In this document: in pieces, positions 1-64,000 of the stretch
Layout: the number at the start of each line of letters is the position of its first letter
Numbering within the stretch: the stretch's first letter is position 1
Source of the DNA: Sphingobacteriales bacterium 46-32
GTDB taxonomy: Bacteria; Bacteroidota; Bacteroidia; Chitinophagales; Chitinophagaceae
Length of the DNA: 64,000 bases
Assembly: GCA_001898485.1 (NCBI GenBank)
Contig: MKTY01000007.1
Coordinates: 62,001 to 126,000, forward strand
Direction of reading: 5' to 3'
Position numbers and translations under genes: made by a program
Notes under the pieces: generated by a model
What the model saw: only the letters and a program-made list of their open reading frames with translations
Told to the model about the DNA's origin: nothing
The model's database searches: none

Positions 1-1110
1 CAAGTATTTATGCAGGAGGAAAAAATGGACATCAGTAACGAGCAAAGCCTGGCTGCGTTTGAAACGATAATGCGGCAAATTGCCGGCAGGTTGAAAGCGA
101 GACAGAAAGCTGCTACTGAAGCCGTCAATCAACTGGAGCAAAAGATTATAAAAGACATGGCGGCTTTTGTACACCCTGAGGAGAAAATAATACGAGAGTT
201 TCCAAGCTGGCAGGGCGATGTGATCAATATCAGCGCTGATCTTAAAAGCATAGAGGATATTGAAGAACTCTACAACACTATACAAACGCAGCGCCTGGTA
301 GAGCATAAAAAAAGGTTCCGCGAATACATGGATAAAAGCATGCTGGACGCCCTTACCAGTTATCGCACCTGGCTGGACAATGAGCTGGATAAGATCAAGG
401 ATATGATTGACGAGCTGAACGTTCCTTTAAAGAAAATCACGTTCAACCGAAATCCCGACACCTACCTGCAACTGGAATACCGCCCGTTACGCGGTGAAAA
501 CGAAATCAATATCTTCCGCAGGCAACTCAGCGCAGCCATACCCAATGCGTTGGACTTTGCTACGCAGCAGGATGACAACTACAGGGAACAGGTATTTGAG
601 AAAATAAAAAATCTCGTTACCGAACTGCAAAAAGAAGAAGCCTGGCGCAGGAAGGTAAGCGACGTACGCAACTGGCTCAGCTTTGGCGCAAGAGAATACT
701 CTATGGCGGAAAACAGGGCGGAGCAATACCACGACAACACGGCCAGCTATTCGGGTGGACAAAAGGCACAGTTCACCTATGCCATCCTGGGAGCAGCCAT
801 TGCACACCAATTTGGTATCTTTCAGCAGGGACGGCAGCACAAAAGCCTCCGCTTTATAACAGTAGACGAGGCCTTCAGTAAGCTAGATCCTGAGAAAAGT
901 CGTTTCTTAATGGAGTTTTGTGAACAGCTCAACCTGCAAATACTGGTAGTAACTCCATTGGACAAAATAAATATTGCAGAACCCTATATTCATGCCGTGC
1001 ATTTTGTGGAGATTAAAAACAAGAAAAACTCTGTGCTGCATAACCTTACGATGGAACAATACTATAAGCAAAAAGAAAACTTTAAACAAGTAACGGAAGA
1101 AACAGAATGA
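1..1110 (+). CDS. jetC: Wadjet subunit JetC, SMC-like ATPase, C-terminal part (5' end outside window)
   Basis: This is the C-terminal part of the SMC-family ATPase of a Wadjet anti-plasmid system. The reading frame is open back to base 1, so the gene is cut by the window edge and the first ATG (position 10) is not the true start. The first ~250 visible residues are charged and helical, fitting the returning arm of an SMC coiled coil. After it come an ABC signature (YSGGQKAQ, near residue 250) and a Walker B/D-loop (ITVDEAFSKLDPEKS, near residue 290), both well preserved. In Wadjet, JetABC forms an SMC motor that extrudes DNA loops and recruits the JetD nuclease to cut small circular DNA. Its stop overlaps the start of the next gene by 4 bp (ATGA), as expected for jetC-jetD translational coupling. 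An SbcC-like ATPase is the alternative, but the downstream gene argues for JetC. Confidence 0.9.
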   Translation, partial: QVFMQEEKMDISNEQSLAAFETIMRQIAGRLKARQKAATEAVNQLEQKIIKDMAAFVHPEEKIIREFPSWQGDVINISADLKSIEDIEELYNTIQTQRLVEHKKRFREYMDKSMLDALTSYRTWLDNELDKIKDMIDELNVPLKKITFNRNPDTYLQLEYRPLRGENEINIFRRQLSAAIPNALDFATQQDDNYREQVFEKIKNLVTELQKEEAWRRKVSDVRNWLSFGAREYSMAENRAEQYHDNTASYSGGQKAQFTYAILGAAIAHQFGIFQQGRQHKSLRFITVDEAFSKLDPEKSRFLMEFCEQLNLQILVVTPLDKINIAEPYIHAVHFVEIKNKKNSVLHNLTMEQYYKQKENFKQVTEETE

Positions 1111-2246
1111 TAACGCCACAGGAACTTCTGGATAAATCGGACAAACACTTCTTTAAAATAGCAGGTGCTGTATTAAAGGATGAAAATCCTTTTCCCCTGG
1201 TGATCCCATCCGACAAAAAGATACAAGACACTGGTTTTAATAACCTGCAAAGTGCCCTCATACCACTTTATAATCACTCAAAAGACAAAAAAGGTAAGGG
1301 ATACACCATAGCATGGAAAACAAAAAACATACAAGGTTCTCAACAGAAAATTCCCGCTAAAATATATTATGAAACCCTGGAAGACTACCTCTTTTTTACG
1401 AAGCGTGAAAAAGACTTTTCGAAAATAAAAGGAGTGTACGAACTAATTGCGACTTCCTTTCCACTCAATGCCGCCTGGGCAAAAGAAGAACCTGCTTTTC
1501 TTTTAACCTACGCAGCCATCATGCCCGACCTGCTAAAAGTGGTCCGTTATTTCTTTGACCATACGCCTCCCCATCAGCTTTACTTACGTGAGTTGCCGAT
1601 ACAGGTACACACAAAGTTTATTGAGGATAATACGAAGCCCTTAAAGAAGATGCTGGATATAATGTTACCTGCCGACAAGATCAACTTTGAAGAAAAAGAC
1701 TTCTTCGGTCGGTATCAGGTAAAACGGCCCAATATCTATACGCAGGTCAGGGTACTGGATGATGCACTAAAATCTACGTTGGGCTACCATGAACTGGCGC
1801 TTACCATTGATGATGCCGCCTTGCTCACCTGGCAGCCAGAAAAGGTATTTATCATTGAGAATGGAGCTTGTTTTCGGTCCTTTCCTAAAATAAAAAGCAG
1901 CGTGGCCATTTTTGGGGAAGGCTTTAAAAGCCGCGTCAACAAATATATTCCCTGGCTGGCCGATTGTGAGCTCTATTGCTGGTTTGATATGGATGCCGCT
2001 GGCTTTGAGATGCTGAACATGATCCGCCAACATTACGGAAATGCCAAAAGTTTTTTAATGGATGAAATGACCTACAACGAATTTTCTGGGTTTTCGGTAC
2101 ACTCCGTATACCGGAAGATCGAATTGCCTCTTCTACATCCCGATGAACAAAAAATGTATCAATTTTTACAAAAAGAAAACCGAAGACTGGAGCAGGAAAG
2201 GGTATCAAATATGTATATACAGAAGTGCTTGGATTTATTTTCTTGA
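1107..2246 (+). CDS. jetD: Wadjet nuclease subunit JetD (DUF3322/DUF2220, toprim)
   Basis: The 379-residue protein has the size and two-part layout of JetD, the topoisomerase VI/Spo11-related nuclease of Wadjet: an N-terminal DUF3322-type region followed by a DUF2220 toprim domain. The toprim signature residues are visible: the glutamate in VFIIENGACF near residue 250 and the acidic motif WFDMDAAGFE near residue 290, which would bind the catalytic metal. The gene overlaps jetC by 4 bp and is the last gene of the operon. jetA and jetB should lie to the left of the window. About 230 bp of non-coding sequence follow before a convergent gene. The family assignment is firm. Activity is inferred from intact motifs. 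Confidence 0.9.
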   Translation: MITPQELLDKSDKHFFKIAGAVLKDENPFPLVIPSDKKIQDTGFNNLQSALIPLYNHSKDKKGKGYTIAWKTKNIQGSQQKIPAKIYYETLEDYLFFTKREKDFSKIKGVYELIATSFPLNAAWAKEEPAFLLTYAAIMPDLLKVVRYFFDHTPPHQLYLRELPIQVHTKFIEDNTKPLKKMLDIMLPADKINFEEKDFFGRYQVKRPNIYTQVRVLDDALKSTLGYHELALTIDDAALLTWQPEKVFIIENGACFRSFPKIKSSVAIFGEGFKSRVNKYIPWLADCELYCWFDMDAAGFEMLNMIRQHYGNAKSFLMDEMTYNEFSGFSVHSVYRKIELPLLHPDEQKMYQFLQKENRRLEQERVSNMYIQKCLDLFS

Positions 2247-2479
2247 TCAACGTATCCTGGAAGTTATAGCCTAGAGGGGATACTTAAAGGACTGATATTC
2301 ACCAAAAAAAATGCATCCCCCCAATCCTCCACCAAAGAGTTCGGACTTTGTACCACAGGGCCACATAGGCACCAGGTGAAGACAAATAATTTCACCAGGC
2401 GTTGTTTTTTATAAGAATTTATGCGCGCAGAATTTGATTTGCCCCACGGGCAAAGTTTCATCTTCAACGTAGTTACTAT

Positions 2480-3532
2480 CTAGTCAACCTCATTAATGTT
2501 TCGCACTCTTACATTAGGCATATCCCTGAAAATGTCCTGCATGTATTTTCTATGATTGGCTCCTGCCAGTACGACCACTCTTTTAGCCCCTGCCATTCTC
2601 GCCCTGTTTACAACATTATGGCACATGCCCTCATTTCTCTTAATCCACCAATGTATTTTTGACAGCATTTCTTCTTCAGGAAAGCCCTTCATTTTATACA
2701 TAGCGGACAGGTAAAAATCACCTGAGGCTGAAATTGCGGAGGCCTCCGCAGTGTTAAGCCATTCCGTCATCGTATGGGAAGACCTTTCGATATTACTATA
2801 CTTCTCAAATCCATTATTAATGGTAGCCAAAGCGGTTTTTAAATTATTTTCTTCGGAAGCGGTGATATTTTTCCTGAACAAAGTGAATGCGGCATCGAAT
2901 GCCACCCAGGACGCCTGCCAGTTCAAATCGTAATCCTGGCAATCCATGGAAAGCAATTCCCGGATACCCAACTCCCGCATCATCGGGAATGCTATAAAAG
3001 CATATTCCGAAGTTTTCAGCCTTTTCATACTTCGCCCGGTTGTATCCAACTGAGGGCTAAGCAATTTTTCGACATAGTTTTCAAGTTCGCCATCAGGGTG
3101 TTGCTGCAGGAAATTATAAACCTGCCAAAATTGGTAATGACCATTTGCCACATCCTGGTCAAGGTAATAAGCATGGGCCAGATCAGCTTTTATACGATAA
3201 TCGTTGGGTTTCCGCAGAGACAGTTTCTTTAAGCTGTCAATCGTGTGCGGCAATAATTCATCTTCTATAGTCCGATTGCTCCTCAGCGTTTTTAACCGAC
3301 TTACATTTTGCTCTTTACACCAATAATCCATCACGAGCCGCTCGTCTTCTTTACTCAAAAACTCACCAAAAAAGGCATCGGGCCTGAACTTTCTGATTTT
3401 ATTATAAATGCCGGAAAAATCCTGTGCCGGATATTTACTATAATCATGAGAGACACCTATTAATAAAACATCAATATCCTGCGCTTTAGCGTTGACGGAG
3501 ATGAGAAAAAATAAAAAAAAGATATACTTCAT
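2480..3532 (-). CDS. Secreted TraB/DUF5694-like protein
   Basis: A 350-residue protein with a signal peptide (first ~18 residues, ending AKAQ). The mature start, VLLIGVSHDYSKYPAQDF, resembles the opening strand and His motif of the TraB/ChaN/DUF5694 group, and the C-terminal segment ending in VVVLAGANHRKYMQ carries a second His motif typical of that fold, in which paired GxxH-like motifs sit at the two ends of the domain. Those families are proposed haem- or metal-binding or hydrolase-like proteins with no settled function. The gene stands alone between jetD (convergent) and the hip operon. Nothing in it points to a defence role, so its place in this region may be accidental. Function is uncertain. 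Confidence 0.6.
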   Translation of the reverse strand: MKYIFFLFFLISVNAKAQDIDVLLIGVSHDYSKYPAQDFSGIYNKIRKFRPDAFFGEFLSKEDERLVMDYWCKEQNVSRLKTLRSNRTIEDELLPHTIDSLKKLSLRKPNDYRIKADLAHAYYLDQDVANGHYQFWQVYNFLQQHPDGELENYVEKLLSPQLDTTGRSMKRLKTSEYAFIAFPMMRELGIRELLSMDCQDYDLNWQASWVAFDAAFTLFRKNITASEENNLKTALATINNGFEKYSNIERSSHTMTEWLNTAEASAISASGDFYLSAMYKMKGFPEEEMLSKIHWWIKRNEGMCHNVVNRARMAGAKRVVVLAGANHRKYMQDIFRDMPNVRVRNINEVD

Positions 3533-3745
3533 GCTTTTGCGCCTTTTATCTGGTTAAGTTATTTGTCAGTTCTTAATTACAGTCACATGCTTGCAGTATT
3601 TTTTACAAACCCTAACAGGTTAAAATTAAAAATAAATTCAACTGCTTTTGCCTCTTCAAATATTCATAATCAGATTCAGTCAACAACACTCCGGTTCGGG
3701 CTTTGCAACAGGAAGATCACCCGAGACAAGCAATTGTTCCTACAT

Positions 3746-4975
3746 TTAATTTTGGGAAGAGGGGCATTCTACATTGACCAGCTGGTCGCCTTCCACGATG
3801 GTAAAGGGATCCTTAGTGTCCTTATCTTTCAACTGGATAAAAGTGTATTTATTTTCAGCCCCCAGTACATCCATATCTTCCCGATGCTGGAAATAGCCCA
3901 CCATGGTACTTCCATCCCGGAAGGCGAGCTTAGTCGGCGCTGACGTTGGCGCATATACGCCTGGATATTGCGGGCTCATTGCCGCAGCAATCATGTCATG
4001 GGTCATCCCCATACGTCTTACCTTTTCCTGGTAGTTACGCTTATATGTTGCTTTTATTTCTTCGTTTAAAAAAGAACGTTTAATGAGGTCCATCACTTTT
4101 TCCTGCCTGGTTAACAGTTGCGTGAGTATTCGCATACTCCTGTTGGGAATTAAACCTATCCGCTCAGCAAAGTTCCTGAACGCCGGTTGCCCAAAAAAAC
4201 CATAGGAGCGATAAAAAGCACCATCCATATCTCCTTTGTACAGCTCAAGTGCCAGATCAGTTTCCGTTGGTGTATGAAGCACCGTGCTCATCAGGTCATA
4301 GGCAGGCGTCAACGTATAATCACCCATATCTGACTGTATTAGCGAGAAATTCTTAAGATGAGCATCCCCATTAGAAAAAAGATAATTGAATAGTACCAGC
4401 TTAAAAAAACTCTCCAGTGCCGGCGGAAAGGCGGCGACATATTTCCGGATCAGCTGCCCTATTTCTTCGTATGAACCTTCATACTTAAAGTTTTCGCCGC
4501 GCGTCTGGCGGCTGCGGCCACTGATCTGCGCCATATCCTCCTGCAGGTACTTACTGCCATCCGGCTTTACATCGAAACGGCGCGTTATGTAGGCTGGCGT
4601 TCCGTCCTTAAAATAAATAAGCGCATTTGCCGCCGTTTTGATATCAAATACCTGTGAGGCAATCTGCATGGTCAAATGCTCATTCTCCGGCGCCTGTTCA
4701 GGTTCAACGATCTGGTTTGTTGGCGGAATCGGTTTAAGTATATACTGGCCGCCTGTCTCCGCCAGTTGAAGTTCCCTGCCCTCCAGACGCAGTGAATATT
4801 TAAGCTGCACCCCGGAAATGGATAAGCGCTTTGTCTTCGCCTGATATGCCGGCAGTGTATCCGCTTTGGGTGAATCAAAGGAAAGTACAGGTGAAACCCT
4901 CGCCCCATCAAAAAGAATTTTGCGGCAGCTCAGGCAGTAGCCTTCAACATCTGGTCTATAACATCCCGGACACAT
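3746..4975 (-). CDS. hipT: HipT-like HipA-family serine/threonine kinase toxin with zinc-ribbon N-terminus
   Basis: This 409-residue kinase belongs to the HipA family but lacks the HipA N-terminal subdomain, which the preceding gene encodes separately. In order it shows: a CxxC...CxxC zinc ribbon (C2, C5, C14, C17); the Gly-rich loop motif SISGVQ (residues 52-57), matching the Ser-Ile-Ser autophosphorylation motif known from E. coli HipT; the ATP-binding lysine in YILKP (K81); the catalytic loop NGDAHLKN (202-209, D204); and the metal-binding YDLMS (D227). Residues ~335-409 form an extra beta-rich tail absent from canonical HipA. Family knowledge predicts phosphorylation of an aminoacyl-tRNA synthetase (TrpS for HipT, GltX for HipA). 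The target here is unknown. It starts 3 bp after hipS and is last in the hipB-hipS-hipT operon. All catalytic residues look intact. Confidence 0.85.
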   Translation of the reverse strand: MCPGCYRPDVEGYCLSCRKILFDGARVSPVLSFDSPKADTLPAYQAKTKRLSISGVQLKYSLRLEGRELQLAETGGQYILKPIPPTNQIVEPEQAPENEHLTMQIASQVFDIKTAANALIYFKDGTPAYITRRFDVKPDGSKYLQEDMAQISGRSRQTRGENFKYEGSYEEIGQLIRKYVAAFPPALESFFKLVLFNYLFSNGDAHLKNFSLIQSDMGDYTLTPAYDLMSTVLHTPTETDLALELYKGDMDGAFYRSYGFFGQPAFRNFAERIGLIPNRSMRILTQLLTRQEKVMDLIKRSFLNEEIKATYKRNYQEKVRRMGMTHDMIAAAMSPQYPGVYAPTSAPTKLAFRDGSTMVGYFQHREDMDVLGAENKYTFIQLKDKDTKDPFTIVEGDQLVNVECPSSQN

Positions 4976-4978
4976 GGT

Positions 4979-5305
4979 TTATGCTGGTATTTCTTTTACA
5001 GTAATAGCGCCTATCGTATCACTCCCTGCTGTTTTTAGCAGGCGGCTAAAATCATCTTCCTCGTCTATTTTCAGCAGGCGGCATTGTATGTCTTTATTGA
5101 TCCCTTCAGCAAGCAAACCGGCAAAAAAGGGAAACAATACCGTACTATGATGCGATACCTCACTGCGGGGAAGCGTAAGGCTTATGGAAGGCATGCCCGC
5201 ATCTGCCAGGTAATCTTTTTCATAGGTAAACTGGTAGTCATCCGGCCCCCTCTTTTCCAGGATACCGGCAAGAACACCATTATTATATACAAATGCCCTT
5301 GCCAT
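4979..5305 (-). CDS. hipS: HipS-like antitoxin (HipA N-terminal subdomain as a separate protein)
   Basis: The 108-residue product corresponds to the HipA N-terminal domain 1: it has the typical ISLTLP strand (residues 41-46) and the FPFFAGLLAEG segment (58-68). In HipBST systems this small protein, not HipB, neutralises the kinase. Its ATG overlaps the hipB stop codon by one base (TAATG) and its stop lies 3 bp before hipT, so the three genes should be translated together. The protein contains no tryptophan at all, whereas E. coli HipS is reported to block HipT with a Trp side chain. If inhibition works the same way here, a Phe of the FPFF segment would have to take that place (inference). Confidence 0.85.
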   Translation of the reverse strand: MARAFVYNNGVLAGILEKRGPDDYQFTYEKDYLADAGMPSISLTLPRSEVSHHSTVLFPFFAGLLAEGINKDIQCRLLKIDEEDDFSRLLKTAGSDTIGAITVKEIPA

Positions 5306-5514
5306 TAATTAATCTTTTTAACCTGGATCACCAGCTCCATCCCTAATACAGTAGCCAGCTTGTCCAGCGTTTCTACAGATGGATTCCCGGTACCAGTTTC
5401 TACCAGGTGGATCGTTTTTATGGCAATACCGCTCATTTCAGCCAGGTCTTCCTGTCTTAAACTCAAAAATTCGCGTCTAAACTTAATGGCATTACCAATT
5501 TCTACAGCATTCAT
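5305..5514 (-). CDS. hipB: HipB-like helix-turn-helix regulator
   Basis: A 69-residue single-domain Cro/CI-type HTH protein (RQEDLAEMSGIAIKTIHLVETG forms the HTH core around residues 20-41), followed by a short beta strand (ELVIQVKKI) that in HipB proteins forms the dimer sheet. It is the first gene of the hip operon and should repress it by binding the repeated TATTnCnGATTTT-type sites just upstream (5521-5649). Its stop codon is shared with the hipS start. Length and position fit HipB of HipBST/HipBA modules. Confidence 0.85.
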   Translation of the reverse strand: MNAVEIGNAIKFRREFLSLRQEDLAEMSGIAIKTIHLVETGTGNPSVETLDKLATVLGMELVIQVKKIN

Positions 5515-5520
5515 CGGTAT

Positions 5521-5649
5521 TATATTACTGATTTTCTATAAAAATAGGATAATCTAGGTATAAATTAGCTCAAATATGTAATATATTGCCGATTTTGATC
5601 AATTATTTGATTTTTACCCTCTTAAAATCGATAAATCGGTAATATAATT
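5521..5649 (-). promoter_or_regulatory. Candidate HipB operator cluster upstream of hipB
   Basis: Three related 14-15 bp sites lie upstream of hipB: TATATTACTGATTTT at 5521-5535, ATATATTGCCGATTTT at 5581-5596, and, in the opposite direction, AAATCGGTAATATAATT at 5633-5649. The last two form a ~13-bp imperfect inverted repeat separated by ~36 bp, and the first sits a few bases from the hipB start codon. Multiple widely spaced inverted half-sites are typical for HipB operators. That HipB binds them is inference; the repeats themselves are visible. Confidence 0.5.
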
Positions 5650-6140
5650 CCGAAAACGCTACAAAAAGCAGAAAAGAAATAGCTCCGGATCAGCGGAACT
5701 GAAATGCTGTTGAACTTATCAGTAAAGACAGGCAGGTGGAATCAGACCCATTATCACAAATGCTACAAACCAGCAGCAACCAGCCCTGACAATGTAGAGA
5801 ATATCACCCCGGAAAAGTATACATTCAGATTAAAATGTGTTTTGAAACAAAATCAGGCTATTGATCAAGCGAGACAGTGCTCGTGTGTCTGCGGGCTCAG
5901 ATTTTCACTTTACAGCACGAACGATTTCAAATCACTCAGTCTTTTTCATAAGTTAATAATAAAGACATTAAACCGCCAGGCGTCCAACTGATCACGGGGC
6001 AAGATCCCAACTGAAAGCCCCCCTTATAGCACTGTTTAAAAGCAGACTATTTCGGGGGACGTAAATTATCAAAAGAAGATAAGCACAAAGCAGATGGTCG
6101 TTTCTCAAGCATGCAGGCCATACAGCATGCTTCTCTCCTC
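5650..6140. other. Intergenic region, no supported gene
   Basis: The stretch holds one open frame (5704-5991, plus strand, 95 codons). Its product has five scattered cysteines but no recognisable domain, no visible ribosome-binding site and no neighbour in operon distance, so it is not called as a gene. A hairpin (AAGCATGC at 6107-6114 with GCATGCTT at 6125-6132) lies just past the stop of the following minus-strand hydrolase gene and may mark its 3' end, though it lacks a U-tract. Confidence 0.4.
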
Positions 6141-7682
6141 CTATTTTCCTTTTGCGTTCTTCTTTTCCAGAATTTTTTCCAATGCCTTATTACCTCCTGT
6201 ACTATTGGGATTTAGTTCGACCGATCGCCGATACATTGCTTCGGCCTGATCCAACTGGCCTGCCATCAGTAAGGCCTCCCCGTAACTATCGTAGGCATTC
6301 CAGCTGTTAGGAAACAATTCGGTATTCAGCTTAAATGTTTCCAGCGCCTGGGCATACAGGTGCCGCTCCGGAAGACGGTAAGGGTTGTCGGTGCCGAGGA
6401 AATCATAGCCCAGCTGGTTTATTTCGCTTTCAGACAGCCGGTAATTCAGCGTGTCTTTCATGAGTTTTTGCAGCTGTTTTTTTGCGGCTACCGCTCCCTG
6501 CTTCTGCAGTGTAATACCATAGGCACGGGCAATACTGTATTTGGGCCTCTCTACCCTGTCACCATTCAGCAATTTCATGACCAGGTCGCCGGTCTCGTGG
6601 GCATTGTAATGGCAATTGTCGAAGAGAATCACCGTCAGGTTTTTATCTATATTGTGGATCATCACAGAACTCAACCCTGTGGCTGCGCCACTATGATATA
6701 CCGCCTTTCCATGGGTACTGTCTGCTTCTACCTCCCACCCCAGCCCAAACAATTGTGGATGCAGTTTGCCATCATTGAGCCTTACCGGTTCAACAGATTG
6801 TTGCAGCGTTTCTGCACGTAGCAGGCGGTTAGTGTAAAGTGCCTGGTCGTACAGCAGCAGATCTTCTACCGTGCTGACGTACTCGCCAAACCCAGTCACC
6901 GCGTAGGTGCGCCAGTAGTCACGAACATACGGAATTGATTTGGTCTTTACGGGCGACACATCAAACATACCGCGATAGAGATAGGGAAATGCATAATTGC
7001 GCAGTGTATCGGTATTGAATTGAGTACTGAGTGGAATAAACCGGGTATGTTTCATACCTGCAGGGTCCAGGATATGTTGTTGTATATAATCACGGAAGGC
7101 TTTGCCGGATATCTTTTCAATGATCAGGGCAAGAACGAGGTAGTTGACATTATCATAGTTGCCATTACTCCCGGGTGTATAAATCAATGCCGGTTTTACT
7201 GCGATAGCTGCGGGCAAAAAATCAGCATTTGTAAATACGCGCGTGGAGTCTTTTTCAAAAGCCGGTTTGAAAAAAGCATTATAGGGCGGTAATCCGGATG
7301 TATGCGACAGTAGATGCCGGATGGTGACATCCGGATAAGGAAAACCGGCGAGATGCCGGGATACGGGATCGTTTACAGTCAGCTTGCCCTGTTCTGCCAA
7401 TTGCAATATAGCCGTAGCTGCCATGGTTTTGGAAATAGACGCAATGGGAAAGGATGTGTTGATCCGGTTAGGCTGGCGGGTATCAAAATCTGCATAGCCA
7501 TACGCGCCTTTGAAAATAACCTTTCCATTTTCAGCTACCAGTACATTGCCACTGAACTGACGGGTCTTTTCGATTCGCTTAAAGAAAGCCGCCAACCGGG
7601 CCTGCTTCTGCGCGCTGCCGGCAACGGTAATACTCAGAAGAAATAAAAGCCCTGTGAAACTTTTCGGAACAGACATATTCAT
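6141..7682 (-). CDS. Secreted serine hydrolase, beta-lactamase family (class C/PBP4*-like) with C-terminal TPR
   Basis: A 513-residue exported protein (signal peptide ending GSAQ). Residues ~30-370 form a class C beta-lactamase/D-Ala-D-Ala-peptidase-like domain: the SxxK motif is SISK near residue 82, the YxN motif is in YDNVNYL near residue 178, and a C-terminal HSGAATG segment replaces the KTG box. The last ~80 residues contain a tetratricopeptide repeat (NAYDSYGEALLMAGQLDQAE and following). Such fused hydrolase-TPR proteins are common in Bacteroidota. Substrates are usually unknown esters or peptides rather than beta-lactams. It is transcribed alone, convergent with no near neighbour. Confidence 0.85.
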   Translation of the reverse strand: MNMSVPKSFTGLLFLLSITVAGSAQKQARLAAFFKRIEKTRQFSGNVLVAENGKVIFKGAYGYADFDTRQPNRINTSFPIASISKTMAATAILQLAEQGKLTVNDPVSRHLAGFPYPDVTIRHLLSHTSGLPPYNAFFKPAFEKDSTRVFTNADFLPAAIAVKPALIYTPGSNGNYDNVNYLVLALIIEKISGKAFRDYIQQHILDPAGMKHTRFIPLSTQFNTDTLRNYAFPYLYRGMFDVSPVKTKSIPYVRDYWRTYAVTGFGEYVSTVEDLLLYDQALYTNRLLRAETLQQSVEPVRLNDGKLHPQLFGLGWEVEADSTHGKAVYHSGAATGLSSVMIHNIDKNLTVILFDNCHYNAHETGDLVMKLLNGDRVERPKYSIARAYGITLQKQGAVAAKKQLQKLMKDTLNYRLSESEINQLGYDFLGTDNPYRLPERHLYAQALETFKLNTELFPNSWNAYDSYGEALLMAGQLDQAEAMYRRSVELNPNSTGGNKALEKILEKKNAKGK

Positions 7683-7887
7683 AAGCGTTTTTTCTAACCT
7701 GGTTTTAAGGTTTCGGCAACATGCAGAAACCCGGCAGGAATATTATCTAAAAAAGAAATTCAGCAGGGAAAATACAGACAATTATGAATAACAGCCCATG
7801 CAACATTTGCCAAAAAAATGACACCCGGCTCACCATTTATAAAACTCAACACGTGTGACGGCAAAAACAATACATCCGTTTTAATAT

Positions 7888-7919
7888 TTTGACAGCAACC
7901 TTAAAATTTCCTTAATTTG
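7888..7919 (+). promoter_or_regulatory. Predicted promoter of the Na+/H+ antiporter gene
   Basis: A Bacteroidota-type promoter: TTTG (-33) at 7888-7891, a 20-bp spacer, and TTAATTTG at 7912-7919, one mismatch from the -7 consensus TAnnTTTG. Transcription would start around 7925, inside the left arm of the perfect inverted repeat that follows, leaving a ~90-nt leader before the ATG at 8017. Confidence 0.5.
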
Positions 7920-7921
7920 AA

Positions 7922-7967
7922 GTATTGCAGTACCATTCCGGTAAGGTGATGAAGGGTACTGCAATAC
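7922..7967 (+). promoter_or_regulatory. Perfect 13-bp inverted repeat in the antiporter leader
   Basis: GTATTGCAGTACC (7922-7934) and its exact reverse complement GGTACTGCAATAC (7955-7967) are separated by 20 bp. The repeat starts three bases past the predicted -7 element and ends 49 bp before the ATG. It could form a 5' stem-loop in the mRNA or act as an operator at the start site. It matches no riboswitch class I can name. Confidence 0.55.
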
Positions 7968-8016
7968 ACGGACTGTTTATCGGCCCGGATATATTTTATA
8001 ACAAACCATCGTTTCC

Positions 8017-9600
8017 ATGCACAGCATCCTCCCCTTTTTTCTTGCAATGATCGTTGCCATCGTACTCCTGCGAATGCTGGCCAATAAACTTCAGGTAGCC
8101 TATCCCATCTTACTGGTGCTGGTAGGTTTGATCGTGAGCCTGATCCCCGGTTTACCCCGCGTACAGATCGATCCCGATCTCATTTTCTTCATTTTCCTGC
8201 CACCGTTGCTGTGTGAAGCCTCCTGGAATATTTCATTTAAAGAAATGAAGAAATGGTGGCGTATCATTGGCAGCTTTGCATTTCTGGTCGTATTCTTTAC
8301 GGCCCTCTCTGTAGCTGTTGTCACCAATCATTTTATTCCCGGCTTTACGATTGCACTGGGTTTTTTACTGGGCGGTATTGTTTCACCACCTGATGCTGTC
8401 AGCACCAGTGCCATTACCAAATTTGTAAAAATCCCCCGGTCCACTTCTGCTATCCTGGAAGGAGAAAGCCTGCTAAACGATGCCTCTTCACTTATTATAT
8501 TCCGGTTTGCCCTGATAGCGGTGGGCACCGGACAGTTTGTATGGCAGGAAGCCGCCCTTAGTTTTGTATGGATGATCATCGGCGGCGTGGGAATCGGCCT
8601 CCTACTGGGATGGATCTTTGTACAGGCTCATAAACGTTTACCGACCGATGCGCCGTCTGACATTACCCTTACGCTTATAGAGCCTTATTTTATGTACTGG
8701 GTGGCCGAGCAGTTCCATAGCTCCGGTGTACTGGCTGTTGTGACCGGCAGCCTGTTTATGGCCAACAGGAGGCTCGTGTTTTTAAACGGATCGAGCCGCA
8801 TCCGGGCTTATAGCGTTTGGGAGAGCTTTGTTTTTATGCTCAATGGCATAGTGTTTCTGATCATCGGACTGGAACTTCCCGAAATTGTGGATGGATTACG
8901 GGCAAAGGGCATTCCGCTCGGCACAGCCATCGGCTATGGTCTGCTGGTTACCGGTGTACTCATACTGGCACGCATCATCAGCTCTTATGCTGCCATGATT
9001 GCCACGATAATTTTCAGACCCTCTGTAGCGCCCCGGGCCAGCTCACCACGGCGCCGATTCCTGATACCGCTCCTGCTGGGCTGGACAGGCATGCGCGGCG
9101 TTGTATCACTTGCCGCTGCGCTGGCTATACCAGTCACCCTCGACGATGGCAGTGCATTCCCTTACAGAAACCTTATCCTGTTTATCACTTTTGTCGTGAT
9201 ATTACTCACACTGCTGCTGCAGGGACTCACACTCCCCATTATTATTAAAAAGACCAGGTTATTTGATCTGGCTAATGATGATGCGGAAGAAACAACCCGC
9301 CATCAGCTGAAACATGGCCTCCGCGACCATACCTACCAGTTTCTAAAAACGAAATATGATGGCGATTTGCACGATCATGCTGGCTTACAAAAACTGTTGC
9401 ATCACTGGGAAGAAAAAATAAAAGCAGCCGACGACCGCTGGATGGACGAGCAGACAAAACTTATATTTTTTGAAATGCTTCAGCAACAACGCGAGTTTCT
9501 CGTAATACTCAATAAAAGACCCGACACCGACGAAGAAACCATTCGCCAACAGTTATACCTCATAGACCTGGAGGAAGAAAGATTGAAGATGCAGTTTTAA
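8017..9600 (+). CDS. Na+/H+ antiporter, CPA1 family
   Basis: A 527-residue inner-membrane antiporter with about twelve hydrophobic segments over the first ~410 residues and a charged cytoplasmic tail of ~115 residues. CPA1/NhaP hallmarks are visible: GGIVSPPDAV near residue 125 and GESLLNDASSLIIF near residue 150, which carries the ND pair of the ion-binding site. The predicted role is proton-driven export of Na+ (possibly K+ or Li+), for pH and salt homeostasis. The gene is monocistronic, with its own promoter and a strong leader hairpin, and converges with the ABC-F gene after a 114-bp gap in which no clear terminator was seen. Confidence 0.9.
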   Translation: MHSILPFFLAMIVAIVLLRMLANKLQVAYPILLVLVGLIVSLIPGLPRVQIDPDLIFFIFLPPLLCEASWNISFKEMKKWWRIIGSFAFLVVFFTALSVAVVTNHFIPGFTIALGFLLGGIVSPPDAVSTSAITKFVKIPRSTSAILEGESLLNDASSLIIFRFALIAVGTGQFVWQEAALSFVWMIIGGVGIGLLLGWIFVQAHKRLPTDAPSDITLTLIEPYFMYWVAEQFHSSGVLAVVTGSLFMANRRLVFLNGSSRIRAYSVWESFVFMLNGIVFLIIGLELPEIVDGLRAKGIPLGTAIGYGLLVTGVLILARIISSYAAMIATIIFRPSVAPRASSPRRRFLIPLLLGWTGMRGVVSLAAALAIPVTLDDGSAFPYRNLILFITFVVILLTLLLQGLTLPIIIKKTRLFDLANDDAEETTRHQLKHGLRDHTYQFLKTKYDGDLHDHAGLQKLLHHWEEKIKAADDRWMDEQTKLIFFEMLQQQREFLVILNKRPDTDEETIRQQLYLIDLEEERLKMQF

Positions 9601-9714
9601 AAACCATCTGATATGGACGCAAAACAAAAATCAGTCAAAGACGGTGATCTGTGCTCCAGTCACCCGTTCTTTCTGAAAAAATCGTATTCCCCCTTGCGAC
9701 CTATGCCTTTTACC

Positions 9715-11307
9715 TTATGCCTTCAACCATATCTCCTTCTCCACTCCCACTTCTTTCAAAAAAGTATTGTCGTGAGAAACCAGCACAACCGCACCACGGT
9801 ATTCTTTTAACGCATTTGTCAGTATCTCTATATTCTGAATATCGAGGTTATTGGTTGGCTCATCCAGCATCAGCAGATCGGGTGCCTGCTCACTCAGCGT
9901 GAGGCAACACAGAGCCAGGCGCATTCGTTCGCCCCCGCTGAGCGAGGCACAGGATTTATCCCAGTATTGTGATGAAAAAAGAAACCGGTTGAGCCTGATC
10001 TTTACTTCATGCTCCTGCAATGCAGCCGTATTAAATTGCTGCGCCTGCTCATATACCCCAAGCCGGCCATCGATCAGTGAATATTCCTGGTCGAGGTATA
10101 CGGCTTTTACCGGCTGGCTAACAACAGTCCCTTTACCCGGCTCTAATTGCCCAAGTATAATACGAACCAGCGTGGTTTTTCCACTCCCATTCGCTCCGCG
10201 AAGTACCACTCTGTCGCCACTGTACAGTTCTATATCAAGATCGACAGCCCAGAGCCATTCCTGCTTATAGCGATAGTTGATTTGCCGGGCACCGAATAAA
10301 AGTTTGCCTCTGGTAATTTGGGCATCGGCGAAACCAAATCTCATCTGATCTGTAACAGGTAACTCAGCTCTTAGCGATTGCAGGTCCTGATAAATACCGT
10401 CAATTTTTCCGGCATGTACATCCCTGATGCGGGAAGTGCTGTTCTCTGCTTTATTGCGCAGCGTGTTCATCATTATTCGGGCAACACCAGCTTTTTCCTG
10501 CTTTTGTTTGCCACGCGCATCCAGCCGTTGCTGTCGCTCCAGTGTCTCCCGCTCTTTTTCCCTGGCCTTCCGCAGCGCCTTTTCCTGGTTCTTTACATCG
10601 CTGTACAGCGCCTCCTGCTCCAGTTGTTTTTGCACTTTATAAAAACTGTAATTACCGCCATAGGCTGTAATGCCGGTCGAAGAAAGTTCGTACACAGGAG
10701 TCAACAGGTCGAGCAGTTCCCGGTCATGGCTCACTACCAGCATAGTGCTGTTGCTTTGCGCAACAAAAGAATAAAGCAACGACCTTCCCTCTGCATCCAG
10801 ATGATTGCTGGGTTCATCCATGAGCACAAGAGCCGGTGTATGAATGCTGATGCCAGCCAGCAATACACGGGTCTTTTGCCCACCACTCAGGCTGGCCATT
10901 GATTGCTGCAGATCAATACCCGTCAGTTGCCAGTACTGCAACGCCTGTGCACAACGCTCCTCAAGTGTCCAGTCGTCGTTGAGTATATCCATATTAGCCG
11001 CGGTCACATGACCACTTAGTATTTCATGTAGTGCGGTCAGCTTTTTTTCTACAGCAAGTGCCTGCGCTACCGTCATATGATTGTATTGTCCATATAACTG
11101 TGGCAGGTAACAGGGTGATGCGTTGAGTTGTATTTTTCCGCCTGCCGGCTGCAGTTCTCCGGCTATAAGTTTCAATAGGGTCGATTTACCCGATCCATTG
11201 TTGCCGATCAATGCGGCACGGACACGCTCTCCCACTGTAAATTGTAAGTCATTAAACAGCACATCCTTGTTGGGATGTGCATACGTAAGATGTTGTATGC
11301 TGATCAT
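9715..11307 (-). CDS. ABC-F family ATPase (ribosome-associated type)
   Basis: The 530-residue protein has two complete ABC domains in one chain and no membrane segment, the definition of ABC-F. Domain 1 has GNNGSGKST, LSGGQKTRV and LMDEPSNHLD; domain 2 has GANGSGKTT, LSGGERMRL and MLDEPTNNLD. A charged linker of ~80 residues (about residues 225-310, rich in K, E and R) separates them, the region that reaches the peptidyl-transferase centre in this family. Members act as translation factors or protect ribosomes from antibiotics. The subtype (EttA/Uup-like versus antibiotic-protection like Lsa/Vga) cannot be decided by eye. The attenuator-like leader upstream would fit an antibiotic-induced protection factor (inference). 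Confidence 0.88.
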   Translation of the reverse strand: MISIQHLTYAHPNKDVLFNDLQFTVGERVRAALIGNNGSGKSTLLKLIAGELQPAGGKIQLNASPCYLPQLYGQYNHMTVAQALAVEKKLTALHEILSGHVTAANMDILNDDWTLEERCAQALQYWQLTGIDLQQSMASLSGGQKTRVLLAGISIHTPALVLMDEPSNHLDAEGRSLLYSFVAQSNSTMLVVSHDRELLDLLTPVYELSSTGITAYGGNYSFYKVQKQLEQEALYSDVKNQEKALRKAREKERETLERQQRLDARGKQKQEKAGVARIMMNTLRNKAENSTSRIRDVHAGKIDGIYQDLQSLRAELPVTDQMRFGFADAQITRGKLLFGARQINYRYKQEWLWAVDLDIELYSGDRVVLRGANGSGKTTLVRIILGQLEPGKGTVVSQPVKAVYLDQEYSLIDGRLGVYEQAQQFNTAALQEHEVKIRLNRFLFSSQYWDKSCASLSGGERMRLALCCLTLSEQAPDLLMLDEPTNNLDIQNIEILTNALKEYRGAVVLVSHDNTFLKEVGVEKEIWLKA

Positions 11308-11400
11308 GATGATTTCTTTCGGAGAAATAAAAAAACAGGCAGCCGCACCGGCTCGCTGCTATCGATATGAATGAAAGAAATCGGATTCTACATGAAAAAT
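11308..11400 (-). promoter_or_regulatory. Attenuator-like leader of the ABC-F gene
   Basis: Reading toward the gene, the leader contains a hairpin AGCCG-GTG-CGGCT followed by GCC and a run of seven T (about 11331-11357), which looks like an intrinsic terminator lying only ~25 bp before the start codon. A second, longer-range pairing brackets it: GATTTCTTTC (complement of 11374-11383) with GAAAGAAATC (complement of 11311-11320), 10 bp. An open frame starting ATG TAT AGC near 11424-11426 reads through the whole structure. Transcription attenuation controls several antibiotic-protecting ABC-F genes; that it does so here is inference. Confidence 0.45.
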
Positions 11401-11446
11401 AAGTTGAATAAGCCGCAAAGCTATACATTTATCTGCAATCAGGATG

Positions 11447-11560
11447 TATAAAGGGTATAAAGAGTATAAAGGGTTCTCTTTATACTCTTTATACTCTTTA
11501 TACTCTTTATACTCTTTATACTCTTTATACCCTTTATACTCTTTATACTCTTTATACTTT
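11447..11560. repeat. Inverted array of 9-bp repeats (AGTATAAAG / CTTTATACT)
   Basis: Three copies of a 9-bp unit on one strand (TATAAAGGG, TATAAAGAG, TATAAAGGG; about 11447-11473) are followed by nine near-identical units in the opposite orientation (CTCTTTATA, 11476-11556, with one CCCTTTATA variant). The arms can fold into a long hairpin. It lies in the divergent gap between the ABC-F gene and dinB, ~35 bp before the dinB ATG. In frame the right arm would encode a Ser-Leu-Tyr repeat, which is why the longer dinB reading frame starting at 11444 is rejected. The same unit recurs near 42910-42980 and 50929-50959. Confidence 0.9.
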
Positions 11561-11593
11561 CATGGATTAAATACCTTTGAAAAAACCTCCCTC

Positions 11594-12079
11594 ATGACCG
11601 ATCTCATTAAACTGATTGACTTTAACGCCTGGGCCAATACCCGCATAGCAGAACGTGTACAGGAATTGCCGCAGGAATTATTTGTCCAGCATACCGGGGG
11701 CAGCTTTCCTTCGATCAAAGCCACGATGCGGCATTTGCTTGAAGCAGACTGGCGATGGCTGCATCGCTGGAAAGGGCATGCCAAAGTAGCCATCCCCGAT
11801 CACTGGCAAACCGAAGATGCTATAAGCCTGATACAGCTTTGGCTTCCGGTGCAGCAGGAAATGAAATCGGCCATTCTGGAATGGCCTTCGCTGGGATTGG
11901 AACAGGTAGCCATCATTACCCAAAATAATCTCTCGCTTAACATGAGCCTCGCCGACAGTGTTTTTCATACTGTCAATCACGGGAGCTACCACCGCGGGCA
12001 ACTGATCAATATGCTCCGGATGCTGGGACAGGAGGCCGTGCAAACAGATTATCTGATTTATTGTATGGAGAATAGTTGA
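11594..12079 (+). CDS. DinB family protein
   Basis: A 161-residue four-helix-bundle protein of the DinB/YfiT type. The metal-binding histidines are visible: one in MRHLLEADWRWL (near residue 44) and a pair in HTVNHGSYHRGQ (near residue 130). Members bind Ni or Zn and include thiol transferases; the specific role is unknown. The ATG at 11594 (MTDLIKL) was chosen because the upstream in-frame extension consists only of the 9-bp repeat array. The final codons AAT AGT TGA run directly into the GACAGTT repeat array downstream, so the 3' end of the gene appears to be formed by repeat sequence. Confidence 0.85.
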   Translation: MTDLIKLIDFNAWANTRIAERVQELPQELFVQHTGGSFPSIKATMRHLLEADWRWLHRWKGHAKVAIPDHWQTEDAISLIQLWLPVQQEMKSAILEWPSLGLEQVAIITQNNLSLNMSLADSVFHTVNHGSYHRGQLINMLRMLGQEAVQTDYLIYCMENS

Positions 12080-12165
12080 TAGTGGACAGTTGACAGTGGA
12101 CAGATGACAGTTGACAGATGACAGTTGACAGATGACAGTTGACAGATGACAGTTAACAGATGGAC
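12075..12165. repeat. 7-bp tandem repeat array (TGACAGT/TGACAGA)
   Basis: About eleven tandem 7-bp units alternate between TGACAGT and TGACAGA with occasional GGACAG or TAACAG variants. The array starts in the dinB stop codon and fills most of the gap to the convergent SMR gene. It is not CRISPR-like: there are no spacers. Confidence 0.9.
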
Positions 12166-12209
12166 AAGCGGACTGAACTACCTTATTCAATCCGTACAGC
12201 ATTATACTT

Positions 12210-12536
12210 TTAATGGCTCACAAACTTCAGTCCCACTATTGAGCCCACCAGCGTAAAAATGAAAAACAAACGCCAGAAGCTGGCTGGCTCCTTAAAAAAT
12301 AAGATGCCAAGCAACACAGTACCCACCGCTCCTATGCCGGTCCATACCGCATAGGCTGTTCCCATAGGCAATGTTTCTGTAGCTTTAATAAGCAGGTACA
12401 TACTTATAATAAGTGCAAGCCCAAAACCTGCATACCATCCGTACATGGCATTCCCTTCTGCTGCCCTTGCCTTACCCAGGCAAAAGGTGAAACTAACTTC
12501 AAATAGTCCTGCCAGTATCAGCAATATCCAGTTCAT
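12210..12536 (-). CDS. SMR family transporter (SugE/Gdx-like)
   Basis: A 108-residue protein with four membrane helices. The conserved membrane glutamate of the small multidrug resistance family is E13 (AGLFEV). The C-terminal GLKFVSH resembles the Gdx/SugE branch (guanidinium exporters) more than EmrE, but this is by inspection only. SMR proteins work as antiparallel dimers exchanging H+ for cationic substrate. No guanidine riboswitch was recognised upstream; instead the 182-bp gap to the GNAT gene is made almost entirely of repeats, so transcription probably reads in from that gene or starts inside the repeats. Confidence 0.85.
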   Translation of the reverse strand: MNWILLILAGLFEVSFTFCLGKARAAEGNAMYGWYAGFGLALIISMYLLIKATETLPMGTAYAVWTGIGAVGTVLLGILFFKEPASFWRLFFIFTLVGSIVGLKFVSH

Positions 12537-12540
12537 AAAA

Positions 12541-12590
12541 GCTAGTTATAAGTTTTAAGTTATAAGTTTTAGGTTTTAAGTTTTTACCCT
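12541..12590. repeat. 7-bp tandem repeat (AAGTTAT/AAGTTTT)
   Basis: Six to seven units of a 7-bp repeat (AAGTTAT alternating with AAGTTTT, one AGGTTTT) lie immediately upstream of the SMR start codon. The next repeat family begins within ~10 bp on the far side. Confidence 0.8.
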
Positions 12591-12595
12591 TTTAC

Positions 12596-12727
12596 TGTCA
12601 ACTGTCAACTGTTAACTGTTAACTAACCACTATCCACTATCCACCGCCCACCATCCACTGTCCACTTGTCCAACTGTCCACTGTCATCTGTCAACTGTCA
12701 ACTGTTAACTGTCAACTGTTAACTGTC
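12596..12727. repeat. 7-bp repeat array of the GACAGTT family, invading the GNAT stop codon
   Basis: Degenerate units (AACTGTC, AACTGTT, CACTATC, CACTGTC) on this strand are the reverse complement of the 12075-12165 family. The array continues through the stop codon of the GNAT gene: the last codons GAC AGT TAA are themselves a repeat unit. Between 12620 and 12680 the units are more diverged (CCACTATCC, CCACCATCC). Confidence 0.85.
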
Positions 12728-13249
12728 CCAGTTTTCCCTCCGTATTTCATAGCGGAAATTCTGCCGGGGTTCAGTACCGTAATAGGCTACGGCTTCTTCA
12801 CCCACTTTTACTGCACCTAACCGCCCAATAGCGATTTGCGAACGAAGGTTGCCTGCACCGATATGAAAGTAAACCTTATCTACATACTGAAAAATATAGT
12901 GGAGCATTAGTTTTTTCACAGAAAGATTTATGCCCGTACCCCAGAAGCGGGTAGCATAAAAAGTATATCCTATAAAAATGCTGTTGTCACTTTCGTTGTA
13001 ATCATAAAACCGGGTGCAGCCTGCTGCTTTGCCTGAGTGGGCATCATTAACCCGGAAGGCTCCCCCGCTTTTCATAGCCCCTTCAAAGAACAGGCGAAAA
13101 ACCTCCTCCTTCCACCGGTCATTATTAGGATGCTGTTCCCACACTTTAGGGTCGGCTGCCAGGGCATAGAGCTCGGCAAAATCTGCTTCGCGCAATGGCT
13201 CAAGGGCAGCTTTTTCGTTGGCCAGGGAGGGTTGTATGGAGAAATTCAT
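12719..13249 (-). CDS. GNAT family N-acetyltransferase (RimJ/RimL-like)
   Basis: A 176-residue acetyltransferase of the Acetyltransf_3 type: an N-terminal LEPLREADFAELYALAADP opening (residues ~16-35), the central beta strands around SIFIGYTFYATRFWGTGIN, and the acetyl-CoA-binding turn with GAGNLRSQIAIGRLGAVKVG in the C-terminal half, where the N-x-x-S-x-x-x-x-x-x-x-G pattern typical of RimL-like proteins is seen. The substrate cannot be read from sequence. The last two residues and the stop codon are made of GACAGTT repeat sequence. Confidence 0.82.
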   Translation of the reverse strand: MNFSIQPSLANEKAALEPLREADFAELYALAADPKVWEQHPNNDRWKEEVFRLFFEGAMKSGGAFRVNDAHSGKAAGCTRFYDYNESDNSIFIGYTFYATRFWGTGINLSVKKLMLHYIFQYVDKVYFHIGAGNLRSQIAIGRLGAVKVGEEAVAYYGTEPRQNFRYEIRRENWDS

Positions 13250-13597
13250 TTTATATCAAAACTGGTTGAAAAATAAGCATTCGGAAAGCACTAAAACAAT
13301 TTTCACATACTCAATTTACTGATCTACAGGGCATTGGAAAACAGGGCTGATTACGTAGCAAATATATGATAATCAATTAAATAAGAGATTAACTAAAAAT
13401 TCCCGGCAAAATAATACCGGGTTCGGGTGGGATAATTGCCTTTTCGTAATTTTACAGCCTCACTACACCCATCAAATTCCCCCATCAGCAGCTGCTTACA
13501 TGACCCGCAAGGTAAACACCGGTACTATTGTTGTCGGCTTACTTAACGGAATGGAGACAGAAGACCACTGAATAAACACAAAATAAAGGGAGGAGTT
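13250..13597. other. Intergenic region upstream of a small acidic protein gene
   Basis: About 350 bp between divergent genes. A 23-codon open frame (13500-13571, ending 26 bp before the next start) could be a leader peptide but has no support beyond being open. The sequence CCCGG...CCGGG near 13411-13430 can form a short hairpin. A strong Shine-Dalgarno sequence, GGGAGGAG (13588-13595), unusual for Bacteroidota, precedes the ATG at 13598. Confidence 0.3.
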
Positions 13598-13861
13598 ATG
13601 TACACGTATGATTTGCTGGAAAACGGATGCTATTATCTGGTGAGGGAAGCCGAAGATTCACCTATTTCCCTGATCAAAGTAGCGGTGGAAACAGATCACT
13701 GTTTGTTTGTGCAACGTTTCGATGATCCCACACAAACAGAATGGAAGCTGAAGAGCGATGTGCTGGCAGACATTATTGAATGCCTGAGCGACGAAGCGGT
13801 AAAGGCCTGGGAGGCCCATTACAGCAGCGAAGACGTCTACGAAGAAGACGATGATGATTGA
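13598..13861 (+). CDS. Small acidic hypothetical protein
   Basis: An 87-residue protein with no domain I recognise. It begins with a strand-rich segment (YDLLENGCYYLVREAED), contains two cysteines early, and ends in a highly acidic tail (SSEDVYEEDDDD). The strong GGGAGGAG ribosome-binding site five bases from the ATG and normal codon use support a real gene. A terminator hairpin follows 29 bp after the stop. It has no signal peptide, so it is probably cytoplasmic. Confidence 0.65.
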   Translation: MYTYDLLENGCYYLVREAEDSPISLIKVAVETDHCLFVQRFDDPTQTEWKLKSDVLADIIECLSDEAVKAWEAHYSSEDVYEEDDDD

Positions 13862-13889
13862 TCCCGCCACTCATGGATTTTATTGCATC

Positions 13890-13936
13890 AGGTGATTGGA
13901 ATCCACTATTTTTAGTGCAACCAATCACCTTTTTAT
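13890..13936 (+). terminator. Long-stem terminator-like hairpin abutting the aminopeptidase start codon
   Basis: AGGTGATTGG (13890-13899) pairs perfectly with CCAATCACCT (13921-13930), and inside it CACTA (13904-13908) pairs with TAGTG (13913-13917). A T-rich tract TTTTATT follows. As a terminator it would end the small acidic protein transcript, but the tract stops two bases before the ATG of the next gene, so the hairpin also covers that gene's ribosome-binding region. Confidence 0.7.
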
Positions 13937-13937
13937 T

Positions 13938-15401
13938 ATGTATAAGAAAATTGCGCGATCCTTCCTGCTTGGCCTTAGTTTGCTGGGAGGGATTACCACC
14001 GGACTGCATGCCCAGGACGATCAGCCAAAAGATTATCTGCCCAAAGAATTTCACGCCGGACGCCGGGCCGCTTTACGTGAAATGATGCCTGCCAATTCTG
14101 TAATGGTAGTTTTTGCTTATCCCACCCGGGTGTTTTCGAATGATGTAGACTATTTCTATCATCAGAATCCTGATCTCTACTATTTCACCGGTTATAAAGA
14201 GCCGCACTCACTGTTGCTGGTTTTCAAAGACGAGCAGACAGACTCTGCCGGTGGCAAATACAGTGAAGTACTGTTTGTGCAAAAGAAAAATGCCCAGCAG
14301 GAACAATGGACCGGTCGCCGCCTGGGTACTGAAGGCGCTCAGTCAAAACTGGGTATCCGGATGGCGCTCAACGGTGAAGCCTTCAAAAATTTCCCCGTTG
14401 ATTTCAGCAAATTCGATAAAATCCTTTTCGACCGCCTGCCCGATGATGTATCAAACAGCCGCGACCGTGCCGACCTCTTTGACCTCATTCAGCAATTCAA
14501 AGAGAAAGCCGGCATTACAGACGCAACGGCCAAAGACAAACGTTATGACAATGCCTCCTACCGTCAGCTCACCGGCGCCCTGCGCGAGGTAAAAACACCC
14601 GAAGAGCTGGTACTGATCCGTAAAGCGGTGGAAATCTCCTGCATGGGTCAGAACGAAGTAATGAAAGTGGTACGCCCGGATATGAGCGAGCTGGAAATCC
14701 AGGGCCTGCATGAATATGTTCACAAAAAATATGGTGCCGAAGGCGTTGGTTATGGTTCCATTGTAGGTGCCGGCGAAAATGGCTGTGTGCTGCACTATAT
14801 GGAAAATACCAAAACCCGTGTAGGCAATACCCTGCTGCTGATGGACGTAGGTGCCGAATACCATGGCTATTCTGCCGACGTAACCCGCACCATACCTGCC
14901 AACGGTAAATTCAGTGCCGAAGAAAAAATCATTTATCAACTGGTTTATGATGCACAGGAAGCTGCTTTCAAAACCCTGAAAGATGGCGCCAAACTGTCTG
15001 AGGCCGAAAACGCCGCCCGCGATGTGATTGCCGAAGGCCTCGTGAAGCTGGGGATCATCAAGGATAAAAAAGAAAACCGCAAATATTATCCGCATGGCCT
15101 GAGCCACCATATTGGTCTGGATGTGCATGACCGCAGCAACTATGGCACACTCAAAAAAGACATGGTGATCACCATCGAACCCGGCATTTATATTCCTGCC
15201 GGCAGCGATTGCGATAAAAAATGGTGGAGCATTGCGGTACGTATCGAAGACGATGCTCTCATCACTCAAAACGGTTATGAGCTGCTCTCCCGCTTTGCCC
15301 CCCGCTCAGTAGAAGATATAGAAAAACTGATTGCACAGAAAAGTGCACTCGACGACTTCAAGTTGCCTCCGTTGAAATCGGCCGATAAAAAAGGATTCTA
15401 A
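13938..15401 (+). CDS. Exported aminopeptidase P family metallopeptidase (M24B)
   Basis: A 487-residue peptidase that removes N-terminal residues before proline. A signal peptide (residues 1-26, ending GLHAQ) indicates export to the periplasm. The N-terminal creatinase-like domain (~30-210) precedes the pita-bread catalytic domain, whose five metal ligands are recognisable: the two Asp of MDVGAEYHGYSADVTRT, the His of HGLSHHIGLDVHD, the Glu of ITIEPGIYI and the Glu of VRIEDDALIT. The ATG at 13938 was chosen because it opens the signal peptide; a TTG at 13896 in the same frame lies inside the upstream hairpin and is unlikely. No Shine-Dalgarno site is visible. A clean terminator follows. Confidence 0.9.
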   Translation: MYKKIARSFLLGLSLLGGITTGLHAQDDQPKDYLPKEFHAGRRAALREMMPANSVMVVFAYPTRVFSNDVDYFYHQNPDLYYFTGYKEPHSLLLVFKDEQTDSAGGKYSEVLFVQKKNAQQEQWTGRRLGTEGAQSKLGIRMALNGEAFKNFPVDFSKFDKILFDRLPDDVSNSRDRADLFDLIQQFKEKAGITDATAKDKRYDNASYRQLTGALREVKTPEELVLIRKAVEISCMGQNEVMKVVRPDMSELEIQGLHEYVHKKYGAEGVGYGSIVGAGENGCVLHYMENTKTRVGNTLLLMDVGAEYHGYSADVTRTIPANGKFSAEEKIIYQLVYDAQEAAFKTLKDGAKLSEAENAARDVIAEGLVKLGIIKDKKENRKYYPHGLSHHIGLDVHDRSNYGTLKKDMVITIEPGIYIPAGSDCDKKWWSIAVRIEDDALITQNGYELLSRFAPRSVEDIEKLIAQKSALDDFKLPPLKSADKKGF

Positions 15402-15424
15402 CCGGATTCCTACCCGATAAAAGA

Positions 15425-15455
15425 AAAGCGATGCCTCAAAAGGGCATCGCTTTTT
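15425..15455. terminator. Bidirectional intrinsic terminator
   Basis: AAAAGCGATGCC (15425-15436) and GGCATCGCTTTT (15444-15455) form a 12-bp perfect stem with a 7-base loop, with A and T tracts on both sides. It serves the convergent aminopeptidase and lipoprotein genes. Confidence 0.9.
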
Positions 15456-15480
15456 TATTATGCTCAGGGAAATAAAGTGA

Positions 15481-16953
15481 TCAGGGATAAGTAACGGTAA
15501 AACTACCGGCTGTAAGATCGCGAAGTGTATTGGTTCCATCCATTACCTTACCGGCAAAGGTACCGGTAATCGTTTTTGTAGCCGTATTGTGGTTGGTTAC
15601 TTTGGCCGATAATGTGGTGGTTGACTGAGTCGGGTCTGCGGAATATGAGATGGTGCCTGCTGCATTTTCAAAGGAGAATATACCGGTATTGTTGAGCAGG
15701 CTGGTAAAACTGTAGGTCTCATTATTCGTAAAATTCTTATTCATATCGATCAGGTTCATCATCATGACATCACCTGCTGCATTGCTACCCACAAACTGAC
15801 AAACACCGGCGGTCGGTGAACTTGTTACATCCATCAGCGAAAGCTCAATAGTGCCGGAGTAGTTTATTCCACCTGCGGTAAATGCCCAGGTGCCAAAAGT
15901 AGCAGCTCCCTGATCTACCGTTACGGGGAAAGTACAGGCAGCCGTTCCGGCATTGAGTGGTACATTAAAATCGCCCGCTGCGGTTGGAATACCGCTTGCC
16001 GAAAGTGTGACAGGTTGGTTACCTGTGTTACTGAAATTACCAGTAGCGCTGAAAGTCATACCATTGATAGTACCGGTAATATTATAACCTCCGGGAGTGG
16101 TCACATTAACGGTAATCTCCACATCGTGACTATTATCCAGCTCTTCACCAGATACATAGGTGCCGCTTACCACTGCACTGCCGCAGTTGATGGTATACAC
16201 GGCCGGACCGGTAATATTTACTTCAAAACTACAACTGGAAGCACCAACGGTAACAGGAATATTAGTTGCGCCCGTAATCAATGGTGTACCACTGCCGGTA
16301 AGAGTGATCGTCTGCGGGCCGGTTGTGCTTACCGTGCCTGCTCCTGCAAATGTGATACCATTGCTGACCGGGGTTGAAATGTTATAAGTACCCGGCGTAG
16401 TAACATTTACCTTAATGACAACCTGATTGGAAGAGTTAAGCGCAGTACCGGTAATATAGCTGCCATTCAGTACATAGTCAATACAATTGCCCGGGGCACC
16501 GTCGAGCGTCATCTCGGCCGGCACACCACCACCCGGTGGCAGGGTTGTGACAGCTACGACGCACTGCGATGTACCATAGCTGACTACGAAATTATGAATA
16601 CCGGCAGCAAAGGGGGTACCTGAGCCGGGGAGCTTAATGGTTTGAAGGCCGGTAGTGGTAAAAATGCCGGTAGCACGGAAGAAAATACCATTTACAGTAT
16701 CGGAAGCGATCACGTAGGAGCCTGCAGTGAGCACATTTACCTCCACTTCGAGGTAATTAGCGGTGCCACTAAGCCCCACTCCTTCTTCATAAGTTCCCAC
16801 TACTGTTTTGGGGAGACAATCGCCTGAACCATCTTTTTGCAGGGTGCCCTGAGAGGGTATCTTGCTTACTTCATAGCTCAATTCTTTCTGGCACGAAATC
16901 ATGCCCGCACATAAACCCAGGAGGAGAAACAGGAATAAGGGTAGTCTTTTCAT
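15481..16953 (-). CDS. Lipoprotein with three ~90-residue repeats
   Basis: A 490-residue lipoprotein: the lipobox AGMISC puts the lipid-modified Cys near residue 21. Three tandem repeats of ~85-90 residues follow (about 45-315), each starting with a Cys before a V/L-x-G-T/S-Y motif, then a VNVTTPGTYNI-like segment, NGI-F, a TTGPQTI-L-GSGTP segment, and ending in a second Cys. The paired Cys in each repeat may form disulphides in an Ig-like or beta-sandwich fold. The final ~120 residues are different and beta-rich, like the C-terminal domains of other Bacteroidota surface lipoproteins. The ATG at 16953 was preferred to the upstream in-frame start because it opens the signal peptide. Function unknown; surface adhesion or glycan contact are possibilities only. 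Confidence 0.75.
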   Translation of the reverse strand: MKRLPLFLFLLLGLCAGMISCQKELSYEVSKIPSQGTLQKDGSGDCLPKTVVGTYEEGVGLSGTANYLEVEVNVLTAGSYVIASDTVNGIFFRATGIFTTTGLQTIKLPGSGTPFAAGIHNFVVSYGTSQCVVAVTTLPPGGGVPAEMTLDGAPGNCIDYVLNGSYITGTALNSSNQVVIKVNVTTPGTYNISTPVSNGITFAGAGTVSTTGPQTITLTGSGTPLITGATNIPVTVGASSCSFEVNITGPAVYTINCGSAVVSGTYVSGEELDNSHDVEITVNVTTPGGYNITGTINGMTFSATGNFSNTGNQPVTLSASGIPTAAGDFNVPLNAGTAACTFPVTVDQGAATFGTWAFTAGGINYSGTIELSLMDVTSSPTAGVCQFVGSNAAGDVMMMNLIDMNKNFTNNETYSFTSLLNNTGIFSFENAAGTISYSADPTQSTTTLSAKVTNHNTATKTITGTFAGKVMDGTNTLRDLTAGSFTVTYP

Positions 16954-17063
16954 TAAAGCGGAATTAAAAGTTAAAAATAAAGGTTTTTTCTGTATCCGCT
17001 TCACAGGGACGAGTATCGGAAATTGGGGGAAAGCCCCTATCTTGTCATCATATAAACGACTCC

Positions 17064-18107
17064 ATGAAGAAAATCGTTTCCTCCATGCTGCTTTTTTTTA
17101 TTATCAGCAGCACCTGTAATCCGTTATCCGCCCAAAAACAGGCTGAAGTGGAGATACTCACTTCCGGCACCAAAACCAGCCTGCGTGGACTCAGCGTTGT
17201 CAACGACAATGTAGTGTGGGTAAGTGGCAGTCGTGGTATGGTAGGCCGCAGCCTCAATGGAGGTAAAAACTGGAAATGGGTGACAGTAAATGGTTATGAA
17301 AAAACAGAGTTTCGCGATATAGAAGCATTTGATGCCAATACCGCCCTTATCATGGCTATCGGCGAGCCGGGCTATATCCTTAAAACCACTGATGGCGGTG
17401 ACACCTGGAAAGTGGTATATGAAAATACCACCAAAGGAATGTTTATGGATGCCATGGATTTTTCAGACAACCAGCATGGCATCGTCATTGGCGATCCTAT
17501 CAATGGCAAACCCTTTATAGCCCGCACCGACAATACCGGCAATACCTGGACGGAAATAAATGCCGATGCATTCAACCTCGCAGTCGACAGCGGAGAAGCT
17601 TTTTTTGCTGCCAGCGGTACCAATGTGCGGCTATTTGCCAATAACGATTTTTTCATTGTCAGCGGCGGACGAAAAAGTCGCCTGCTGACCAATAAAGGCA
17701 CCACCCCCCTGCCGCTCATGCAGGGCAAAGAAAGTACCGGTGCCAATTCGATCGATATTTTTGATGAGGGCTTTCCGGATAAACCCGGTAAGTACATGAT
17801 CATTGTAGGCGGCGATTTTGCAGCCGACTCACTGCGGCAGGACATTTGCATCTATACAAAAAATGGCGGCAAGACCTGGAACAAACCCAAAATCCCCCCT
17901 CATGGTTACCGCAGTGCTGTTGAATATCTCGATAAAAAAGACATTGCTGCCTGTGGCATCAACGGCGTAGACCTGAGCACAGACGGAGGCAAGACCTGGA
18001 AACTGATCAGCAAAGAAGGCTTCAACAGTCTGCGTATAGCCCGCATTGGCACCACAGTGTATCTGGCGGGAAATAATGGGAAGGTGGGGAAACTGGTTTG
18101 GAAATAA
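17064..18107 (+). CDS. Exported Ycf48/BNR-repeat beta-propeller protein
   Basis: A 347-residue exported protein (signal peptide ending LSAQ) made of BNR/Asp-box-like blades: SLNGGKNWKW, TTDGGDTWKV, TDNTGNTWTE, TKNGGKTWNK and STDGGKTWKL recur about every 40-60 residues. This is the pattern of Ycf48-like propellers and of some Bacteroidota oxidoreductases annotated only by this fold. No sialidase catalytic residues were recognised. The start ATG follows a 110-bp divergent gap with the lipoprotein gene. The stop codon TAA is followed immediately by the GTGCTAAT repeats of the composite element. Confidence 0.75.
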   Translation: MKKIVSSMLLFFIISSTCNPLSAQKQAEVEILTSGTKTSLRGLSVVNDNVVWVSGSRGMVGRSLNGGKNWKWVTVNGYEKTEFRDIEAFDANTALIMAIGEPGYILKTTDGGDTWKVVYENTTKGMFMDAMDFSDNQHGIVIGDPINGKPFIARTDNTGNTWTEINADAFNLAVDSGEAFFAASGTNVRLFANNDFFIVSGGRKSRLLTNKGTTPLPLMQGKESTGANSIDIFDEGFPDKPGKYMIIVGGDFAADSLRQDICIYTKNGGKTWNKPKIPPHGYRSAVEYLDKKDIAACGINGVDLSTDGGKTWKLISKEGFNSLRIARIGTTVYLAGNNGKVGKLVWK

Positions 18108-18325
18108 TGTGCTAATGTGCTGGTGTGCTGATGTGCTAATGTGCTGATGTGCTAATGGTGAACAGAATAACAGGCTGTGATATCAAATAATGAACGAAAT
18201 GAAAACTGCCGGCGTAGCCGGCAGTTCACTTTAACATCACAATGATATTGATTCTCTAATTAATAAATGATAACTCAAACTGAGTTCCATTAGCACATCA
18301 GCACATTAGCACATCAGCACATTCT
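18108..18325. repeat. Composite repeat element, copy 1 (between convergent genes)
   Basis: The left flank is an array of 8-bp units GTGCTAAT/GTGCTGAT (18109-18157) and the right flank the same units reversed (ATTAGCAC/ATCAGCAC, 18289-18321). Between them is a ~107-bp core (about 18181-18288) holding the palindrome CTGCCGGC-GTA-GCCGGCAG (near 18207-18225) and a second small stem AACTCA-AAC-TGAGTT near 18272-18286. Copy 2 at 23165-23362 carries the same core, inverted, ~95% identical by eye. Both copies exactly fill the gap between two convergent genes. Confidence 0.9.
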
Positions 18326-18327
18326 CC

Positions 18328-18912
18328 TTAAAGGTTCTTCAATATTTCCTCCACCGACGGTCTCTTTTTATAATCCGAATTAAAGAACCGGTATACAACG
18401 GTTGATTCTTTATCGATTATATATGTGGCAGGGATGGGTAGAAAATTACCATTACGGCCATTGATCTCATCTATTTTAATACCGCTGTTGCGATAGCGGG
18501 TAAGCGTATTTTCAGGCACTTCAAATTCCACATCATAAGCCTTCATGATCTTGAGGCCTTCATCATACAGCACAGGAAAAGAAACACCTGTTTTTTCAAC
18601 AGTTTTGCTGACATTTTCCGGCAACTCGGCAGATATGGCCACTACCGTTGCTCCTTTTTCCTTAATCAGCGAAAGGGAGTCCTGCAGTTTCTGCAGATAT
18701 TTATTACAAAACGGACACCAGTACCCCCGGTAAAACACCAGTACCACTTTCCCTTTTTTCAAGAGATCTTTGAGGCGTACATCATTGCCATTCTGATCTT
18801 TTGCCTTAAAATCGGGGGCTTTGGAGTTCAGAAACAATCCTTCAGGAGCCTCCTGCGCCCATGTAGCAGAAATGCCCAGCAGCAGGGTCAGCGACAGTAT
18901 CCATTTCTTCAT
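18328..18912 (-). CDS. Exported peroxiredoxin-like protein (AhpC/TSA, thioredoxin fold)
   Basis: A 194-residue protein with a signal peptide (MKKWILSL... ending ATWAQ) and a thioredoxin fold. The redox motif is WCPFC near residue 66, a CxxC arrangement found in the peroxiredoxin-like branch rather than a single peroxidatic Cys. It probably reduces peroxides or protein disulphides in the periplasm. The ATG at 18912 was chosen over an upstream in-frame start because it opens the signal peptide and lies ~12 bp after the predicted transcription start. The -7 element TAGATTTG is at 18931-18938. Confidence 0.82.
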   Translation of the reverse strand: MKKWILSLTLLLGISATWAQEAPEGLFLNSKAPDFKAKDQNGNDVRLKDLLKKGKVVLVFYRGYWCPFCNKYLQKLQDSLSLIKEKGATVVAISAELPENVSKTVEKTGVSFPVLYDEGLKIMKAYDVEFEVPENTLTRYRNSGIKIDEINGRNGNFLPIPATYIIDKESTVVYRFFNSDYKKRPSVEEILKNL

Positions 18913-18930
18913 AGTTACTTTATTTCTCCC

Positions 18931-18938
18931 CAAATCTA
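18931..18938 (-). promoter_or_regulatory. Predicted -7 promoter element of the peroxiredoxin gene
   Basis: On the minus strand TAGATTTG matches the Bacteroidota -7 consensus TAnnTTTG exactly, 18 bp before the start codon. No good -33 TTTG was found at the expected distance. Confidence 0.4.
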
Positions 18939-19043
18939 CAATACACCCGGCACAGAAAATCCCGTTTTTGTTTACCCTTAACAAATCTTCTTTTTCCCTA
19001 TTTTTGCCCACCTCCTGCCCGGGAGCCACCAAACAACTGCTAT

Positions 19044-19304
19044 ATGAACAATAAACACGAGAAAAGATTTCTACTCAATACGCTGATTGGCCTGTTGTTT
19101 ACAACAGCCAGTTCATTTGCCGTCATCTATATTTGTTTTAACAAACAACATCAGCAGGACTGGGTATTCTGGGCTGTGGTGACTGCCATAGGCTTCAATG
19201 CAGGTTTTCTCTTTATCGGCAGTGGAGCTGTGCATAAAGTGAAAGCCGACCTGATACGCCGGCAGAAGCAAAAGACCAAGGGTGATAAAACAGGCGCTGA
19301 ATAA
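19044..19304 (+). CDS. Small two-helix membrane protein
   Basis: An 86-residue protein with two hydrophobic segments (about residues 10-32 and 42-60), short charged ends and a basic Lys-rich C-terminus. I do not recognise the family. A TATTTTTG sequence at 18999-19006 could be its -7 element. It converges with the DUF486 gene, the stops being only 12 bp apart. Confidence 0.65.
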   Translation: MNNKHEKRFLLNTLIGLLFTTASSFAVIYICFNKQHQQDWVFWAVVTAIGFNAGFLFIGSGAVHKVKADLIRRQKQKTKGDKTGAE

Positions 19305-19315
19305 ACCGGAGCAGA

Positions 19316-19657
19316 TCAGCCAAACCTTTTGGTAAACATAAAGTAGACGGCCCCCATCAGGAAGGCGAAACTTACCAGGTAGCGCCAGTGAAAGGCTTCT
19401 TTCATGACCAGCACGGCAAACAGGGCAAAAACTACCAGCGTAATTACTTCCTGGATAATCTTTAATTGAAACAGGCCCACTCCGGCCGAACTTCCGAGCC
19501 TGTTGGCCGGCACAGCCAGGCAATACTCCACCAGTGCTATCAGCCAACTGATGAGAATGGCCTTCCAAAGCGGCCAGCCTTCATGTTTGAGGTGATAATA
19601 CCAGGCAAATGTCATGAACACATTGGAGGCCATCAGAAGCAGAACAGTGCGCATCAT
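19316..19657 (-). CDS. DMT-type membrane protein, DUF486 family
   Basis: A 113-residue protein with four hydrophobic segments, matching the DUF486 family of small drug/metabolite-transporter-like proteins (LMASNVFMTFAWYYHLK opening, and the KEAFHWRYLVSF segment near the C-terminus are characteristic). The transported substrate is unknown. It is the last gene of a minus-strand operon with the glycosylasparaginase and cutC genes (13-bp gap to cutC). Confidence 0.8.
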   Translation of the reverse strand: MMRTVLLLMASNVFMTFAWYYHLKHEGWPLWKAILISWLIALVEYCLAVPANRLGSSAGVGLFQLKIIQEVITLVVFALFAVLVMKEAFHWRYLVSFAFLMGAVYFMFTKRFG

Positions 19658-19670
19658 ATTCGCAGTATTA

Positions 19671-20441
19671 TTATGAATTTTGCTGCAAAGAAAAGAAATC
19701 CCGCAGAATCTCTTTGGTTGCCTTCACCTCTTCAGGATTTATATCATTGTTGGTATAACTTTCCGGGTCACCGGCAAAAGCCGGATGTATGAATTCCATC
19801 TGACTGGGTTCTTTACGGCGAAGAGAAGCATGAAATTCTGTGCAGCCGGTGCCTGCAGCAAGGGCTTCAATGGTATCTGGCCGCACTCCGCTGCCAACCA
19901 ATATCGTTATACGACCCGCTGTGGCCTGTTGCAATTGATTAAGTAAAGTAATCCCATCCGGCGCCTGCGGCTGTTGCCCCGATGTAAGTATACGTTCGCA
20001 GCCAATCCGGATAAGCTGTTCCATTGCTTCGAAAGGATCACGACAACGGTCAAAAGCCCGGTGAAAGGTAACACTCAGCGGATAGGCTTCTTCAATCAGT
20101 TTCGCCGTACGTTTTTCATCAATACTTCCATCGCGGTTGAGCAATCCGATCACTACCCCATCACAGCCCAGTTCACGACACAGTCTGATATCGTGACGCA
20201 TAATCTGAAACTCTTCATCATTAAATAAAAAATCTCCTCCGCGGGGACGGATGATCGGAAATATCGGCAATGAAAAAGCTTCCCTGCACTGCCTGATATG
20301 TCCCATACTGGGCGTGGTGCCTCCCTCGGCCAGGTTGGCACATAATTCAATCCGGTCAGCACCTCCGGCCACCGCCTGGCGGGTAGTATTAAAATCGGAA
20401 GTGGCTATTTCAAGTAAAAAACGCGATGGAGCCGGTCCCAT
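19671..20441 (-). CDS. cutC: CutC family protein
   Basis: A 256-residue TIM-barrel protein of the CutC family: FLLEIATSDFNTTRQAVAGGADRIELC opens the barrel, with the family motif ELCANLAEGGTTPS near residue 35 and RPRGGDFLFNDEEF near residue 65. CutC was named for copper homeostasis in E. coli, but a direct copper role has been disputed and the enzymatic function is unclear. It sits 33 bp after the glycosylasparaginase gene on the same strand, so the two are probably co-transcribed. Confidence 0.9.
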   Translation of the reverse strand: MGPAPSRFLLEIATSDFNTTRQAVAGGADRIELCANLAEGGTTPSMGHIRQCREAFSLPIFPIIRPRGGDFLFNDEEFQIMRHDIRLCRELGCDGVVIGLLNRDGSIDEKRTAKLIEEAYPLSVTFHRAFDRCRDPFEAMEQLIRIGCERILTSGQQPQAPDGITLLNQLQQATAGRITILVGSGVRPDTIEALAAGTGCTEFHASLRRKEPSQMEFIHPAFAGDPESYTNNDINPEEVKATKEILRDFFSLQQNS

Positions 20442-20474
20442 ATAACATCACTTAAGCTTAAAATGAAAAAAGCC

Positions 20475-21503
20475 TTAGCTAAACCAGCTTTTGGCAGCGA
20501 TCAGCTTTTCCTGTGTATTGGATTTGATAGCATAGCTGAAGCCTTTATGAATAGCAAAAGCTCCTGCCTGGCCTTTTTTGTTAAGCGCCAGAAATGCCAC
20601 CTGTATATCTTTTGCCCTGGCGCCCTTGATACGTACAATACGCTCAATGATTTTGCGGCAGGCAGCCTCAGGCGATAAACCCTGGCGCATCAGTTCCACC
20701 ACACTATGTGAACCTGCTACACGTATCACATCTTCGCCCTGGCCGGTAGCCGTACAGGCTCCCACTTCATTATCTACATATAACCCTGCTCCGATAATGG
20801 GAGAATCGCCCAGTCGTCCCCGCATTTTGAAGCCCATACCGCTGGTGGTACAGCTTCCGCTCATATTACCCATAGCATCCATGGCTACCATCCCGATCGT
20901 GTCGTGATTCCAGTCGCCGTTGGGCAAACGGGTGGGTACATCAATACGGGCATTCCCTTTATTCTCTATGTTGATGACCGGTTTATATTCCGATTTTTTG
21001 AGCCATTCGTCATAAGCCCGTTGTGCGTCGGGCGACAGCTTCTGCTCTTCGAGCTGAAAGCCTTCAGCAACGGCAAATTGCTGTGCGCCGCTGCCCACCA
21101 GCATTACGTGCGGTGTTTTTTCCATCACCCGGCGTGCTACAGCTATCGGATGTTTGATGCGCTCAAGAAAGGCTACACTCCCACAGTTAAAATGTTCGTC
21201 CATAATACAGGCATCGAGCGTTACATAACCGTCGCGGTCGGGATTGGCACCCAGTCCCACACAGCAATTCTGAGACGCTTCTGTTACCATTACTCCTTTC
21301 TCCACGGCATCGAGCGCCCTGCCTCCCTTGCCCAGCACTTCCCAGGCACCGTTGTTGGCTGCCAGGCCGGCATCCCAGGTTGAAATGACAACCGGCTGCC
21401 CTTTTACCCCAGCTACAGTACCCTGACCCATACTGCTGCGACCTGCCAGCACGGCGGCCGAGCTAAACAAAGATGATAAGATGAACTTTCTGCGATTAAC
21501 CAT
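20475..21503 (-). CDS. N4-(beta-N-acetylglucosaminyl)-L-asparaginase (glycosylasparaginase, Ntn hydrolase)
   Basis: A 342-residue Ntn hydrolase that cleaves the GlcNAc-Asn link of N-glycoproteins. The proenzyme should cut itself before the nucleophilic Thr in NHDTIGMVAMD (about residue 190), giving alpha and beta chains; the downstream GNMSGSCTTSG and RGRLGDSPIIGAG motifs are typical of the beta chain. The N-terminus (NRRKFILSS followed by an alanine-rich stretch) looks like a Tat signal, so it is probably exported folded. It heads an operon with cutC and the DUF486 gene. With the GH20 hexosaminidase at 27.8 kb it could take part in glycoprotein degradation, though the genes are not linked. 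Confidence 0.88.
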   Translation of the reverse strand: MVNRRKFILSSLFSSAAVLAGRSSMGQGTVAGVKGQPVVISTWDAGLAANNGAWEVLGKGGRALDAVEKGVMVTEASQNCCVGLGANPDRDGYVTLDACIMDEHFNCGSVAFLERIKHPIAVARRVMEKTPHVMLVGSGAQQFAVAEGFQLEEQKLSPDAQRAYDEWLKKSEYKPVINIENKGNARIDVPTRLPNGDWNHDTIGMVAMDAMGNMSGSCTTSGMGFKMRGRLGDSPIIGAGLYVDNEVGACTATGQGEDVIRVAGSHSVVELMRQGLSPEAACRKIIERIVRIKGARAKDIQVAFLALNKKGQAGAFAIHKGFSYAIKSNTQEKLIAAKSWFS

Positions 21504-21512
21504 TGTTTTGCT

Positions 21513-21524
21513 TTAGGCGCCTAA
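21513..21524. promoter_or_regulatory. 12-bp palindrome upstream of the glycosylasparaginase gene
   Basis: TTAGGCGCCTAA is a perfect palindrome 9 bp before the start codon. It could be an operator. No regulator is suggested by the context. Confidence 0.25.
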
Positions 21525-21652
21525 GTTAATCTTTTCCTTTTCAATAAGATAAACCACGGGTCACTTTATTGCTCCCAAATTCTGCTACTATCGGACAGAC
21601 AGTAGCCCGGCTTATGCTGACAGAATTGCCGGAATAAGAGTTAGGAATATAT

Positions 21653-21684
21653 TTTGATGTTTAAACATTGATTTTGTAATTTTG
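21653..21684 (+). promoter_or_regulatory. Predicted promoter of the FMN reductase-pirin operon
   Basis: TTTG (-33) at 21653-21656, a 20-bp spacer and TAATTTTG at 21677-21684, an exact match to the -7 consensus. Transcription would start near 21691, about 11 bases before the ATG at 21702. Confidence 0.6.
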
Positions 21685-21701
21685 TACTAAATAAATTGAA
21701 A

Positions 21702-22259
21702 ATGCGTATCGAAATACTGGCAGGCAGTCCCCGTGAGCACAGCACATCGCGTCGTGTGGCCCTGCATTTGCAACAATGGCTGAGCACCAATACAGATCAT
21801 GAAGTGGGTGTGATCGATTTGTATGAATGGAACCTTCCGCCGCTTGAATCAGTTTTTCTCAATGCGGAAAAAACGCCCGAAGCTTTTCGTCCACTGAGTC
21901 AGCGCATTTTTGCCGCCGATGCGTTTATACTGGTTACACCGGAATATAATGGCAGTTATTCTGCTGCTTTGAAAAATCTGCTGGACCATTTCCCAAAACA
22001 ACACCATAAGCCCTTTGGTATTGTAACAGCATCCACCGGTGCGCTGGGGGGCATCCGTGCTACACAGCAAATGCTTTTACTGATACCTGCGCTGTTTGGC
22101 ATCGCATCACCCTATATGCTGGCTGTACCACATGTAGACCGTAAGTTTAGTGAAACCGGCGAGTTAATCGATGAGGCGTTTACGCACAACGTGCACAATT
22201 TTGTTAAAGAGTTTTTGTGGCTGGCCGAACGCCTGGTAAAGGAACCGGCAACCTTATAA
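21702..22259 (+). CDS. NADPH-dependent FMN reductase family protein
   Basis: A 185-residue flavodoxin-fold oxidoreductase. The FMN-phosphate loop is AGSPREHSTSRR near residue 7, and TPEYNGSYSAALKNLLDHF near residue 80 is the family's second signature. It reduces FMN or quinone-like substrates with NAD(P)H in the cytoplasm. The ATG at 21702 was chosen over the in-frame TTG at 21696 because the predicted transcription start is very close. It lies 30 bp before the pirin gene in a probable two-gene operon, a pairing that suggests a redox or xenobiotic stress role (inference). Confidence 0.85.
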   Translation: MRIEILAGSPREHSTSRRVALHLQQWLSTNTDHEVGVIDLYEWNLPPLESVFLNAEKTPEAFRPLSQRIFAADAFILVTPEYNGSYSAALKNLLDHFPKQHHKPFGIVTASTGALGGIRATQQMLLLIPALFGIASPYMLAVPHVDRKFSETGELIDEAFTHNVHNFVKEFLWLAERLVKEPATL

Positions 22260-22289
22260 ACATCGTTTGTAAAAAAAGGAGAACACGAT

Positions 22290-23168
22290 ATGAAACTGCA
22301 AAAAACAATTGAAACTGTACTGGCTCCTCCCCCTCCGCATATGGTGGGTGATGGATTCAGGGTTCATAGTTTTTTTCCTGACAACGGGCTGATTGGCAAA
22401 AAAAGAATGAGCCCGTTTTTCCTGCTCGACTACAACGCCCTCATGGATTTTTCGCCCCGTAAAGAACCGCGCGGAGTGGGTGTACACCCGCATCGCGGTT
22501 TTGAAACCGTTACTATCGCCTATCATGGCCGTATTGCTCACCACGATAGTGCGGGCAACAGCGGTATCATTGGCGAAGGTGAAGTACAGTGGATGACAGC
22601 TGCATCGGGTCTGCTGCATAAAGAATACCATGAAGCAGAATTCAGCCGCCAGGGCGGACCATTTCAAATGGTTCAGTTATGGGTAAACCTGCCGGCGAAA
22701 TACAAAACTGTTGCGCCCAAATACCAGGAACTGAGTGTTGATAAACTGGTGCGGGTGCCCCTGCCTGACGACAAGGGCGAAGTGGAAGTCATTGCCGGCT
22801 CTTACGCAAACGCAAAGGGAGCTGCCAGCACTTTTACGCCCATGCATGTATACAACCTGCGTTTGAAAAAAGGCGCCCGGCTTGACCTGGATCTGCCTGC
22901 CCATTACAATACAGGTATGCTGATCGTTGCCGGCGAAGCCAACATAAATGGCAGCTCTGTACCTGCCGACCATTTCATATTGTTTAAAAACGATGGAGAA
23001 ATGGTAAACATAGAAGCTTCTGCCGATGCCGTCATCCTGGTTCTCTCCGGGGAACCAATCGATGAGCCCATCGCCCAGTATGGCCCCTTCCTGATGAATA
23101 CCTGGGAAGAAGTCGAACAGGCGATTACAGATGTGAATGCGGGAAAATATGGAATACTCGAAGAGTGA
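22290..23168 (+). CDS. Pirin family protein
   Basis: A 292-residue bicupin of the pirin family. The N-terminal cupin has the metal-binding motif: VGVHPHRGFETVTI (two His near residues 67-69) and the later E/H set in EGEVQWMTAASGLLHKE near residue 100. Some bacterial pirins are quercetin 2,3-dioxygenases, others regulators; activity cannot be told from sequence. A clear AGGAG Shine-Dalgarno site precedes the ATG. Its stop codon TGA is already part of the GTGATGTGCTGAT repeats of composite element copy 2. Confidence 0.9.
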   Translation: MKLQKTIETVLAPPPPHMVGDGFRVHSFFPDNGLIGKKRMSPFFLLDYNALMDFSPRKEPRGVGVHPHRGFETVTIAYHGRIAHHDSAGNSGIIGEGEVQWMTAASGLLHKEYHEAEFSRQGGPFQMVQLWVNLPAKYKTVAPKYQELSVDKLVRVPLPDDKGEVEVIAGSYANAKGAASTFTPMHVYNLRLKKGARLDLDLPAHYNTGMLIVAGEANINGSSVPADHFILFKNDGEMVNIEASADAVILVLSGEPIDEPIAQYGPFLMNTWEEVEQAITDVNAGKYGILEE

Positions 23169-23362
23169 TGTGCTGATGTGCTAATGTGCTGATGTGCTGA
23201 TGGAACTCGGCTTGAGCTATCGTTTATTACTTAGAGAATCAATATTATTGTGATGTTAAAGTGAACTGCCGGCTACGCCGGCAGTTTTCATTTCGTTCAT
23301 TATTTGGTATTCCTGTTCAGGTGACTGTTCCCTCATCAGCACATTAGCACATCAGCACATCA
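23165..23362. repeat. Composite repeat element, copy 2 (inverted relative to copy 1)
   Basis: Arrays of GTGCTGAT/GTGCTAAT units (23167-23202) and their reverse complement (23333-23361) enclose the same ~107-bp core as at 18181-18288 but in the opposite orientation, including the CTGCCGGC-TAC-GCCGGCAG palindrome (near 23266-23285). It fills the gap between the convergent pirin and SnoaL-like genes and overlaps the pirin stop codon. Confidence 0.9.
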
Positions 23363-23367
23363 AGACC

Positions 23368-23841
23368 TCACTTTTTTTCCTGCATATACCTCTCCAGTCC
23401 TTTCCTCGCCTGCTTCTGCACGGCTCTTTTCATAAATCCTGTCCAGCCAAACAGCTGACCTTTCCAGCCCAGGGCCTGCCCTATCCAGGTGCTTAACCGA
23501 AAAGCATCGCTGTGCTCCACAATCTTTCCGTCGCTGAACTTCATATAGGCTTTTACCTTATTGACTACTTTGCGGCCGGTACGCGAAAAGGTATAGGTTG
23601 CGGTCCACTGGCAGGTGGCATATTCTTCATCGAGCAATTCAATTGGGCCATAGGAAACCGAAAAATCCCGGGCGGCCCCACACAGCATTTCCCACATTGC
23701 CCGCACCTCATCGCCCTGCAGTACACCAAATACAGGATCATTAAAAACGATATCCTTACTGTAACAGGCATTCATGGCCGCATGGTCAAGGCGGTTAAAT
23801 GCTGAATAGAAGGTTTCGATGAGCTGCTGTTGATTGTTCAT
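23368..23841 (-). CDS. SnoaL-like/NTF2-fold protein
   Basis: A 157-residue protein with an NTF2-like fold: helix IETFYSAFNRLDHAAMNACY followed by IVFNDPVFGVLQGDEVRAMW is the usual start of SnoaL-like polyketide-cyclase-type domains. A basic C-terminal extension (MKRAVQKQARKGLERYMQEKK) is unusual. Substrate unknown. The ATG at 23841 was chosen because the domain starts there. It is divergent from the first CocE/NonD gene with a 70-bp gap that must hold both promoters. Confidence 0.8.
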   Translation of the reverse strand: MNNQQQLIETFYSAFNRLDHAAMNACYSKDIVFNDPVFGVLQGDEVRAMWEMLCGAARDFSVSYGPIELLDEEYATCQWTATYTFSRTGRKVVNKVKAYMKFSDGKIVEHSDAFRLSTWIGQALGWKGQLFGWTGFMKRAVQKQARKGLERYMQEKK

Positions 23842-23911
23842 AATTATTCGGTTGTTGCCCGGCCGTTTCCGGTGGTTTACGTTACTTTTAAAGGCCAAAT
23901 CTAATAATTGT

Positions 23912-25786
23912 ATGAGACGATCCCTCTTCTATCTGTTGTTTTTCCTGCTGCCCCTGGTCCTGGTAGCCCAGCATGAGCAGGACAGTGCCTGGATTCGTGA
24001 GCATTATACCAAAAAGGAGCTATACATTCCGATGCGCGATGGCGTAAAACTCTTTACTGCCGTGTATCTCCCCAAAGATGCCAGCGAGAAACACCCCATC
24101 CTCATGAACCGCACTCCCTACAGTTGCTCACCCTATGGCGAAGACCAGTTCAGAGCCTTCTGGATGAATCACTGGAAGTATTACCTGCGCGAAAACTACA
24201 TCATCGTCATCCAGGATGTACGCGGCCGCTGGATGAGCGAGGGACAATTTGAAGACGTTCGGCCATTCAATAAAAACAAAAAAGGCAACACGGATATTGA
24301 TGAGGCCAGTGACACCTACGATGCTATTGACTGGCTGGTCAACAACCTGCCCAATAATAATGCGCATGTGGGTGTATTCGGCATCTCTTATCCCGGATTT
24401 TATTCCACCATGGCTGCCGCCTCGGGTCACCCTGCATTGAAAGCCGTGAGTCCGCAGGCCCCCGTTACCGACTGGTTTATGGGCGATGACTTTCATCATA
24501 ACGGAGCTTTTTTCCAGATGGATGGATTCAGCTTTTATTCCGGCTTTGGCAAACCCCGTCCCCAGCCGACCAAAATAGGACCTAAAGGATTTGATTTCAA
24601 AGTCAGAGACAACTACAAATTCTACCTCGAGGCCGGCACACTGCAGCAACTGGCCGATTATATGGGCGACAGCATAAAATTCTGGAAAGAATTGTATGCC
24701 CATCCCAACTACGACGAGTGGTGGCAGGCCCGCAATGCAAGAGTGGCCATGTATGATGTAAAACCTGCCATGCTTGTAGTGGGTGGATTATTTGATGCCG
24801 AAGATTGCTACGGCGCCTGGAACCTCTATAAAGCAATCGAGAAACAAAGCCCTGCTACCAACAACAAAATCGTAATGGGTCCCTGGTACCATGGTCAGTG
24901 GGCCAGCCGCGACGGCAGCCGCCTGGGTAATGTGCGTTTTGGCCGCAACACAGCTTTCGATTATCAAAACAATATCGAAATTCCTTTTTTCAACTACTAT
25001 CTCAAAGGGAAAGGAGATGATCCGGCATTGCCGGAAGCCACTATTTTCTTTACCGGCGAAAACAGCTGGAAGCAATTGCCGCAGTGGCCTCCGCAAAACA
25101 TGACACCAACCGCGCTCTATCTGCAGGCCAACGGCAACCTGAGCTGGAATGCCGGTGGCAGCAGCAATGCTTACAGAGAGTATATCAGCGATCCCGCTCA
25201 TCCCGTTCCGTATACTGAAGATGTACACTTTGGCCGTACGCGCGAATACATGACCGATGATCAGCGCTTTGCCCATCGCCGCCCCGACGTACTTACCTAT
25301 GTAACGGCACCGCTTGACGAAGACCTGACCCTGGCCGGTCCGCTAACTGCCGACCTCAGGGTAAGCATCAGCACCACCGATGCCGACTTTGTTGTAAAGC
25401 TGATTGATGTCTTTCCCGACAACTTCAGTTACCCCGGCGACGCACCCCAGGCCGGCCGTACCGCCGGTGGCTCCTACCCCATGGGCGGTTATGAGCAGCT
25501 GGTACGCGGCGAAATCATGCGGGGACGCTTTCGGCAGAGCTTTGAAAAACCCGTAGCCTTCAAACCGGGCAAGACTGAAACGGTGAAATTCGAATTGCCT
25601 GATGTTGCCCACACTTTCCGCAAAGGCCACCGGCTGATGATACAGGTACAAAGCAGCTGGTTTCCGCTTGCCGACCGCAATCCCCAACAATTTGTCAATA
25701 TTTATACAGCGAAACCGGAAGACTTTAAGCTATCAACCATCCGAATTTTTGAAGCCAGTAGTATTGTATTACCTGTAGTAAAATAA
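23912..25786 (+). CDS. Exported CocE/NonD family hydrolase (S15-like), copy 1
   Basis: A 624-residue exported protein (signal peptide ending LVAQ). Residues ~30-330 form an alpha/beta-hydrolase of the Xaa-Pro dipeptidyl-peptidase/cocaine-esterase type: the nucleophile Ser is in GVFGISYPGF, the Asp in VGGLFDAED and the His in GPWYHGQWA. The C-terminal ~270 residues are the jelly-roll domain of the family (ADLRVSISTTDADFVVKLIDVFP; HRLMIQVQSSWFPLADRNP). It acts on acyl or peptide substrates outside the cytoplasm; the substrate is unknown. The next gene, 31 bp downstream, is a paralogue, so this is a tandem duplication. ATG 23912 opens the signal peptide. Confidence 0.9.
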   Translation: MRRSLFYLLFFLLPLVLVAQHEQDSAWIREHYTKKELYIPMRDGVKLFTAVYLPKDASEKHPILMNRTPYSCSPYGEDQFRAFWMNHWKYYLRENYIIVIQDVRGRWMSEGQFEDVRPFNKNKKGNTDIDEASDTYDAIDWLVNNLPNNNAHVGVFGISYPGFYSTMAAASGHPALKAVSPQAPVTDWFMGDDFHHNGAFFQMDGFSFYSGFGKPRPQPTKIGPKGFDFKVRDNYKFYLEAGTLQQLADYMGDSIKFWKELYAHPNYDEWWQARNARVAMYDVKPAMLVVGGLFDAEDCYGAWNLYKAIEKQSPATNNKIVMGPWYHGQWASRDGSRLGNVRFGRNTAFDYQNNIEIPFFNYYLKGKGDDPALPEATIFFTGENSWKQLPQWPPQNMTPTALYLQANGNLSWNAGGSSNAYREYISDPAHPVPYTEDVHFGRTREYMTDDQRFAHRRPDVLTYVTAPLDEDLTLAGPLTADLRVSISTTDADFVVKLIDVFPDNFSYPGDAPQAGRTAGGSYPMGGYEQLVRGEIMRGRFRQSFEKPVAFKPGKTETVKFELPDVAHTFRKGHRLMIQVQSSWFPLADRNPQQFVNIYTAKPEDFKLSTIRIFEASSIVLPVVK

Positions 25787-25817
25787 TCAACCCGTTCACA
25801 TTTATAAAACAAGTTAC

Positions 25818-27686
25818 ATGCGCATTTTCATTGCACGACTCATTCTTCTTTTCCTGCCCTTCGCGGGCTTTGCACAGTCTGCCCCCGACACTGGCTGGGT
25901 ACGTCAAAACTTTACCAAATCGGAAGTATTCATCACCATGCGTGATGGCATAAAGCTCTTTACTGTTATTTATACACCACGCGAATCGGGCAAGTACCCT
26001 ATTCTGATGCAACGCAGCCCCTACTCCTCACGCCCCTACGGCGCCGATCAGTACCGCCAGCGCCTTGGCCCCAACACACAGCTCATGAAAGCCGGTTACA
26101 TCTTTGTGTATCAGGATGTGCGTGGCCGTTATAAAAGCGAAGGCAGCTTTCGCGAAATGACTCCTTTTATCGCCAACAAAAAGAGCAATAAAGACGTAGA
26201 TGAATCAAGCGACACCTACGATACTATTGAGTGGTTGCTGGCCAATACACCCAACAACGGCCGCGTGGGTCAGTATGGTATTTCATTTCCCGGCTTCTAC
26301 TCCACGGCGTCATTACCCGCCGCACACCCGGCATTGAAAGCCGTGAGTCCGCAAGCTCCCATGTCGGATGAGTTTATTGGCGATGACTGTTATCACAACG
26401 GTGCCTTTTTTCTGCTGGACAATTTTAGTTTCTACAGTGGTTTTGATGGCCCGAAAGCAGCAAATGGAGAAAGTTATACTCCTTTTTTCCGTGCCCGTTA
26501 TTCAGATGCCTATCAGTATTTCCTGAAAATGGGTCCGTTGAAAAATGTAAACAATGAAGCCTTTTTCCGTGACAGCAACAGCATCTGGCGTCAGACGGTA
26601 AAAAATGACACCTACAACGAATTCTGGCAATCACGCAATATCCGCCAGCACCTGAGTAATATCAAACCTGCCGTACTGCTGGTAGGTGGCTGGTTTGATG
26701 CCGAAGATCTGTTTGGTGCATTAAAAACCTATGCCGCTATTGAAAAATTATCACCCGGCAACAACAGCCGCCTGGTAATGGGTCCCTGGACGCATGGCGC
26801 CTGGTCGGCTCCCAGCTGGACTTCTTTTGGTACTTACCAGTTTGGCACCAACCTCAACCAGTACTACCAGGATGAAATTGAAACGCCGTTCTTCAACTAT
26901 TATCTCAAAGATCAGGGCAGCTTTCAACTGTCAGAAGCCACGGTCTATGAAACAGGCAGTAATCAATGGAAACAATACAGTACCTGGCCTCCGGCCGGCA
27001 GCACACCCACTCCGTATTATCTCCAGCCAGCAGGTGGTCTTGGCACCGGCAAACCCGCAGCCAATGGCGGTTTTAGCAGCTATATAAGTGATCCCGCCAA
27101 ACCTGTACCCTATACAGCAGTTACTTCAGGCGGACGTAATAACGAATATATGGTGGAAGATCAGCGGTTCGCCGCGCGTCGCCCGGATGTGCTGGTATTT
27201 GAAACAGACACACTCAGCAGCGACCTCACCCTCACAGGCGAAATCGTGGCCAACCTGCTGGTATCGATGACCGGTACCGATGCTGATTTCATCGTAAAAC
27301 TTATTGATGTATGGCCCGATCCTTCGAGCCTGCCTGCCACGCAACAGGGCCAGCGTCCCACGCAAATGGGCGGCTATCAGCAAATGGTACGGGCCGAAGT
27401 ATTCAGAGGTAAATTCCGCAACAGCTTTAGTAAACCCGAGCCATTTGTACCCAATAAAATCGAAAAGGTAAACTTCAAACTCAACGAGGTGGCACACACC
27501 TTTAAGAAAGGACACCGGGTCATGATACAGGTACAAAGCAGCTGGTTCCCGCTGGTTGACCGCAACCCCAACAAGTTTGGCACCATTGCCAATATGGATG
27601 AAAAAGATTTTCAGAAAAATACGATCAAACTGTATCACGACAGCCGCAATAGCAGCTATATCAGTTTGCCGGTGATGAATCAGTAG
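25818..27686 (+). CDS. Exported CocE/NonD family hydrolase (S15-like), copy 2
   Basis: A 622-residue paralogue of the preceding protein, with the same layout: signal peptide (ending GFAQ), alpha/beta-hydrolase domain with triad motifs YGISFPGF, VGGWFDAEDLFG and GPWTHGAWSAP, and a C-terminal jelly roll. The two copies align end to end with clear divergence (about half of the positions differ by eye), so the duplication is old and the substrates may differ. It should be co-transcribed with copy 1. Its stop codon TAG merges into the GACAGTT repeat array. Confidence 0.9.
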   Translation: MRIFIARLILLFLPFAGFAQSAPDTGWVRQNFTKSEVFITMRDGIKLFTVIYTPRESGKYPILMQRSPYSSRPYGADQYRQRLGPNTQLMKAGYIFVYQDVRGRYKSEGSFREMTPFIANKKSNKDVDESSDTYDTIEWLLANTPNNGRVGQYGISFPGFYSTASLPAAHPALKAVSPQAPMSDEFIGDDCYHNGAFFLLDNFSFYSGFDGPKAANGESYTPFFRARYSDAYQYFLKMGPLKNVNNEAFFRDSNSIWRQTVKNDTYNEFWQSRNIRQHLSNIKPAVLLVGGWFDAEDLFGALKTYAAIEKLSPGNNSRLVMGPWTHGAWSAPSWTSFGTYQFGTNLNQYYQDEIETPFFNYYLKDQGSFQLSEATVYETGSNQWKQYSTWPPAGSTPTPYYLQPAGGLGTGKPAANGGFSSYISDPAKPVPYTAVTSGGRNNEYMVEDQRFAARRPDVLVFETDTLSSDLTLTGEIVANLLVSMTGTDADFIVKLIDVWPDPSSLPATQQGQRPTQMGGYQQMVRAEVFRGKFRNSFSKPEPFVPNKIEKVNFKLNEVAHTFKKGHRVMIQVQSSWFPLVDRNPNKFGTIANMDEKDFQKNTIKLYHDSRNSSYISLPVMNQ

Positions 27687-27792
27687 ACTGTGGACAGTTG
27701 ACAGTTAACAGTTGACAGTTAACAGTTGACAGTTAACAAGTGGATAGACGACTCTTTAAACACTGTCATCTGTTAACTGTCAACTGTCAACT
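27687..27792. repeat. GACAGTT-family 7-bp repeat array
   Basis: GGACAGT, TGACAGT and TAACAGT units run from just after the CocE copy 2 stop (about 27690-27738), followed after ~25 bp by reverse-complement units (CTGTTAACTGTCAACTGTCAA, near 27772-27792). The two halves can pair into a hairpin, so the array may act as a terminator before the GH20 gene. Confidence 0.85.
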
Positions 27793-27832
27793 ATTTTCGC
27801 CTAAATTGCCCCTGTATTCAAAATTCTTTATC

Positions 27833-30157
27833 ATGCGTCTGATCTTCGGTCTTATCCTTCTTACTGTGGTGGCGGGCAGTTATGCCCAAACGGTCAGCAT
27901 TATTCCCCAGCCAGTATCTCTGGAGCAGCATAAGGGAGCATTTGTGATCACAAAAAATACGGCACTGGTGGTAACCGATGCCGGCGATGAGTCTTCGGCT
28001 TCTTTTTTTAACAACTATCTGAAACAGATATACGGGTTTCAACTGGCGGTTAAGAATAAAGCTGCGGCCAACAGTATTGTACTTACTACGCGCAAATTCA
28101 TTCAGGCTCCTGCCGTTGAAGGATATCAGCTGATCTCTGGTCCGCAGGGGGTACGCATAGAAGGTGATTCGTATGCAGCCACTTTTCAGGGCATTCAGAC
28201 ATTGATTCAACTGTTGCCCGTTCAAAAAGCGGCCAGTCTCAAAATTGCCTCGGTTACGGTAAAAGATGCGCCCCGGTTTGCCTATCGCGGCATGCACCTC
28301 GATGTAGGCCGTCATTTCTTTCCCATCGCTTTTATAAAAAAATATATCGACTATCTCGCGCTGCATAAAATGAATTATTTCCACTGGCATCTGACTGATG
28401 ACCAGGGATGGCGCATAGAGATAAAAAAATATCCGCGCCTTACTCAGATCGGTGGTTTTCGTAATGGCACCATCATTGGCCGGTATCCAGGCACAGGCAA
28501 TGATGAACAACGCTATGGCGGATACTATACACAGGATGAAATCAAAGATATCGTAGCCTACGCCGCTCAGCGTTTTATTACAGTAGTACCCGAAATAGAA
28601 CTTCCCGGACATGCTTCGGCGGCTATTGCAGCTTATCCGATTCTCAGCTGCTTTCCTTCCGAATCAACACAGCATCCGGCAGACTGTGCCTGGGCAGGTG
28701 ATACAACCGGCAAACAGGTACAGCAAACCTGGGGCGTATTTGATGATGTGTTTTGTGCCGGAAAAGAAACCACGTTCGAATTTTTGCAGGATGTAATGGA
28801 CGAAGTAATGGAACTGTTTCCCGGTAAGCTCCTGCATGTGGGTGGCGATGAGTGCCCCAAGTCGAACTGGAAGCGCTGTCCGCAATGCCAGCAACGCATG
28901 CGCGATCACAATCTGAAGGATGAACATGAATTGCAGAGTTATTTCATTCAGCGCATGGAAAAATACCTCAATAGCAAGGGACGCAGCATCATTGGCTGGG
29001 ACGAAATACTGGAAGGCGGCCTCGCACCCAATGCTGCTGTCATGAGCTGGCGTGGTGAAGAAGGCGGCATTACAGCGGCTAAACAAAAACATAATGTGGT
29101 AATGACTCCCGGCGGCTGGATGTATTTTGACCATACACAAAGCGAGCAGGAAGACTCGGTGACGATTGGTGGCTTTACTACAGTACAAAAAGTGTACAGC
29201 TACGAACCCATACCGGCTGCACTTACCGCAGACGAAGGCAAATATATTCTGGGAGCACAGGCCAACCTGTGGACGGAGTATATCAAGAATCCCCGTAAAG
29301 TAGAATACATGGTGTTTCCCCGCATGAGTGCTTTATCGGAAGTACAATGGTCATCGAAAGAAAACCGCAACTGGGATAGTTTTGAGAAAAGACTGCAAAC
29401 ACAGTTTCGCCGGTATGACCTGTGGAAGGCCAATTACAGCAAAGCTTATTTCGATCTGCAGGCCACTGTGCAGCCAGCGGCTGACTATAAAGGCCTCACC
29501 TGGAAACTTGCCACCAAACAGGCTGGCGCCAAAATAAGCTACCTGGTTCAGAAAAACGGGCAGGCGCCGGCCAAAGCCTGGGCTGCCTATAAAGCTCCGA
29601 TTGCCGTACAGCAAAGTCTTACGATCACCGCACGCAGCGTTGCTCCCAATGGCACCATGGGCAATGCAGTGGTGCAGGAATTCAAATTCAATAAAGCTAC
29701 CGGCAAGCCAATACAACTCACCTATCAGCCCGGGCGCAGTTATCCCGGCGATGGTGCGTTTACGCTTGTCAATGGTATTCAGAATACAAAAGGCCTGGCA
29801 CGTTCAAAAGAGTTTCTGGGATTCGAAGGAGATGATTGCGAAGCCGTCATTGATCTGGGTAATGCAACCGAAGTAAAAGAAGTAATAGCCCATATCCTGG
29901 AGCAGAATGGCAGCTGGATTTATCGTCCGCAGTCCATTACGGTCTGGCTTTCTGACGATGGCTCGTCCTATCGTGAAGCAGGCACCGCCAGTATGTTTGT
30001 TCAGGTTACTCCGCTTAAAACCGTAGGTGTAAGTTTTGCACCGCAGAAAGCACGTTATGTAAAAGTGCTGATCAAAAACCATGGGCTTATCGGCGACGGA
30101 CAGGCCGGTGCCGGTCATAAAGCCTGGTTGTTTGTAGATGAGCTGGAAGTAAATTAG
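27833..30157 (+). CDS. Beta-N-acetylhexosaminidase, GH20
   Basis: A 774-residue exported glycosidase (signal peptide ending SYAQ) that removes terminal beta-GlcNAc/GalNAc from glycans or chitin fragments. Layout: GH20b N-terminal domain (~25-145), GH20 barrel (~150-500) with HWHLTDDQGWR and the catalytic Asp-Glu pair in LLHVGGDECPKSNW, then a linker/Ig-like region and a C-terminal F5/8-type discoidin domain (~640-774; FEGDDCEAVIDLG...). The mechanism is substrate-assisted through the N-acetyl group. The ATG at 27833 begins the signal peptide; the longer open frame upstream reads through repeat sequence and is rejected. Confidence 0.92.
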   Translation: MRLIFGLILLTVVAGSYAQTVSIIPQPVSLEQHKGAFVITKNTALVVTDAGDESSASFFNNYLKQIYGFQLAVKNKAAANSIVLTTRKFIQAPAVEGYQLISGPQGVRIEGDSYAATFQGIQTLIQLLPVQKAASLKIASVTVKDAPRFAYRGMHLDVGRHFFPIAFIKKYIDYLALHKMNYFHWHLTDDQGWRIEIKKYPRLTQIGGFRNGTIIGRYPGTGNDEQRYGGYYTQDEIKDIVAYAAQRFITVVPEIELPGHASAAIAAYPILSCFPSESTQHPADCAWAGDTTGKQVQQTWGVFDDVFCAGKETTFEFLQDVMDEVMELFPGKLLHVGGDECPKSNWKRCPQCQQRMRDHNLKDEHELQSYFIQRMEKYLNSKGRSIIGWDEILEGGLAPNAAVMSWRGEEGGITAAKQKHNVVMTPGGWMYFDHTQSEQEDSVTIGGFTTVQKVYSYEPIPAALTADEGKYILGAQANLWTEYIKNPRKVEYMVFPRMSALSEVQWSSKENRNWDSFEKRLQTQFRRYDLWKANYSKAYFDLQATVQPAADYKGLTWKLATKQAGAKISYLVQKNGQAPAKAWAAYKAPIAVQQSLTITARSVAPNGTMGNAVVQEFKFNKATGKPIQLTYQPGRSYPGDGAFTLVNGIQNTKGLARSKEFLGFEGDDCEAVIDLGNATEVKEVIAHILEQNGSWIYRPQSITVWLSDDGSSYREAGTASMFVQVTPLKTVGVSFAPQKARYVKVLIKNHGLIGDGQAGAGHKAWLFVDELEVN

Positions 30158-30239
30158 GCCGGTATCGGTTAAAATATGTGTTCAATAATTCAATCCCAGC
30201 AGATACGGATTTTGAATTACAGTTTTACACTATTTCGAT

Positions 30240-30308
30240 ACCAACCAACCCAGGTGGCCTTTCACTTATTACTTACTACTTATTACTTATTACTTATTAC
30301 TTACTCCT
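30240..30308. repeat. 7-bp repeat array (TACTTAT/TACTTACT) at the susD 3' end
   Basis: CTTATTA and CTTACTA units of 7 bp recur seven or so times at about 30262-30308, between the convergent GH20 and SusD-like genes. The susD stop codon (TAA, complement of 30301-30303) lies inside a unit. Confidence 0.8.
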
Positions 30309-31902
30309 TATCCCACCATACCCGGGTAAGAAATGTATTGGGCCCCTGGTGGCTGATGGCTGCCAGGTAATTGGCCTCATTGACGGCCGCTTCGGAAGAA
30401 GGATAGAGCATGCGCCGCGGTATTTGTCCACCGGTAGCATTACCCACATAATTTACCGGCACCAGTTGCGGATAACCTGTCCTGCGCCAGTTGGCCCAGG
30501 CTTCATACCAGTCGAGGAAGCAGCTAAGCCAGTATTGCTGGTTGATCTGCTCCATCCCATTTGCGCCCGTAAAAGGATTTTCTGATAAATACTCGGCTAT
30601 CGTAGCATCGCCGATAACCGCTGATGGCTCATACAGCGAAAGCTGGCGCATAGCTGCGGTAACACCATTATTGTAATGTGTGGCTGCACTAGCCCCCACC
30701 TGCCAGCCGCGAAGTGCTGCCTCGGCCAGCAGCAACTCACACTGCGCATAACTGACAAGCAGTGTAGGCGCATCCAGTTTTAGCCAGACATCGCCCCGGA
30801 TGGTGGAATAGCCATCCAGCGAACCAGGATAGTCAGGTCTCCTGCTGATATCGGTAGAGCCGCCATTCTGATCATATCCGTTGGGCAGTCCCTGCTGACG
30901 ATCGGGATCCGTATTTCCATCCCCTCTCAACTGCGCCATCCAGGGCAATCGCGGATCGTGTTTTGTATATAAGAAATCAATAAGGGTTTTGCTCAGAAAC
31001 ACTTCGCGTTTGGCATTGCCCGAGCGATCCCACCCGGTTGCATTCCACTCCCCTCCCAGAATATTGCTGTTGCGGTTGACTGTAGTACGGCCTCCGCTGG
31101 TACTGTGTTTGATATAGGCATTGTCGCCAACAGCATTCATCACGCCGCCCGCATAGGCCTTTTCCACCCATTGTCTTGCCAGCTGCTCATTTACTTTCAC
31201 CAGGCGCATGCCCAGGCGCAACATGAGGGAATACGCCAGTTTTTTCCATTTCAGCAAAGCATCCGGCGCTGCGCGGTAGATCAGATCTCCGTTACCAGGT
31301 GCAGGTTTGGCCGGGTCAAGCAGCTGTGCGGCCTCATCCAGTTCCTGCAGCATGTTGAGGTAGATGCTTTGCTGATCATCGTATCGCGGGGTGAATATGC
31401 GTCCGTAATAGCCCAGTCCCGCCTCAGTATAGGGAATATCGCCATACAAATCAGTCAGCCGGTGTACCACCAGCACCCGCATGATGCGTCCTATCTGGTA
31501 GAGATTAGAAAGTTCTTCATGTGGCTGGCTTGCCTTCAGCAGGTCCACCACATATTTTACCTGATCCTTAAATGCCACATCAAAATATGAAGACGACCAT
31601 CCATCATGCTGAATATATTTATCGCCTGCATACCAGCTGGTATTAGCCAGTTGCTGCATCATCATTCCGCAGTAAATAATATTTACCCGCCATGTTTCAT
31701 AACTGTAATCACTATTGCCGGTATACTCAAGCTGGGCACGGGTAAGACTATACTCGGCAGTGTACTGATCGGCCGTAAGTTTGCCTGTATCGGTATTGAT
31801 TTCATCAAACCGGCGGGTACAGCTGGTTTGCAGCAGCACAATCAATGCCACGATCAGCGGCATTGGCCTGCAAAAAAGAGTATATATTTTTCCACCCTTC
31901 AT
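30301..31902 (-). CDS. susD: SusD/RagB-like outer-membrane nutrient-binding lipoprotein (SusD-like 2)
   Basis: A 533-residue lipoprotein (lipobox near VLLQTSC, then the family's typical RRFDEINTDTGKL) of the SusD-like 2 group, in which the lid protein sits on the extracellular face of the SusC barrel and binds ligand. TPR-like helical motifs are spread along it (for example YLNMLQELDEAAQLLDP near residue 170). The ATG at 31902 overlaps the susC stop by one base (TGATG), which fixes the start over an upstream TTG. The ligand cannot be deduced: no glycosidase is in the operon, but the GH20 gene is convergent with it. Confidence 0.9.
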   Translation of the reverse strand: MKGGKIYTLFCRPMPLIVALIVLLQTSCTRRFDEINTDTGKLTADQYTAEYSLTRAQLEYTGNSDYSYETWRVNIIYCGMMMQQLANTSWYAGDKYIQHDGWSSSYFDVAFKDQVKYVVDLLKASQPHEELSNLYQIGRIMRVLVVHRLTDLYGDIPYTEAGLGYYGRIFTPRYDDQQSIYLNMLQELDEAAQLLDPAKPAPGNGDLIYRAAPDALLKWKKLAYSLMLRLGMRLVKVNEQLARQWVEKAYAGGVMNAVGDNAYIKHSTSGGRTTVNRNSNILGGEWNATGWDRSGNAKREVFLSKTLIDFLYTKHDPRLPWMAQLRGDGNTDPDRQQGLPNGYDQNGGSTDISRRPDYPGSLDGYSTIRGDVWLKLDAPTLLVSYAQCELLLAEAALRGWQVGASAATHYNNGVTAAMRQLSLYEPSAVIGDATIAEYLSENPFTGANGMEQINQQYWLSCFLDWYEAWANWRRTGYPQLVPVNYVGNATGGQIPRRMLYPSSEAAVNEANYLAAISHQGPNTFLTRVWWDKE

Positions 31903-34900
31903 CAAAAACGCAATTGAAGATTTATACCCCAGGATCGTACACTGGGCATGGCCGCATATTCGAGCCCCTGTGCATTACCGTTTGAATAATTTGATTCGGG
32001 GTCAATATGCGGCGTTGCTTTATAAATATAAAACAGATTACGTGCTACCAGCGATACCTGCAGGCTGGCTTCTTTCTTACGGATCAACCTGAGCGTATGA
32101 CGCCAGCCAATACTGGCCGATCTGAATTTGACAAATCCTGCATCATATACATGGAGTGCCGATATGCGGTACAACGACTCATAATACTGTTGGGCGGGGA
32201 TCGTTTTTTCAACGTCCTGCCCCTGGGCATCCACTCCTTTTACCACTACCCCCGTTTCACGTCCTTCCAGTGTGAGCGGATGCAGTCCTCTTTGTATAGC
32301 CGTTGCATTGGTACCTGAGTACAGTGAAGCACCGAATTTATAATCGATCAGGAAGTTGAATTGAAATTTGCGCCAGCGCAACTCATTGCTCCAGCCTCCG
32401 GTAACCGGATGCACGCCCGTGCCCATAGGTACCAGCGCATCGCCGGGTTGCAGACCGTTTGCGCCGAGCACGGGTTGTCCTTTTGCATTGGTTTTGATAC
32501 CATATACCATGATCTGCGAAAAAGGCAGCCCCACTATATGCTGAATAAAACCGCGCTCTGTACGTGACTCTCCATTCATCACCTGCATCGATGATTGTTT
32601 TTGTGCCAGGCGGATAATACGGTTTTGGTTGTGAGCAAAATTGACAGCAGTTTTCCAGCTAAAAGCCCCCCGCTGCAGCGGTGTGCCAGCCAGCAATAAC
32701 TCAACACCCCGATTACGGATGCGTCCTACATTGAGCAGAGCTGAGGAATAACCTGCAGTACTGGATACGGTAGCCGCTACAATATCATTCAGCGTATGTT
32801 TGTTATACCAGGCAACATCAAGCCGTAACCGGTTATTGAAAAAATTAAACTCAGCACCCAGTTCAGCCTCTTTCACCTTTAATGGTTCTAATGCCTGATT
32901 GGGTATTTCGCTGCCGATATTACCAATAGGAGCACCATTGATTTCACCAATAATGCTGTAATACTGTCTGGTAGAAAAGATGGGAGCATCACCCCCCACC
33001 ATCGAATAAGCTGCCCGCAACCGGCCTGAGGTAAACCAGTTATTTGTCACTGTTTCACCTTTGCGTGATCCGTTAAACAGCCACGACAGACTGGCCGAAG
33101 GATAATTATAGGAATTTTTACCTGCGGGTAATGTGCTTGACCAGTCGTTGCGATCGGTAAGACTTAAAAAAAGCCGCTCACGATAGGAAAGTTCTACTGC
33201 TCCATAAACAGAATGCACTTCCTTGCGCGGTGTCACCAGATTGGGCGATGGCGTATTCGCAGAACCGGGATTATAGATAAACGGGAATGACAGCCCGTCT
33301 GAAGACACATCCAGCACCCGCGCCCGCATGCGGAGCAGGTTTGTTCCCGCCACTACATTTATCTGCATTTTTTTGCCCAATGACCGTTTAGCGCCCAGCA
33401 ACAGATCTGCATTGGTTTCGTTATAGGTATAGGAACGCTCAAGATTAACAGTGCCGGTTGGTTTATAGGCGGTGCCCACAGGTGTGAGTGAAGAGGCATT
33501 GAACGAAAAGAAATCGTGCGTAAGCCGGCCCTGTACATATAGCCAACTGAAGGGCTGATAACGGAGGCTGGTTACTCCCATCACCCTGTCGCGATAGGTA
33601 TCGTTGCTGAAACGCGCGGAAGCAAAGTACGGGTTGGTATTAAAAGCATTATCGTTGAACTGAGTTTCATGTCCGCCGGCATCGTAACCTGGTGCCAGGT
33701 AGCCGGCTTTTACATTGGGTGGTAAAAAGAGGATGGCAAAATTTCCGTTGCCTGGCGCATCGCTCAGGTTAGACCGGTTTTTACCTACTTCTCTTATATA
33801 AGAGATATTGGTAAATCCGCTCCACTCATCAGAAATACGATATTGAAGATCGGTCTGTATATTTTGCCGGTTAAACCCGGCTTGGGGATAAACAGACTGG
33901 CTACGCAGATCGCCCAGCGAGACTCTGAAACGTGCTGCATCATTTCCTCCCGAAAGTCCGATCGTATTGGCAGCAGTAATACCGGTTTTATAAAACGAAC
34001 GCAGATTGCCCCCGCTCACCGGTGAATAGGGATGCAGGGACCCATCAAAAACAGGCACGGGTGAGCCATCCAGTTTCGCTCCCCAGGCGTACAAACCACT
34101 CATGAGAGCCGATGTCCGGTCGACCGGCTTATTGCCCTGAAAGCCCTGCCCGTATTGCTGCTGCCAGTTGGTAAAGTCGTTGATATGGTCCGTTACAAAA
34201 TTGCTGTTCCATTCCACACCCAGTTCGCGCGATGGTTTGCCTTTTTTGGTACTGATGAGAATGATTCCGTTTCTTCCTCTTTGTCCGTAGAGTGCTGCGG
34301 CGGCACCTCCTTTTAATACGGTAATCTCATCTACATCATCTGCATTAATACTTACAATACCGTCCCCGAAATCGGCACCGCCATATTTGGCAGCACTGCC
34401 CAGGTTATCGTTATTAATAGGAATACCATTGACCACATACAATGGCTGATTGTCGAAAGAGAGAGATGAATTGCCCCGTATGGTAACCCGCGAAGAGCCT
34501 CCGGGTCCGGTAAGGGGTGCGCTGCTGTTAACGCCGGCAACCAATCCGGCCAGGGCATTACCCAGATTTATTTCACGGGCCTGTGTAAACACATCGTCCG
34601 TGAGCCGTGTGGCAGAAAAGCCGATACTTCGCTGCTCTTTTGTAATACCCAGTGCAGTCACCACTACCTCACTCATTTCGGCTTCGGCCTGCTGCAATAC
34701 TGCATTCACATATTTATCGCGCTGCACCGGTAGTTCCATGTTGCGGTATCCGATGGAACTTATCTGCAGCACCTGTCCCGGCAGGAGCGTCACCGAAAAC
34801 TCACCACGCGAGTTGGCCGTAGCTCCTTTGGTCGTTCCTTTAATCAGGATGGTAGCGCCAGGAAGCGGTAGTCCGTCTGTATTGGACACTTTTCCGGAGA

Positions 34901-35330
34901 CTGTAATGCCGGGATTCTCATTGATGTCGCCGGCAATATCAGCGCGATAATACACCTCGCCGCGTGAGCCTTTATCGTCATTATTGAGAATGACAACCGT
35001 ATTGGGAGAAATACGTTTATGCTTAAGTCCTGTATTGCGCAATACGCCGGCAAGCAGCTGATCGAGGTCACCATCGAGGCGGGTTGGAGCGTTGACCAGA
35101 CGCTGACTCATATTCTCTTCTGCATATAAAAAGAATATCCCTTTCGATTGATTGAGGGCTTTCAATACTGTGAGTAGGGGCTGACGGCCAGCCGTATCAG
35201 CAGATGAGCGGCGGAGAGAAGCAGCAGAATTATTTTTTGCACCAGACTGCTGTGCCATGGCAAATTGCATGGACAGTACCAGCACTATTAGTGAAGTGCT
35301 GCGCTTTAGCATAGCACAGACAAGACTCAT
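31902..35330 (-). CDS. susC: SusC/RagA-like TonB-dependent transporter with STN domain
   Basis: A 1142-residue outer-membrane transporter. In order: signal peptide (ending FAMAQQ); an STN domain (~residues 50-115, LLTVLKALNQSKGIFFLYAEE), which marks transporters that signal to a FecR/ECF pair; a carboxypeptidase-regulatory-like domain (SGKVSNTDGLPLPGATILIKG, ~145-220); the plug with the AALYGQRGRNGIILISTKKG motif (~340); and a 22-strand barrel to the C-terminus. It imports nutrients together with the SusD-like protein, powered by TonB. An alternative start at 35312 (MLKRSTS...) would give a more ordinary signal peptide. fecR lies 26 bp upstream on the same strand. Confidence 0.93.
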   Translation of the reverse strand: MSLVCAMLKRSTSLIVLVLSMQFAMAQQSGAKNNSAASLRRSSADTAGRQPLLTVLKALNQSKGIFFLYAEENMSQRLVNAPTRLDGDLDQLLAGVLRNTGLKHKRISPNTVVILNNDDKGSRGEVYYRADIAGDINENPGITVSGKVSNTDGLPLPGATILIKGTTKGATANSRGEFSVTLLPGQVLQISSIGYRNMELPVQRDKYVNAVLQQAEAEMSEVVVTALGITKEQRSIGFSATRLTDDVFTQAREINLGNALAGLVAGVNSSAPLTGPGGSSRVTIRGNSSLSFDNQPLYVVNGIPINNDNLGSAAKYGGADFGDGIVSINADDVDEITVLKGGAAAALYGQRGRNGIILISTKKGKPSRELGVEWNSNFVTDHINDFTNWQQQYGQGFQGNKPVDRTSALMSGLYAWGAKLDGSPVPVFDGSLHPYSPVSGGNLRSFYKTGITAANTIGLSGGNDAARFRVSLGDLRSQSVYPQAGFNRQNIQTDLQYRISDEWSGFTNISYIREVGKNRSNLSDAPGNGNFAILFLPPNVKAGYLAPGYDAGGHETQFNDNAFNTNPYFASARFSNDTYRDRVMGVTSLRYQPFSWLYVQGRLTHDFFSFNASSLTPVGTAYKPTGTVNLERSYTYNETNADLLLGAKRSLGKKMQINVVAGTNLLRMRARVLDVSSDGLSFPFIYNPGSANTPSPNLVTPRKEVHSVYGAVELSYRERLFLSLTDRNDWSSTLPAGKNSYNYPSASLSWLFNGSRKGETVTNNWFTSGRLRAAYSMVGGDAPIFSTRQYYSIIGEINGAPIGNIGSEIPNQALEPLKVKEAELGAEFNFFNNRLRLDVAWYNKHTLNDIVAATVSSTAGYSSALLNVGRIRNRGVELLLAGTPLQRGAFSWKTAVNFAHNQNRIIRLAQKQSSMQVMNGESRTERGFIQHIVGLPFSQIMVYGIKTNAKGQPVLGANGLQPGDALVPMGTGVHPVTGGWSNELRWRKFQFNFLIDYKFGASLYSGTNATAIQRGLHPLTLEGRETGVVVKGVDAQGQDVEKTIPAQQYYESLYRISALHVYDAGFVKFRSASIGWRHTLRLIRKKEASLQVSLVARNLFYIYKATPHIDPESNYSNGNAQGLEYAAMPSVRSWGINLQLRF

Positions 35331-35356
35331 ACGCAGTTGTTTCCGGAGCCAGCTGC

Positions 35357-36358
35357 TTATGGATTACCCGCTTCTATCAGGATGGTATCCTGCGTGCGGG
35401 TTATCTTCAGATTTAATGCTTCTTTAATGGCTTCAAGCAGATTATCCAGTTTATCGTTGGGTAATATGCCCGTAAGTGAAACATGCTTCAATTCTTCATC
35501 CTTCACTATCACCTTTGTTCCATAATAATCATTGATCACCTGCGCCACTTCTGCCAAAGAAGTATTGTTGAACGAAAGCCGGTTATCCCGCCAGGCCAGT
35601 ATATCTTCCTGACTGGATGGCTGGCTTACAGTCTCTCCTTTTTCCAAATCCAGATAATCCCCGGGTTTTAAAGATATTACTTTACCGGCGCTTGTGTGCA
35701 CTTTTACCCCGCCTTCTGCGAGGTAAACCGACAATTTATTATGACGGCTTTTTACATTGAACTGCGTACCGGTAACCTCAATCCTTGCAGTACCGGCATG
35801 TACGATAAAGCGGCTTTTTTCCGGCGTTTTTTTTACGCTGAAAAAAGCTTCTCCATCCAGCCAGAGTTCACGATCCTTTCCATTATTCCATGATTTCCCC
35901 AATTTAACCTGGCTGTTGGCATTTAATAACAGATCTGAGCCATCAGGTAATGCCTGACTGATCGTTTGTCCGTAGGCAGTTTGTAGCGATGTTGCGGCAG
36001 GGGTTAGCCATTTCCATATACCAAAGACTCCTGCCAGTAATAATACAGCCGCCGCAGCCTGCCAGAAAATGCGGTAGGTTCTTCTTTGTACGGGAATTGC
36101 CGGCACCTGTGTTGTTTCGCTGATCCGTTTTGTAAGCTCCTGTAATTGTTTTTCGGTATCGGCTTCGGCCCTCATGACCCGTTCGCGCGGCATTGCCTGC
36201 ATAAATGCAACGGCTTCTCCGATCAGCGTGGTATACTGTGGATTCCCTTTTACCCATTGCTCCCATTCCTGTACAGCTTCTGGTGATTGCCTGAAATACC
36301 AGGCTCTGAACTCCTCGTCTGCCAGCACATCCTCTACCTGGTGAAACACTTTATTCAT
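35357..36358 (-). CDS. fecR: FecR family anti-sigma factor
   Basis: A 333-residue inner-membrane regulator. The cytoplasmic N-terminus (~1-90) should bind the ECF sigma factor; one membrane helix follows (IFWQAAAAVLLLAGVFGIW, near residue 95-115); the periplasmic part has the FecR domain (TAYGQTISQALPDGSDLLL and following) and a C-terminal DUF4974 domain (GILPNDKLDNLLEAIKEAL), which contacts the STN domain of SusC. It is in an operon with susC and susD. The ATG at 36358 is preferred to an in-frame GTG at 36367. The partner sigma gene is unusually on the opposite strand. Confidence 0.9.
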   Translation of the reverse strand: MNKVFHQVEDVLADEEFRAWYFRQSPEAVQEWEQWVKGNPQYTTLIGEAVAFMQAMPRERVMRAEADTEKQLQELTKRISETTQVPAIPVQRRTYRIFWQAAAAVLLLAGVFGIWKWLTPAATSLQTAYGQTISQALPDGSDLLLNANSQVKLGKSWNNGKDRELWLDGEAFFSVKKTPEKSRFIVHAGTARIEVTGTQFNVKSRHNKLSVYLAEGGVKVHTSAGKVISLKPGDYLDLEKGETVSQPSSQEDILAWRDNRLSFNNTSLAEVAQVINDYYGTKVIVKDEELKHVSLTGILPNDKLDNLLEAIKEALNLKITRTQDTILIEAGNP

Positions 36359-36478
36359 ATTATCCACAATTTAATGTCTATAAGTGCCTGTATGCTTTTT
36401 TTGTAATGTTATACGAAAGATTTTTTATTTGTAGTTTACACGCTGCAAAAAACCGCAATCGGGCTTAAACAACTGCAT

Positions 36479-37027
36479 TTGAACGACTACCGCGATGATA
36501 TAGACTGGTGGAACGCCTTCAAAAAGGGTGACAGGGAAGCTTTTGACAACCTTTTCCGCCGCTACTATCCCGTTCTCACCCAGTTTGGTTCAAAAATATG
36601 CACAGATCGGGAAATGCTGGAAGACGCCATCCAGGATCTCTTTATTGAATGCTGGCAGAGCCGCTCCACCACCCCGGTACAATCGGTAAAAGCCTATTTT
36701 TTCAAGGCACTTAAATACAAATTGTTTCGGCAGATCAGGCTGCAAAACCAGCAGGCGCAACGCCTCAACTCACCCGATCAGATTCCTTTTACCCTTCCGC
36801 ATGAGCATTTTATTGTACGGGGCGAAGAAGATGCCCAGCGTACCAGGCAGATTCAGGAGGCTATTGACAGCCTGCCGGCCCGCCAGAAAGAAATCATTTA
36901 TCTGCGCATTTACCAGGGACTTGGTTATGAAGAGATCAGCGAGGTCATGAATATCAACTACCAGGTTGCCCGCAACCTTTTTTACCAGTCGGTTAAATCG
37001 CTCCGGCTGCAATTTTCAGTTAAATAA
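36479..37027 (+). CDS. ECF RNA polymerase sigma factor (Bacteroidota FecI-like)
   Basis: A 182-residue ECF sigma factor. Region 2 is DREAFDNLFRRYYPVLTQFG...LEDAIQDLFIECW (~residues 19-60), and region 4 is LPARQKEIIYLRIYQGLGYEEISEVMNINYQVARNLFYQSVKSLR (~125-175). It should direct transcription of the divergent fecR-susC-susD unit when the FecR signal is relieved. The likely start is TTG at 36479, since no ATG lies in frame upstream before the promoter region and the next in-frame Met is inside region 2. The 120-bp gap to fecR must contain both promoters. Confidence 0.9.
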   Translation: MNDYRDDIDWWNAFKKGDREAFDNLFRRYYPVLTQFGSKICTDREMLEDAIQDLFIECWQSRSTTPVQSVKAYFFKALKYKLFRQIRLQNQQAQRLNSPDQIPFTLPHEHFIVRGEEDAQRTRQIQEAIDSLPARQKEIIYLRIYQGLGYEEISEVMNINYQVARNLFYQSVKSLRLQFSVK

Positions 37028-37105
37028 GCCACGTTACAAACCGGGCAGTTACGTCACTGTAAAATTGTGCAAACGATTTACTGCTCAGCGGGCGACACAT
37101 TTTAA

Positions 37106-37113
37106 TATCTTTG
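37106..37113 (+). promoter_or_regulatory. Predicted -7 element of the nagB fusion gene
   Basis: TATCTTTG matches TAnnTTTG exactly, 30 bp before the ATG at 37144. No -33 element was found at the usual distance. Confidence 0.4.
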
Positions 37114-37143
37114 AACTCATTCAATCAGACATTAACCAATAGC

Positions 37144-39072
37144 ATGGCAAAAAAGGCACCTTCCATTGATCTGTCAGACAGTTTTGAAAAAATTCCCGTT
37201 AAGATTTTTCCCGATATCAAACAGGGCTCCATCGCCCTCGCACGGGAAATAGCTGCACTGATCAAAGAAAAACAACGTAAGAAAGAACCCTGTGTACTGG
37301 GGCTCGCAACCGGCTCATCACCCAAAACAGTGTATGCAGAGCTGGTTCGTATGCACCGCGAAGAGAAACTGAGCTTCAGAAATGTAATTGCATTCAATCT
37401 CGATGAATACTATCCCATCGACAATGATGCATTGCAGAGCTATCGCCGGTTTATGAATACCCACCTTTTTGATCATGTGGACATCAAACCCGCTAATATT
37501 CATATTCCAAACGGGCAAATCAGCAAAGACAAGATCAAATCACATTGCCAGGAATATGAACAGATGATTGAAAAAGCTGGTGGCATTGATCTGCAGATAC
37601 TGGGTATTGGCAACAATGGACACATCGGGTTTAACGAACCCGGTTCTGGCATCAACTCGCGTACCCGCCTCATCACACTCGATAACTCTACCCGTATTGC
37701 CAATGCGTATGAGTTTGCCAATATATCTGAAGTACCCCGTCTGGCCATTACGATGGGCATCAGCACCATTCTCAGGGCCAAGCGTATTGCACTCATGGCA
37801 TGGGGTCCCAATAAGGCTCCTGTAATCAAGGAAGCGGTTGAAGAAGATTCTACCGAACATGTGCCGGCTTCGCTGTTGCAGAATCATGACCAGGTTACAT
37901 TCTATATCGACGAATCTGCCGCAGCCGAGCTTACGCGGTTCAAATCACCCTGGCTTACGGGCGATTGCGAATGGACACCACTCATGATCAAAAAAGCAGT
38001 GGTGCATATGGCGCTTAAACTCAAAAAACCGGTTCTCAGTCTTACCAATAAAGACTATAATGAATATGGCCTCGGCGATCTGCTGGTTGAAAAAGGCGAT
38101 GCCTATGAAATAAACCTGCAAGTCTATTATATGCTGCGCGACAGCATCACAGGATGGCCCGGTGGTAAACCCAATGCAGTTATCCCCAACCACCCTGAAC
38201 GCAGTGAGCCCTATCCCAAAAGAGTTATCATCTTCTCCCCTCACCCCGATGACGATATCATCAGCATGGGTGGTACATTCCAGCGTCTGCACGATCAGGG
38301 GCATGATGTGCATGTAGCTTACCAGACATCGGGCAATATTGCCGTTACAGATGAATTTGTAACGCGCTTTCTTGACTTTGCTGTAGGCTTTGAAGAGATT
38401 GCCGGCATCGACACCAGCAAATCCGGTAAAATCCTTGACAATGCGCGTAAGTTTCTGGCCTCAAAAAAATCAAACCAGATTGACACGCCTACCATTCGCG
38501 CCATAAAGGGCCTTATTCGCCGTGGCGAAGCAAAAGCAACCTGTCGTTATGTAGGGCTGAAAGATGAAAATATTCATTTCATGAATCTGCCTTTCTATGA
38601 AACAGGTACAATCGAGAAAAAGCCAATGGGAGAAAAAGACGTTAAGCTCACTATTGAATTGCTGCGCGAAATCAAACCCCAGCAGGTATACTGCGCCGGC
38701 GACTTTGCTGATCCGCATGGTACACATATCGTTTGCTTCAACGTAGTACTCGAAGCGCTTAAACGCATTAAGGCCGCCGGAGATCCCTGGATTCAGGACT
38801 GCTGGCTCTGGCTGTACAAAGGTGCCTGGCAGGAATGGAGCATTGAAGAGATCGAGATGGCTATTCCTATGAGTCCCGACCAGGTACTGAAAAAACGTTT
38901 TGGCATCTTTATTCACCAGTCGCAGAAAGATATGGTACCCTTTCAGGGCAGCGATTCGAGAGAGTTCTGGCAAAGAGCCGAGGAGCGCAATGCTGCAACC
39001 GCGGCACTCTATGCCGATCTGGGACTTACCCATTATGCAGCTATGGAGGCATTTGTGCGCTGGTATTATTAA
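37144..39072 (+). CDS. nagB: Glucosamine-6-phosphate deaminase fused to a PIG-L/LmbE deacetylase-like domain
   Basis: A 642-residue two-domain protein. Residues ~1-275 are NagB, which converts glucosamine 6-phosphate to fructose 6-phosphate and ammonia: LGLATGSSPKTVY, AFNLDEYYPID, GIGNNGHIGFNEPGS. Residues ~370-600 are a PIG-L/LmbE domain, a zinc N-deacetylase fold, with the metal motif SPHPDDDIISMGG. This order would allow deacetylation of an N-acetylated amino sugar and deamination in one chain. The fusion is known in Bacteroidota, where it is often annotated only as NagB. ATG 37144 follows the -7 element at 30 bp. A clear terminator follows the gene. Confidence 0.92.
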   Translation: MAKKAPSIDLSDSFEKIPVKIFPDIKQGSIALAREIAALIKEKQRKKEPCVLGLATGSSPKTVYAELVRMHREEKLSFRNVIAFNLDEYYPIDNDALQSYRRFMNTHLFDHVDIKPANIHIPNGQISKDKIKSHCQEYEQMIEKAGGIDLQILGIGNNGHIGFNEPGSGINSRTRLITLDNSTRIANAYEFANISEVPRLAITMGISTILRAKRIALMAWGPNKAPVIKEAVEEDSTEHVPASLLQNHDQVTFYIDESAAAELTRFKSPWLTGDCEWTPLMIKKAVVHMALKLKKPVLSLTNKDYNEYGLGDLLVEKGDAYEINLQVYYMLRDSITGWPGGKPNAVIPNHPERSEPYPKRVIIFSPHPDDDIISMGGTFQRLHDQGHDVHVAYQTSGNIAVTDEFVTRFLDFAVGFEEIAGIDTSKSGKILDNARKFLASKKSNQIDTPTIRAIKGLIRRGEAKATCRYVGLKDENIHFMNLPFYETGTIEKKPMGEKDVKLTIELLREIKPQQVYCAGDFADPHGTHIVCFNVVLEALKRIKAAGDPWIQDCWLWLYKGAWQEWSIEEIEMAIPMSPDQVLKKRFGIFIHQSQKDMVPFQGSDSREFWQRAEERNAATAALYADLGLTHYAAMEAFVRWYY

Positions 39073-39155
39073 CAACAACAATGTTAAACAGCTGAAAAGT
39101 CAGGCTAAAAATAGCTCTATTCTATTAATAGTCAATTTTTTAGAGATAATTAACA

Positions 39156-39190
39156 AAGGGCGGTCATCTATTTGGCCGCCCTTCTTTTCA
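39156..39190 (+). terminator. Intrinsic terminator of the nagB fusion gene
   Basis: AAGGGCGG (39156-39163) pairs with CCGCCCTT (39176-39183), followed by CTTTTC. Confidence 0.75.
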
Positions 39191-39207
39191 GAACCGGTTT
39201 CATTAGT

Positions 39208-39215
39208 TATTTTTG
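39208..39215 (+). promoter_or_regulatory. Predicted -7 element of the BI-1 gene
   Basis: TATTTTTG matches TAnnTTTG; a TTTT at 39185-39188 could serve as the -33 element with a 19-bp spacer. The ATG is at 39232. Confidence 0.4.
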
Positions 39216-39231
39216 AAAAAAACAAACCACT

Positions 39232-39996
39232 ATGGCTTTATTCAAATCAGGTAACCCTGCGCTGCAGGAAAAATCTTTTGAAGGTACCATCTTCCAGGGC
39301 CTCGCCGAAGATCAGGTAATGACGATCAGAGGTACACTCAACAAGTTTGGTGTCATTTTCGTACTTATGCTGGGCAGCACCTTCTTTGCCTGGACTCAGT
39401 TTTATAAAGGCAGCAATCCCATGCCTCTAATGCTGGTTGGTGTGTTTGGTGGTCTGGCTGTATCGCTGATCATGGCATTTAAAAAACAATGGTCGCCTGT
39501 ACTGGCTCCCGTATTTGGCATCCTCGAAGGTCTGTTTGTTGGATCCGTTTCGGCTTATTATGATTATGCTTTTCAGACAAAATATCCCGGCCTGGTTATG
39601 CAGGCAGTTGGTCTTACACTGATCGTTACGCTGGTGATGTTTCTGCTGTATCGCTTCCGTATTATCCGTGTAACACAGCGTTTTCGTGCAATCATTACCA
39701 TTGCAACTATCAGCATTGGTATTTTCTACCTGGCACAATGGATCTTTTTCCTGATTGCCGGTTATAATTTTGCTGCATTTACCAATGCCGCCACTCCTTT
39801 GGGCATTGGCTTCTCTGTAGTGGTGGTGTGTCTGGCTGCGCTTAACCTGCTTCTTAATTTCGACACCATCGAAACCGGTGCAGAAATGAAAGCCTCCAAA
39901 TACATGGAATGGTATTGCGCATTTGGCTTACTGGTTACAATTGTGTGGTTGTATCTCGAAATCCTGCGCCTGCTGTCGAAGCTCAACAGAAACTAA
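39232..39996 (+). CDS. Bax inhibitor-1/YccA-like membrane protein
   Basis: A 254-residue protein with seven hydrophobic segments from about residue 37 to 248, and the C-terminal FDTIETGAEMKASKYMEWYCAFGLL stretch typical of the Bacteroidota BI-1 (YccA-like) group. The N-terminal 35 residues (ALFKSGNPALQEKSFEG) are the usual cytoplasmic lead. BI-1 proteins form pH-sensitive Ca2+ leak channels in studied cases; the role here is unknown. The gene ends at a strong bidirectional terminator shared with the AI-2E family gene. Confidence 0.88.
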   Translation: MALFKSGNPALQEKSFEGTIFQGLAEDQVMTIRGTLNKFGVIFVLMLGSTFFAWTQFYKGSNPMPLMLVGVFGGLAVSLIMAFKKQWSPVLAPVFGILEGLFVGSVSAYYDYAFQTKYPGLVMQAVGLTLIVTLVMFLLYRFRIIRVTQRFRAIITIATISIGIFYLAQWIFFLIAGYNFAAFTNAATPLGIGFSVVVVCLAALNLLLNFDTIETGAEMKASKYMEWYCAFGLLVTIVWLYLEILRLLSKLNRN

Positions 39997-40012
39997 GCAC
40001 CTGATTCGTTAT

Positions 40013-40060
40013 AAAAAAACCGGCCTGAAAGCGATTAACGCATTTCAGGCCGGTTTTTTT
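40013..40060. terminator. Bidirectional intrinsic terminator
   Basis: AAAAAACCGGCCTGAAA and TTTCAGGCCGGTTTTTT form a ~17-bp perfect stem including the A and T tracts, with a 12-base loop. It ends both the BI-1 gene and the convergent AI-2E family gene. Confidence 0.92.
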
Positions 40061-40063
40061 ATA

Positions 40064-41122
40064 CTATTGATCACCCGAATCATCCGGCTGTGGCTGCGGC
40101 GGCAATTCGCCCGGGGGCGTATCAATAAACTCATTCATATATACATTGAACAGAAGAATGATGTAGTTGATAACAAGCGGACCAAAGATCAATCCGATAA
40201 AACCAAATAAACCCAGTCCCACGATCACGCCCAGGATCGTGATTACCGGATGCACATCGCCCATCTTTTTTAAGAGGGTGATACGCGCAATATAATCCAC
40301 ATTACCGGTTACGATCACACTGTACAGCAACAGACCGGTAGCCAGCGGCACCGTACTGGAGGCATACATATAAATAACCAGTGGCACCCAGATGGCCATG
40401 GTGCCAATGACGGGGAAAAAGGCAAATACGCCCGTCAGAAAACCCCATAATCCCCATTCGGGTACCTGAAACAGGAAATAGCCCAATGCAGCCGTTACAC
40501 CCTGTATCAGCGAAATAAGCGGAATACCCAGCGCATTGGCTTTTACCATTTTCTTGGTCTCATGCGCCAGCATATTGATATTATCCTGTTTCAATGGAAT
40601 AATGCGGTTGAGCACACGCTCCATCTCCCGACCGTTTACCAGCATATGATATAATACAAACAGCATAATAGCCAGGTTGGTAATCAGGTTGGCCGTACTA
40701 TTAAGCAGTGATGGAATTATGGTAGTAAGTTTGCTTAATGAGCTGGTTAGCGATGATTCGGATACGACGGTAAATCCCAGCTGCTGCTGAATCGTATTGA
40801 TACTCGATTTGGCTGCATTGATCGTAGCATTCGGGTCGGCGAGAAACGAATTGATTTTAGGACTAATGAGCGTCACAGCTAAAAAAACAGGCAGGCCGAT
40901 CAATATCAGGTAATAAATAATAAACATTCCGGCTGTCCAGCCTTTTTTCCATTTCCGGTGAAAGATCAACTGAAAATAGTTGGCCCGGCTAAGGATATAC
41001 AGGGTGATGGCTCCCAGTACGCCGGGCAGAAATAAATAAAGCTCTTTGATCACCAGGTATACGAGCAGCAGGATGACTGACAGGAGCAGTATCTGCTTGA
41101 TGCGGTTGTTAAAGCTGGGCAT
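40064..41122 (-). CDS. AI-2E family transporter (YdiK/PerM-like)
   Basis: A 352-residue membrane protein of the AI-2E exporter family, with about eight hydrophobic segments: two near the N-terminus, a soluble middle part (~70-150), and the rest packed in the C-terminal half with GYFLFQVPEWGLWGFLTGVFAFFPVIG and the GLFGFIGLIFGPLV motif near the end. Members export diverse substrates, some acting as Na+/H+ antiporters, so autoinducer-2 export should not be assumed. The last ~20 residues are Pro- and Asp-rich. The gene is divergent from the AsmA-like gene. Confidence 0.88.
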   Translation of the reverse strand: MPSFNNRIKQILLLSVILLLVYLVIKELYLFLPGVLGAITLYILSRANYFQLIFHRKWKKGWTAGMFIIYYLILIGLPVFLAVTLISPKINSFLADPNATINAAKSSINTIQQQLGFTVVSESSLTSSLSKLTTIIPSLLNSTANLITNLAIMLFVLYHMLVNGREMERVLNRIIPLKQDNINMLAHETKKMVKANALGIPLISLIQGVTAALGYFLFQVPEWGLWGFLTGVFAFFPVIGTMAIWVPLVIYMYASSTVPLATGLLLYSVIVTGNVDYIARITLLKKMGDVHPVITILGVIVGLGLFGFIGLIFGPLVINYIILLFNVYMNEFIDTPPGELPPQPQPDDSGDQ

Positions 41123-41209
41123 AGTAATGCTAAGATAGTAGATTGCCTAAACAAAAAGAGTGCTAAAGCCTGTTGGCACGTATGGAATAATAATTGATTA
41201 GTTTCCGGT

Positions 41210-42904
41210 ATGCGTTCACTCAAACAGCGTTTCCACCATGCGAGAAAAACCCGCCGGGGCCGAATAATCCTTGTTGTACTGGGACTGGTACTGTTATCTG
41301 CCGTTGGAGCCTGCCTTTTTTACTGGTTTATCTATCGTAAGCAGATTGTAAGAGAGCAACTGGAGGCGACGGTAATCCGCAAGAGCAACGGCCTTTACCG
41401 CATCAGCTATGATAAGCTGGTGCTGGATGAGGTAAACGGGCACCTGTCTGTTACCAATTTGCGGCTTAATTATGACAGCACCCGTTTTCTGCAACTGGCA
41501 ACTACAGGTAAGGCGCCAGGTATGTTATTGCGGATTTTAATTCCTAAATTGATCATTTCGGGGGTAAAAACTCCCCGCGCCTTACTGGGACAGGAACTCA
41601 TTGGGCAGTATGTACGCCTGCAGGAACCCCGGATCGAACTTTTTTACACCAACAAAGGCGCCGACAGTCTGCGCCATACTCCTGCCCCCGCTATCTACCA
41701 GCAGATACTGGGAGATCTGAATCTAATAAAACTGGACTCGGTACTCATCAACCAGGCGCAGATATTGAGTTATCGCTATGGCGACACCAGCAACCTGGTG
41801 CGGATAAGTGGTGCAGACCTGCACCTGCATGAGTTGTCTATAGACAGTGTCTCGAACGAAGATGCTTCGCGAATTCTTTTCTCCCGGCAATTGCTGGCCC
41901 GGGTAAATCAGGTCAGCTGGCTTTCAGCAGATGGGCGATACCGGCTGCAGGGCGACAGCATCCGCCTCGATGCCAGCTCGCAAAGCGCTTCCATTGCCCG
42001 TTTTGCCATTAAACCTTTATTAAATGAAGCCGCATTTACACGTAGTCTGCGATTTGCAGACGATCGGTTTGAAGCAGACATTCGTGATCTGGAGTTTTTC
42101 CGCGTCCGGTTCAACAGTCTGCTCAACGATACATTGCATGCCGATAGTGTGATAGTGTCGCAGGCATTGCTTCAGATATACCGCGACCTGGGCTTACCGC
42201 ATGACGGCAAAAACCGTGTGGGCACCTATCCTCATCAGGCATTATTGCGCTTTGGTCTTGCTACACGTATTGATGCACTTAAGATAGAAACCGCTTCGAT
42301 CAATTATAAAGAACGAAATGCTGGTACCCGCATGGCGGGCATCGTCAGCTTTCAGCATACACGGGCACATGTAAAGCATCTATCCAACATAAAAGAATAT
42401 GCCCGGGAGCATCCTGTAATGCAGGTCCGGATTCAAACACAATTTCTCAACCGGGCGCAACTGCAACTTCAATGGAACTTCTACCTGTTTCATCCCAAAG
42501 GACAATTTACCGTTACCGGAGAACTGAGCAGCATGCCTGCTGCTGCGGTCAATGTACTTACGGAGCCAATGGGACCTGCAAGGATGGAAAAAGGGCAGAT
42601 TAATAACCTTCAGTTTAATTTTACCGGTCACAACTATGGCATGTATGGTACCGTACGTATGCTATACGAAGACCTCAAAGTATCCCTGCTGGAAAAAGAG
42701 ACCGGATCCGGAGAGCTAAGCAAAAAGAAGCTGGCCAGCCTTGCAGCCAATATCATCATCCGCAAATCGAACCCCGCTGACAAAAAAGGAAATATACGTA
42801 CCGCCAAAGTCAACATGCAACGCGATACACGCAGGTCGATATTTCACCTGAGCTGGAAGAGCTTGTTTCAGGGAATAAAAAGAACGGTTGGGATTAATAA
42901 GTAG
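41210..42904 (+). CDS. AsmA/DUF748-like inner-membrane-anchored protein
   Basis: A 564-residue protein with one N-terminal membrane helix (IILVVLGLVLLSAVGACLFYWFIY, residues ~19-42) preceded by a very basic segment, and a large beta-rich periplasmic part. The repeated alternation of short strands with phrases such as LVLDEVNGHLSVTNLRL and LKIETASINYKER is like the AsmA/DUF748 superfamily, which is thought to form long lipid-carrying grooves between the membranes. The family is inferred from pattern only. The gene ends in AAG TAG and runs straight into TATAAAGGG-type repeats. Confidence 0.6.
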   Translation: MRSLKQRFHHARKTRRGRIILVVLGLVLLSAVGACLFYWFIYRKQIVREQLEATVIRKSNGLYRISYDKLVLDEVNGHLSVTNLRLNYDSTRFLQLATTGKAPGMLLRILIPKLIISGVKTPRALLGQELIGQYVRLQEPRIELFYTNKGADSLRHTPAPAIYQQILGDLNLIKLDSVLINQAQILSYRYGDTSNLVRISGADLHLHELSIDSVSNEDASRILFSRQLLARVNQVSWLSADGRYRLQGDSIRLDASSQSASIARFAIKPLLNEAAFTRSLRFADDRFEADIRDLEFFRVRFNSLLNDTLHADSVIVSQALLQIYRDLGLPHDGKNRVGTYPHQALLRFGLATRIDALKIETASINYKERNAGTRMAGIVSFQHTRAHVKHLSNIKEYAREHPVMQVRIQTQFLNRAQLQLQWNFYLFHPKGQFTVTGELSSMPAAAVNVLTEPMGPARMEKGQINNLQFNFTGHNYGMYGTVRMLYEDLKVSLLEKETGSGELSKKKLASLAANIIIRKSNPADKKGNIRTAKVNMQRDTRRSIFHLSWKSLFQGIKRTVGINK

Positions 42905-42982
42905 TTTAAAGGGTATAAAGGGTTTAAAGGGTTTAAAGCAAACATGCTCCATAACTTTTTATACCCTTTAAACTTTTTATAC
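42905..42982. repeat. 9-bp repeat family, imperfect inverted array
   Basis: TTTAAAGGG, TATAAAGGG, TTTAAAGGG, TTTAAAGC on one arm (about 42906-42940) and TTTTTATACCCTTTAAACTTTTTATACTC on the other (about 42956-42984; shown here as one read of 9-bp units) can pair into a hairpin between the convergent AsmA-like and lipoprotein genes. The unit is related to that at 11447-11560. Confidence 0.8.
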
Positions 42983-43528
42983 TCATCTCACTTCCATCAA
43001 TGCAAGTAGTTTTTGCCGGTTGATTTCTCTCGGCAGTTCCAGCAGCATCTCTTTCGCATCTATTCCTTTTACCAGATAGGTATACGTTACTTCCATAGGT
43101 TCGCTCCCTCCAAAACTAAATGTTGGGTCTGGATAGGTTACACGCAGCCTTATGCCGGGCGTCTCACCTTCCTGCGGCTGGTCATCTACTTTATAATACC
43201 CCTTGTAACTGTCGCCTTTGCTGTTCACAACAATACTGGAGTCAGTACCCAGGCGCAGATTCCAGTTGCCCAGCTCGCGGACAGTTTCTTTTACGAGAGG
43301 TTCCGCTTTATCCGTTGTATCAATCCAATTGATAGTTGTATTATTATTGACAGTGAGCGCACCATAAAACCCTGCTTTTTGTACGGTGAGTGTACGCCCC
43401 TGCAACCATGTCAATGTCTGAGCTACTGATGAAGGCGCCGGAGGAAGGGCTTTTGTACCCTCATCTTTGCAGCCGATTAATAGCATACCAGCCGGCAAGA
43501 GGCAAAGGATTGTCTTGACAAAGTTCAT
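42983..43528 (-). CDS. Hypothetical lipoprotein
   Basis: A 181-residue lipoprotein: signal peptide with lipobox LLIGC, mature start CKDEGTKALPPAPSS. The mature part is beta-rich with alternating polar strands (LTVQKAGFYGALTVNNNTTINW; DSSIVVNSKGDSYKGYYKV), like small lipocalin-type Bacteroidota proteins, but no family is recognised. It is followed on the minus strand by the repeat array, not by another gene. It stands ~210 bp downstream of the outer-membrane barrel gene and a terminator lies between them. Confidence 0.7.
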   Translation of the reverse strand: MNFVKTILCLLPAGMLLIGCKDEGTKALPPAPSSVAQTLTWLQGRTLTVQKAGFYGALTVNNNTTINWIDTTDKAEPLVKETVRELGNWNLRLGTDSSIVVNSKGDSYKGYYKVDDQPQEGETPGIRLRVTYPDPTFSFGGSEPMEVTYTYLVKGIDAKEMLLELPREINRQKLLALMEVR

Positions 43529-43668
43529 AATCAGAAGTTAAGAAGGTTAATTGTTTTGGAAAACGTGAAAATATCCTTCTCTTCTGCTTTCGCAATACCA
43601 TCTTTACGGTATTTCTTGCAGTAGATATTCCGGAAAGCAATAACCACATCCCATGCGGTAATAAATAA

Positions 43669-43692
43669 GAGAGTCCGCCGGGGCGGACTCTC
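43669..43692 (-). terminator. Terminator hairpin of the outer-membrane barrel gene
   Basis: GAGAGTCCGCC (43669-43679) pairs with GGCGGACTCTC (43682-43692), an 11-bp stem. Read on the minus strand it is followed by the T-rich TTATTTATT, 46 bp past the stop of the barrel gene. Confidence 0.7.
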
Positions 43693-43737
43693 GCTTATAA
43701 ACCACAATAGCCGTGGAAACAAACCGCAACCTATACC

Positions 43738-44256
43738 CTAAAATCGGAAGGCTACACCCAGACGTGCATTGGTGGAGCCGATAGCACCCAGTTCAGCAAA
43801 AGCGCCGATACCAGTGCCAAAATAATAGCGGGCGCCTGCATAACCACCCAGGAAAACACCGCTGCCATAACTATTGCCCAATCCCCCGTTATTGTAATCA
43901 TTTTTCCAGGAAAAAGCCCGGTATCCGAGTGTAACACCGGCATATACATCTACTTTTTCGTTGCTTATCTTCAGCAGTTCATTGAAGTGATAAGAACCGC
44001 GGGCGGCGATATAAAGCGCCGTAAATTTAAAATCACTGGCGTATTTGGAAGAAAGGTAATCTACATTGCCACCAACGCTGATCGCATCTGTAATACCTGC
44101 TTCAAAGGATGCACCAAAGGGAATCCCTTTGTCGTAATAGGAATTAACGCCGATACCCAGGTTGAGCAGTTTATCGCCGTTCTTAAATCCGCCATTCTGT
44201 GCCTGTGCCAATACGGTTACGGAAAGCCCCAGCAGGGCTGCAAAGATCTTTTTCAT
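43738..44256 (-). CDS. Outer-membrane beta-barrel protein
   Basis: A 172-residue exported protein: signal peptide (MKKIFAALLGLSVTVLAQAQ), then alternating amphipathic strands with many Gly and aromatic residues, ending in the classical C-terminal LGVAFRF with a terminal Phe. This is the pattern of small 8-stranded OmpA/OmpX-like barrels (porin family in Bacteroidota annotation). The ATG at 44256 was chosen over an in-frame start 27 bp upstream because it opens the signal peptide. Function unknown. Confidence 0.82.
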   Translation of the reverse strand: MKKIFAALLGLSVTVLAQAQNGGFKNGDKLLNLGIGVNSYYDKGIPFGASFEAGITDAISVGGNVDYLSSKYASDFKFTALYIAARGSYHFNELLKISNEKVDVYAGVTLGYRAFSWKNDYNNGGLGNSYGSGVFLGGYAGARYYFGTGIGAFAELGAIGSTNARLGVAFRF

Positions 44257-44652
44257 TCGCAATTTGATTAGGTTTTGACTCATTGATCTGCCGGGGTACG
44301 CCGGCTTTTAATCATTCAAAACTAAAAGTTGAAAAAAGGATATCGCCGGCAATACGCCGGCTGATTCGTACCGTATGTTTACTACAAACACATAGCAGGT
44401 AGTCCGCAACAAGCGTTGATTGACTTTTATCAATCAATCGTTGACCGAAAGTAGCCGTCTGCCATAGATTAATCGATGCAGTCACCTTTTTCTTTTGCCG
44501 GTCCACAGTGTAATAAAAAAGGCCGTCACAAAAAGAAGTAATAGTATGAGCGGAATCATTCCCATCCTTTTTATGAAATCATCAAAAAGAGTGCTGCTTT
44601 AACTGGCACAGCCTTGGTATAAGGTTTGGAATACAATGACAACAGTCTTTCT
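44257..44652. promoter_or_regulatory. Divergent intergenic region with hairpins and an 8-bp dyad
   Basis: The gap between the barrel gene and the amylase holds two GC-rich hairpins, GCCGG-GGTACG-CCGGC (44290-44305, followed by TTTT) and GCCGGC-AATAC-GCCGGC (44345-44361), and an AT-rich dyad, TTGATTGA-N6-TCAATCAA (44416-44437). The dyad is a plausible operator for either gene; the first hairpin resembles a terminator on the plus strand, although no plus-strand gene lies just before it. Confidence 0.4.
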
Positions 44653-46116
44653 ATGAATCTCACCATTTTTCAGTGTTTTCACTGGTACAATACACCAGAA
44701 GAGCGCTTATGGGTCTTTCTTCAGGAAAAAGCCGGATATTTTGCAGAGCTGGGTATTACCCATGTATGGCTCCCCCCTGCTTACAAATCGGCAATGGGAG
44801 CCGGGGAACCGGGTTATGCAGTATATGATCTGTATGACCTCGGCGAGTTTGATCAGAAAGGTTCGGTTCCCACCCGGTATGGTACATTGCAGGAATATAA
44901 AGCAGCTATTGACCGGCTGCATGAAGCCGGCATCAAAGTGCTGGCAGACATTGTACTTAATCATAAACTGGGTGGTGATAAAGAAGAGCAGATTCCCGTG
45001 GTAACAGTAGATGCAGAAAACCGGAAAAAATGGATCAGCGAGGAACACTGGGTAAGCGCCCCCACCCTTTTTACTTTCCCGGGCAGAGCAGGAAAATATT
45101 CTGATTTCATCTGGGATCATCGTTGTTTCACCGGCTTAAAATTAAATGATGAGATCAAACTGATCCGGCATGAGTATACAGACAAAGGCTGGGATGATGT
45201 GCCTGCACAGGACCGGGGTTCATTCGATTACCTCATGGGGTGCGATATCGAATTCAGAAATCCTTATGTGCGTGAGGAACTGAAAAAATGGGCTGTATGG
45301 TACCGCGAAAAAGTCGGATTCGACGGATGGCGGCTGGATGGACTCAAACATATTTCCTATGATTTTTTTCCGGAATGGCTAAACGCAACGGGGGAAATTT
45401 TTCCTCAGAAACCCCTTGTTATCGGGGAATACTGGAATGGAGATATGGAACCACTCAACAATTACCTGGAAAAAACCGGATACTGCATGCAGTTGTTTGA
45501 TGTACCGCTCCACTTTCGTTTTTTTGAAGGAGCTTCGCGTTTGCATGAATTCGATCTCCGCACAATACGCGATGGCACACTCATGCATACAAAACCTGAG
45601 TATGCCATCACCTTTGTAGACAATCACGACACACAGCCCAAACAATCACTGGAATCTTTTGTGGGAGCAAATTTTAAAACACATGCTTATGCTTTTATTC
45701 TGTTGCGGGAACAGGGCATACCCTGTGTTTTTTACGCCGATTTCTTCGGCGCCAGTTACCACGATGGTGGCGATGAAAATAACCAGGAAAAAATAGTGAT
45801 CGAAAAAGTATCCTTTCTTGAACAGCTGATGCGAATCCGTAAAGAGAAGGCCTATGGGCCTCAAAGCGACCATTTCGACTCACCGAATCTTATCGGATGG
45901 ACCCGACAGGGCACAGACGACAGCCATACGGGATGTGCTGTACTGCTGAATACTGGTGATACGGCTGAGTTGTCGATGGAAATGGGGCAAAAAAACGGAG
46001 GCCGGAAAATGGTTGTTGCCGGCAATAATGATCTTTCGGTTACGCTGGATGAACAGGGTAAAGGAAACTTTACCGCACAGGGTAATATAGTTACAATATA
46101 TGTCTTTCAGGATTGA
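44653..46116 (+). CDS. Cytoplasmic alpha-amylase, GH13 (subfamily 5-like)
   Basis: A 487-residue alpha-amylase without signal peptide, so intracellular. It hydrolyses alpha-1,4-glucans. The opening MNLTIFQCFHWY and the GH13 motifs are clear: ADIVLNHK (region I), GWRLDGLKHI with the nucleophile Asp (region II), IGEYWNGD with the acid/base Glu (region III) and FVDNHDTQP (region IV). The order and spacing fit the GH13_5 group of bacterial AmyA-type enzymes. ATG 44653 was chosen over an upstream TTG because the family starts here. The gene converges with an MFS gene. A role in glycogen or imported maltodextrin turnover is likely. Confidence 0.92.
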   Translation: MNLTIFQCFHWYNTPEERLWVFLQEKAGYFAELGITHVWLPPAYKSAMGAGEPGYAVYDLYDLGEFDQKGSVPTRYGTLQEYKAAIDRLHEAGIKVLADIVLNHKLGGDKEEQIPVVTVDAENRKKWISEEHWVSAPTLFTFPGRAGKYSDFIWDHRCFTGLKLNDEIKLIRHEYTDKGWDDVPAQDRGSFDYLMGCDIEFRNPYVREELKKWAVWYREKVGFDGWRLDGLKHISYDFFPEWLNATGEIFPQKPLVIGEYWNGDMEPLNNYLEKTGYCMQLFDVPLHFRFFEGASRLHEFDLRTIRDGTLMHTKPEYAITFVDNHDTQPKQSLESFVGANFKTHAYAFILLREQGIPCVFYADFFGASYHDGGDENNQEKIVIEKVSFLEQLMRIRKEKAYGPQSDHFDSPNLIGWTRQGTDDSHTGCAVLLNTGDTAELSMEMGQKNGGRKMVVAGNNDLSVTLDEQGKGNFTAQGNIVTIYVFQD

Positions 46117-46233
46117 TAGTAAGTAGCCAGAACCGGCAGACCCGCCTTTGCAGATTCAAAATCCCGGAAATTAGTATACAAGCTGAGCGACACATATGTA
46201 CACACCTGCTTCAGAGCCTTTACACTGGCAGGT

Positions 46234-47754
46234 TTATTTCCTCTTATCATCATCAGGTTTAGCCGCGCTCGCCTCACCAGCATCATGCAGGCGGCTTCGT
46301 CTTCTGAAAATACTCCAGAACTGCTGGTGCCAGTCTATCAACTGCCCAACCACGAAGGCATCTTTGATATTATTCTTAATATTGCTTCGCATCACACGCA
46401 CCACTTCATCTTTATCTACTTCACCTTCTTCTTTTATTCTGGCCAGCAGTTCCAGTGAAAAAAAAGCAAGCAGAGCAGCGATGGCAAAAAGAAAGTTGAA
46501 GTCATGCAGCTCCAGCAGACGGAAGGTTTTGACGAGTCCCGGTCCGCTCCAGGTAGCACTTGCGTCCAGACTGCGGGCTGTGAAATAATCTGCGACTATA
46601 CCTCCTGCAAGCGGAGCTGTGGCCGAAAAAACAGAAGTCACAATATTTTTTGCCGAAAGGTATACGATGGATTCTGTTGCCGGTGCCAGCTTCAGACCGA
46701 TATTGGTTAGAGAAAGATTGATACCCGATGTGGATATTCCGCTAAATATAAAAATGCACACCAGCAGAATCAGGTTATTATAAAAATTGGAATATATACC
46801 TACAAAACACCAGCTGACAAGACAGGCGATATAAAGCGGGGCACAGATGGCGATAATGGTTTTATTGCTATACCGGTCTGCATACCGTCCCCACACCCTG
46901 AGGGCAAAAATGCCGGCCACCTGACCTATAGCAGCGAGCACAATGATATAGGAAAGCTGAACCTTCATGCTACGGAGTAAAAACACCGTAAAAAAAGGGG
47001 TTGCGAAATTCAGTGCAAAAAGCCATACGGAGTTAAACATCAGCAAACGCCTGAAATTGGGGTTTACCAGCGGCTTTCGCAGCATCCGGAAAATATTTTC
47101 ATTACTCAGAAGCGAACGCGGTTCGTATGTTTTGCCCAGAAACAGAGCACCCATCAAACCGGCAATACCCGCCACTACAAAGAAAGCGGCATAGGTGGTC
47201 AGCTCATATTCCGGATACCGGTCTTTTATATAATCAACCAGCAGGGCAAGGCCAAGGCTGAGAACGACATTGAGCGTCTGTGTATACCTGCCACGCCTGG
47301 CAAAAAAAGCGCCGAGGGTATTTTCCGGAATAAGATCTTTCATCCAGGAATTCCAGGTAGGACCTGCAATAGAGCCAAAGAGATAAAAAAAGAATAAAAA
47401 AAAGAGAATACTGGCAAACGAAGAGGCAAAAAAGAAAATCATTGCCCCCACACACAACAAAGGAATCCGTGCAAGTATAGTACATACTACGCTAACCAGT
47501 CGTCTGCTGCTGTAACGGCGAACAAGCCAGATAGACATTAATTGAAAAACATTGGTAAACGTAGGCAGCGAAGCCAGTATTCCGATCTGAAAATTGGATG
47601 CGCCGTACAGCACACCCATCGCTACAAGAAATGTGCTGCCGGTAAAAGTGGTCATCACTTCAGTTGTCAAACCATCATAGATTACCAGCCGTAAGCTTTT
47701 CTTTAAATCTTCCTGAGAAACCTGGGGACTGGGTGTAAAACCGGGACCATTCAT
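46234..47754 (-). CDS. MFS transporter
   Basis: A 506-residue major facilitator with about twelve membrane segments (from ~residue 35 to 465) and a charged C-terminal tail. The opening LVIYDGLTTEVMTTFTGSTFLVAMGV resembles a Bacteroidota group annotated only as MFS transporters; the RRYSSRRLV segment fits the loop between helices 2 and 3. The substrate is unknown. It is convergent with the amylase, so co-regulation is not implied. Confidence 0.85.
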   Translation of the reverse strand: MNGPGFTPSPQVSQEDLKKSLRLVIYDGLTTEVMTTFTGSTFLVAMGVLYGASNFQIGILASLPTFTNVFQLMSIWLVRRYSSRRLVSVVCTILARIPLLCVGAMIFFFASSFASILFFLFFFYLFGSIAGPTWNSWMKDLIPENTLGAFFARRGRYTQTLNVVLSLGLALLVDYIKDRYPEYELTTYAAFFVVAGIAGLMGALFLGKTYEPRSLLSNENIFRMLRKPLVNPNFRRLLMFNSVWLFALNFATPFFTVFLLRSMKVQLSYIIVLAAIGQVAGIFALRVWGRYADRYSNKTIIAICAPLYIACLVSWCFVGIYSNFYNNLILLVCIFIFSGISTSGINLSLTNIGLKLAPATESIVYLSAKNIVTSVFSATAPLAGGIVADYFTARSLDASATWSGPGLVKTFRLLELHDFNFLFAIAALLAFFSLELLARIKEEGEVDKDEVVRVMRSNIKNNIKDAFVVGQLIDWHQQFWSIFRRRSRLHDAGEASAAKPDDDKRK

Positions 47755-48154
47755 AACGGCATTTTTCAGATAGTGCTGCCTGATTCTACAGGGCTATTGA
47801 ACAATCCAGTAAAATTCATGCCACCGCTACTATCCTATCGCAAGCTATCGTGCCTGTGTGTTGTATCGCACAAAGTAGCACCGGCTGAGTTATTCGTATT
47901 ATCGAGTACTTATTGTTTGAGTAATAATTTCTACTTATCACCCCATTCTGTAGGTTTTACACATGACAAAAACAAGGTATCCTGTAGCATCAGCGGCTTA
48001 AAAGAGAAAAATACAGTATAGGATGTAACCGGCTCCGGTAAAACCCGGGTAATGAAAAAGAAGGGAACAAAAAGGGGACCAAAAATATGCCATTGAAGAG
48101 ATGGGTTGCTGTTAACTACTTTTACGTATATTTAGAAAGCCACTTTCCACCAGC
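47755..48154. other. Intergenic region, nothing identified
   Basis: About 400 bp between divergent genes. One open frame (47773-48021, 82 codons) encodes a low-complexity Ser/Leu-rich sequence with no domain and no ribosome-binding site; it is not called. No clear promoter or hairpin was recognised. Confidence 0.35.
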
Positions 48155-48526
48155 ATGAAAAAAGTATTTCTGTTTCTTTCGTTAATTGTTATCTCCGCTT
48201 CAATTTTTGCCCAAAACAAAGACAGCCTGTCGGCAGAAATGGAACGATTGAACCGGCTGGGCGATTCCTTACATAAAGTACGCCTGGCCAGAGACAGTGC
48301 ATTTCAGGAGGAAATGAATGAATCTCTCCGAAAGCTCAATCAGGATATTGCAACCGCGAAATCCATTGAAATTGAAAAGGCTACTGAACAGGTGCTGGCA
48401 CAACACAGGAAAGAGCAGAAAAGAAAAAGAATGGCGGCACTGCTGACCATCGCTGCATTTGGCGTAGCTGCGCTTGCCGGCGCTTTCATAGCCAAACGAA
48501 GAAAAGGAAACAGCACACATGGATAA
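48155..48526 (+). CDS. Small exported coiled-coil protein with C-terminal membrane helix
   Basis: A 123-residue protein: a signal peptide (MKKVFLFLSLIVISASIFAQ), a highly charged helical region with heptad-like spacing (about residues 24-90, probable coiled coil), and a hydrophobic segment (AALLTIAAFGVAALAGAFIA) followed by a basic end (KRRKG). It would sit in the periplasm anchored by its C-terminus. No family is recognised. Confidence 0.65.
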   Translation: MKKVFLFLSLIVISASIFAQNKDSLSAEMERLNRLGDSLHKVRLARDSAFQEEMNESLRKLNQDIATAKSIEIEKATEQVLAQHRKEQKRKRMAALLTIAAFGVAALAGAFIAKRRKGNSTHG

Positions 48527-48743
48527 TAAGACCCTGACGCATGATTTATAAAAGCAGTAACCCTTTAACCAATCGGAATATCCCTCCTTATTGCCCCGGC
48601 CTGCTCTCTTATTTTTATTGCCGCAAGCAAGACAGCTTATTGTTCGCAGGTGGAATCACCTGACTAATACAACGAAAGAGTAGTTTATTAAGGCTATATG
48701 GTAGCTATTTTTTTCCGAATTTCGGATAACAACCATTTATCGG

Positions 48744-49127
48744 ATGAAAACAATATTACATTCTTTTCTGGTGGTAACAGACGGAGCTGCAGCTATCCGG
48801 TTTTACAGCGATGCATATAATGCGCAGGTACTGGAGCGATATGACCAGGAAAATGGAAGAACAATGGCCAAATTATCTATCGACGGCAACGAATTCTGGC
48901 TGGGCAGCGAAGAACCGGAGTTTGGCAACTACAGCCCTGCTACACTGAAAGGAAGTCCCGTGCGCATGATACTGATAGTAAACGATCCGGATACCATTTT
49001 TGCAAACGCCATCAACGCCGGGGGCACCCAGCTATGCCCCGTCACCACAGAAGAATCCTGGAAAATCGGTAAACTCGCCGATCCATTCGGACATATCTGG
49101 GAGATAGGCCATCCGCTGAGTGACTGA
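48744..49127 (+). CDS. VOC/glyoxalase family protein (PhnB-like)
   Basis: A 127-residue single-domain protein of the vicinal oxygen chelate fold, closest in style to PhnB/YdcE-like proteins: FLVVTDGAAAIRFYSDAYNAQVLERY at the start and the C-terminal DPFGHIWEIG with the metal-binding Glu. The His expected near the start of many enzymes (KTILHSF, residue 6) is present. The reaction is unknown. ATTTCGGATAAC at 48719-48730 and its reverse complement at about 49175-49186 flank the gene. Confidence 0.8.
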   Translation: MKTILHSFLVVTDGAAAIRFYSDAYNAQVLERYDQENGRTMAKLSIDGNEFWLGSEEPEFGNYSPATLKGSPVRMILIVNDPDTIFANAINAGGTQLCPVTTEESWKIGKLADPFGHIWEIGHPLSD

Positions 49128-49427
49128 CCCAATATGGTCCTCATTAAAAAAATCGCCGTTCCGGCATGTCAACCGTTATCCGAAATATGGACAGGAGTCC
49201 CTTAGAATGGGGTGCTGTTGAAGGCTTTGAAATGGCCGATCGCCTTACTTTTCCTCTGAAGGCCGGCGATATGAAAAATTGTAAAAAACTGTTTACAGCT
49301 TTTGTAAAAGCCGAAGAACTATCCTGAACAGAATCGGTATATAAATAAGCCCTTCCCCATTCCGTTTATCCCATTTCTTCCGAAAATACGACACATTTCG
49401 TATACTTGTGTCTTTATACCGATACAT
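49128..49427. other. Intergenic region with a possible 53-codon gene
   Basis: An open frame at 49166-49327 would encode 53 residues (MSTVIRNMDRSPLEW... ending KAEELS). Its codon use looks coding-like but no domain is recognised and no ribosome-binding site is seen; it may be the remnant of a longer gene. A TATACTTG at 49401-49408 is a possible -7 element for the following metallopeptidase gene. Confidence 0.3.
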
Positions 49428-50876
49428 ATGCGTTTGAAAGTTGTCGTTTTATCCGTTTTCCTTGCTTTGCTACAACATCCTGCCTCTGCTCAGTCGATTG
49501 TTCGCTTCCATGTAAGCCGGCCCTATTCGTTGCTTAGTTTTCTTGAAGTGGCCGGTGGTTTACAAAACCATTCTGTCACCTTTCGCCAGTATTTAGATAC
49601 TGCAATCAGCAAAACGGATACAGTTTTTAATAATATAGTCAGCGATTTCAGCAGACTCATCCTAACCTATTATTTCAGGCGGGATGAATATCCCAGCAAC
49701 CGCCGGCAAACCCGCTCTACTTATGACCTGATCGTTATTGCAGCGGTCAGAAGCAGGAGCATGGCAGAATTCCGGGCAAATACGATCGGAATCCTGCCCA
49801 ACAGTACTCATCAACAGCTTTATGAGTTACTGGTAAAAGCAGCGCCCTATTATGAGCGGGTAGTATGGCAAAAATCAGCAAAAGCCGTTAAGCAACAGAT
49901 GGGCGGCTTTATCAGGTACGCAGGTAAGAGCAACGAGTTGTTTCGGGCATTCCGGACTTTTTATCGTTCCAGCTGGCCCGATGATATCCCTTTCGAGGTG
50001 GCTGTATTTCCCATACCCGTCACGCAGGGTAATACAACTGCCACGCCGCATGCCAACAGTCTTTGTGTATCTGTGCTAACAGGGCAGAAAAATCTGGCTG
50101 GCACGATGGGAGTTGTCATGCACGAGCTCTGTCATGTATTGTACGACGAACAAACAAGCGACGTGCAGTTCGAACTGGATGAAGTGTTTACTAAGAGTAA
50201 GTCACCGTATGCCGCCATCGCCTACAGCTTCTTTGACGAGGCAATGGCGACAGCCCTGGGCAATGGATGGGCTTATGAACAATTTTCCGGCAAGCCTGAC
50301 ACCACGGCCTGGTACAACAATGAATATATCGATGGCTTTGCACATGCCCTGTACCCGCTGGTACGCGAATACCTCGGGGCCGGTCGGGCAATCGACAGCT
50401 TTTTTGTGGAGCGTGCCATTGATCTATTTGCAAAAAACTATCCACGTGCGCTGGCAGATTATTCAATCCTTCTGAACAATATGGTTTTGTATTCCGATTC
50501 GGAAGGCCGTATAGAACGTGAAGCACTGAAAAACGAACTGGGGAAATATTTCCAGTCGAGCCGCTATAATCTGTCAAGCCCTATCCTGCACGAGTACAGT
50601 CTCCAGTACATTAAAACCAGCAAAAGTCTACAGCTGATTGTAATAGACCGCAATCAGGATACTACAATCAGTGAATTGAAAAAGATATTACCCGAATTGG
50701 AACCCATCCTGAAGGGACAGCAGGCACAAAACTATATCGCCGCTTTTTATGACCAGGCAAACCGCCCGGTGATAGTGATACGTGTAGCAGACGGCAGGAT
50801 GCTGGATAAGGCTTTTAGCCGGCTGAAAGAACGGAGATACCTGGATGTAAATATGCCGGTAATCCCATTGGATTAA
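49428..50876 (+). CDS. Putative exported zinc metallopeptidase (HExxH, gluzincin-like)
   Basis: A 482-residue protein with a signal peptide (MRLKVVVLSVFLALLQHPASAQ). It carries HELCH (H232-H236), the HExxH zinc motif, in GVVMHELCHVLYDE, and an acidic helix SFFDEAMATALGN about 35 residues later whose Glu (~E271) is well placed as the third ligand, so it looks like a gluzincin. I recognise no named family over the rest of the chain. The N-terminal ~220 residues are helical and the C-terminal ~140 may be a separate domain. Substrate unknown. A periplasmic or secreted peptidase is the best guess. Confidence 0.65.
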   Translation: MRLKVVVLSVFLALLQHPASAQSIVRFHVSRPYSLLSFLEVAGGLQNHSVTFRQYLDTAISKTDTVFNNIVSDFSRLILTYYFRRDEYPSNRRQTRSTYDLIVIAAVRSRSMAEFRANTIGILPNSTHQQLYELLVKAAPYYERVVWQKSAKAVKQQMGGFIRYAGKSNELFRAFRTFYRSSWPDDIPFEVAVFPIPVTQGNTTATPHANSLCVSVLTGQKNLAGTMGVVMHELCHVLYDEQTSDVQFELDEVFTKSKSPYAAIAYSFFDEAMATALGNGWAYEQFSGKPDTTAWYNNEYIDGFAHALYPLVREYLGAGRAIDSFFVERAIDLFAKNYPRALADYSILLNNMVLYSDSEGRIEREALKNELGKYFQSSRYNLSSPILHEYSLQYIKTSKSLQLIVIDRNQDTTISELKKILPELEPILKGQQAQNYIAAFYDQANRPVIVIRVADGRMLDKAFSRLKERRYLDVNMPVIPLD

Positions 50877-50928
50877 AGCCATGAACGCAATACCTGTTTC
50901 CGGCCATGTATGGCGCCCCGGTATAACA

Positions 50929-50959
50929 GGTATAAAGAGTATAAAGAACTCTTTATACC
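50929..50959. repeat. Perfect inverted repeat of the 9-bp family
   Basis: GGTATAAAGAGT (50929-50940) and ACTCTTTATACC (50948-50959) form a 12-bp perfect stem with a 7-base loop. It is the shortest member of the TATAAAG family, between the convergent metallopeptidase and T9SS-sorted protein genes. Confidence 0.85.
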
Positions 50960-51018
50960 GTTGTGCTCATGCCTGCAACCTATTAATGCCCGATGATATT
51001 AAAAGACTTCATAGAAAA

Positions 51019-51044
51019 GCCCCCAAATCATCGGGGGCCTTCTT
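51019..51044 (+). terminator. Intrinsic terminator
   Basis: GCCCCC (51019-51024) pairs with GGGGGC (51033-51038) across an 8-base loop, followed by CTTCTT, with an A tract before the stem. It can serve the metallopeptidase gene and perhaps the convergent one. Confidence 0.65.
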
Positions 51045-51071
51045 CGTCCTGTACCTGAACGCTGAGATCGT

Positions 51072-53192
51072 TTATTGCACCACCAATTTCTCTGTCACAA
51101 CACCCGCCGGGCGGATGATCCTAATAATATAAACACCTTTTTTCAATGAATACGTATCGAAACGCTGATAGCTGCCGGCAACGCCTTTAACAGTTTGGAG
51201 CAATTGTCCGGTTGCACTGATTAAATCGGCCCTGTAACCACGTTGATTTTGCGTGCCGCTCACATACAGCATCACAGGCTGACCGGCAGGCACCACATTT
51301 GGCTGTAACGTGGTCGTGACCGAACCGCCGGTATTTACGAGGATAGTACGGCTGTATCTGAAACGACCGTCATTGTCCACCATTTTCAATCGGTAATACC
51401 CCCTGTCCATAAAACGGCTGGCCTGCAGATCGGTAAAAGAATAAGTACCGGAACGCTCTGTATTAGCCGGCACTGTTCCAATTACCGAATACGATCCCGA
51501 AGAGAGCGGTGCCCGCTCCAGCTCAAACCGGTTTACATTATCCTGGTTGGCCGTTGTCCAAATCAGCTTTACATCGCCGTTATCACTCACAGCCTGGAAG
51601 GATAGCAAATCGAGTGGCAGTGAAGAAGAAGGAAATACAAGCAGGTACAATGTGGCTGCTGCACAGACCGAAGGAGCGCCATTGTCACATACCTGATAAG
51701 GAAAGTTTACCGGTCCGTTAAATCCGGAAACCGGAACAAAAGTATAATCACCGTTGGAAGCCAGTGTAAGTGTTCCTTTTCCGGTAATGGTAGTAGTCTG
51801 AGTGGTGATGGTTTGTGTATTGTTTTCCGGGTCGATGTCATTCGTACGTACATTGCCCGAAACAGTTGTATTTAAAGGTGTACTGTTGTAATCATCGGAG
51901 GCAACGGTAGAGTTTTCGCTGGCTGCAGGCAAAATAGTGATAATCTGATCGGCGGTGGCCGTTTGCGCAGTCGGCAATGAGCGATCCGATACCTCGTAGG
52001 TTAAACGGTCGTATCCGGTATAGCCGGCACCGGGTGTATAGGTAATCTCACCGGTGGTACTGTTTACACTGGCTGTACCATGCTGGGGCTGAGTGAGGAT
52101 GACAACCGATGCAGGATTGAGCGTAACGGCATTATTACTGCCGGCCTTATCATTGGCAAGTGTAGGCAGGGTGACCGCTGTATTGACCAGTGTGGTGGCC
52201 ATATCGGTATTGGCAAAAGGTTTGTTGTTACTGGCCGAAGCATCGCTTATCCGTATCACCAGATCAATCAGCGGACAGTCGGGCGATACAACACTGCCCG
52301 GACACATCGGTACCGAAAACTTATAGACACCAGCCACAGCTGCCGTAAAAGTATAGGTACCATCTGCATTGATGGAAGGCAATGCCGGACCAGGGTTGCC
52401 CGGCTGGGCTGTTGGAGTTCCGTAGGTAGTACCGGTTGCCTTTATATCGTTGGTCCCAACATTGCCGGTAACCGGCATATTCACAAAACTGGCATTGATA
52501 TCCGGGGGCACTTTTACGCAACGTGTGTAAGACAGTGAGGTAAAACCCAGCGTCACCGTACTCGTATTGTTGGCATCGGCCTTACCGCTGGTCATCACGA
52601 TACGGGTTACCGGTCCGGGTATAGTAAGTGTGATACGGTTGGTATTTACAGAGGTACCACCCGCTGTATTGTTGCCTGTAAGCACATTACCACCTGAAAT
52701 AACAATCGTACCGGAGTTGCCCGGATCGGCTACGTTATCGGTGAAATTAGCATTGCTGAGTGTGATGGCGGTGGCTCCGTTAAAAGCAGTAATACGCAGC
52801 TGATCCTGGTTATTGAGACCTGCACAACGCAAACTGAAGTTGGTAACAGCTTCGTTAAACTGCAGGGTATACGTAGCAATATTGGCTGTGGTAGTATTGT
52901 TGGTACTTTGCGGCTGTACATATATATAATCACCAACCGTTGGGTCATTCTGAATCCGAATACCATTGCCCCATCTTGCCGTGCCGGCTACCGAACCGGA
53001 AAAACTAAACATACCGCTGCTCAGATTGGAAATGGTAGCAGGAGCCGCATTGCCCGAATTGAAAGCCGTGTTAAGTGCGTAGTTGGGGGTATTGACGGTG
53101 GCTGTTCCACGCACCGTGGCCGGTGTGCACTGCGAAAATGCTGCCTTCAGCGCCAAAAACAAGAGGAAAAATGCAAAAAAAACTTTTTTCAT
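51072..53192 (-). CDS. Large secreted protein with Ig/cadherin-like domains and a T9SS type A sorting domain
   Basis: A 706-residue protein: signal peptide (residues 1-20, ending AAFSQ), a beta-rich N-terminal region (~20-240), then Ig/cadherin-like modules with phrases such as NDIDPENNTQTIT and YTPGAGYTGYDRLTYEVSD (bacterial tandem-repeat adhesin style, ~340-510), a region like the usual DLLSFQAVSDNGDVKLIWTTANQDNVNRFELER fibronectin-type module (~520-600), and a C-terminal ~75-residue domain ending SYQRFDTYSLKKGVYIIRIIRPAGVVTEKLVVQ in the style of type A T9SS sorting signals. It should be secreted through the type IX system to the cell surface. ATG 53192 opens the signal peptide. Ligand unknown; adhesin role is inference. 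Confidence 0.82.
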   Translation of the reverse strand: MKKVFFAFFLLFLALKAAFSQCTPATVRGTATVNTPNYALNTAFNSGNAAPATISNLSSGMFSFSGSVAGTARWGNGIRIQNDPTVGDYIYVQPQSTNNTTTANIATYTLQFNEAVTNFSLRCAGLNNQDQLRITAFNGATAITLSNANFTDNVADPGNSGTIVISGGNVLTGNNTAGGTSVNTNRITLTIPGPVTRIVMTSGKADANNTSTVTLGFTSLSYTRCVKVPPDINASFVNMPVTGNVGTNDIKATGTTYGTPTAQPGNPGPALPSINADGTYTFTAAVAGVYKFSVPMCPGSVVSPDCPLIDLVIRISDASASNNKPFANTDMATTLVNTAVTLPTLANDKAGSNNAVTLNPASVVILTQPQHGTASVNSTTGEITYTPGAGYTGYDRLTYEVSDRSLPTAQTATADQIITILPAASENSTVASDDYNSTPLNTTVSGNVRTNDIDPENNTQTITTQTTTITGKGTLTLASNGDYTFVPVSGFNGPVNFPYQVCDNGAPSVCAAATLYLLVFPSSSLPLDLLSFQAVSDNGDVKLIWTTANQDNVNRFELERAPLSSGSYSVIGTVPANTERSGTYSFTDLQASRFMDRGYYRLKMVDNDGRFRYSRTILVNTGGSVTTTLQPNVVPAGQPVMLYVSGTQNQRGYRADLISATGQLLQTVKGVAGSYQRFDTYSLKKGVYIIRIIRPAGVVTEKLVVQ

Positions 53193-53429
53193 TCGACTAT
53201 TATTGAAAAATGTACTTAACCGAAGTACGATGAACAATACACATCATTAAAAATTGGTGCAAAGGATGCCCGATTGATCGCTGAGCGATTTTTTGCGTGC
53301 CGGACGGCACACTGCATGTTTAGACAGGGTAAAGAGGCCGCAAGGTACGTGTTGCGGACGACAATACCTATAGAATTAATTCTACTAATGCCGAAATTCT
53401 TCGATCCTGATACACATCGTAGATAAAAT

Positions 53430-53680
53430 TGGGAGACGCAAAGAACGCAAAGCGGATTAAGGACGCAAAGCTGGCTGAGAACGCGAAGGACGCAAAGCGG
53501 ATTAAGAACGCAAAGACGACAAAGAACGCGAAGGACGCAAAGCGGATTAAGAACGCAAAGCTGACCGAGAACGCGAAGGACGCAAAGCGGATTAAGGACG
53601 CAAAGACGACAAAGAACGCGAAGGACGCAAAGCGGATTAAGAACGCAAAGACGACAAAGAACGCAAAGAAGGCGAAGATT
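53430..53680. repeat. 9-bp-based repeat array (ACGCAAAG units)
   Basis: Units of GACGCAAAG/AACGCAAAG/GGACGCAAAG alternate with CGGATTAAG, ACGACAAAG and CTGACCGAG in higher-order repeats of ~45-63 bp. Both strands are open over 300 bp, giving Lys/Ala- or Phe/Ala-rich phantom proteins, so no gene is called. Arrays of this composition recur in many bacterial genomes as dispersed non-coding repeats. Confidence 0.85.
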
Positions 53681-53765
53681 TCAGTCACATTCGCACATCA
53701 GCACACTGGCATATCAGCAACCGGCTAATCACCCTTTCTACCCCTTCCGGGAGGCATATTTGTCG

Positions 53766-53773
53766 TAAATTTG
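53766..53773 (+). promoter_or_regulatory. Predicted -7 element of the HAD gene
   Basis: TAAATTTG matches TAnnTTTG exactly. It lies 84 bp before the ATG. No -33 element is clear. Confidence 0.4.
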
Positions 53774-53857
53774 CGGCTCGCAGCCCTCACGGAGGGATTA
53801 AATAATAAAAAAGCGATGCATAATCGGGATTTACCTGTTCGCTAATTAACAAAACTG

Positions 53858-54511
53858 ATGAAATATAAAGCCTTTCTTTTTGACCTGAATGGTACCATGA
53901 TCGATGATATGCAATATCATATCCGTGCATGGCATCGGATTCTGAATGAACTGGGTGCCGGCATTTCCCTGGAACGTACCAAAGAAGAATGTTATGGCAA
54001 AAATCATGAATTGCTCGATCGCGTTTTCCCCGGCCGATTTACAGAGTCGGAAAAGGACAAACTCAGCCTGGAAAAAGAACAGCAATACCAGCAGGAGTTT
54101 AAACCCTACCTGCAATTGATCACTGGCCTGGACGAGTACCTTCAACAAGCCCGTCAACAGGGAATCCGCATGGCAATCGGATCGGCAGCCATTCGTTTCA
54201 ATATTGACTTCGTACTCGATGGATTAAACATCCGGCATTATTTCAGCGCGATTGTAAGCGCCGATGATGTACAGGCCAGCAAGCCCGACCCGGCCACTTA
54301 CCTGCAATGTGCCGAACTGCTGGGTATTGCTCCGGAGCACTGCCTGGTATTTGAAGATGCCCCCAAAGGTGTGGAAGCAGCCCTCAATGCAGGTATGGAT
54401 TGCGTGGTCCTGACCACCATGCACCGGAAAGAAGAGTTTAACTATAGCAATATCGTTTCCTTCAACAACGATTATCTTTCCCTGACACAACAGCTGACAG
54501 CGGCCATATAA
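53858..54511 (+). CDS. HAD-IA hydrolase, beta-phosphoglucomutase-like
   Basis: A 217-residue HAD superfamily protein with the alpha-helical C1 cap of the beta-phosphoglucomutase group. Motif I is FDLNGTMID: the nucleophile Asp (D9) is present but the second Asp of the usual DxD is Asn (DLN), which is the general acid/base in phosphatases. Motif II is GSAA, motif III the Lys in SKPDP, and motif IV the FEDAPKGVEAA segment. It is 49 bp before araR on the same strand and may be part of the arabinose cluster, for example acting on a sugar phosphate; this is inference. The N variant may alter the activity. Confidence 0.83.
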   Translation: MKYKAFLFDLNGTMIDDMQYHIRAWHRILNELGAGISLERTKEECYGKNHELLDRVFPGRFTESEKDKLSLEKEQQYQQEFKPYLQLITGLDEYLQQARQQGIRMAIGSAAIRFNIDFVLDGLNIRHYFSAIVSADDVQASKPDPATYLQCAELLGIAPEHCLVFEDAPKGVEAALNAGMDCVVLTTMHRKEEFNYSNIVSFNNDYLSLTQQLTAAI

Positions 54512-54537
54512 ACGATTAAGCAAAGCCCGGATTTTAA

Positions 54538-54545
54538 TAGCTTTG
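54538..54545 (+). promoter_or_regulatory. Predicted -7 element upstream of araR
   Basis: TAGCTTTG matches the TAnnTTTG consensus, 16 bp before the araR ATG. Confidence 0.4.
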
Positions 54546-54560
54546 AAAATTACGTTGCCC

Positions 54561-55262
54561 ATGACCAAATACCAGAAACAAACCAGACTGCTTGCTGCCG
54601 TGGATTGTATCATTTTTGGATTTGACGGACACGAACTCAACATATTGCTCATTCAACGTGGCTTTGAACCCGAGCGGGGAAAATGGAGCCTGATGGGAGG
54701 TTTTATACAACCCGATGAAAGCCCCGATGATGCCGCTACCCGGATCTTAAAAGGCCTGACCGGACTCGATGGTGTATACCTGGAACAACTGCACACTTTT
54801 GGCCGCCCCAACCGTGACCCTATTGAACGCACTCTTTCCATTACCTATTTCGCCCTTATAGATATCCAGCGTTACGAAAAACAACTGAGCGATGAGTACC
54901 ATGCTGAGTGGTTTCCCCTCCACAAAATGCCGAACCTTATCTTCGATCACAACGAGATGGTAAAGATGGCCCGCGAAAAACTGCGTTACAAGGCGGCCCT
55001 GCACCCGCTGCTGTTTGAACTGCTGCCTGAAAAATTCACGCTCCCACTATTGCAAACCCTGTATGAATCGGTATATGACACGCAATTTGATAAACGCAAT
55101 TTCAGCCGCAAAGTCTTATCCACCAACCTGCTGATCAAACAAAATGACAAGGATAAAGACAACTCCCGCAAGGGCGCTTATTATTACAAACTGGATACGA
55201 AGAATTATAAGACCAACTTCCAGGCCTTTCTCAGCATTATCCCCATACCCCGCCCCCTTTAA
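54561..55262 (+). CDS. araR: Nudix-domain transcriptional regulator of arabinose use (AraR, NrtR family)
   Basis: A 233-residue regulator with an N-terminal Nudix domain (~residues 15-140) and a C-terminal winged-helix DNA-binding domain (~150-220). The Nudix box keeps the Gly and first Glu (GFIQPDESPDDAATR) but the catalytic REUXEE is RILKGL, so pyrophosphatase activity is probably lost and the domain is a sensor. Nudix-type AraR proteins characterised in Bacteroides repress arabinose genes and are released by L-arabinose; that this one does so is inferred from family and from its place directly upstream of araB. The candidate operator is at 55308-55322. Confidence 0.88.
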   Translation: MTKYQKQTRLLAAVDCIIFGFDGHELNILLIQRGFEPERGKWSLMGGFIQPDESPDDAATRILKGLTGLDGVYLEQLHTFGRPNRDPIERTLSITYFALIDIQRYEKQLSDEYHAEWFPLHKMPNLIFDHNEMVKMAREKLRYKAALHPLLFELLPEKFTLPLLQTLYESVYDTQFDKRNFSRKVLSTNLLIKQNDKDKDNSRKGAYYYKLDTKNYKTNFQAFLSIIPIPRPL

Positions 55263-55307
55263 TATAACCAGGCCCTAACGGTTAATTTTTTTTATTTAAA
55301 AAAATAA

Positions 55308-55322
55308 GTGTTAATTTGACAC
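55308..55322 (+). promoter_or_regulatory. Candidate AraR operator overlapping the araB promoter
   Basis: GTGTTAATTTGACAC is a 15-bp palindrome with 4-bp arms (GTGT/ACAC). Its centre, TTAATTTG (55311-55318), is one mismatch from the -7 consensus; TTTT at 55287-55290 would be the -33 element with a 20-bp spacer, the same spacing as two other promoters in this window. A repressor bound here would block RNA polymerase. Confidence 0.55.
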
Positions 55323-55334
55323 GAATTGCTTGAT

Positions 55335-56969
55335 ATGGAAAAAAAATTCGTGATCGGTGTAGATTATGGAACGGATTCTGTGCGATCGGTTCTTATCGAT
55401 GCGCAAACGGGCGAAGAGAAAGCAGCTGCAGTTTTTTATTACCCCCGCTGGAAAAAAGGATTGTATTGCGATCCGTCTGCCAACCGCTTTCGTCAGCATC
55501 CCCTCGATTATATAGAAGGACTGGAACAAACCATTCAAACATGTCTGCAGAAAGCGGGTCCCGCCATTGCCGCACAGGTAAAAGGTATTTCGGTCGATAC
55601 CACCGGCTCCACCCCCATCGCGGTCAACCAGCAGGGAATACCGCTATCACTTCTGCCAGCATTTGCGGAAAATCCCAACGCGATGTTTGTGTTGTGGAAA
55701 GACCATACCGCTACGAAAGAGGCCGCACAGATTAACGAGCATGCCCGATCTTTCTCCACCAATTATCTGCAATATGTAGGCGGCATTTACAGCAGCGAAT
55801 GGTATTGGGCCAAACTGCTTTTTTTACTGCGCACAGATGAGACCATTCGGCAACACATTCACTCTTTTGTTGAACATTGCGACTGGATCCCCTTTCTGCT
55901 GACAGGAGGTAACGATGCCACACAACTGAAACGCGGTATTTGCAGTGCAGGACATAAAGCACTCTGGGCAAAAGAATTCGATGGACTGCCACCTGATGAT
56001 TTTTTCACATCGCTCGATCCGCTGTTAAAAGGATTTACCGACCAATCTTTTACCCACACTTATACAGCAGATCAGCCTGCGGGTAATCTTTCTGCTGAAT
56101 GGGCCGGTAAACTGGGCCTGTCGACTGATGTTGTTGTCGGCATTGGGGCATTCGACTGCCACATGGGAGCCGTTGGCGGACAAATAGAGCCGTATTATCT
56201 CAGTAAAGTGATGGGCACTTCTACCTGCGATATGCTGGTAGCACCCAAAGAAGAAGTCAGCAACATCCTGGTAAATGGTATTTGCGGACAGGTCGACGGA
56301 TCCATTATACCGGGCATGATCGGTATGGAAGCCGGACAATCCGCTTTCGGCGATGTATATGCCTGGTTCAGAAATCTGCTGGCCTGGCCATTGCAATGGA
56401 TTACTGATGAAGAAGAAAAAGAACGCATCAGCGATAAGATCATGGGTGAATTAGCAGCGGCGGCGGCACAACTGCCCCTGCAGGAAACAGACGAGATCGC
56501 TATAGACTGGTTAAACGGACGCCGCACACCCGATGCCAATCAACTGCTCAAAGGAGCTTTGCAGGGACTGAGCCTGGCAACAGACGCGCCCCGCCTTTTC
56601 AAAGCACTGGTAGAAGCCACCTGCTTTGGAGCCAAAGCCATCACAGACCGGTTTACGGAACAGGGAATCACTATTAAAGGATTGATCGGTTTGGGTGGTG
56701 TTGCTAAAAAATCACCTTATATCATGCAGACCATGGCCGATATAATGAATATGCCTATCCGTGTTCATAAAAGCGAACAAACCTGTGCAGCAGGTGCTGC
56801 CATGTTTGCCGCTACGGCCGCGGGCATTTATCCAACTGTGGAAAAAGCTATGGAAGCGATGGGACAGGGTTTTGACACGACGTATTATCCCAATGAAAAC
56901 AGAGCAGCGCTATACCAGAAAAGATACGCTCAATACAAAAAACTAGGGAGGTTTATTGAACATGGATAA
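55335..56969 (+). CDS. araB: Ribulokinase
   Basis: A 544-residue FGGY kinase that phosphorylates L-ribulose to L-ribulose 5-phosphate. The N-terminal VIGVDYGTDSVRSVLID is the ATP-binding phosphate-1 motif. DTTGSTPI and FVLWKDHTA are typical for ribulokinases; GIGAFDCHMGAVGG and GLIGLGGVAKKSPYIMQTMAD follow in the C-terminal domain. The start is ATG 55335 rather than the TTG 9 bp upstream. It is the first enzyme gene of the operon and overlaps araD by 8 bp. Confidence 0.93.
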   Translation: MEKKFVIGVDYGTDSVRSVLIDAQTGEEKAAAVFYYPRWKKGLYCDPSANRFRQHPLDYIEGLEQTIQTCLQKAGPAIAAQVKGISVDTTGSTPIAVNQQGIPLSLLPAFAENPNAMFVLWKDHTATKEAAQINEHARSFSTNYLQYVGGIYSSEWYWAKLLFLLRTDETIRQHIHSFVEHCDWIPFLLTGGNDATQLKRGICSAGHKALWAKEFDGLPPDDFFTSLDPLLKGFTDQSFTHTYTADQPAGNLSAEWAGKLGLSTDVVVGIGAFDCHMGAVGGQIEPYYLSKVMGTSTCDMLVAPKEEVSNILVNGICGQVDGSIIPGMIGMEAGQSAFGDVYAWFRNLLAWPLQWITDEEEKERISDKIMGELAAAAAQLPLQETDEIAIDWLNGRRTPDANQLLKGALQGLSLATDAPRLFKALVEATCFGAKAITDRFTEQGITIKGLIGLGGVAKKSPYIMQTMADIMNMPIRVHKSEQTCAAGAAMFAATAAGIYPTVEKAMEAMGQGFDTTYYPNENRAALYQKRYAQYKKLGRFIEHG

Positions 56970-57663
56970 ATATCAGCACATCAGGCACCAGGCTTTTGAA
57001 GCTAATATGCAACTGCCCAAACTCGGGCTGGTCCTTTACACCTTCGGCAATGTAAGTGCCGCTGACCGCGACCTGGGTGTATTTGCCATTAAGCCAAGCG
57101 GTGTGCCATACGATGAATTGTCGGCCGATAAAATGGTGATCGTTGATTTCGATGGCATCGTGGTTGAAGGCACACTGCGTCCCTCCTCCGATACAAAAAC
57201 CCATGCCGTACTCTATCGTCAATGGGGCAATATCGGCGGAATCTGCCATACACATTCCCTCTATGCAACAGCCTGGTCGCAGGCACAGCGGGATATCCCC
57301 CTGTTTGGCACCACCCATGCCGATCATAACACTACTGACATTCCCTGTGCCCCACCGATGAAGGATGAAATGATCCGGGGAAATTACGAATATGAAACCG
57401 GGCTGCAGATCATTCGTTGTCTCGAAGAAAGAAACCTGCGTTATGAAGAAGTGGAAATGATACTGGTAGGCAATCACGCACCCTTTACCTGGGGAAAAAC
57501 AGCGGCGAAAGCGGTTTACAACAGTGCCGTCCTGGAAAACATTGCACAAATGGCCCACCTGACGCTGCAGATCAACCCTACTGCTCCGCGATTGAAAGAA
57601 GCACTGATTAAAAAACATTTCGAACGCAAACACGGCCCGGACTCGTATTACGGACAGCAATAA
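56962..57663 (+). CDS. araD: L-ribulose-5-phosphate 4-epimerase
   Basis: A 233-residue class II aldolase/epimerase that converts L-ribulose 5-phosphate to D-xylulose 5-phosphate, which enters the pentose phosphate pathway. The zinc-binding His pair is in GGICHTHSLYATAW and the third His in LVGNHAPFTWG; GNVSAAD and KPSGVPYDEL are the phosphate-binding motifs. The start ATG 56962 lies inside araB (8-bp overlap). A GGGAGG Shine-Dalgarno sequence (56946-56951), rare in this organism type, precedes it inside araB. Confidence 0.93.
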   Translation: MDKYQHIRHQAFEANMQLPKLGLVLYTFGNVSAADRDLGVFAIKPSGVPYDELSADKMVIVDFDGIVVEGTLRPSSDTKTHAVLYRQWGNIGGICHTHSLYATAWSQAQRDIPLFGTTHADHNTTDIPCAPPMKDEMIRGNYEYETGLQIIRCLEERNLRYEEVEMILVGNHAPFTWGKTAAKAVYNSAVLENIAQMAHLTLQINPTAPRLKEALIKKHFERKHGPDSYYGQQ

Positions 57664-57727
57664 GCGCTGCACTGCAAAACAACCTGCAAACGTAATTTAC
57701 TCCATCATTTAAACAACCCGATTGCTG

Positions 57728-58867
57728 ATGAAAAAAATAACCGCCCTCACGCTGATCGCCACACTGGCACTGGCAGCCTGCCAGAATGCTGATGATAAAA
57801 AGACAGAAAAAAATACGCCTGTTTCATCGATTGCAGACAGCATATATGGTATTCATGGTACAGATACTATCATACGTTACACCCTCACCAATCCTTCGGG
57901 CATGCAGGTCAGCATCCTCAACTATGGCGGCACTATTACCGATATTGTTACCCCCGACAAAAACGGTCACAAGGGTAATGTTGTGCTTAGTTTTAGCAGT
58001 CTCGATGGCTATCTCCAAAAAGGCAACCCCTATTTTGGTGCACTCATCGGCCGCTATGGAAACCGTATAGCCAATGCAGCCTTTTCACTGGAAGGAAAAA
58101 AATATCAGCTTTCGGCAAACGACAATGGCAATAGCCTCCATGGCGGCATCAAAGGATACGACAAAGTAGTATGGAAAGCAGAAAAACTGGCAGGCGACAG
58201 CAGCCTTCAACTCACCTATCTGAGCAGGGATGGCGAAGAAGGCTATCCCGGCAATCTGACGATCAATGTAATTTATACACTCACTGCTGCCAATGAACTG
58301 AAGATCGATTACACGGCCACCACAGACAAAGCCACGCCGGTGAACCTGACCAATCATGCTTATTTTAATTTATCTGCCGGCAACCAACCAACCATACTCG
58401 GCCATTTTCTGATGATCAACGCCGACCGGTATACCATGGTAAATGACAAACTTATTCCCACGGGTGAACTCCCTGCGGTAAAAGGCACCCCAATGGATTT
58501 CACCACACGCAAACTCATTGGTCGGGATATTGCCGGCGTAAAAGGCGGCTATGATCACAACTGGGTATTGAACAAAAAAGGAACAGACCTGGAAAAAATA
58601 GCCGAATTGGCTGATACAGCGAGCGGCCGTGTGATGGAAGTATGGACGACCGAACCGGGCATACAGTTCTATTCCGGCAACTTCCTCGATGGCTCACTCA
58701 CCCAAACAAGGAACGGCGAAAAATACATTCAGCATGCGGGTCTTTGCCTCGAAACCCAGCATTTTCCCGACAGTCCCAACCAGCCCTCATTTCCGACCAC
58801 CATTTTAAAACCCGGAGAAACGTATCGCCAGACAACGATATACAGGTTTGGCATAAATAATCAATAA
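57728..58867 (+). CDS. Aldose 1-epimerase (mutarotase), predicted lipoprotein
   Basis: A 379-residue GalM-family mutarotase, here with a lipoprotein signal (lipobox LALAAC, about residues 14-19), so it works in the periplasm or on the outer membrane rather than in the cytoplasm. It interconverts alpha and beta anomers of free sugars. The catalytic His is in TNHAYFNLS and the catalytic Glu in GLCLETQHFPDSPN. The ATG at 57728 was chosen over two near-cognate codons upstream in frame. It lies between araD and araA in the same direction, so its likely substrate is L-arabinose released by the glycosidases, supplied to the symporter in the preferred anomer (inference). Confidence 0.9.
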   Translation: MKKITALTLIATLALAACQNADDKKTEKNTPVSSIADSIYGIHGTDTIIRYTLTNPSGMQVSILNYGGTITDIVTPDKNGHKGNVVLSFSSLDGYLQKGNPYFGALIGRYGNRIANAAFSLEGKKYQLSANDNGNSLHGGIKGYDKVVWKAEKLAGDSSLQLTYLSRDGEEGYPGNLTINVIYTLTAANELKIDYTATTDKATPVNLTNHAYFNLSAGNQPTILGHFLMINADRYTMVNDKLIPTGELPAVKGTPMDFTTRKLIGRDIAGVKGGYDHNWVLNKKGTDLEKIAELADTASGRVMEVWTTEPGIQFYSGNFLDGSLTQTRNGEKYIQHAGLCLETQHFPDSPNQPSFPTTILKPGETYRQTTIYRFGINNQ

Positions 58868-58966
58868 ACGAAGAAGGAAAGAAATAATTGAACCAGGCCC
58901 ATTGCCAGCCTCTTTCCGCATCGATCGATTGAACATTTTCTATTTGAATACAACTAATCAACACAG

Positions 58967-60457
58967 ATGAAACATTTCAACGAACAGGAACTTTGGTTTA
59001 TCACCGGCAGCCAGCACCTCTACGGTGAAGAGACATTACGCCAGGTAGCTATCCATTCACAGCAGATCGCCCATGGGCTCGATGAGGCGCCGCAAATACC
59101 GGTAAAAATTATCTTCAAACCCGTTGTAAAAAGCAGTGAAGAGATAACAGCTATTTGCAAAGAAGCCAATAATGCCGAAAACTGTATCGGCATCATTACC
59201 TGGATGCATACCTTCTCGCCCGCCAAAATGTGGATCGGCGGATTAAAAATTCTGCACAAACCCTTGCTTCACCTCCATACGCAGTTTAACCGCGATATAC
59301 CCTGGGGTGAGATCGATATGGATTTTATGAACTTAAACCAGGCCGCGCATGGTGATCGTGAATTTGGATTCATGACCTCGCGTATGCGCATCGATCGCAA
59401 AGTGGTGGTCGGCTACTGGCAGGATGAAAAGCTGATCCGCCAGATTGGTGAATGGTCACGCGTAGCTGCCGCCTGGCACGACTGGCAGGGAGCTAAATTT
59501 GCCCGCTTTGGCGACAATATGCGTTATGTAGCGGTTACAGAAGGCGACAAAGTGGAAGCGGAACTGAAGTTTGGCTATTCGGTCAACACCTATGGTATCG
59601 GCGACCTGGTAAAAGTAATCGGCGAAGTAAGTGACCGCGAAACGGATACACTGGTACAGGAATATGAAGACAGTTACAATGTAATGAGCATACTCCGCAA
59701 AGGCGGTGAGCGCCACGATTCGCTTCGCGAAGCAGCCCGCATTGAAGCTGGCTTACGCCATTTTTTGCAGGATGGCAACTTCAAAGGTTTTTCAGACACC
59801 TTCGAAGACCTGCATGGTATGCAACAACTACCCGGCCTTGCTGTACAACGTCTCATGGCAGAAGGATATGGTTTTAGCGGAGAGGGCGACTGGAAAACGG
59901 CGGCGCTGGTAAGAGCGATGAAAACACTGGCAACCGGATTACCCGGCGGCAATTCTTTCATGGAAGATTACACCTATCATTTCGAACCCAACAATGAAAT
60001 GGTACTGGGCTCGCACATGCTCGAAATCTGCGCCAGCATTGCTGATGGTAAGCCATCCTGTGAAATACATCCGCTCGGTATCGGCGGCAAAGCCGACCCC
60101 GTGCGCCTGGTGTTCAATGTAGCCGGCGGCACAGCCCTCAATGCCTCAATGGTGGATATGGGCAACCGCTTTCGGTTACTGGTAAATGAGGTAACAGCCG
60201 TTTCGCCGCAAAGAGATCTGCCCAAACTGCCTGTAGCAAGGGTACTGTGGAAACCGCATCCCAATATGCACACTGCGCTGGCCGCATGGATCTATGCAGG
60301 CGGTGCGCACCATACCTGCTATAGCCAGAATTTACATGCCGGCTATCTCGAAGATTTTGCCGCACTGGCCGGTATTGAATATGTACTGATCGATAACCAG
60401 ACGCAACTGCGGCAGTTGAAAAATGAATTGCGATGGAACGAAGCCTGTTATAAATAA
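58967..60457 (+). CDS. araA: L-arabinose isomerase
   Basis: A 496-residue enzyme of the usual length for AraA; it converts L-arabinose to L-ribulose using Mn2+. Family motifs are [17 protein letters not shown] at the N-terminus, [13 protein letters not shown] near residue 85, and [24 protein letters not shown] near residue 335 with the metal-binding Glu and His. The ATG at 58967 follows a 99-bp gap after the mutarotase gene in which a TATTTG may mark a secondary promoter. Confidence 0.95.
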
Positions 60458-60489
60458 ACACCAAGCTATCACTGCAAAACAAATTGTCT

Positions 60490-62214
60490 ATGAATGGCAC
60501 ACTCGCTCTTTCCGATTATATCGTTTTCGTGCTCTACATCGTACTCGTATCTGCTTACGGCTATTGGGTCTACCGCCGCAAAAAAGCCGCCAGCACCAGC
60601 ACAAAAGATTACTTCCTGGCCGAAGGGTCGCTCACCTGGTGGGCTATTGGTGCCTCACTGATCGCTTCCAATATTTCTGCAGAGCAATTCATCGGCATGA
60701 GCGGTGAAGGTTTTTTTGTAGGCATTGCAGTAGCCGCCTACGAATGGATAGCGGCTATAGCACTTATCATTATTGCCGTATGGTTCATCCCCGTATATCT
60801 TAAGAATAAGATATTCACGATGCCGCAATTTCTTACCCGGCGGTACAACGGCACGGTGGCATTGATTATGGCAGTATTCTGGCTATTCCTGTACGTCTTC
60901 GTAAACCTGACTTCTATTCTCTACCTCGGTGCCGTAGCCATCAACGGACTGGTAGGCGGAGAGTATCTGCACTTCATCATGGTTGGACTGGCCGTATTTG
61001 CGCTTATCATTACCCTGGGTGGCATGAAGGTAATCGGCTATACGGATGTAATACAGGTTGCCATACTCATCATTGGTGGTCTGGCTACCACCTACCTGGC
61101 CCTTACCATCGTAGGAGAAAAATTTGGTGTGGGCAGAGATGCCATTGCGGGTTTTAAAATGCTGATCAAAGATGCGCCCGATCATTTTAAAATGATTCTG
61201 AAGAAACCCGCAGAGACAACGGCTGTCATAAACACACCTATGAATCTCGAAATACAGAAGTATGTGGTACTGCCCGGCATCGCGATGTATTTTGCCGGCC
61301 AGTGGATCGTCAATCTCAATTACTGGGGATGTAACCAGTATATCACTCAGCGGGCACTGGGTGCAGATCTGCAAACCGCCCGTACCGGAATATTGTTTGC
61401 CGGGTTCCTGAAACTGCTGATGCCGGTGATCGTTATGCTGCCGGGTATCGCAGCCTATGTACTGTATAAAAACGGACACCTCGAAGGGTTCGGTGGTGGA
61501 AAAGACGGGGCCTATTCTGCCATCCTTGGATTTCTTCCCGAAGGCCTGAAAGGATTATCTATTGCGGCACTCACCGCTGCCATCGTGGCCTCACTGGCCG
61601 GTAAGCTCAACAGCATCTCGACCATTTACACGCTGGATATTTATAAAAAATATATCAATACCGATGCGTCTGAAAAGAAACAGGTATGGATGGGCCGGAT
61701 TGTTATCCTCGCGGCTATCATACTTTCACTCCTGTTTACCTGGAAAGATCTGTTGGGTATTGGTGGCGAAGGCGGCTTTACATTCATTCAAAAATATACC
61801 GGCTTTATAAGCCCCGGCGTTTTTGCGATGTTTCTGCTGGGTATGTTCTGGAAAAGAACCACCGGTACAGCCGCTATCGTTGGACTCATCACCGGCTTTG
61901 GTCTGTCTGTCTTCTTTAACAATTACGCGGTAGGTATTTTTGGTAAAGAAACGTGGCTGTACACGGCTTTTGAATACCAGAAAATGGCCGATGGTGTAGT
62001 ACAAACGGTTATCGAAATCCCCTTCCTGATCAACATGGGATGGTCCTTCTTTATAACGGTAGCAGTAATGGTGGCGCTTAGCCTCGCAGGACCTAAAGTC
62101 AATCCAAAAGCCTTTGTACATGATAAAGAAATGCGCAGGCTTTCGGCACCTACCATCGCGATGATTGTAATAACCCTGCTGATAATCGGTGCTCTCTATG
62201 CCAAATTCTGGTAG
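60490..62214 (+). CDS. Sodium:solute symporter, SGLT-like (predicted arabinose importer)
   Basis: A 574-residue member of the SSS family with about fourteen membrane segments. The SGLT signature ASNISAEQFIGMSGEGFF is at residues ~58-75, and the sodium-site Ser/Thr region ALTAAIVASLAGKLNSISTIYTLDIY is near residue 360-385. It should import a monosaccharide together with Na+; its place between araA and the arabinofuranosidase makes L-arabinose the likely cargo. The start is ATG 60490, 32 bp after araA, so it is co-transcribed. Confidence 0.9.
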   Translation: MNGTLALSDYIVFVLYIVLVSAYGYWVYRRKKAASTSTKDYFLAEGSLTWWAIGASLIASNISAEQFIGMSGEGFFVGIAVAAYEWIAAIALIIIAVWFIPVYLKNKIFTMPQFLTRRYNGTVALIMAVFWLFLYVFVNLTSILYLGAVAINGLVGGEYLHFIMVGLAVFALIITLGGMKVIGYTDVIQVAILIIGGLATTYLALTIVGEKFGVGRDAIAGFKMLIKDAPDHFKMILKKPAETTAVINTPMNLEIQKYVVLPGIAMYFAGQWIVNLNYWGCNQYITQRALGADLQTARTGILFAGFLKLLMPVIVMLPGIAAYVLYKNGHLEGFGGGKDGAYSAILGFLPEGLKGLSIAALTAAIVASLAGKLNSISTIYTLDIYKKYINTDASEKKQVWMGRIVILAAIILSLLFTWKDLLGIGGEGGFTFIQKYTGFISPGVFAMFLLGMFWKRTTGTAAIVGLITGFGLSVFFNNYAVGIFGKETWLYTAFEYQKMADGVVQTVIEIPFLINMGWSFFITVAVMVALSLAGPKVNPKAFVHDKEMRRLSAPTIAMIVITLLIIGALYAKFW

Positions 62215-62299
62215 CAGTGTCTGCCTGGTATCGCTTAAACAAAAAAGCGCCGCAGGAGATAAGAGTTCACCGTAACTGATCATTTTATTCTATAGGAAC

Positions 62300-63823
62300 A
62301 TGAAGAAATATATTGTTTTTATTGCCGGGAGTATTTTATGCTCCGTTGTACTGCCCGCCCAGACGCTGAAAGGACGCATTAAAGTGGATATCGAACGTAC
62401 AACCGGCACGATCGATTCCCTGCTCTACGGAAATTTTACCGAACACCTGGGGCGTTGTATCTATGGCGGTATCTATGACCCCGCCTCTTCACAAGCCGAC
62501 CAGTATGGCTTTCGTAAAGATGTGCTGCAGGCGTCGAAGGAACTAAACACGTCCATACTAAGATGGCCCGGCGGCAACTTTGTATCCGGCTACAACTGGA
62601 TGGATGGAATTGGCCCCGCAGCTAACCGTCCCCGTAAAAAAGAACTGGCCTGGAATACCATTGAAACCAACCAGGTAGGTACCGATGAGTTTCTGCGTTA
62701 TGCTGAGCGTATGGGAGCACAACCCTATATTCCGGTAAACCTGGGCACCGGTACACTCGACGATGCGCGCAACTGGGTGGAGTATTGCAATAGTGATACT
62801 GGTACGTACTATGCCAATCTGCGTGCGAAGAATGGACGTATCGCTCCTTACAAAGTGAAGTACTGGAGCCTGGGCAATGAGATGGATGGCTGGTGGCAAA
62901 TGGGTGCCAAGAATGCCGACGACTACGGCAAATACGCCCTGGAAGCCGCCAAACTGATGAAATGGGTAGATCCTTCCATTAAACTCACCGTTTGCGGCCT
63001 CAGTACCTGGAGCAGCGGCACACCCGACTGGAACCGGACCGTACTCTCCCACCTCAAAGGATATGCGGATTATATTGCCTTACACTATTATTTCGGTGAC
63101 CGTACGAATAATTACCTGGAATATATGGCCTCCATGCAGGAGCCGGAAAAAGAGATTAAACAAACCGAAGCAATCATCAACGAAGTGCGTTTCAAACACC
63201 GGATAGATAAACCCATTTACATTGCTTTCGATGAATATAACGTATGGTACCGGACCGGTGTGGAAGAAAAGCTGGAAGAAAAATATAATTTGCAGGACGC
63301 TCTGGCCATCGCCACATTCCTGAATACACTCATACGCAATGCGCATATTGTAAAAATGGCCAACATTGCGCAACTGGTAAATGTAATTGCCCCCATGATG
63401 ATCACCGATGATAAACTCTGGAAACAAACGATTTATTATCCCCTGCAGCTATTTGCCAGTCATTGTTACGGTGAGTCGGTCAATACATTTGTACAAAGCG
63501 ACACCTTCAACACACAACGCAGCAAAGGCATTCCTTACCTCGACGTATCCTGTACCTACCAGCAAGAAAAGCAAGCACTGGTCATCAACGTCGTTAACCG
63601 CCACCCTTCGCAGGCAATCGAAACAACGATCGAAAGCCAGTTTGGTACCCTGGCCAAAAAAGCAACGGCCTACGAAGTAAATGGCAGTCACCTCAAAGAG
63701 GAAAATTCGGTAACCCAGCAAAAAGTAAAAACGGTGGAGCGTAGCTTTGATGCCGGCGGTAAACAATTCACCTATACATTTCCACCGCATTCCTTTACAC
63801 AACTCGTTTTATCCGTAAAATAA
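62300..63823 (+). CDS. Alpha-L-arabinofuranosidase, GH51
   Basis: A 507-residue exported glycosidase (signal peptide ending LPAQ) that removes alpha-L-arabinofuranosyl groups from arabinan, arabinoxylan or oligosaccharides. GH51 hallmarks are visible: FTEHLGRCIYGGIYDP, RWPGGNFVSGYNWMDGIGP, the acid/base Glu in YWSLGNEMDGWW (near residue 192) and the nucleophile Glu in IAFDEYNVWY (near residue 310). Beta-sandwich strands make up the C-terminal ~130 residues. Export fits the predicted arrangement in which glycans are cut outside and the sugar is then imported. Confidence 0.93.
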   Translation: MKKYIVFIAGSILCSVVLPAQTLKGRIKVDIERTTGTIDSLLYGNFTEHLGRCIYGGIYDPASSQADQYGFRKDVLQASKELNTSILRWPGGNFVSGYNWMDGIGPAANRPRKKELAWNTIETNQVGTDEFLRYAERMGAQPYIPVNLGTGTLDDARNWVEYCNSDTGTYYANLRAKNGRIAPYKVKYWSLGNEMDGWWQMGAKNADDYGKYALEAAKLMKWVDPSIKLTVCGLSTWSSGTPDWNRTVLSHLKGYADYIALHYYFGDRTNNYLEYMASMQEPEKEIKQTEAIINEVRFKHRIDKPIYIAFDEYNVWYRTGVEEKLEEKYNLQDALAIATFLNTLIRNAHIVKMANIAQLVNVIAPMMITDDKLWKQTIYYPLQLFASHCYGESVNTFVQSDTFNTQRSKGIPYLDVSCTYQQEKQALVINVVNRHPSQAIETTIESQFGTLAKKATAYEVNGSHLKEENSVTQQKVKTVERSFDAGGKQFTYTFPPHSFTQLVLSVK

Positions 63824-63847
63824 CAGCGATCAAAAGTGCGCAGTATT

Positions 63848-64000
63848 ATGAGAAAACAATTATTACCCTTTTTCGCCGGAAGTTTGCTGGCAGGCAGTGT
63901 GCCTGCCCAGGTGAAGAATGACTACCCCATACAACCCGTTGCATTCACCCAGGTACACGTGATGGATAATTTCTGGTCGCCGCGCATGAAAATAAATGCC
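63848..64000 (+). CDS. Beta-L-arabinofuranosidase, GH127 (DUF1680), 5' part only
   Basis: The first 51 codons of a gene cut by the right edge. The start ATG is at 63848. A signal peptide (ending SVPAQ) is followed by NDYPIQPVAFTQVHVMDNFWSPRMKINA, the usual N-terminus of GH127/DUF1680 enzymes, where the YPIQPV and DNFWSPR phrases recur. These release beta-L-arabinofuranose from plant hydroxyproline-rich glycoproteins and related glycans. It is in operon distance (24 bp) of the GH51 gene. Identification rests on 51 residues only. Confidence 0.8.
   Translation, partial: MRKQLLPFFAGSLLAGSVPAQVKNDYPIQPVAFTQVHVMDNFWSPRMKINA

What the first reader, a model, noticed from the sequence alone, without database searches (positions are those of the whole stretch)
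3746..5514. Three-gene HipBST-like toxin-antitoxin operon with unusual HipT architecture
The kinase is split as in HipBST: hipB, a 108-residue HipS and a kinase with a SISGVQ Gly-rich loop. The kinase differs from known HipT in carrying an N-terminal CxxC-CxxC zinc ribbon and an extra ~75-residue beta-rich C-terminal tail. HipS has no Trp, so the Trp-based block described for E. coli HipS cannot be used as such. Target and inhibition mechanism may be new.
Basis: partly seen in the sequence, partly recalled or inferred. Interest (0 to 1): 0.65.

Follow-up and report, generated by a model that had tools for sequence, protein, structure and literature searches.

The report
HipBST toxin-antitoxin with Sm-fold tail
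This is a three-gene bacterial growth-arrest switch of a known kind (HipBST), but its toxin carries an extra small domain predicted to fold like RNA-binding Sm/Hfq proteins, and the same domain is also fused to the antitoxin-repressor of a sister system and made as a free small protein next to RNA-handling genes.

Summary
The operon is real: hipB (5514-5305), hipS (5305-4979) and hipT (4975-3746), all on the minus strand. It is a HipBST module of the Legionella subtype. Its closest solved relatives are Legionella HipT and HipS. HipS has Glu-Gly-Ile where E. coli HipS has Trp, and three palindromic operators sit exactly 61 bp apart upstream of hipB. All catalytic residues are present. [quoted passage not shown] A Trp-less HipS that still neutralises is published for Legionella. 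The C-terminal tail is the real novelty. It is confined to one Chitinophagaceae lineage (11 loci plus the window), is under purifying selection, and is predicted to be an Sm/Hfq-like barrel. The same domain, absent from Pfam and NCBIfam, is also fused to HipB in a second HipBST family. It also exists as a free basic protein of about 85 residues beside RRM, cold-shock and RhlE genes, in a family whose sampled genomes lack Hfq. The tail itself is acidic, so I favour an interaction module of the toxin complex over RNA binding. The locus lies in a defence island (Wadjet, Kiwa, LmuB-like).

The parts
5305..5514 (-). hipB: 69-aa HTH protein, presumed autorepressor
   Evidence: HTH_3 E=2.9e-10; couple_hipB TIGR03070 E=7e-12, below its cut-off; upstream of hipS/hipT in 55 of 56 loci
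4979..5305 (-). hipS: 108-aa antitoxin-like protein (HipA N-subdomain 1), E67-G68-I69 at the E. coli Trp65 site
   Evidence: Couple_hipA E=2.3e-18; TIGR03071 E=4e-24; HipS(Lp) 7vkb_B E=4e-17
3746..4975 (-). hipT: 409-aa HipA-like Ser/Thr kinase with N-terminal CxxC-CxxC mini-domain, kinase core and C-terminal Sm-like tail
   Evidence: HipA_C E=1.7e-40; HipT(Lp) 8ezr_B E=9e-32; AF2 pLDDT 90.5, pTM 0.91; Foldseek to 7wcf/7ab3
4916..4975 (-). CxxC-CxxC mini-domain (C2, C5, C14, C17; residues 1-20)
   Evidence: each Cys in 49-50 of 52 homologues; profile aligns it to Legionella HipT residues 3 onward and E. coli HipT residues 15 onward
4733..4822 (-). Gly-rich loop SISGVQLK (S52-K59) and ATP lysine K81
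   Evidence: nearly invariant in 52 homologues; correspond by alignment to Legionella K61 and K85
4295..4372 (-). catalytic N-G-D204-A-H206-L-K-N209 and Mg-binding A-Y-D227
   Evidence: 51-52 of 52 homologues for the key residues; match Legionella H199, N202, D219
3749..4009 (-). C-terminal extension, residues 323-409 (helix 326-333, then strands 348-403)
   Evidence: alignment A1; AF2
3758..3958 (-). Sm/Hfq-like barrel domain within the tail (about residues 340-406)
   Evidence: Foldseek hits almost all Sm/Hfq/DUF903-type folds, E 0.015-0.08; homologous to stand-alone and HipB-fused domains
5514..5531 (.). operator O1, palindrome touching the hipB start codon
   Evidence: the DNA search, 1 mismatch to TCGGTAWTATAWTWCCGA; no match in the 64 kb window outside this array; conserved in relatives
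5575..5592 (.). operator O2, 61 bp from O1
5636..5653 (.). operator O3, 61 bp from O2

Best explanation
This is an intact HipBST toxin-antitoxin module of the Legionella-like subtype. HipT is an active Ser/Thr kinase that arrests growth, presumably by phosphorylating an essential protein, possibly an aminoacyl-tRNA synthetase (inferred; target unknown). HipS binds over the Gly-rich loop and keeps the kinase in its P-loop-ejected, ATP-blocked state without Trp, as in Legionella (inferred from homology). HipB, with or without HipS-HipT, sits on three palindromic operators spaced 61 bp apart and shuts the promoter (sites shown, binding inferred). In one Chitinophagaceae lineage HipT gained, by in-frame fusion, a complete small protein: one helix plus a predicted Sm/Hfq-like barrel. 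The same domain was fused to HipB in a second HipBST family, so it most likely acts at the level of the HipB-HipS-HipT complex, as a docking or sensing module that binds a partner and tunes assembly, release or substrate choice, not as part of catalysis. The acidic charge of the tail makes a protein partner more likely than RNA.
For: Domain hits and order. Nearest solved structures are Legionella and E. coli HipT/HipS. Catalytic and ATP-site residues are invariant or nearly so in 52 homologues. HipS has EGI/EGV at the Trp site in 54 of 56, like Legionella EGI, where neutralisation without Trp is published. The operator array has fixed spacing: in a held-out test 28 loci gave 58 sites and 28 of 35 gaps of 60-61 bp, against 0.1 sites per shuffle; Legionella HipBST also has three evenly spaced operators. 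The tail is under purifying selection (L006/L007 dN/dS about 0.15, close to the core's 0.12). Tail homology to stand-alone proteins: hhalign P=97.4, E=1e-11; to HipB C-domains: P=96, E=4e-9. Sm-like fold from Foldseek, with weak independent LSM signals. HipT tails have median pI 4.8 against 9.5 for the free proteins.
Against: No experiment shows toxicity, neutralisation or operator binding. The Sm-like assignment rests on a model (tail alone pLDDT 80) and Foldseek E-values no better than 0.015; no Sm or Hfq profile reaches its cut-off. The tail is dispensable for the family: most relatives lack it and one close relative (L008) ends exactly at the junction. The role of the tail as a complex-level module is inferred only from its placement on both HipT and HipB.
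Confidence: 0.58

Rival explanations
1. The tail is an RNA-binding Sm/Hfq-like domain that brings the kinase to an RNA-bound target (for example a synthetase-tRNA complex) or lets an RNA control the toxin.
For: Foldseek hits are dominated by Hfq, SmAP and LSm. The free homologues are basic (pI 9.5) and sit beside RRM Rbp regulators, CSD proteins and RhlE helicase. No Hfq match in the own genome, and none above cut-off in 25 relatives.
Against: HipT tails are acidic (median pI 4.8, net charge -4) and lack most of the K/R residues conserved in the free proteins. No direct RNA-binding evidence.
Confidence: 0.2
2. The tail is a tolerated, nearly neutral fusion without its own role; the system works like any tail-less HipBST.
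For: Most relatives have no tail; L008 appears to have lost it. The tail evolves faster than the core in most pairs.
Against: Purifying selection on the tail, seven invariant columns in 11 sequences, persistence across several genera, and an apparently separate fusion of the same domain to HipB.
Confidence: 0.15
3. The module is mainly an abortive-infection defence system in which the tail senses a phage product and releases HipT.
For: The locus follows Wadjet type I (JetABCD), Kiwa (KwaAB) and an LmuB-like gene. Its nearest relative L002 sits between CBASS genes and PD-T7-1.
Against: Defence islands collect toxin-antitoxin modules of all kinds; only a few loci were checked, and with short flanks. 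The operon's own genes match the defence library only weakly (PDC-M03).
Confidence: 0.15
4. HipT is an inactive remnant or a regulator rather than a toxin.
For: None beyond the lack of experiments.
Against: All catalytic residues kept across 52 homologues; operon and operators intact.
Confidence: 0.05

Closest known systems
Legionella pneumophila HipBST (Lpg2368-2370; PDB 7vkb, 7vkc, 7wcf, 8ezr)
   Same: Three-gene order; HipT nearest in PDB (E=9e-32; profile E=2e-46); HipS without Trp (I65/M66 there, I69 here); three evenly spaced operators; N-terminal mini-domain
   Different: No CxxC-CxxC, no C-terminal tail, P-loop MSVQ rather than LSIS, different operator spacing (53-bp gaps there)
E. coli O127:H6 HipBST (PDB 7ab3-7ab5)
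   Same: Gene order, split kinase, SIS loop with two serines, N-terminal mini-domain (residues 1-41), HipS Glu before the Trp site
   Different: HipS Trp65 essential there and absent here; no ribbon, no tail; the Legionella-type operator motifs are reported absent there
Second Bacteroidota HipBST family (HipT starting CLYCYxPL; e.g. L095-L098, L106-L116)
   Same: Three-gene order, Cys-rich HipT N-terminus, shares the tail domain
   Different: The domain is on HipB (140-147 aa), HipT has no tail, HipS has EGW
HipL/HipN (HipA-like kinase or antitoxin with C-terminal HIRAN domain; PMC8262856)
   Same: Kinase or HipS-like protein with an extra C-terminal nucleic-acid-type domain
   Different: The tail here is not HIRAN (no Pfam hit) but Sm-like by fold, and HipS is a separate gene
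Sm/LSm/Hfq fold proteins
   Same: Predicted helix plus five-strand barrel; Foldseek neighbours
   Different: No Sm/Hfq profile passes its cut-off; HipT tail is acidic; ring formation unknown

Membership tests
HipBST toxin-antitoxin | hipB-hipS-hipT order in one operon | tested here: met
   conserved in 55 of 56 loci
HipBST toxin-antitoxin | HipT lacks N-subdomain 1, which is encoded by hipS | tested here: met
   Couple_hipA only in HipS, HipA_C only in HipT; PDB matches
HipBST toxin-antitoxin | four kinase motifs and a Gly-rich-loop serine | tested here: met
   S52, S54, K59, K81, D204, H206, N209, D227 conserved
HipBST toxin-antitoxin | HipT N-terminal mini-domain | tested here: met
   profile alignment covers it in Legionella HipT and most of it in E. 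coli HipT
HipBST toxin-antitoxin | HipT length 291-346 aa (descriptive range in PMC8262856, not a defining criterion) | tested here: not met
   409 aa because of the tail; the core of about 322 aa is within the range
HipBST, E. [quoted passage not shown]
   EGI at the site; not required in the Legionella subtype
HipBST, Legionella subtype | three evenly spaced inverted-repeat operators upstream of hipB | tested here: met
   5514, 5575, 5636; 60-61 bp spacing in relatives; Legionella comparison
HipBST toxin-antitoxin | HipT toxic, HipS neutralises, HipB represses | not testable with these tools
   needs growth and reporter assays
Sm/LSm/Hfq | Sm fold | tested here: inconclusive
   nearly all top Foldseek hits are Sm-like, but best E is 0.015 and tail-only pLDDT 80
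Sm/LSm/Hfq | match to Pfam LSM or Hfq above cut-off | tested here: not met
   no significant hit for the tails; LSM E=0.047 for one HipB C-domain; no LSM hit in the own genome
Sm/LSm/Hfq | ring oligomer and RNA binding | not testable with these tools
   tail acidic, free homologues basic
HIRAN-bearing Hip kinases (HipL) | C-terminal HIRAN domain | tested here: not met
   no HIRAN hit

The most novel reading that the evidence does not exclude
The tail is a mobile Sm/Hfq-like module, used freely as an RNA-binding protein in Hfq-less Chitinophagaceae, that was captured separately by HipT and by HipB in two HipBST families to put toxin release or kinase targeting under control of an RNA or of the cold-shock/RNA-decay machinery. 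This would be an RNA-linked HipA-type kinase, not described in the papers searched.
Probability: 0.2. Interest if true: 0.78.

Novelty: new variant of a known kind. Interest (0 to 1): 0.52.

Why it matters
HipA-like kinases are the classic persistence toxins, and how extra domains tune the three-protein HipBST switch is unknown. The same undescribed domain appears on the toxin in one HipBST family, on the repressor in another, and as a free protein in RNA-handling gene clusters. That gives a direct handle on what signals HipBST complexes receive. It also points to a candidate Sm-like small protein family in a bacterial family whose sampled genomes lack recognisable Hfq.

Tried and rejected
Zinc ribbon as a novelty: rejected, common to the homologues. 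One of the six peptide patterns used to gather them was the ribbon itself (MCPGCYRP), so the fraction is biased upward; tail-derived patterns likewise bias the tail count. Trp-less HipS as a new inhibition mode: rejected as new. HIRAN or any Pfam/NCBIfam domain for the tail: none found. PDB sequence search with tail profiles: only weak hits. A tail gene lying separately next to tail-less hipT in related loci (a fusion intermediate): not found. Tail monophyly: not shown and not rejected (AU p=0.137; tail rows plus L008 already fall on one side of a branch with weak support). A HipS-HipT complex could not be modelled with the tools given. The viral fold library was not searched with the tail.

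Full report
OBSERVATION. hipB and hipS overlap by one base and three bases separate hipS from hipT. Pfam identifies HTH_3, Couple_hipA and HipA_C. Searches of solved structures place HipT nearest to Legionella HipT (8ezr, E=9e-32), then E. coli HipT (7ab3, E=1e-20), and HipS nearest to Legionella HipS (7vkb_B, E=4e-17). A structure model of the whole kinase is confident (pLDDT 90.5, pTM 0.91), and its best fold matches are the same Legionella and E. coli HipT entries.

CONSERVATION. A scan of public genomes gave 56 homologous loci, nearly all Bacteroidota and mostly Chitinophagaceae. hipB, hipS and hipT are found together in 55 of them (one, L044, lacks a recognisable hipS). In 52 full-length kinases the residues corresponding to the ATP and catalytic residues of characterised HipT (K59, K81, D204, H206, N209, D227) and the two loop serines are invariant or nearly so (residue roles from PMC9325769). 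The kinase is therefore predicted to be active.

ZINC RIBBON. Each of the four cysteines is in 49-50 of 52 homologues. A profile of the family aligns this segment with residues 3 onward of Legionella HipT and 15 onward of E. coli HipT. [quoted passage not shown] coli structure (PMC10627512). Relatives such as Emticicia and Runella keep the segment with fewer cysteines. So the ribbon is the Cys-rich version of a standard HipT part, not an addition. The sampling used one ribbon peptide among six patterns, so the exact fraction is biased.

HIPS. At the site of E. coli Trp65 this HipS has E67-G68-I69; of 56 HipS of the family 35 have EGV, 19 EGI, one EGE and one EGH, none EGW. In Legionella the same site is I65/M66 and neutralisation does not rely on Trp (PMC10653801); HipS binding there turns the P-loop into a helix that blocks ATP (PMC9325769). 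The Trp-less block is therefore known. A second HipBST family in the same bacteria keeps EGW.

OPERATORS. Upstream of hipB lie three copies of an 18-bp palindrome (TCGGTAWTATAWTWCCGA-like) at 5514, 5575 and 5636, exactly 61 bp apart, with no other match in the 64-kb window at up to three mismatches (6 strand matches, expected 0.21). Most relatives carry two or three such sites at 60-61 bp, the nearest touching the hipB start codon. In a held-out test with a matrix trained on the other half of the loci, 28 loci gave 58 sites, 28 of 35 gaps being 60-61 bp, against a mean of 0.1 site in shuffles and none inside the operon. Legionella HipBST also has three evenly spaced operators, with 53-bp gaps, and its homologues are reported as widespread in the FCB group (PMC10653801). 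Together with the closest structures, this places the module in the Legionella-like HipBST subtype.

TAIL: DISTRIBUTION. The extension (residues 323-409) is in the window and 11 loci, Chitinophagaceae wherever the family is named (one is split by an assembly gap, L011). On the kinase tree it needs two changes, compatible with one gain and a loss in L008, whose kinase stops right at the junction; a single origin is neither shown nor rejected. The tail is under purifying selection: between L006 and L007 dN/dS is about 0.15 in the tail and 0.12 in the core; most other pairs are saturated at synonymous sites.

TAIL: WHAT IT IS. It has no Pfam or NCBIfam match. A profile of it finds matches in 78 of 197 genomes of the family, mostly free proteins of 83-90 aa that start with a helix-like segment (MTNEQIEKFI...) followed by the same strands. 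Some profile matches in HipT begin at the helix, so a whole free protein seems to have been fused in frame. A phylum-wide sample found it only in this family. The profile also finds the C-terminal domain of HipB (140-147 aa) in a second HipBST family whose HipT begins CLYCYxPL. Profile comparisons support the three-way homology: tail to free protein E=1e-11, tail to HipB domain E=4e-9, free protein to HipB domain E=5e-6. In no operon examined do both HipT and HipB carry it.

TAIL: FOLD. The tail alone is modelled as a helix plus five strands (pLDDT 80). Nearly all top PDB fold matches are Sm-type: small lipoproteins of the DUF903 kind, Hfq, archaeal SmAP, LSm and spliceosomal Sm proteins, E 0.015-0.08, probability mostly above 0.93 (that the lipoproteins are DUF903/Sm-like is from my own knowledge). 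Weak independent signals agree: Pfam LSM E=0.047 for one HipB domain and archaeal Lsm E=0.12 and SmD1 E=0.43 for the HipB-domain profile. None passes a curated threshold, so 'Sm-like' is a probable fold assignment, not a proven family membership.

TAIL: FUNCTION. The free proteins are basic (median pI 9.5) and lie next to RRM proteins of the Rbp regulator family, CSD cold-shock proteins, RhlE-type helicases, a FabH-like synthase and a desaturase. Hfq is absent from the own genome and no match above cut-off was found in 25 relatives, with positive controls, in line with reports that Bacteroides lack Hfq, ProQ and CsrA (PMC12119571). The free protein is thus a candidate RNA-binding protein. The HipT tails are acidic (median pI 4.8), which argues against a simple RNA-binding role on the toxin. 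Placement on HipT in one family and on HipB in another suggests a role in the complex: docking, sensing, or tuning of assembly. This step is inference.

SETTING. The operon follows a complete Wadjet type I set (JetA, JetB, JetC, JetD), Kiwa (KwaA, KwaB) and an LmuB-like gene. The nearest relative's operon (L002) sits between CBASS genes and PD-T7-1. A defence role is possible and untested.

VERDICT. The module itself is a new member of a known kind. The Sm-like tail, and its sharing with HipB and with a free RNA-context protein, make it a new variant. No paper found in the searches describes the tail or the HipB domain, though most subscription papers are not covered.

Noticed in passing
L063-L093; own genome G000:C14:142912-143115 (L092 1498-1749 -): A free basic ~85-aa protein family with the same predicted Sm-like domain, unknown to Pfam and NCBIfam, sits beside RRM Rbp regulators, CSD cold-shock proteins and RhlE in Hfq-less Chitinophagaceae: a candidate Hfq-like small RNA-binding protein.
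   Followed up: partly
own genome L094 2729-3708 (G000:C19): A second HipBST family is present but broken: HipB with fused Sm-like domain looks intact, HipS ends early (69 aa) and HipT is reduced to 71 aa. Intact copies exist in other genomes.
   Followed up: partly
L095, L096, L098, L106-L116: HipB proteins of 140-147 aa with a C-terminal Sm-like domain in a HipBST family whose HipS has Trp (EGW); other members of that family have a short HipB without the domain.
   Followed up: partly
window 1-2246 and upstream (L137 420-11111): Defence island: LmuB-like gene, Kiwa KwaAB and Wadjet type I JetABCD directly before the hipBST operon.
   Followed up: partly
L002 63-5818: The nearest hipBST relative lies between CBASS genes (phospholipase, cyclase, E2) and PD-T7-1.
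   Followed up: partly
L044: A Dyadobacter locus has hipB directly before hipT with no recognisable hipS; how the kinase is neutralised there is unclear.
   Followed up: no
upstream of hipB in L002-L057: The operator array has near-fixed 60-61 bp spacing, with two to four sites; a few loci (Dyadobacter) have the distal site at 69-71 bp.
   Followed up: partly
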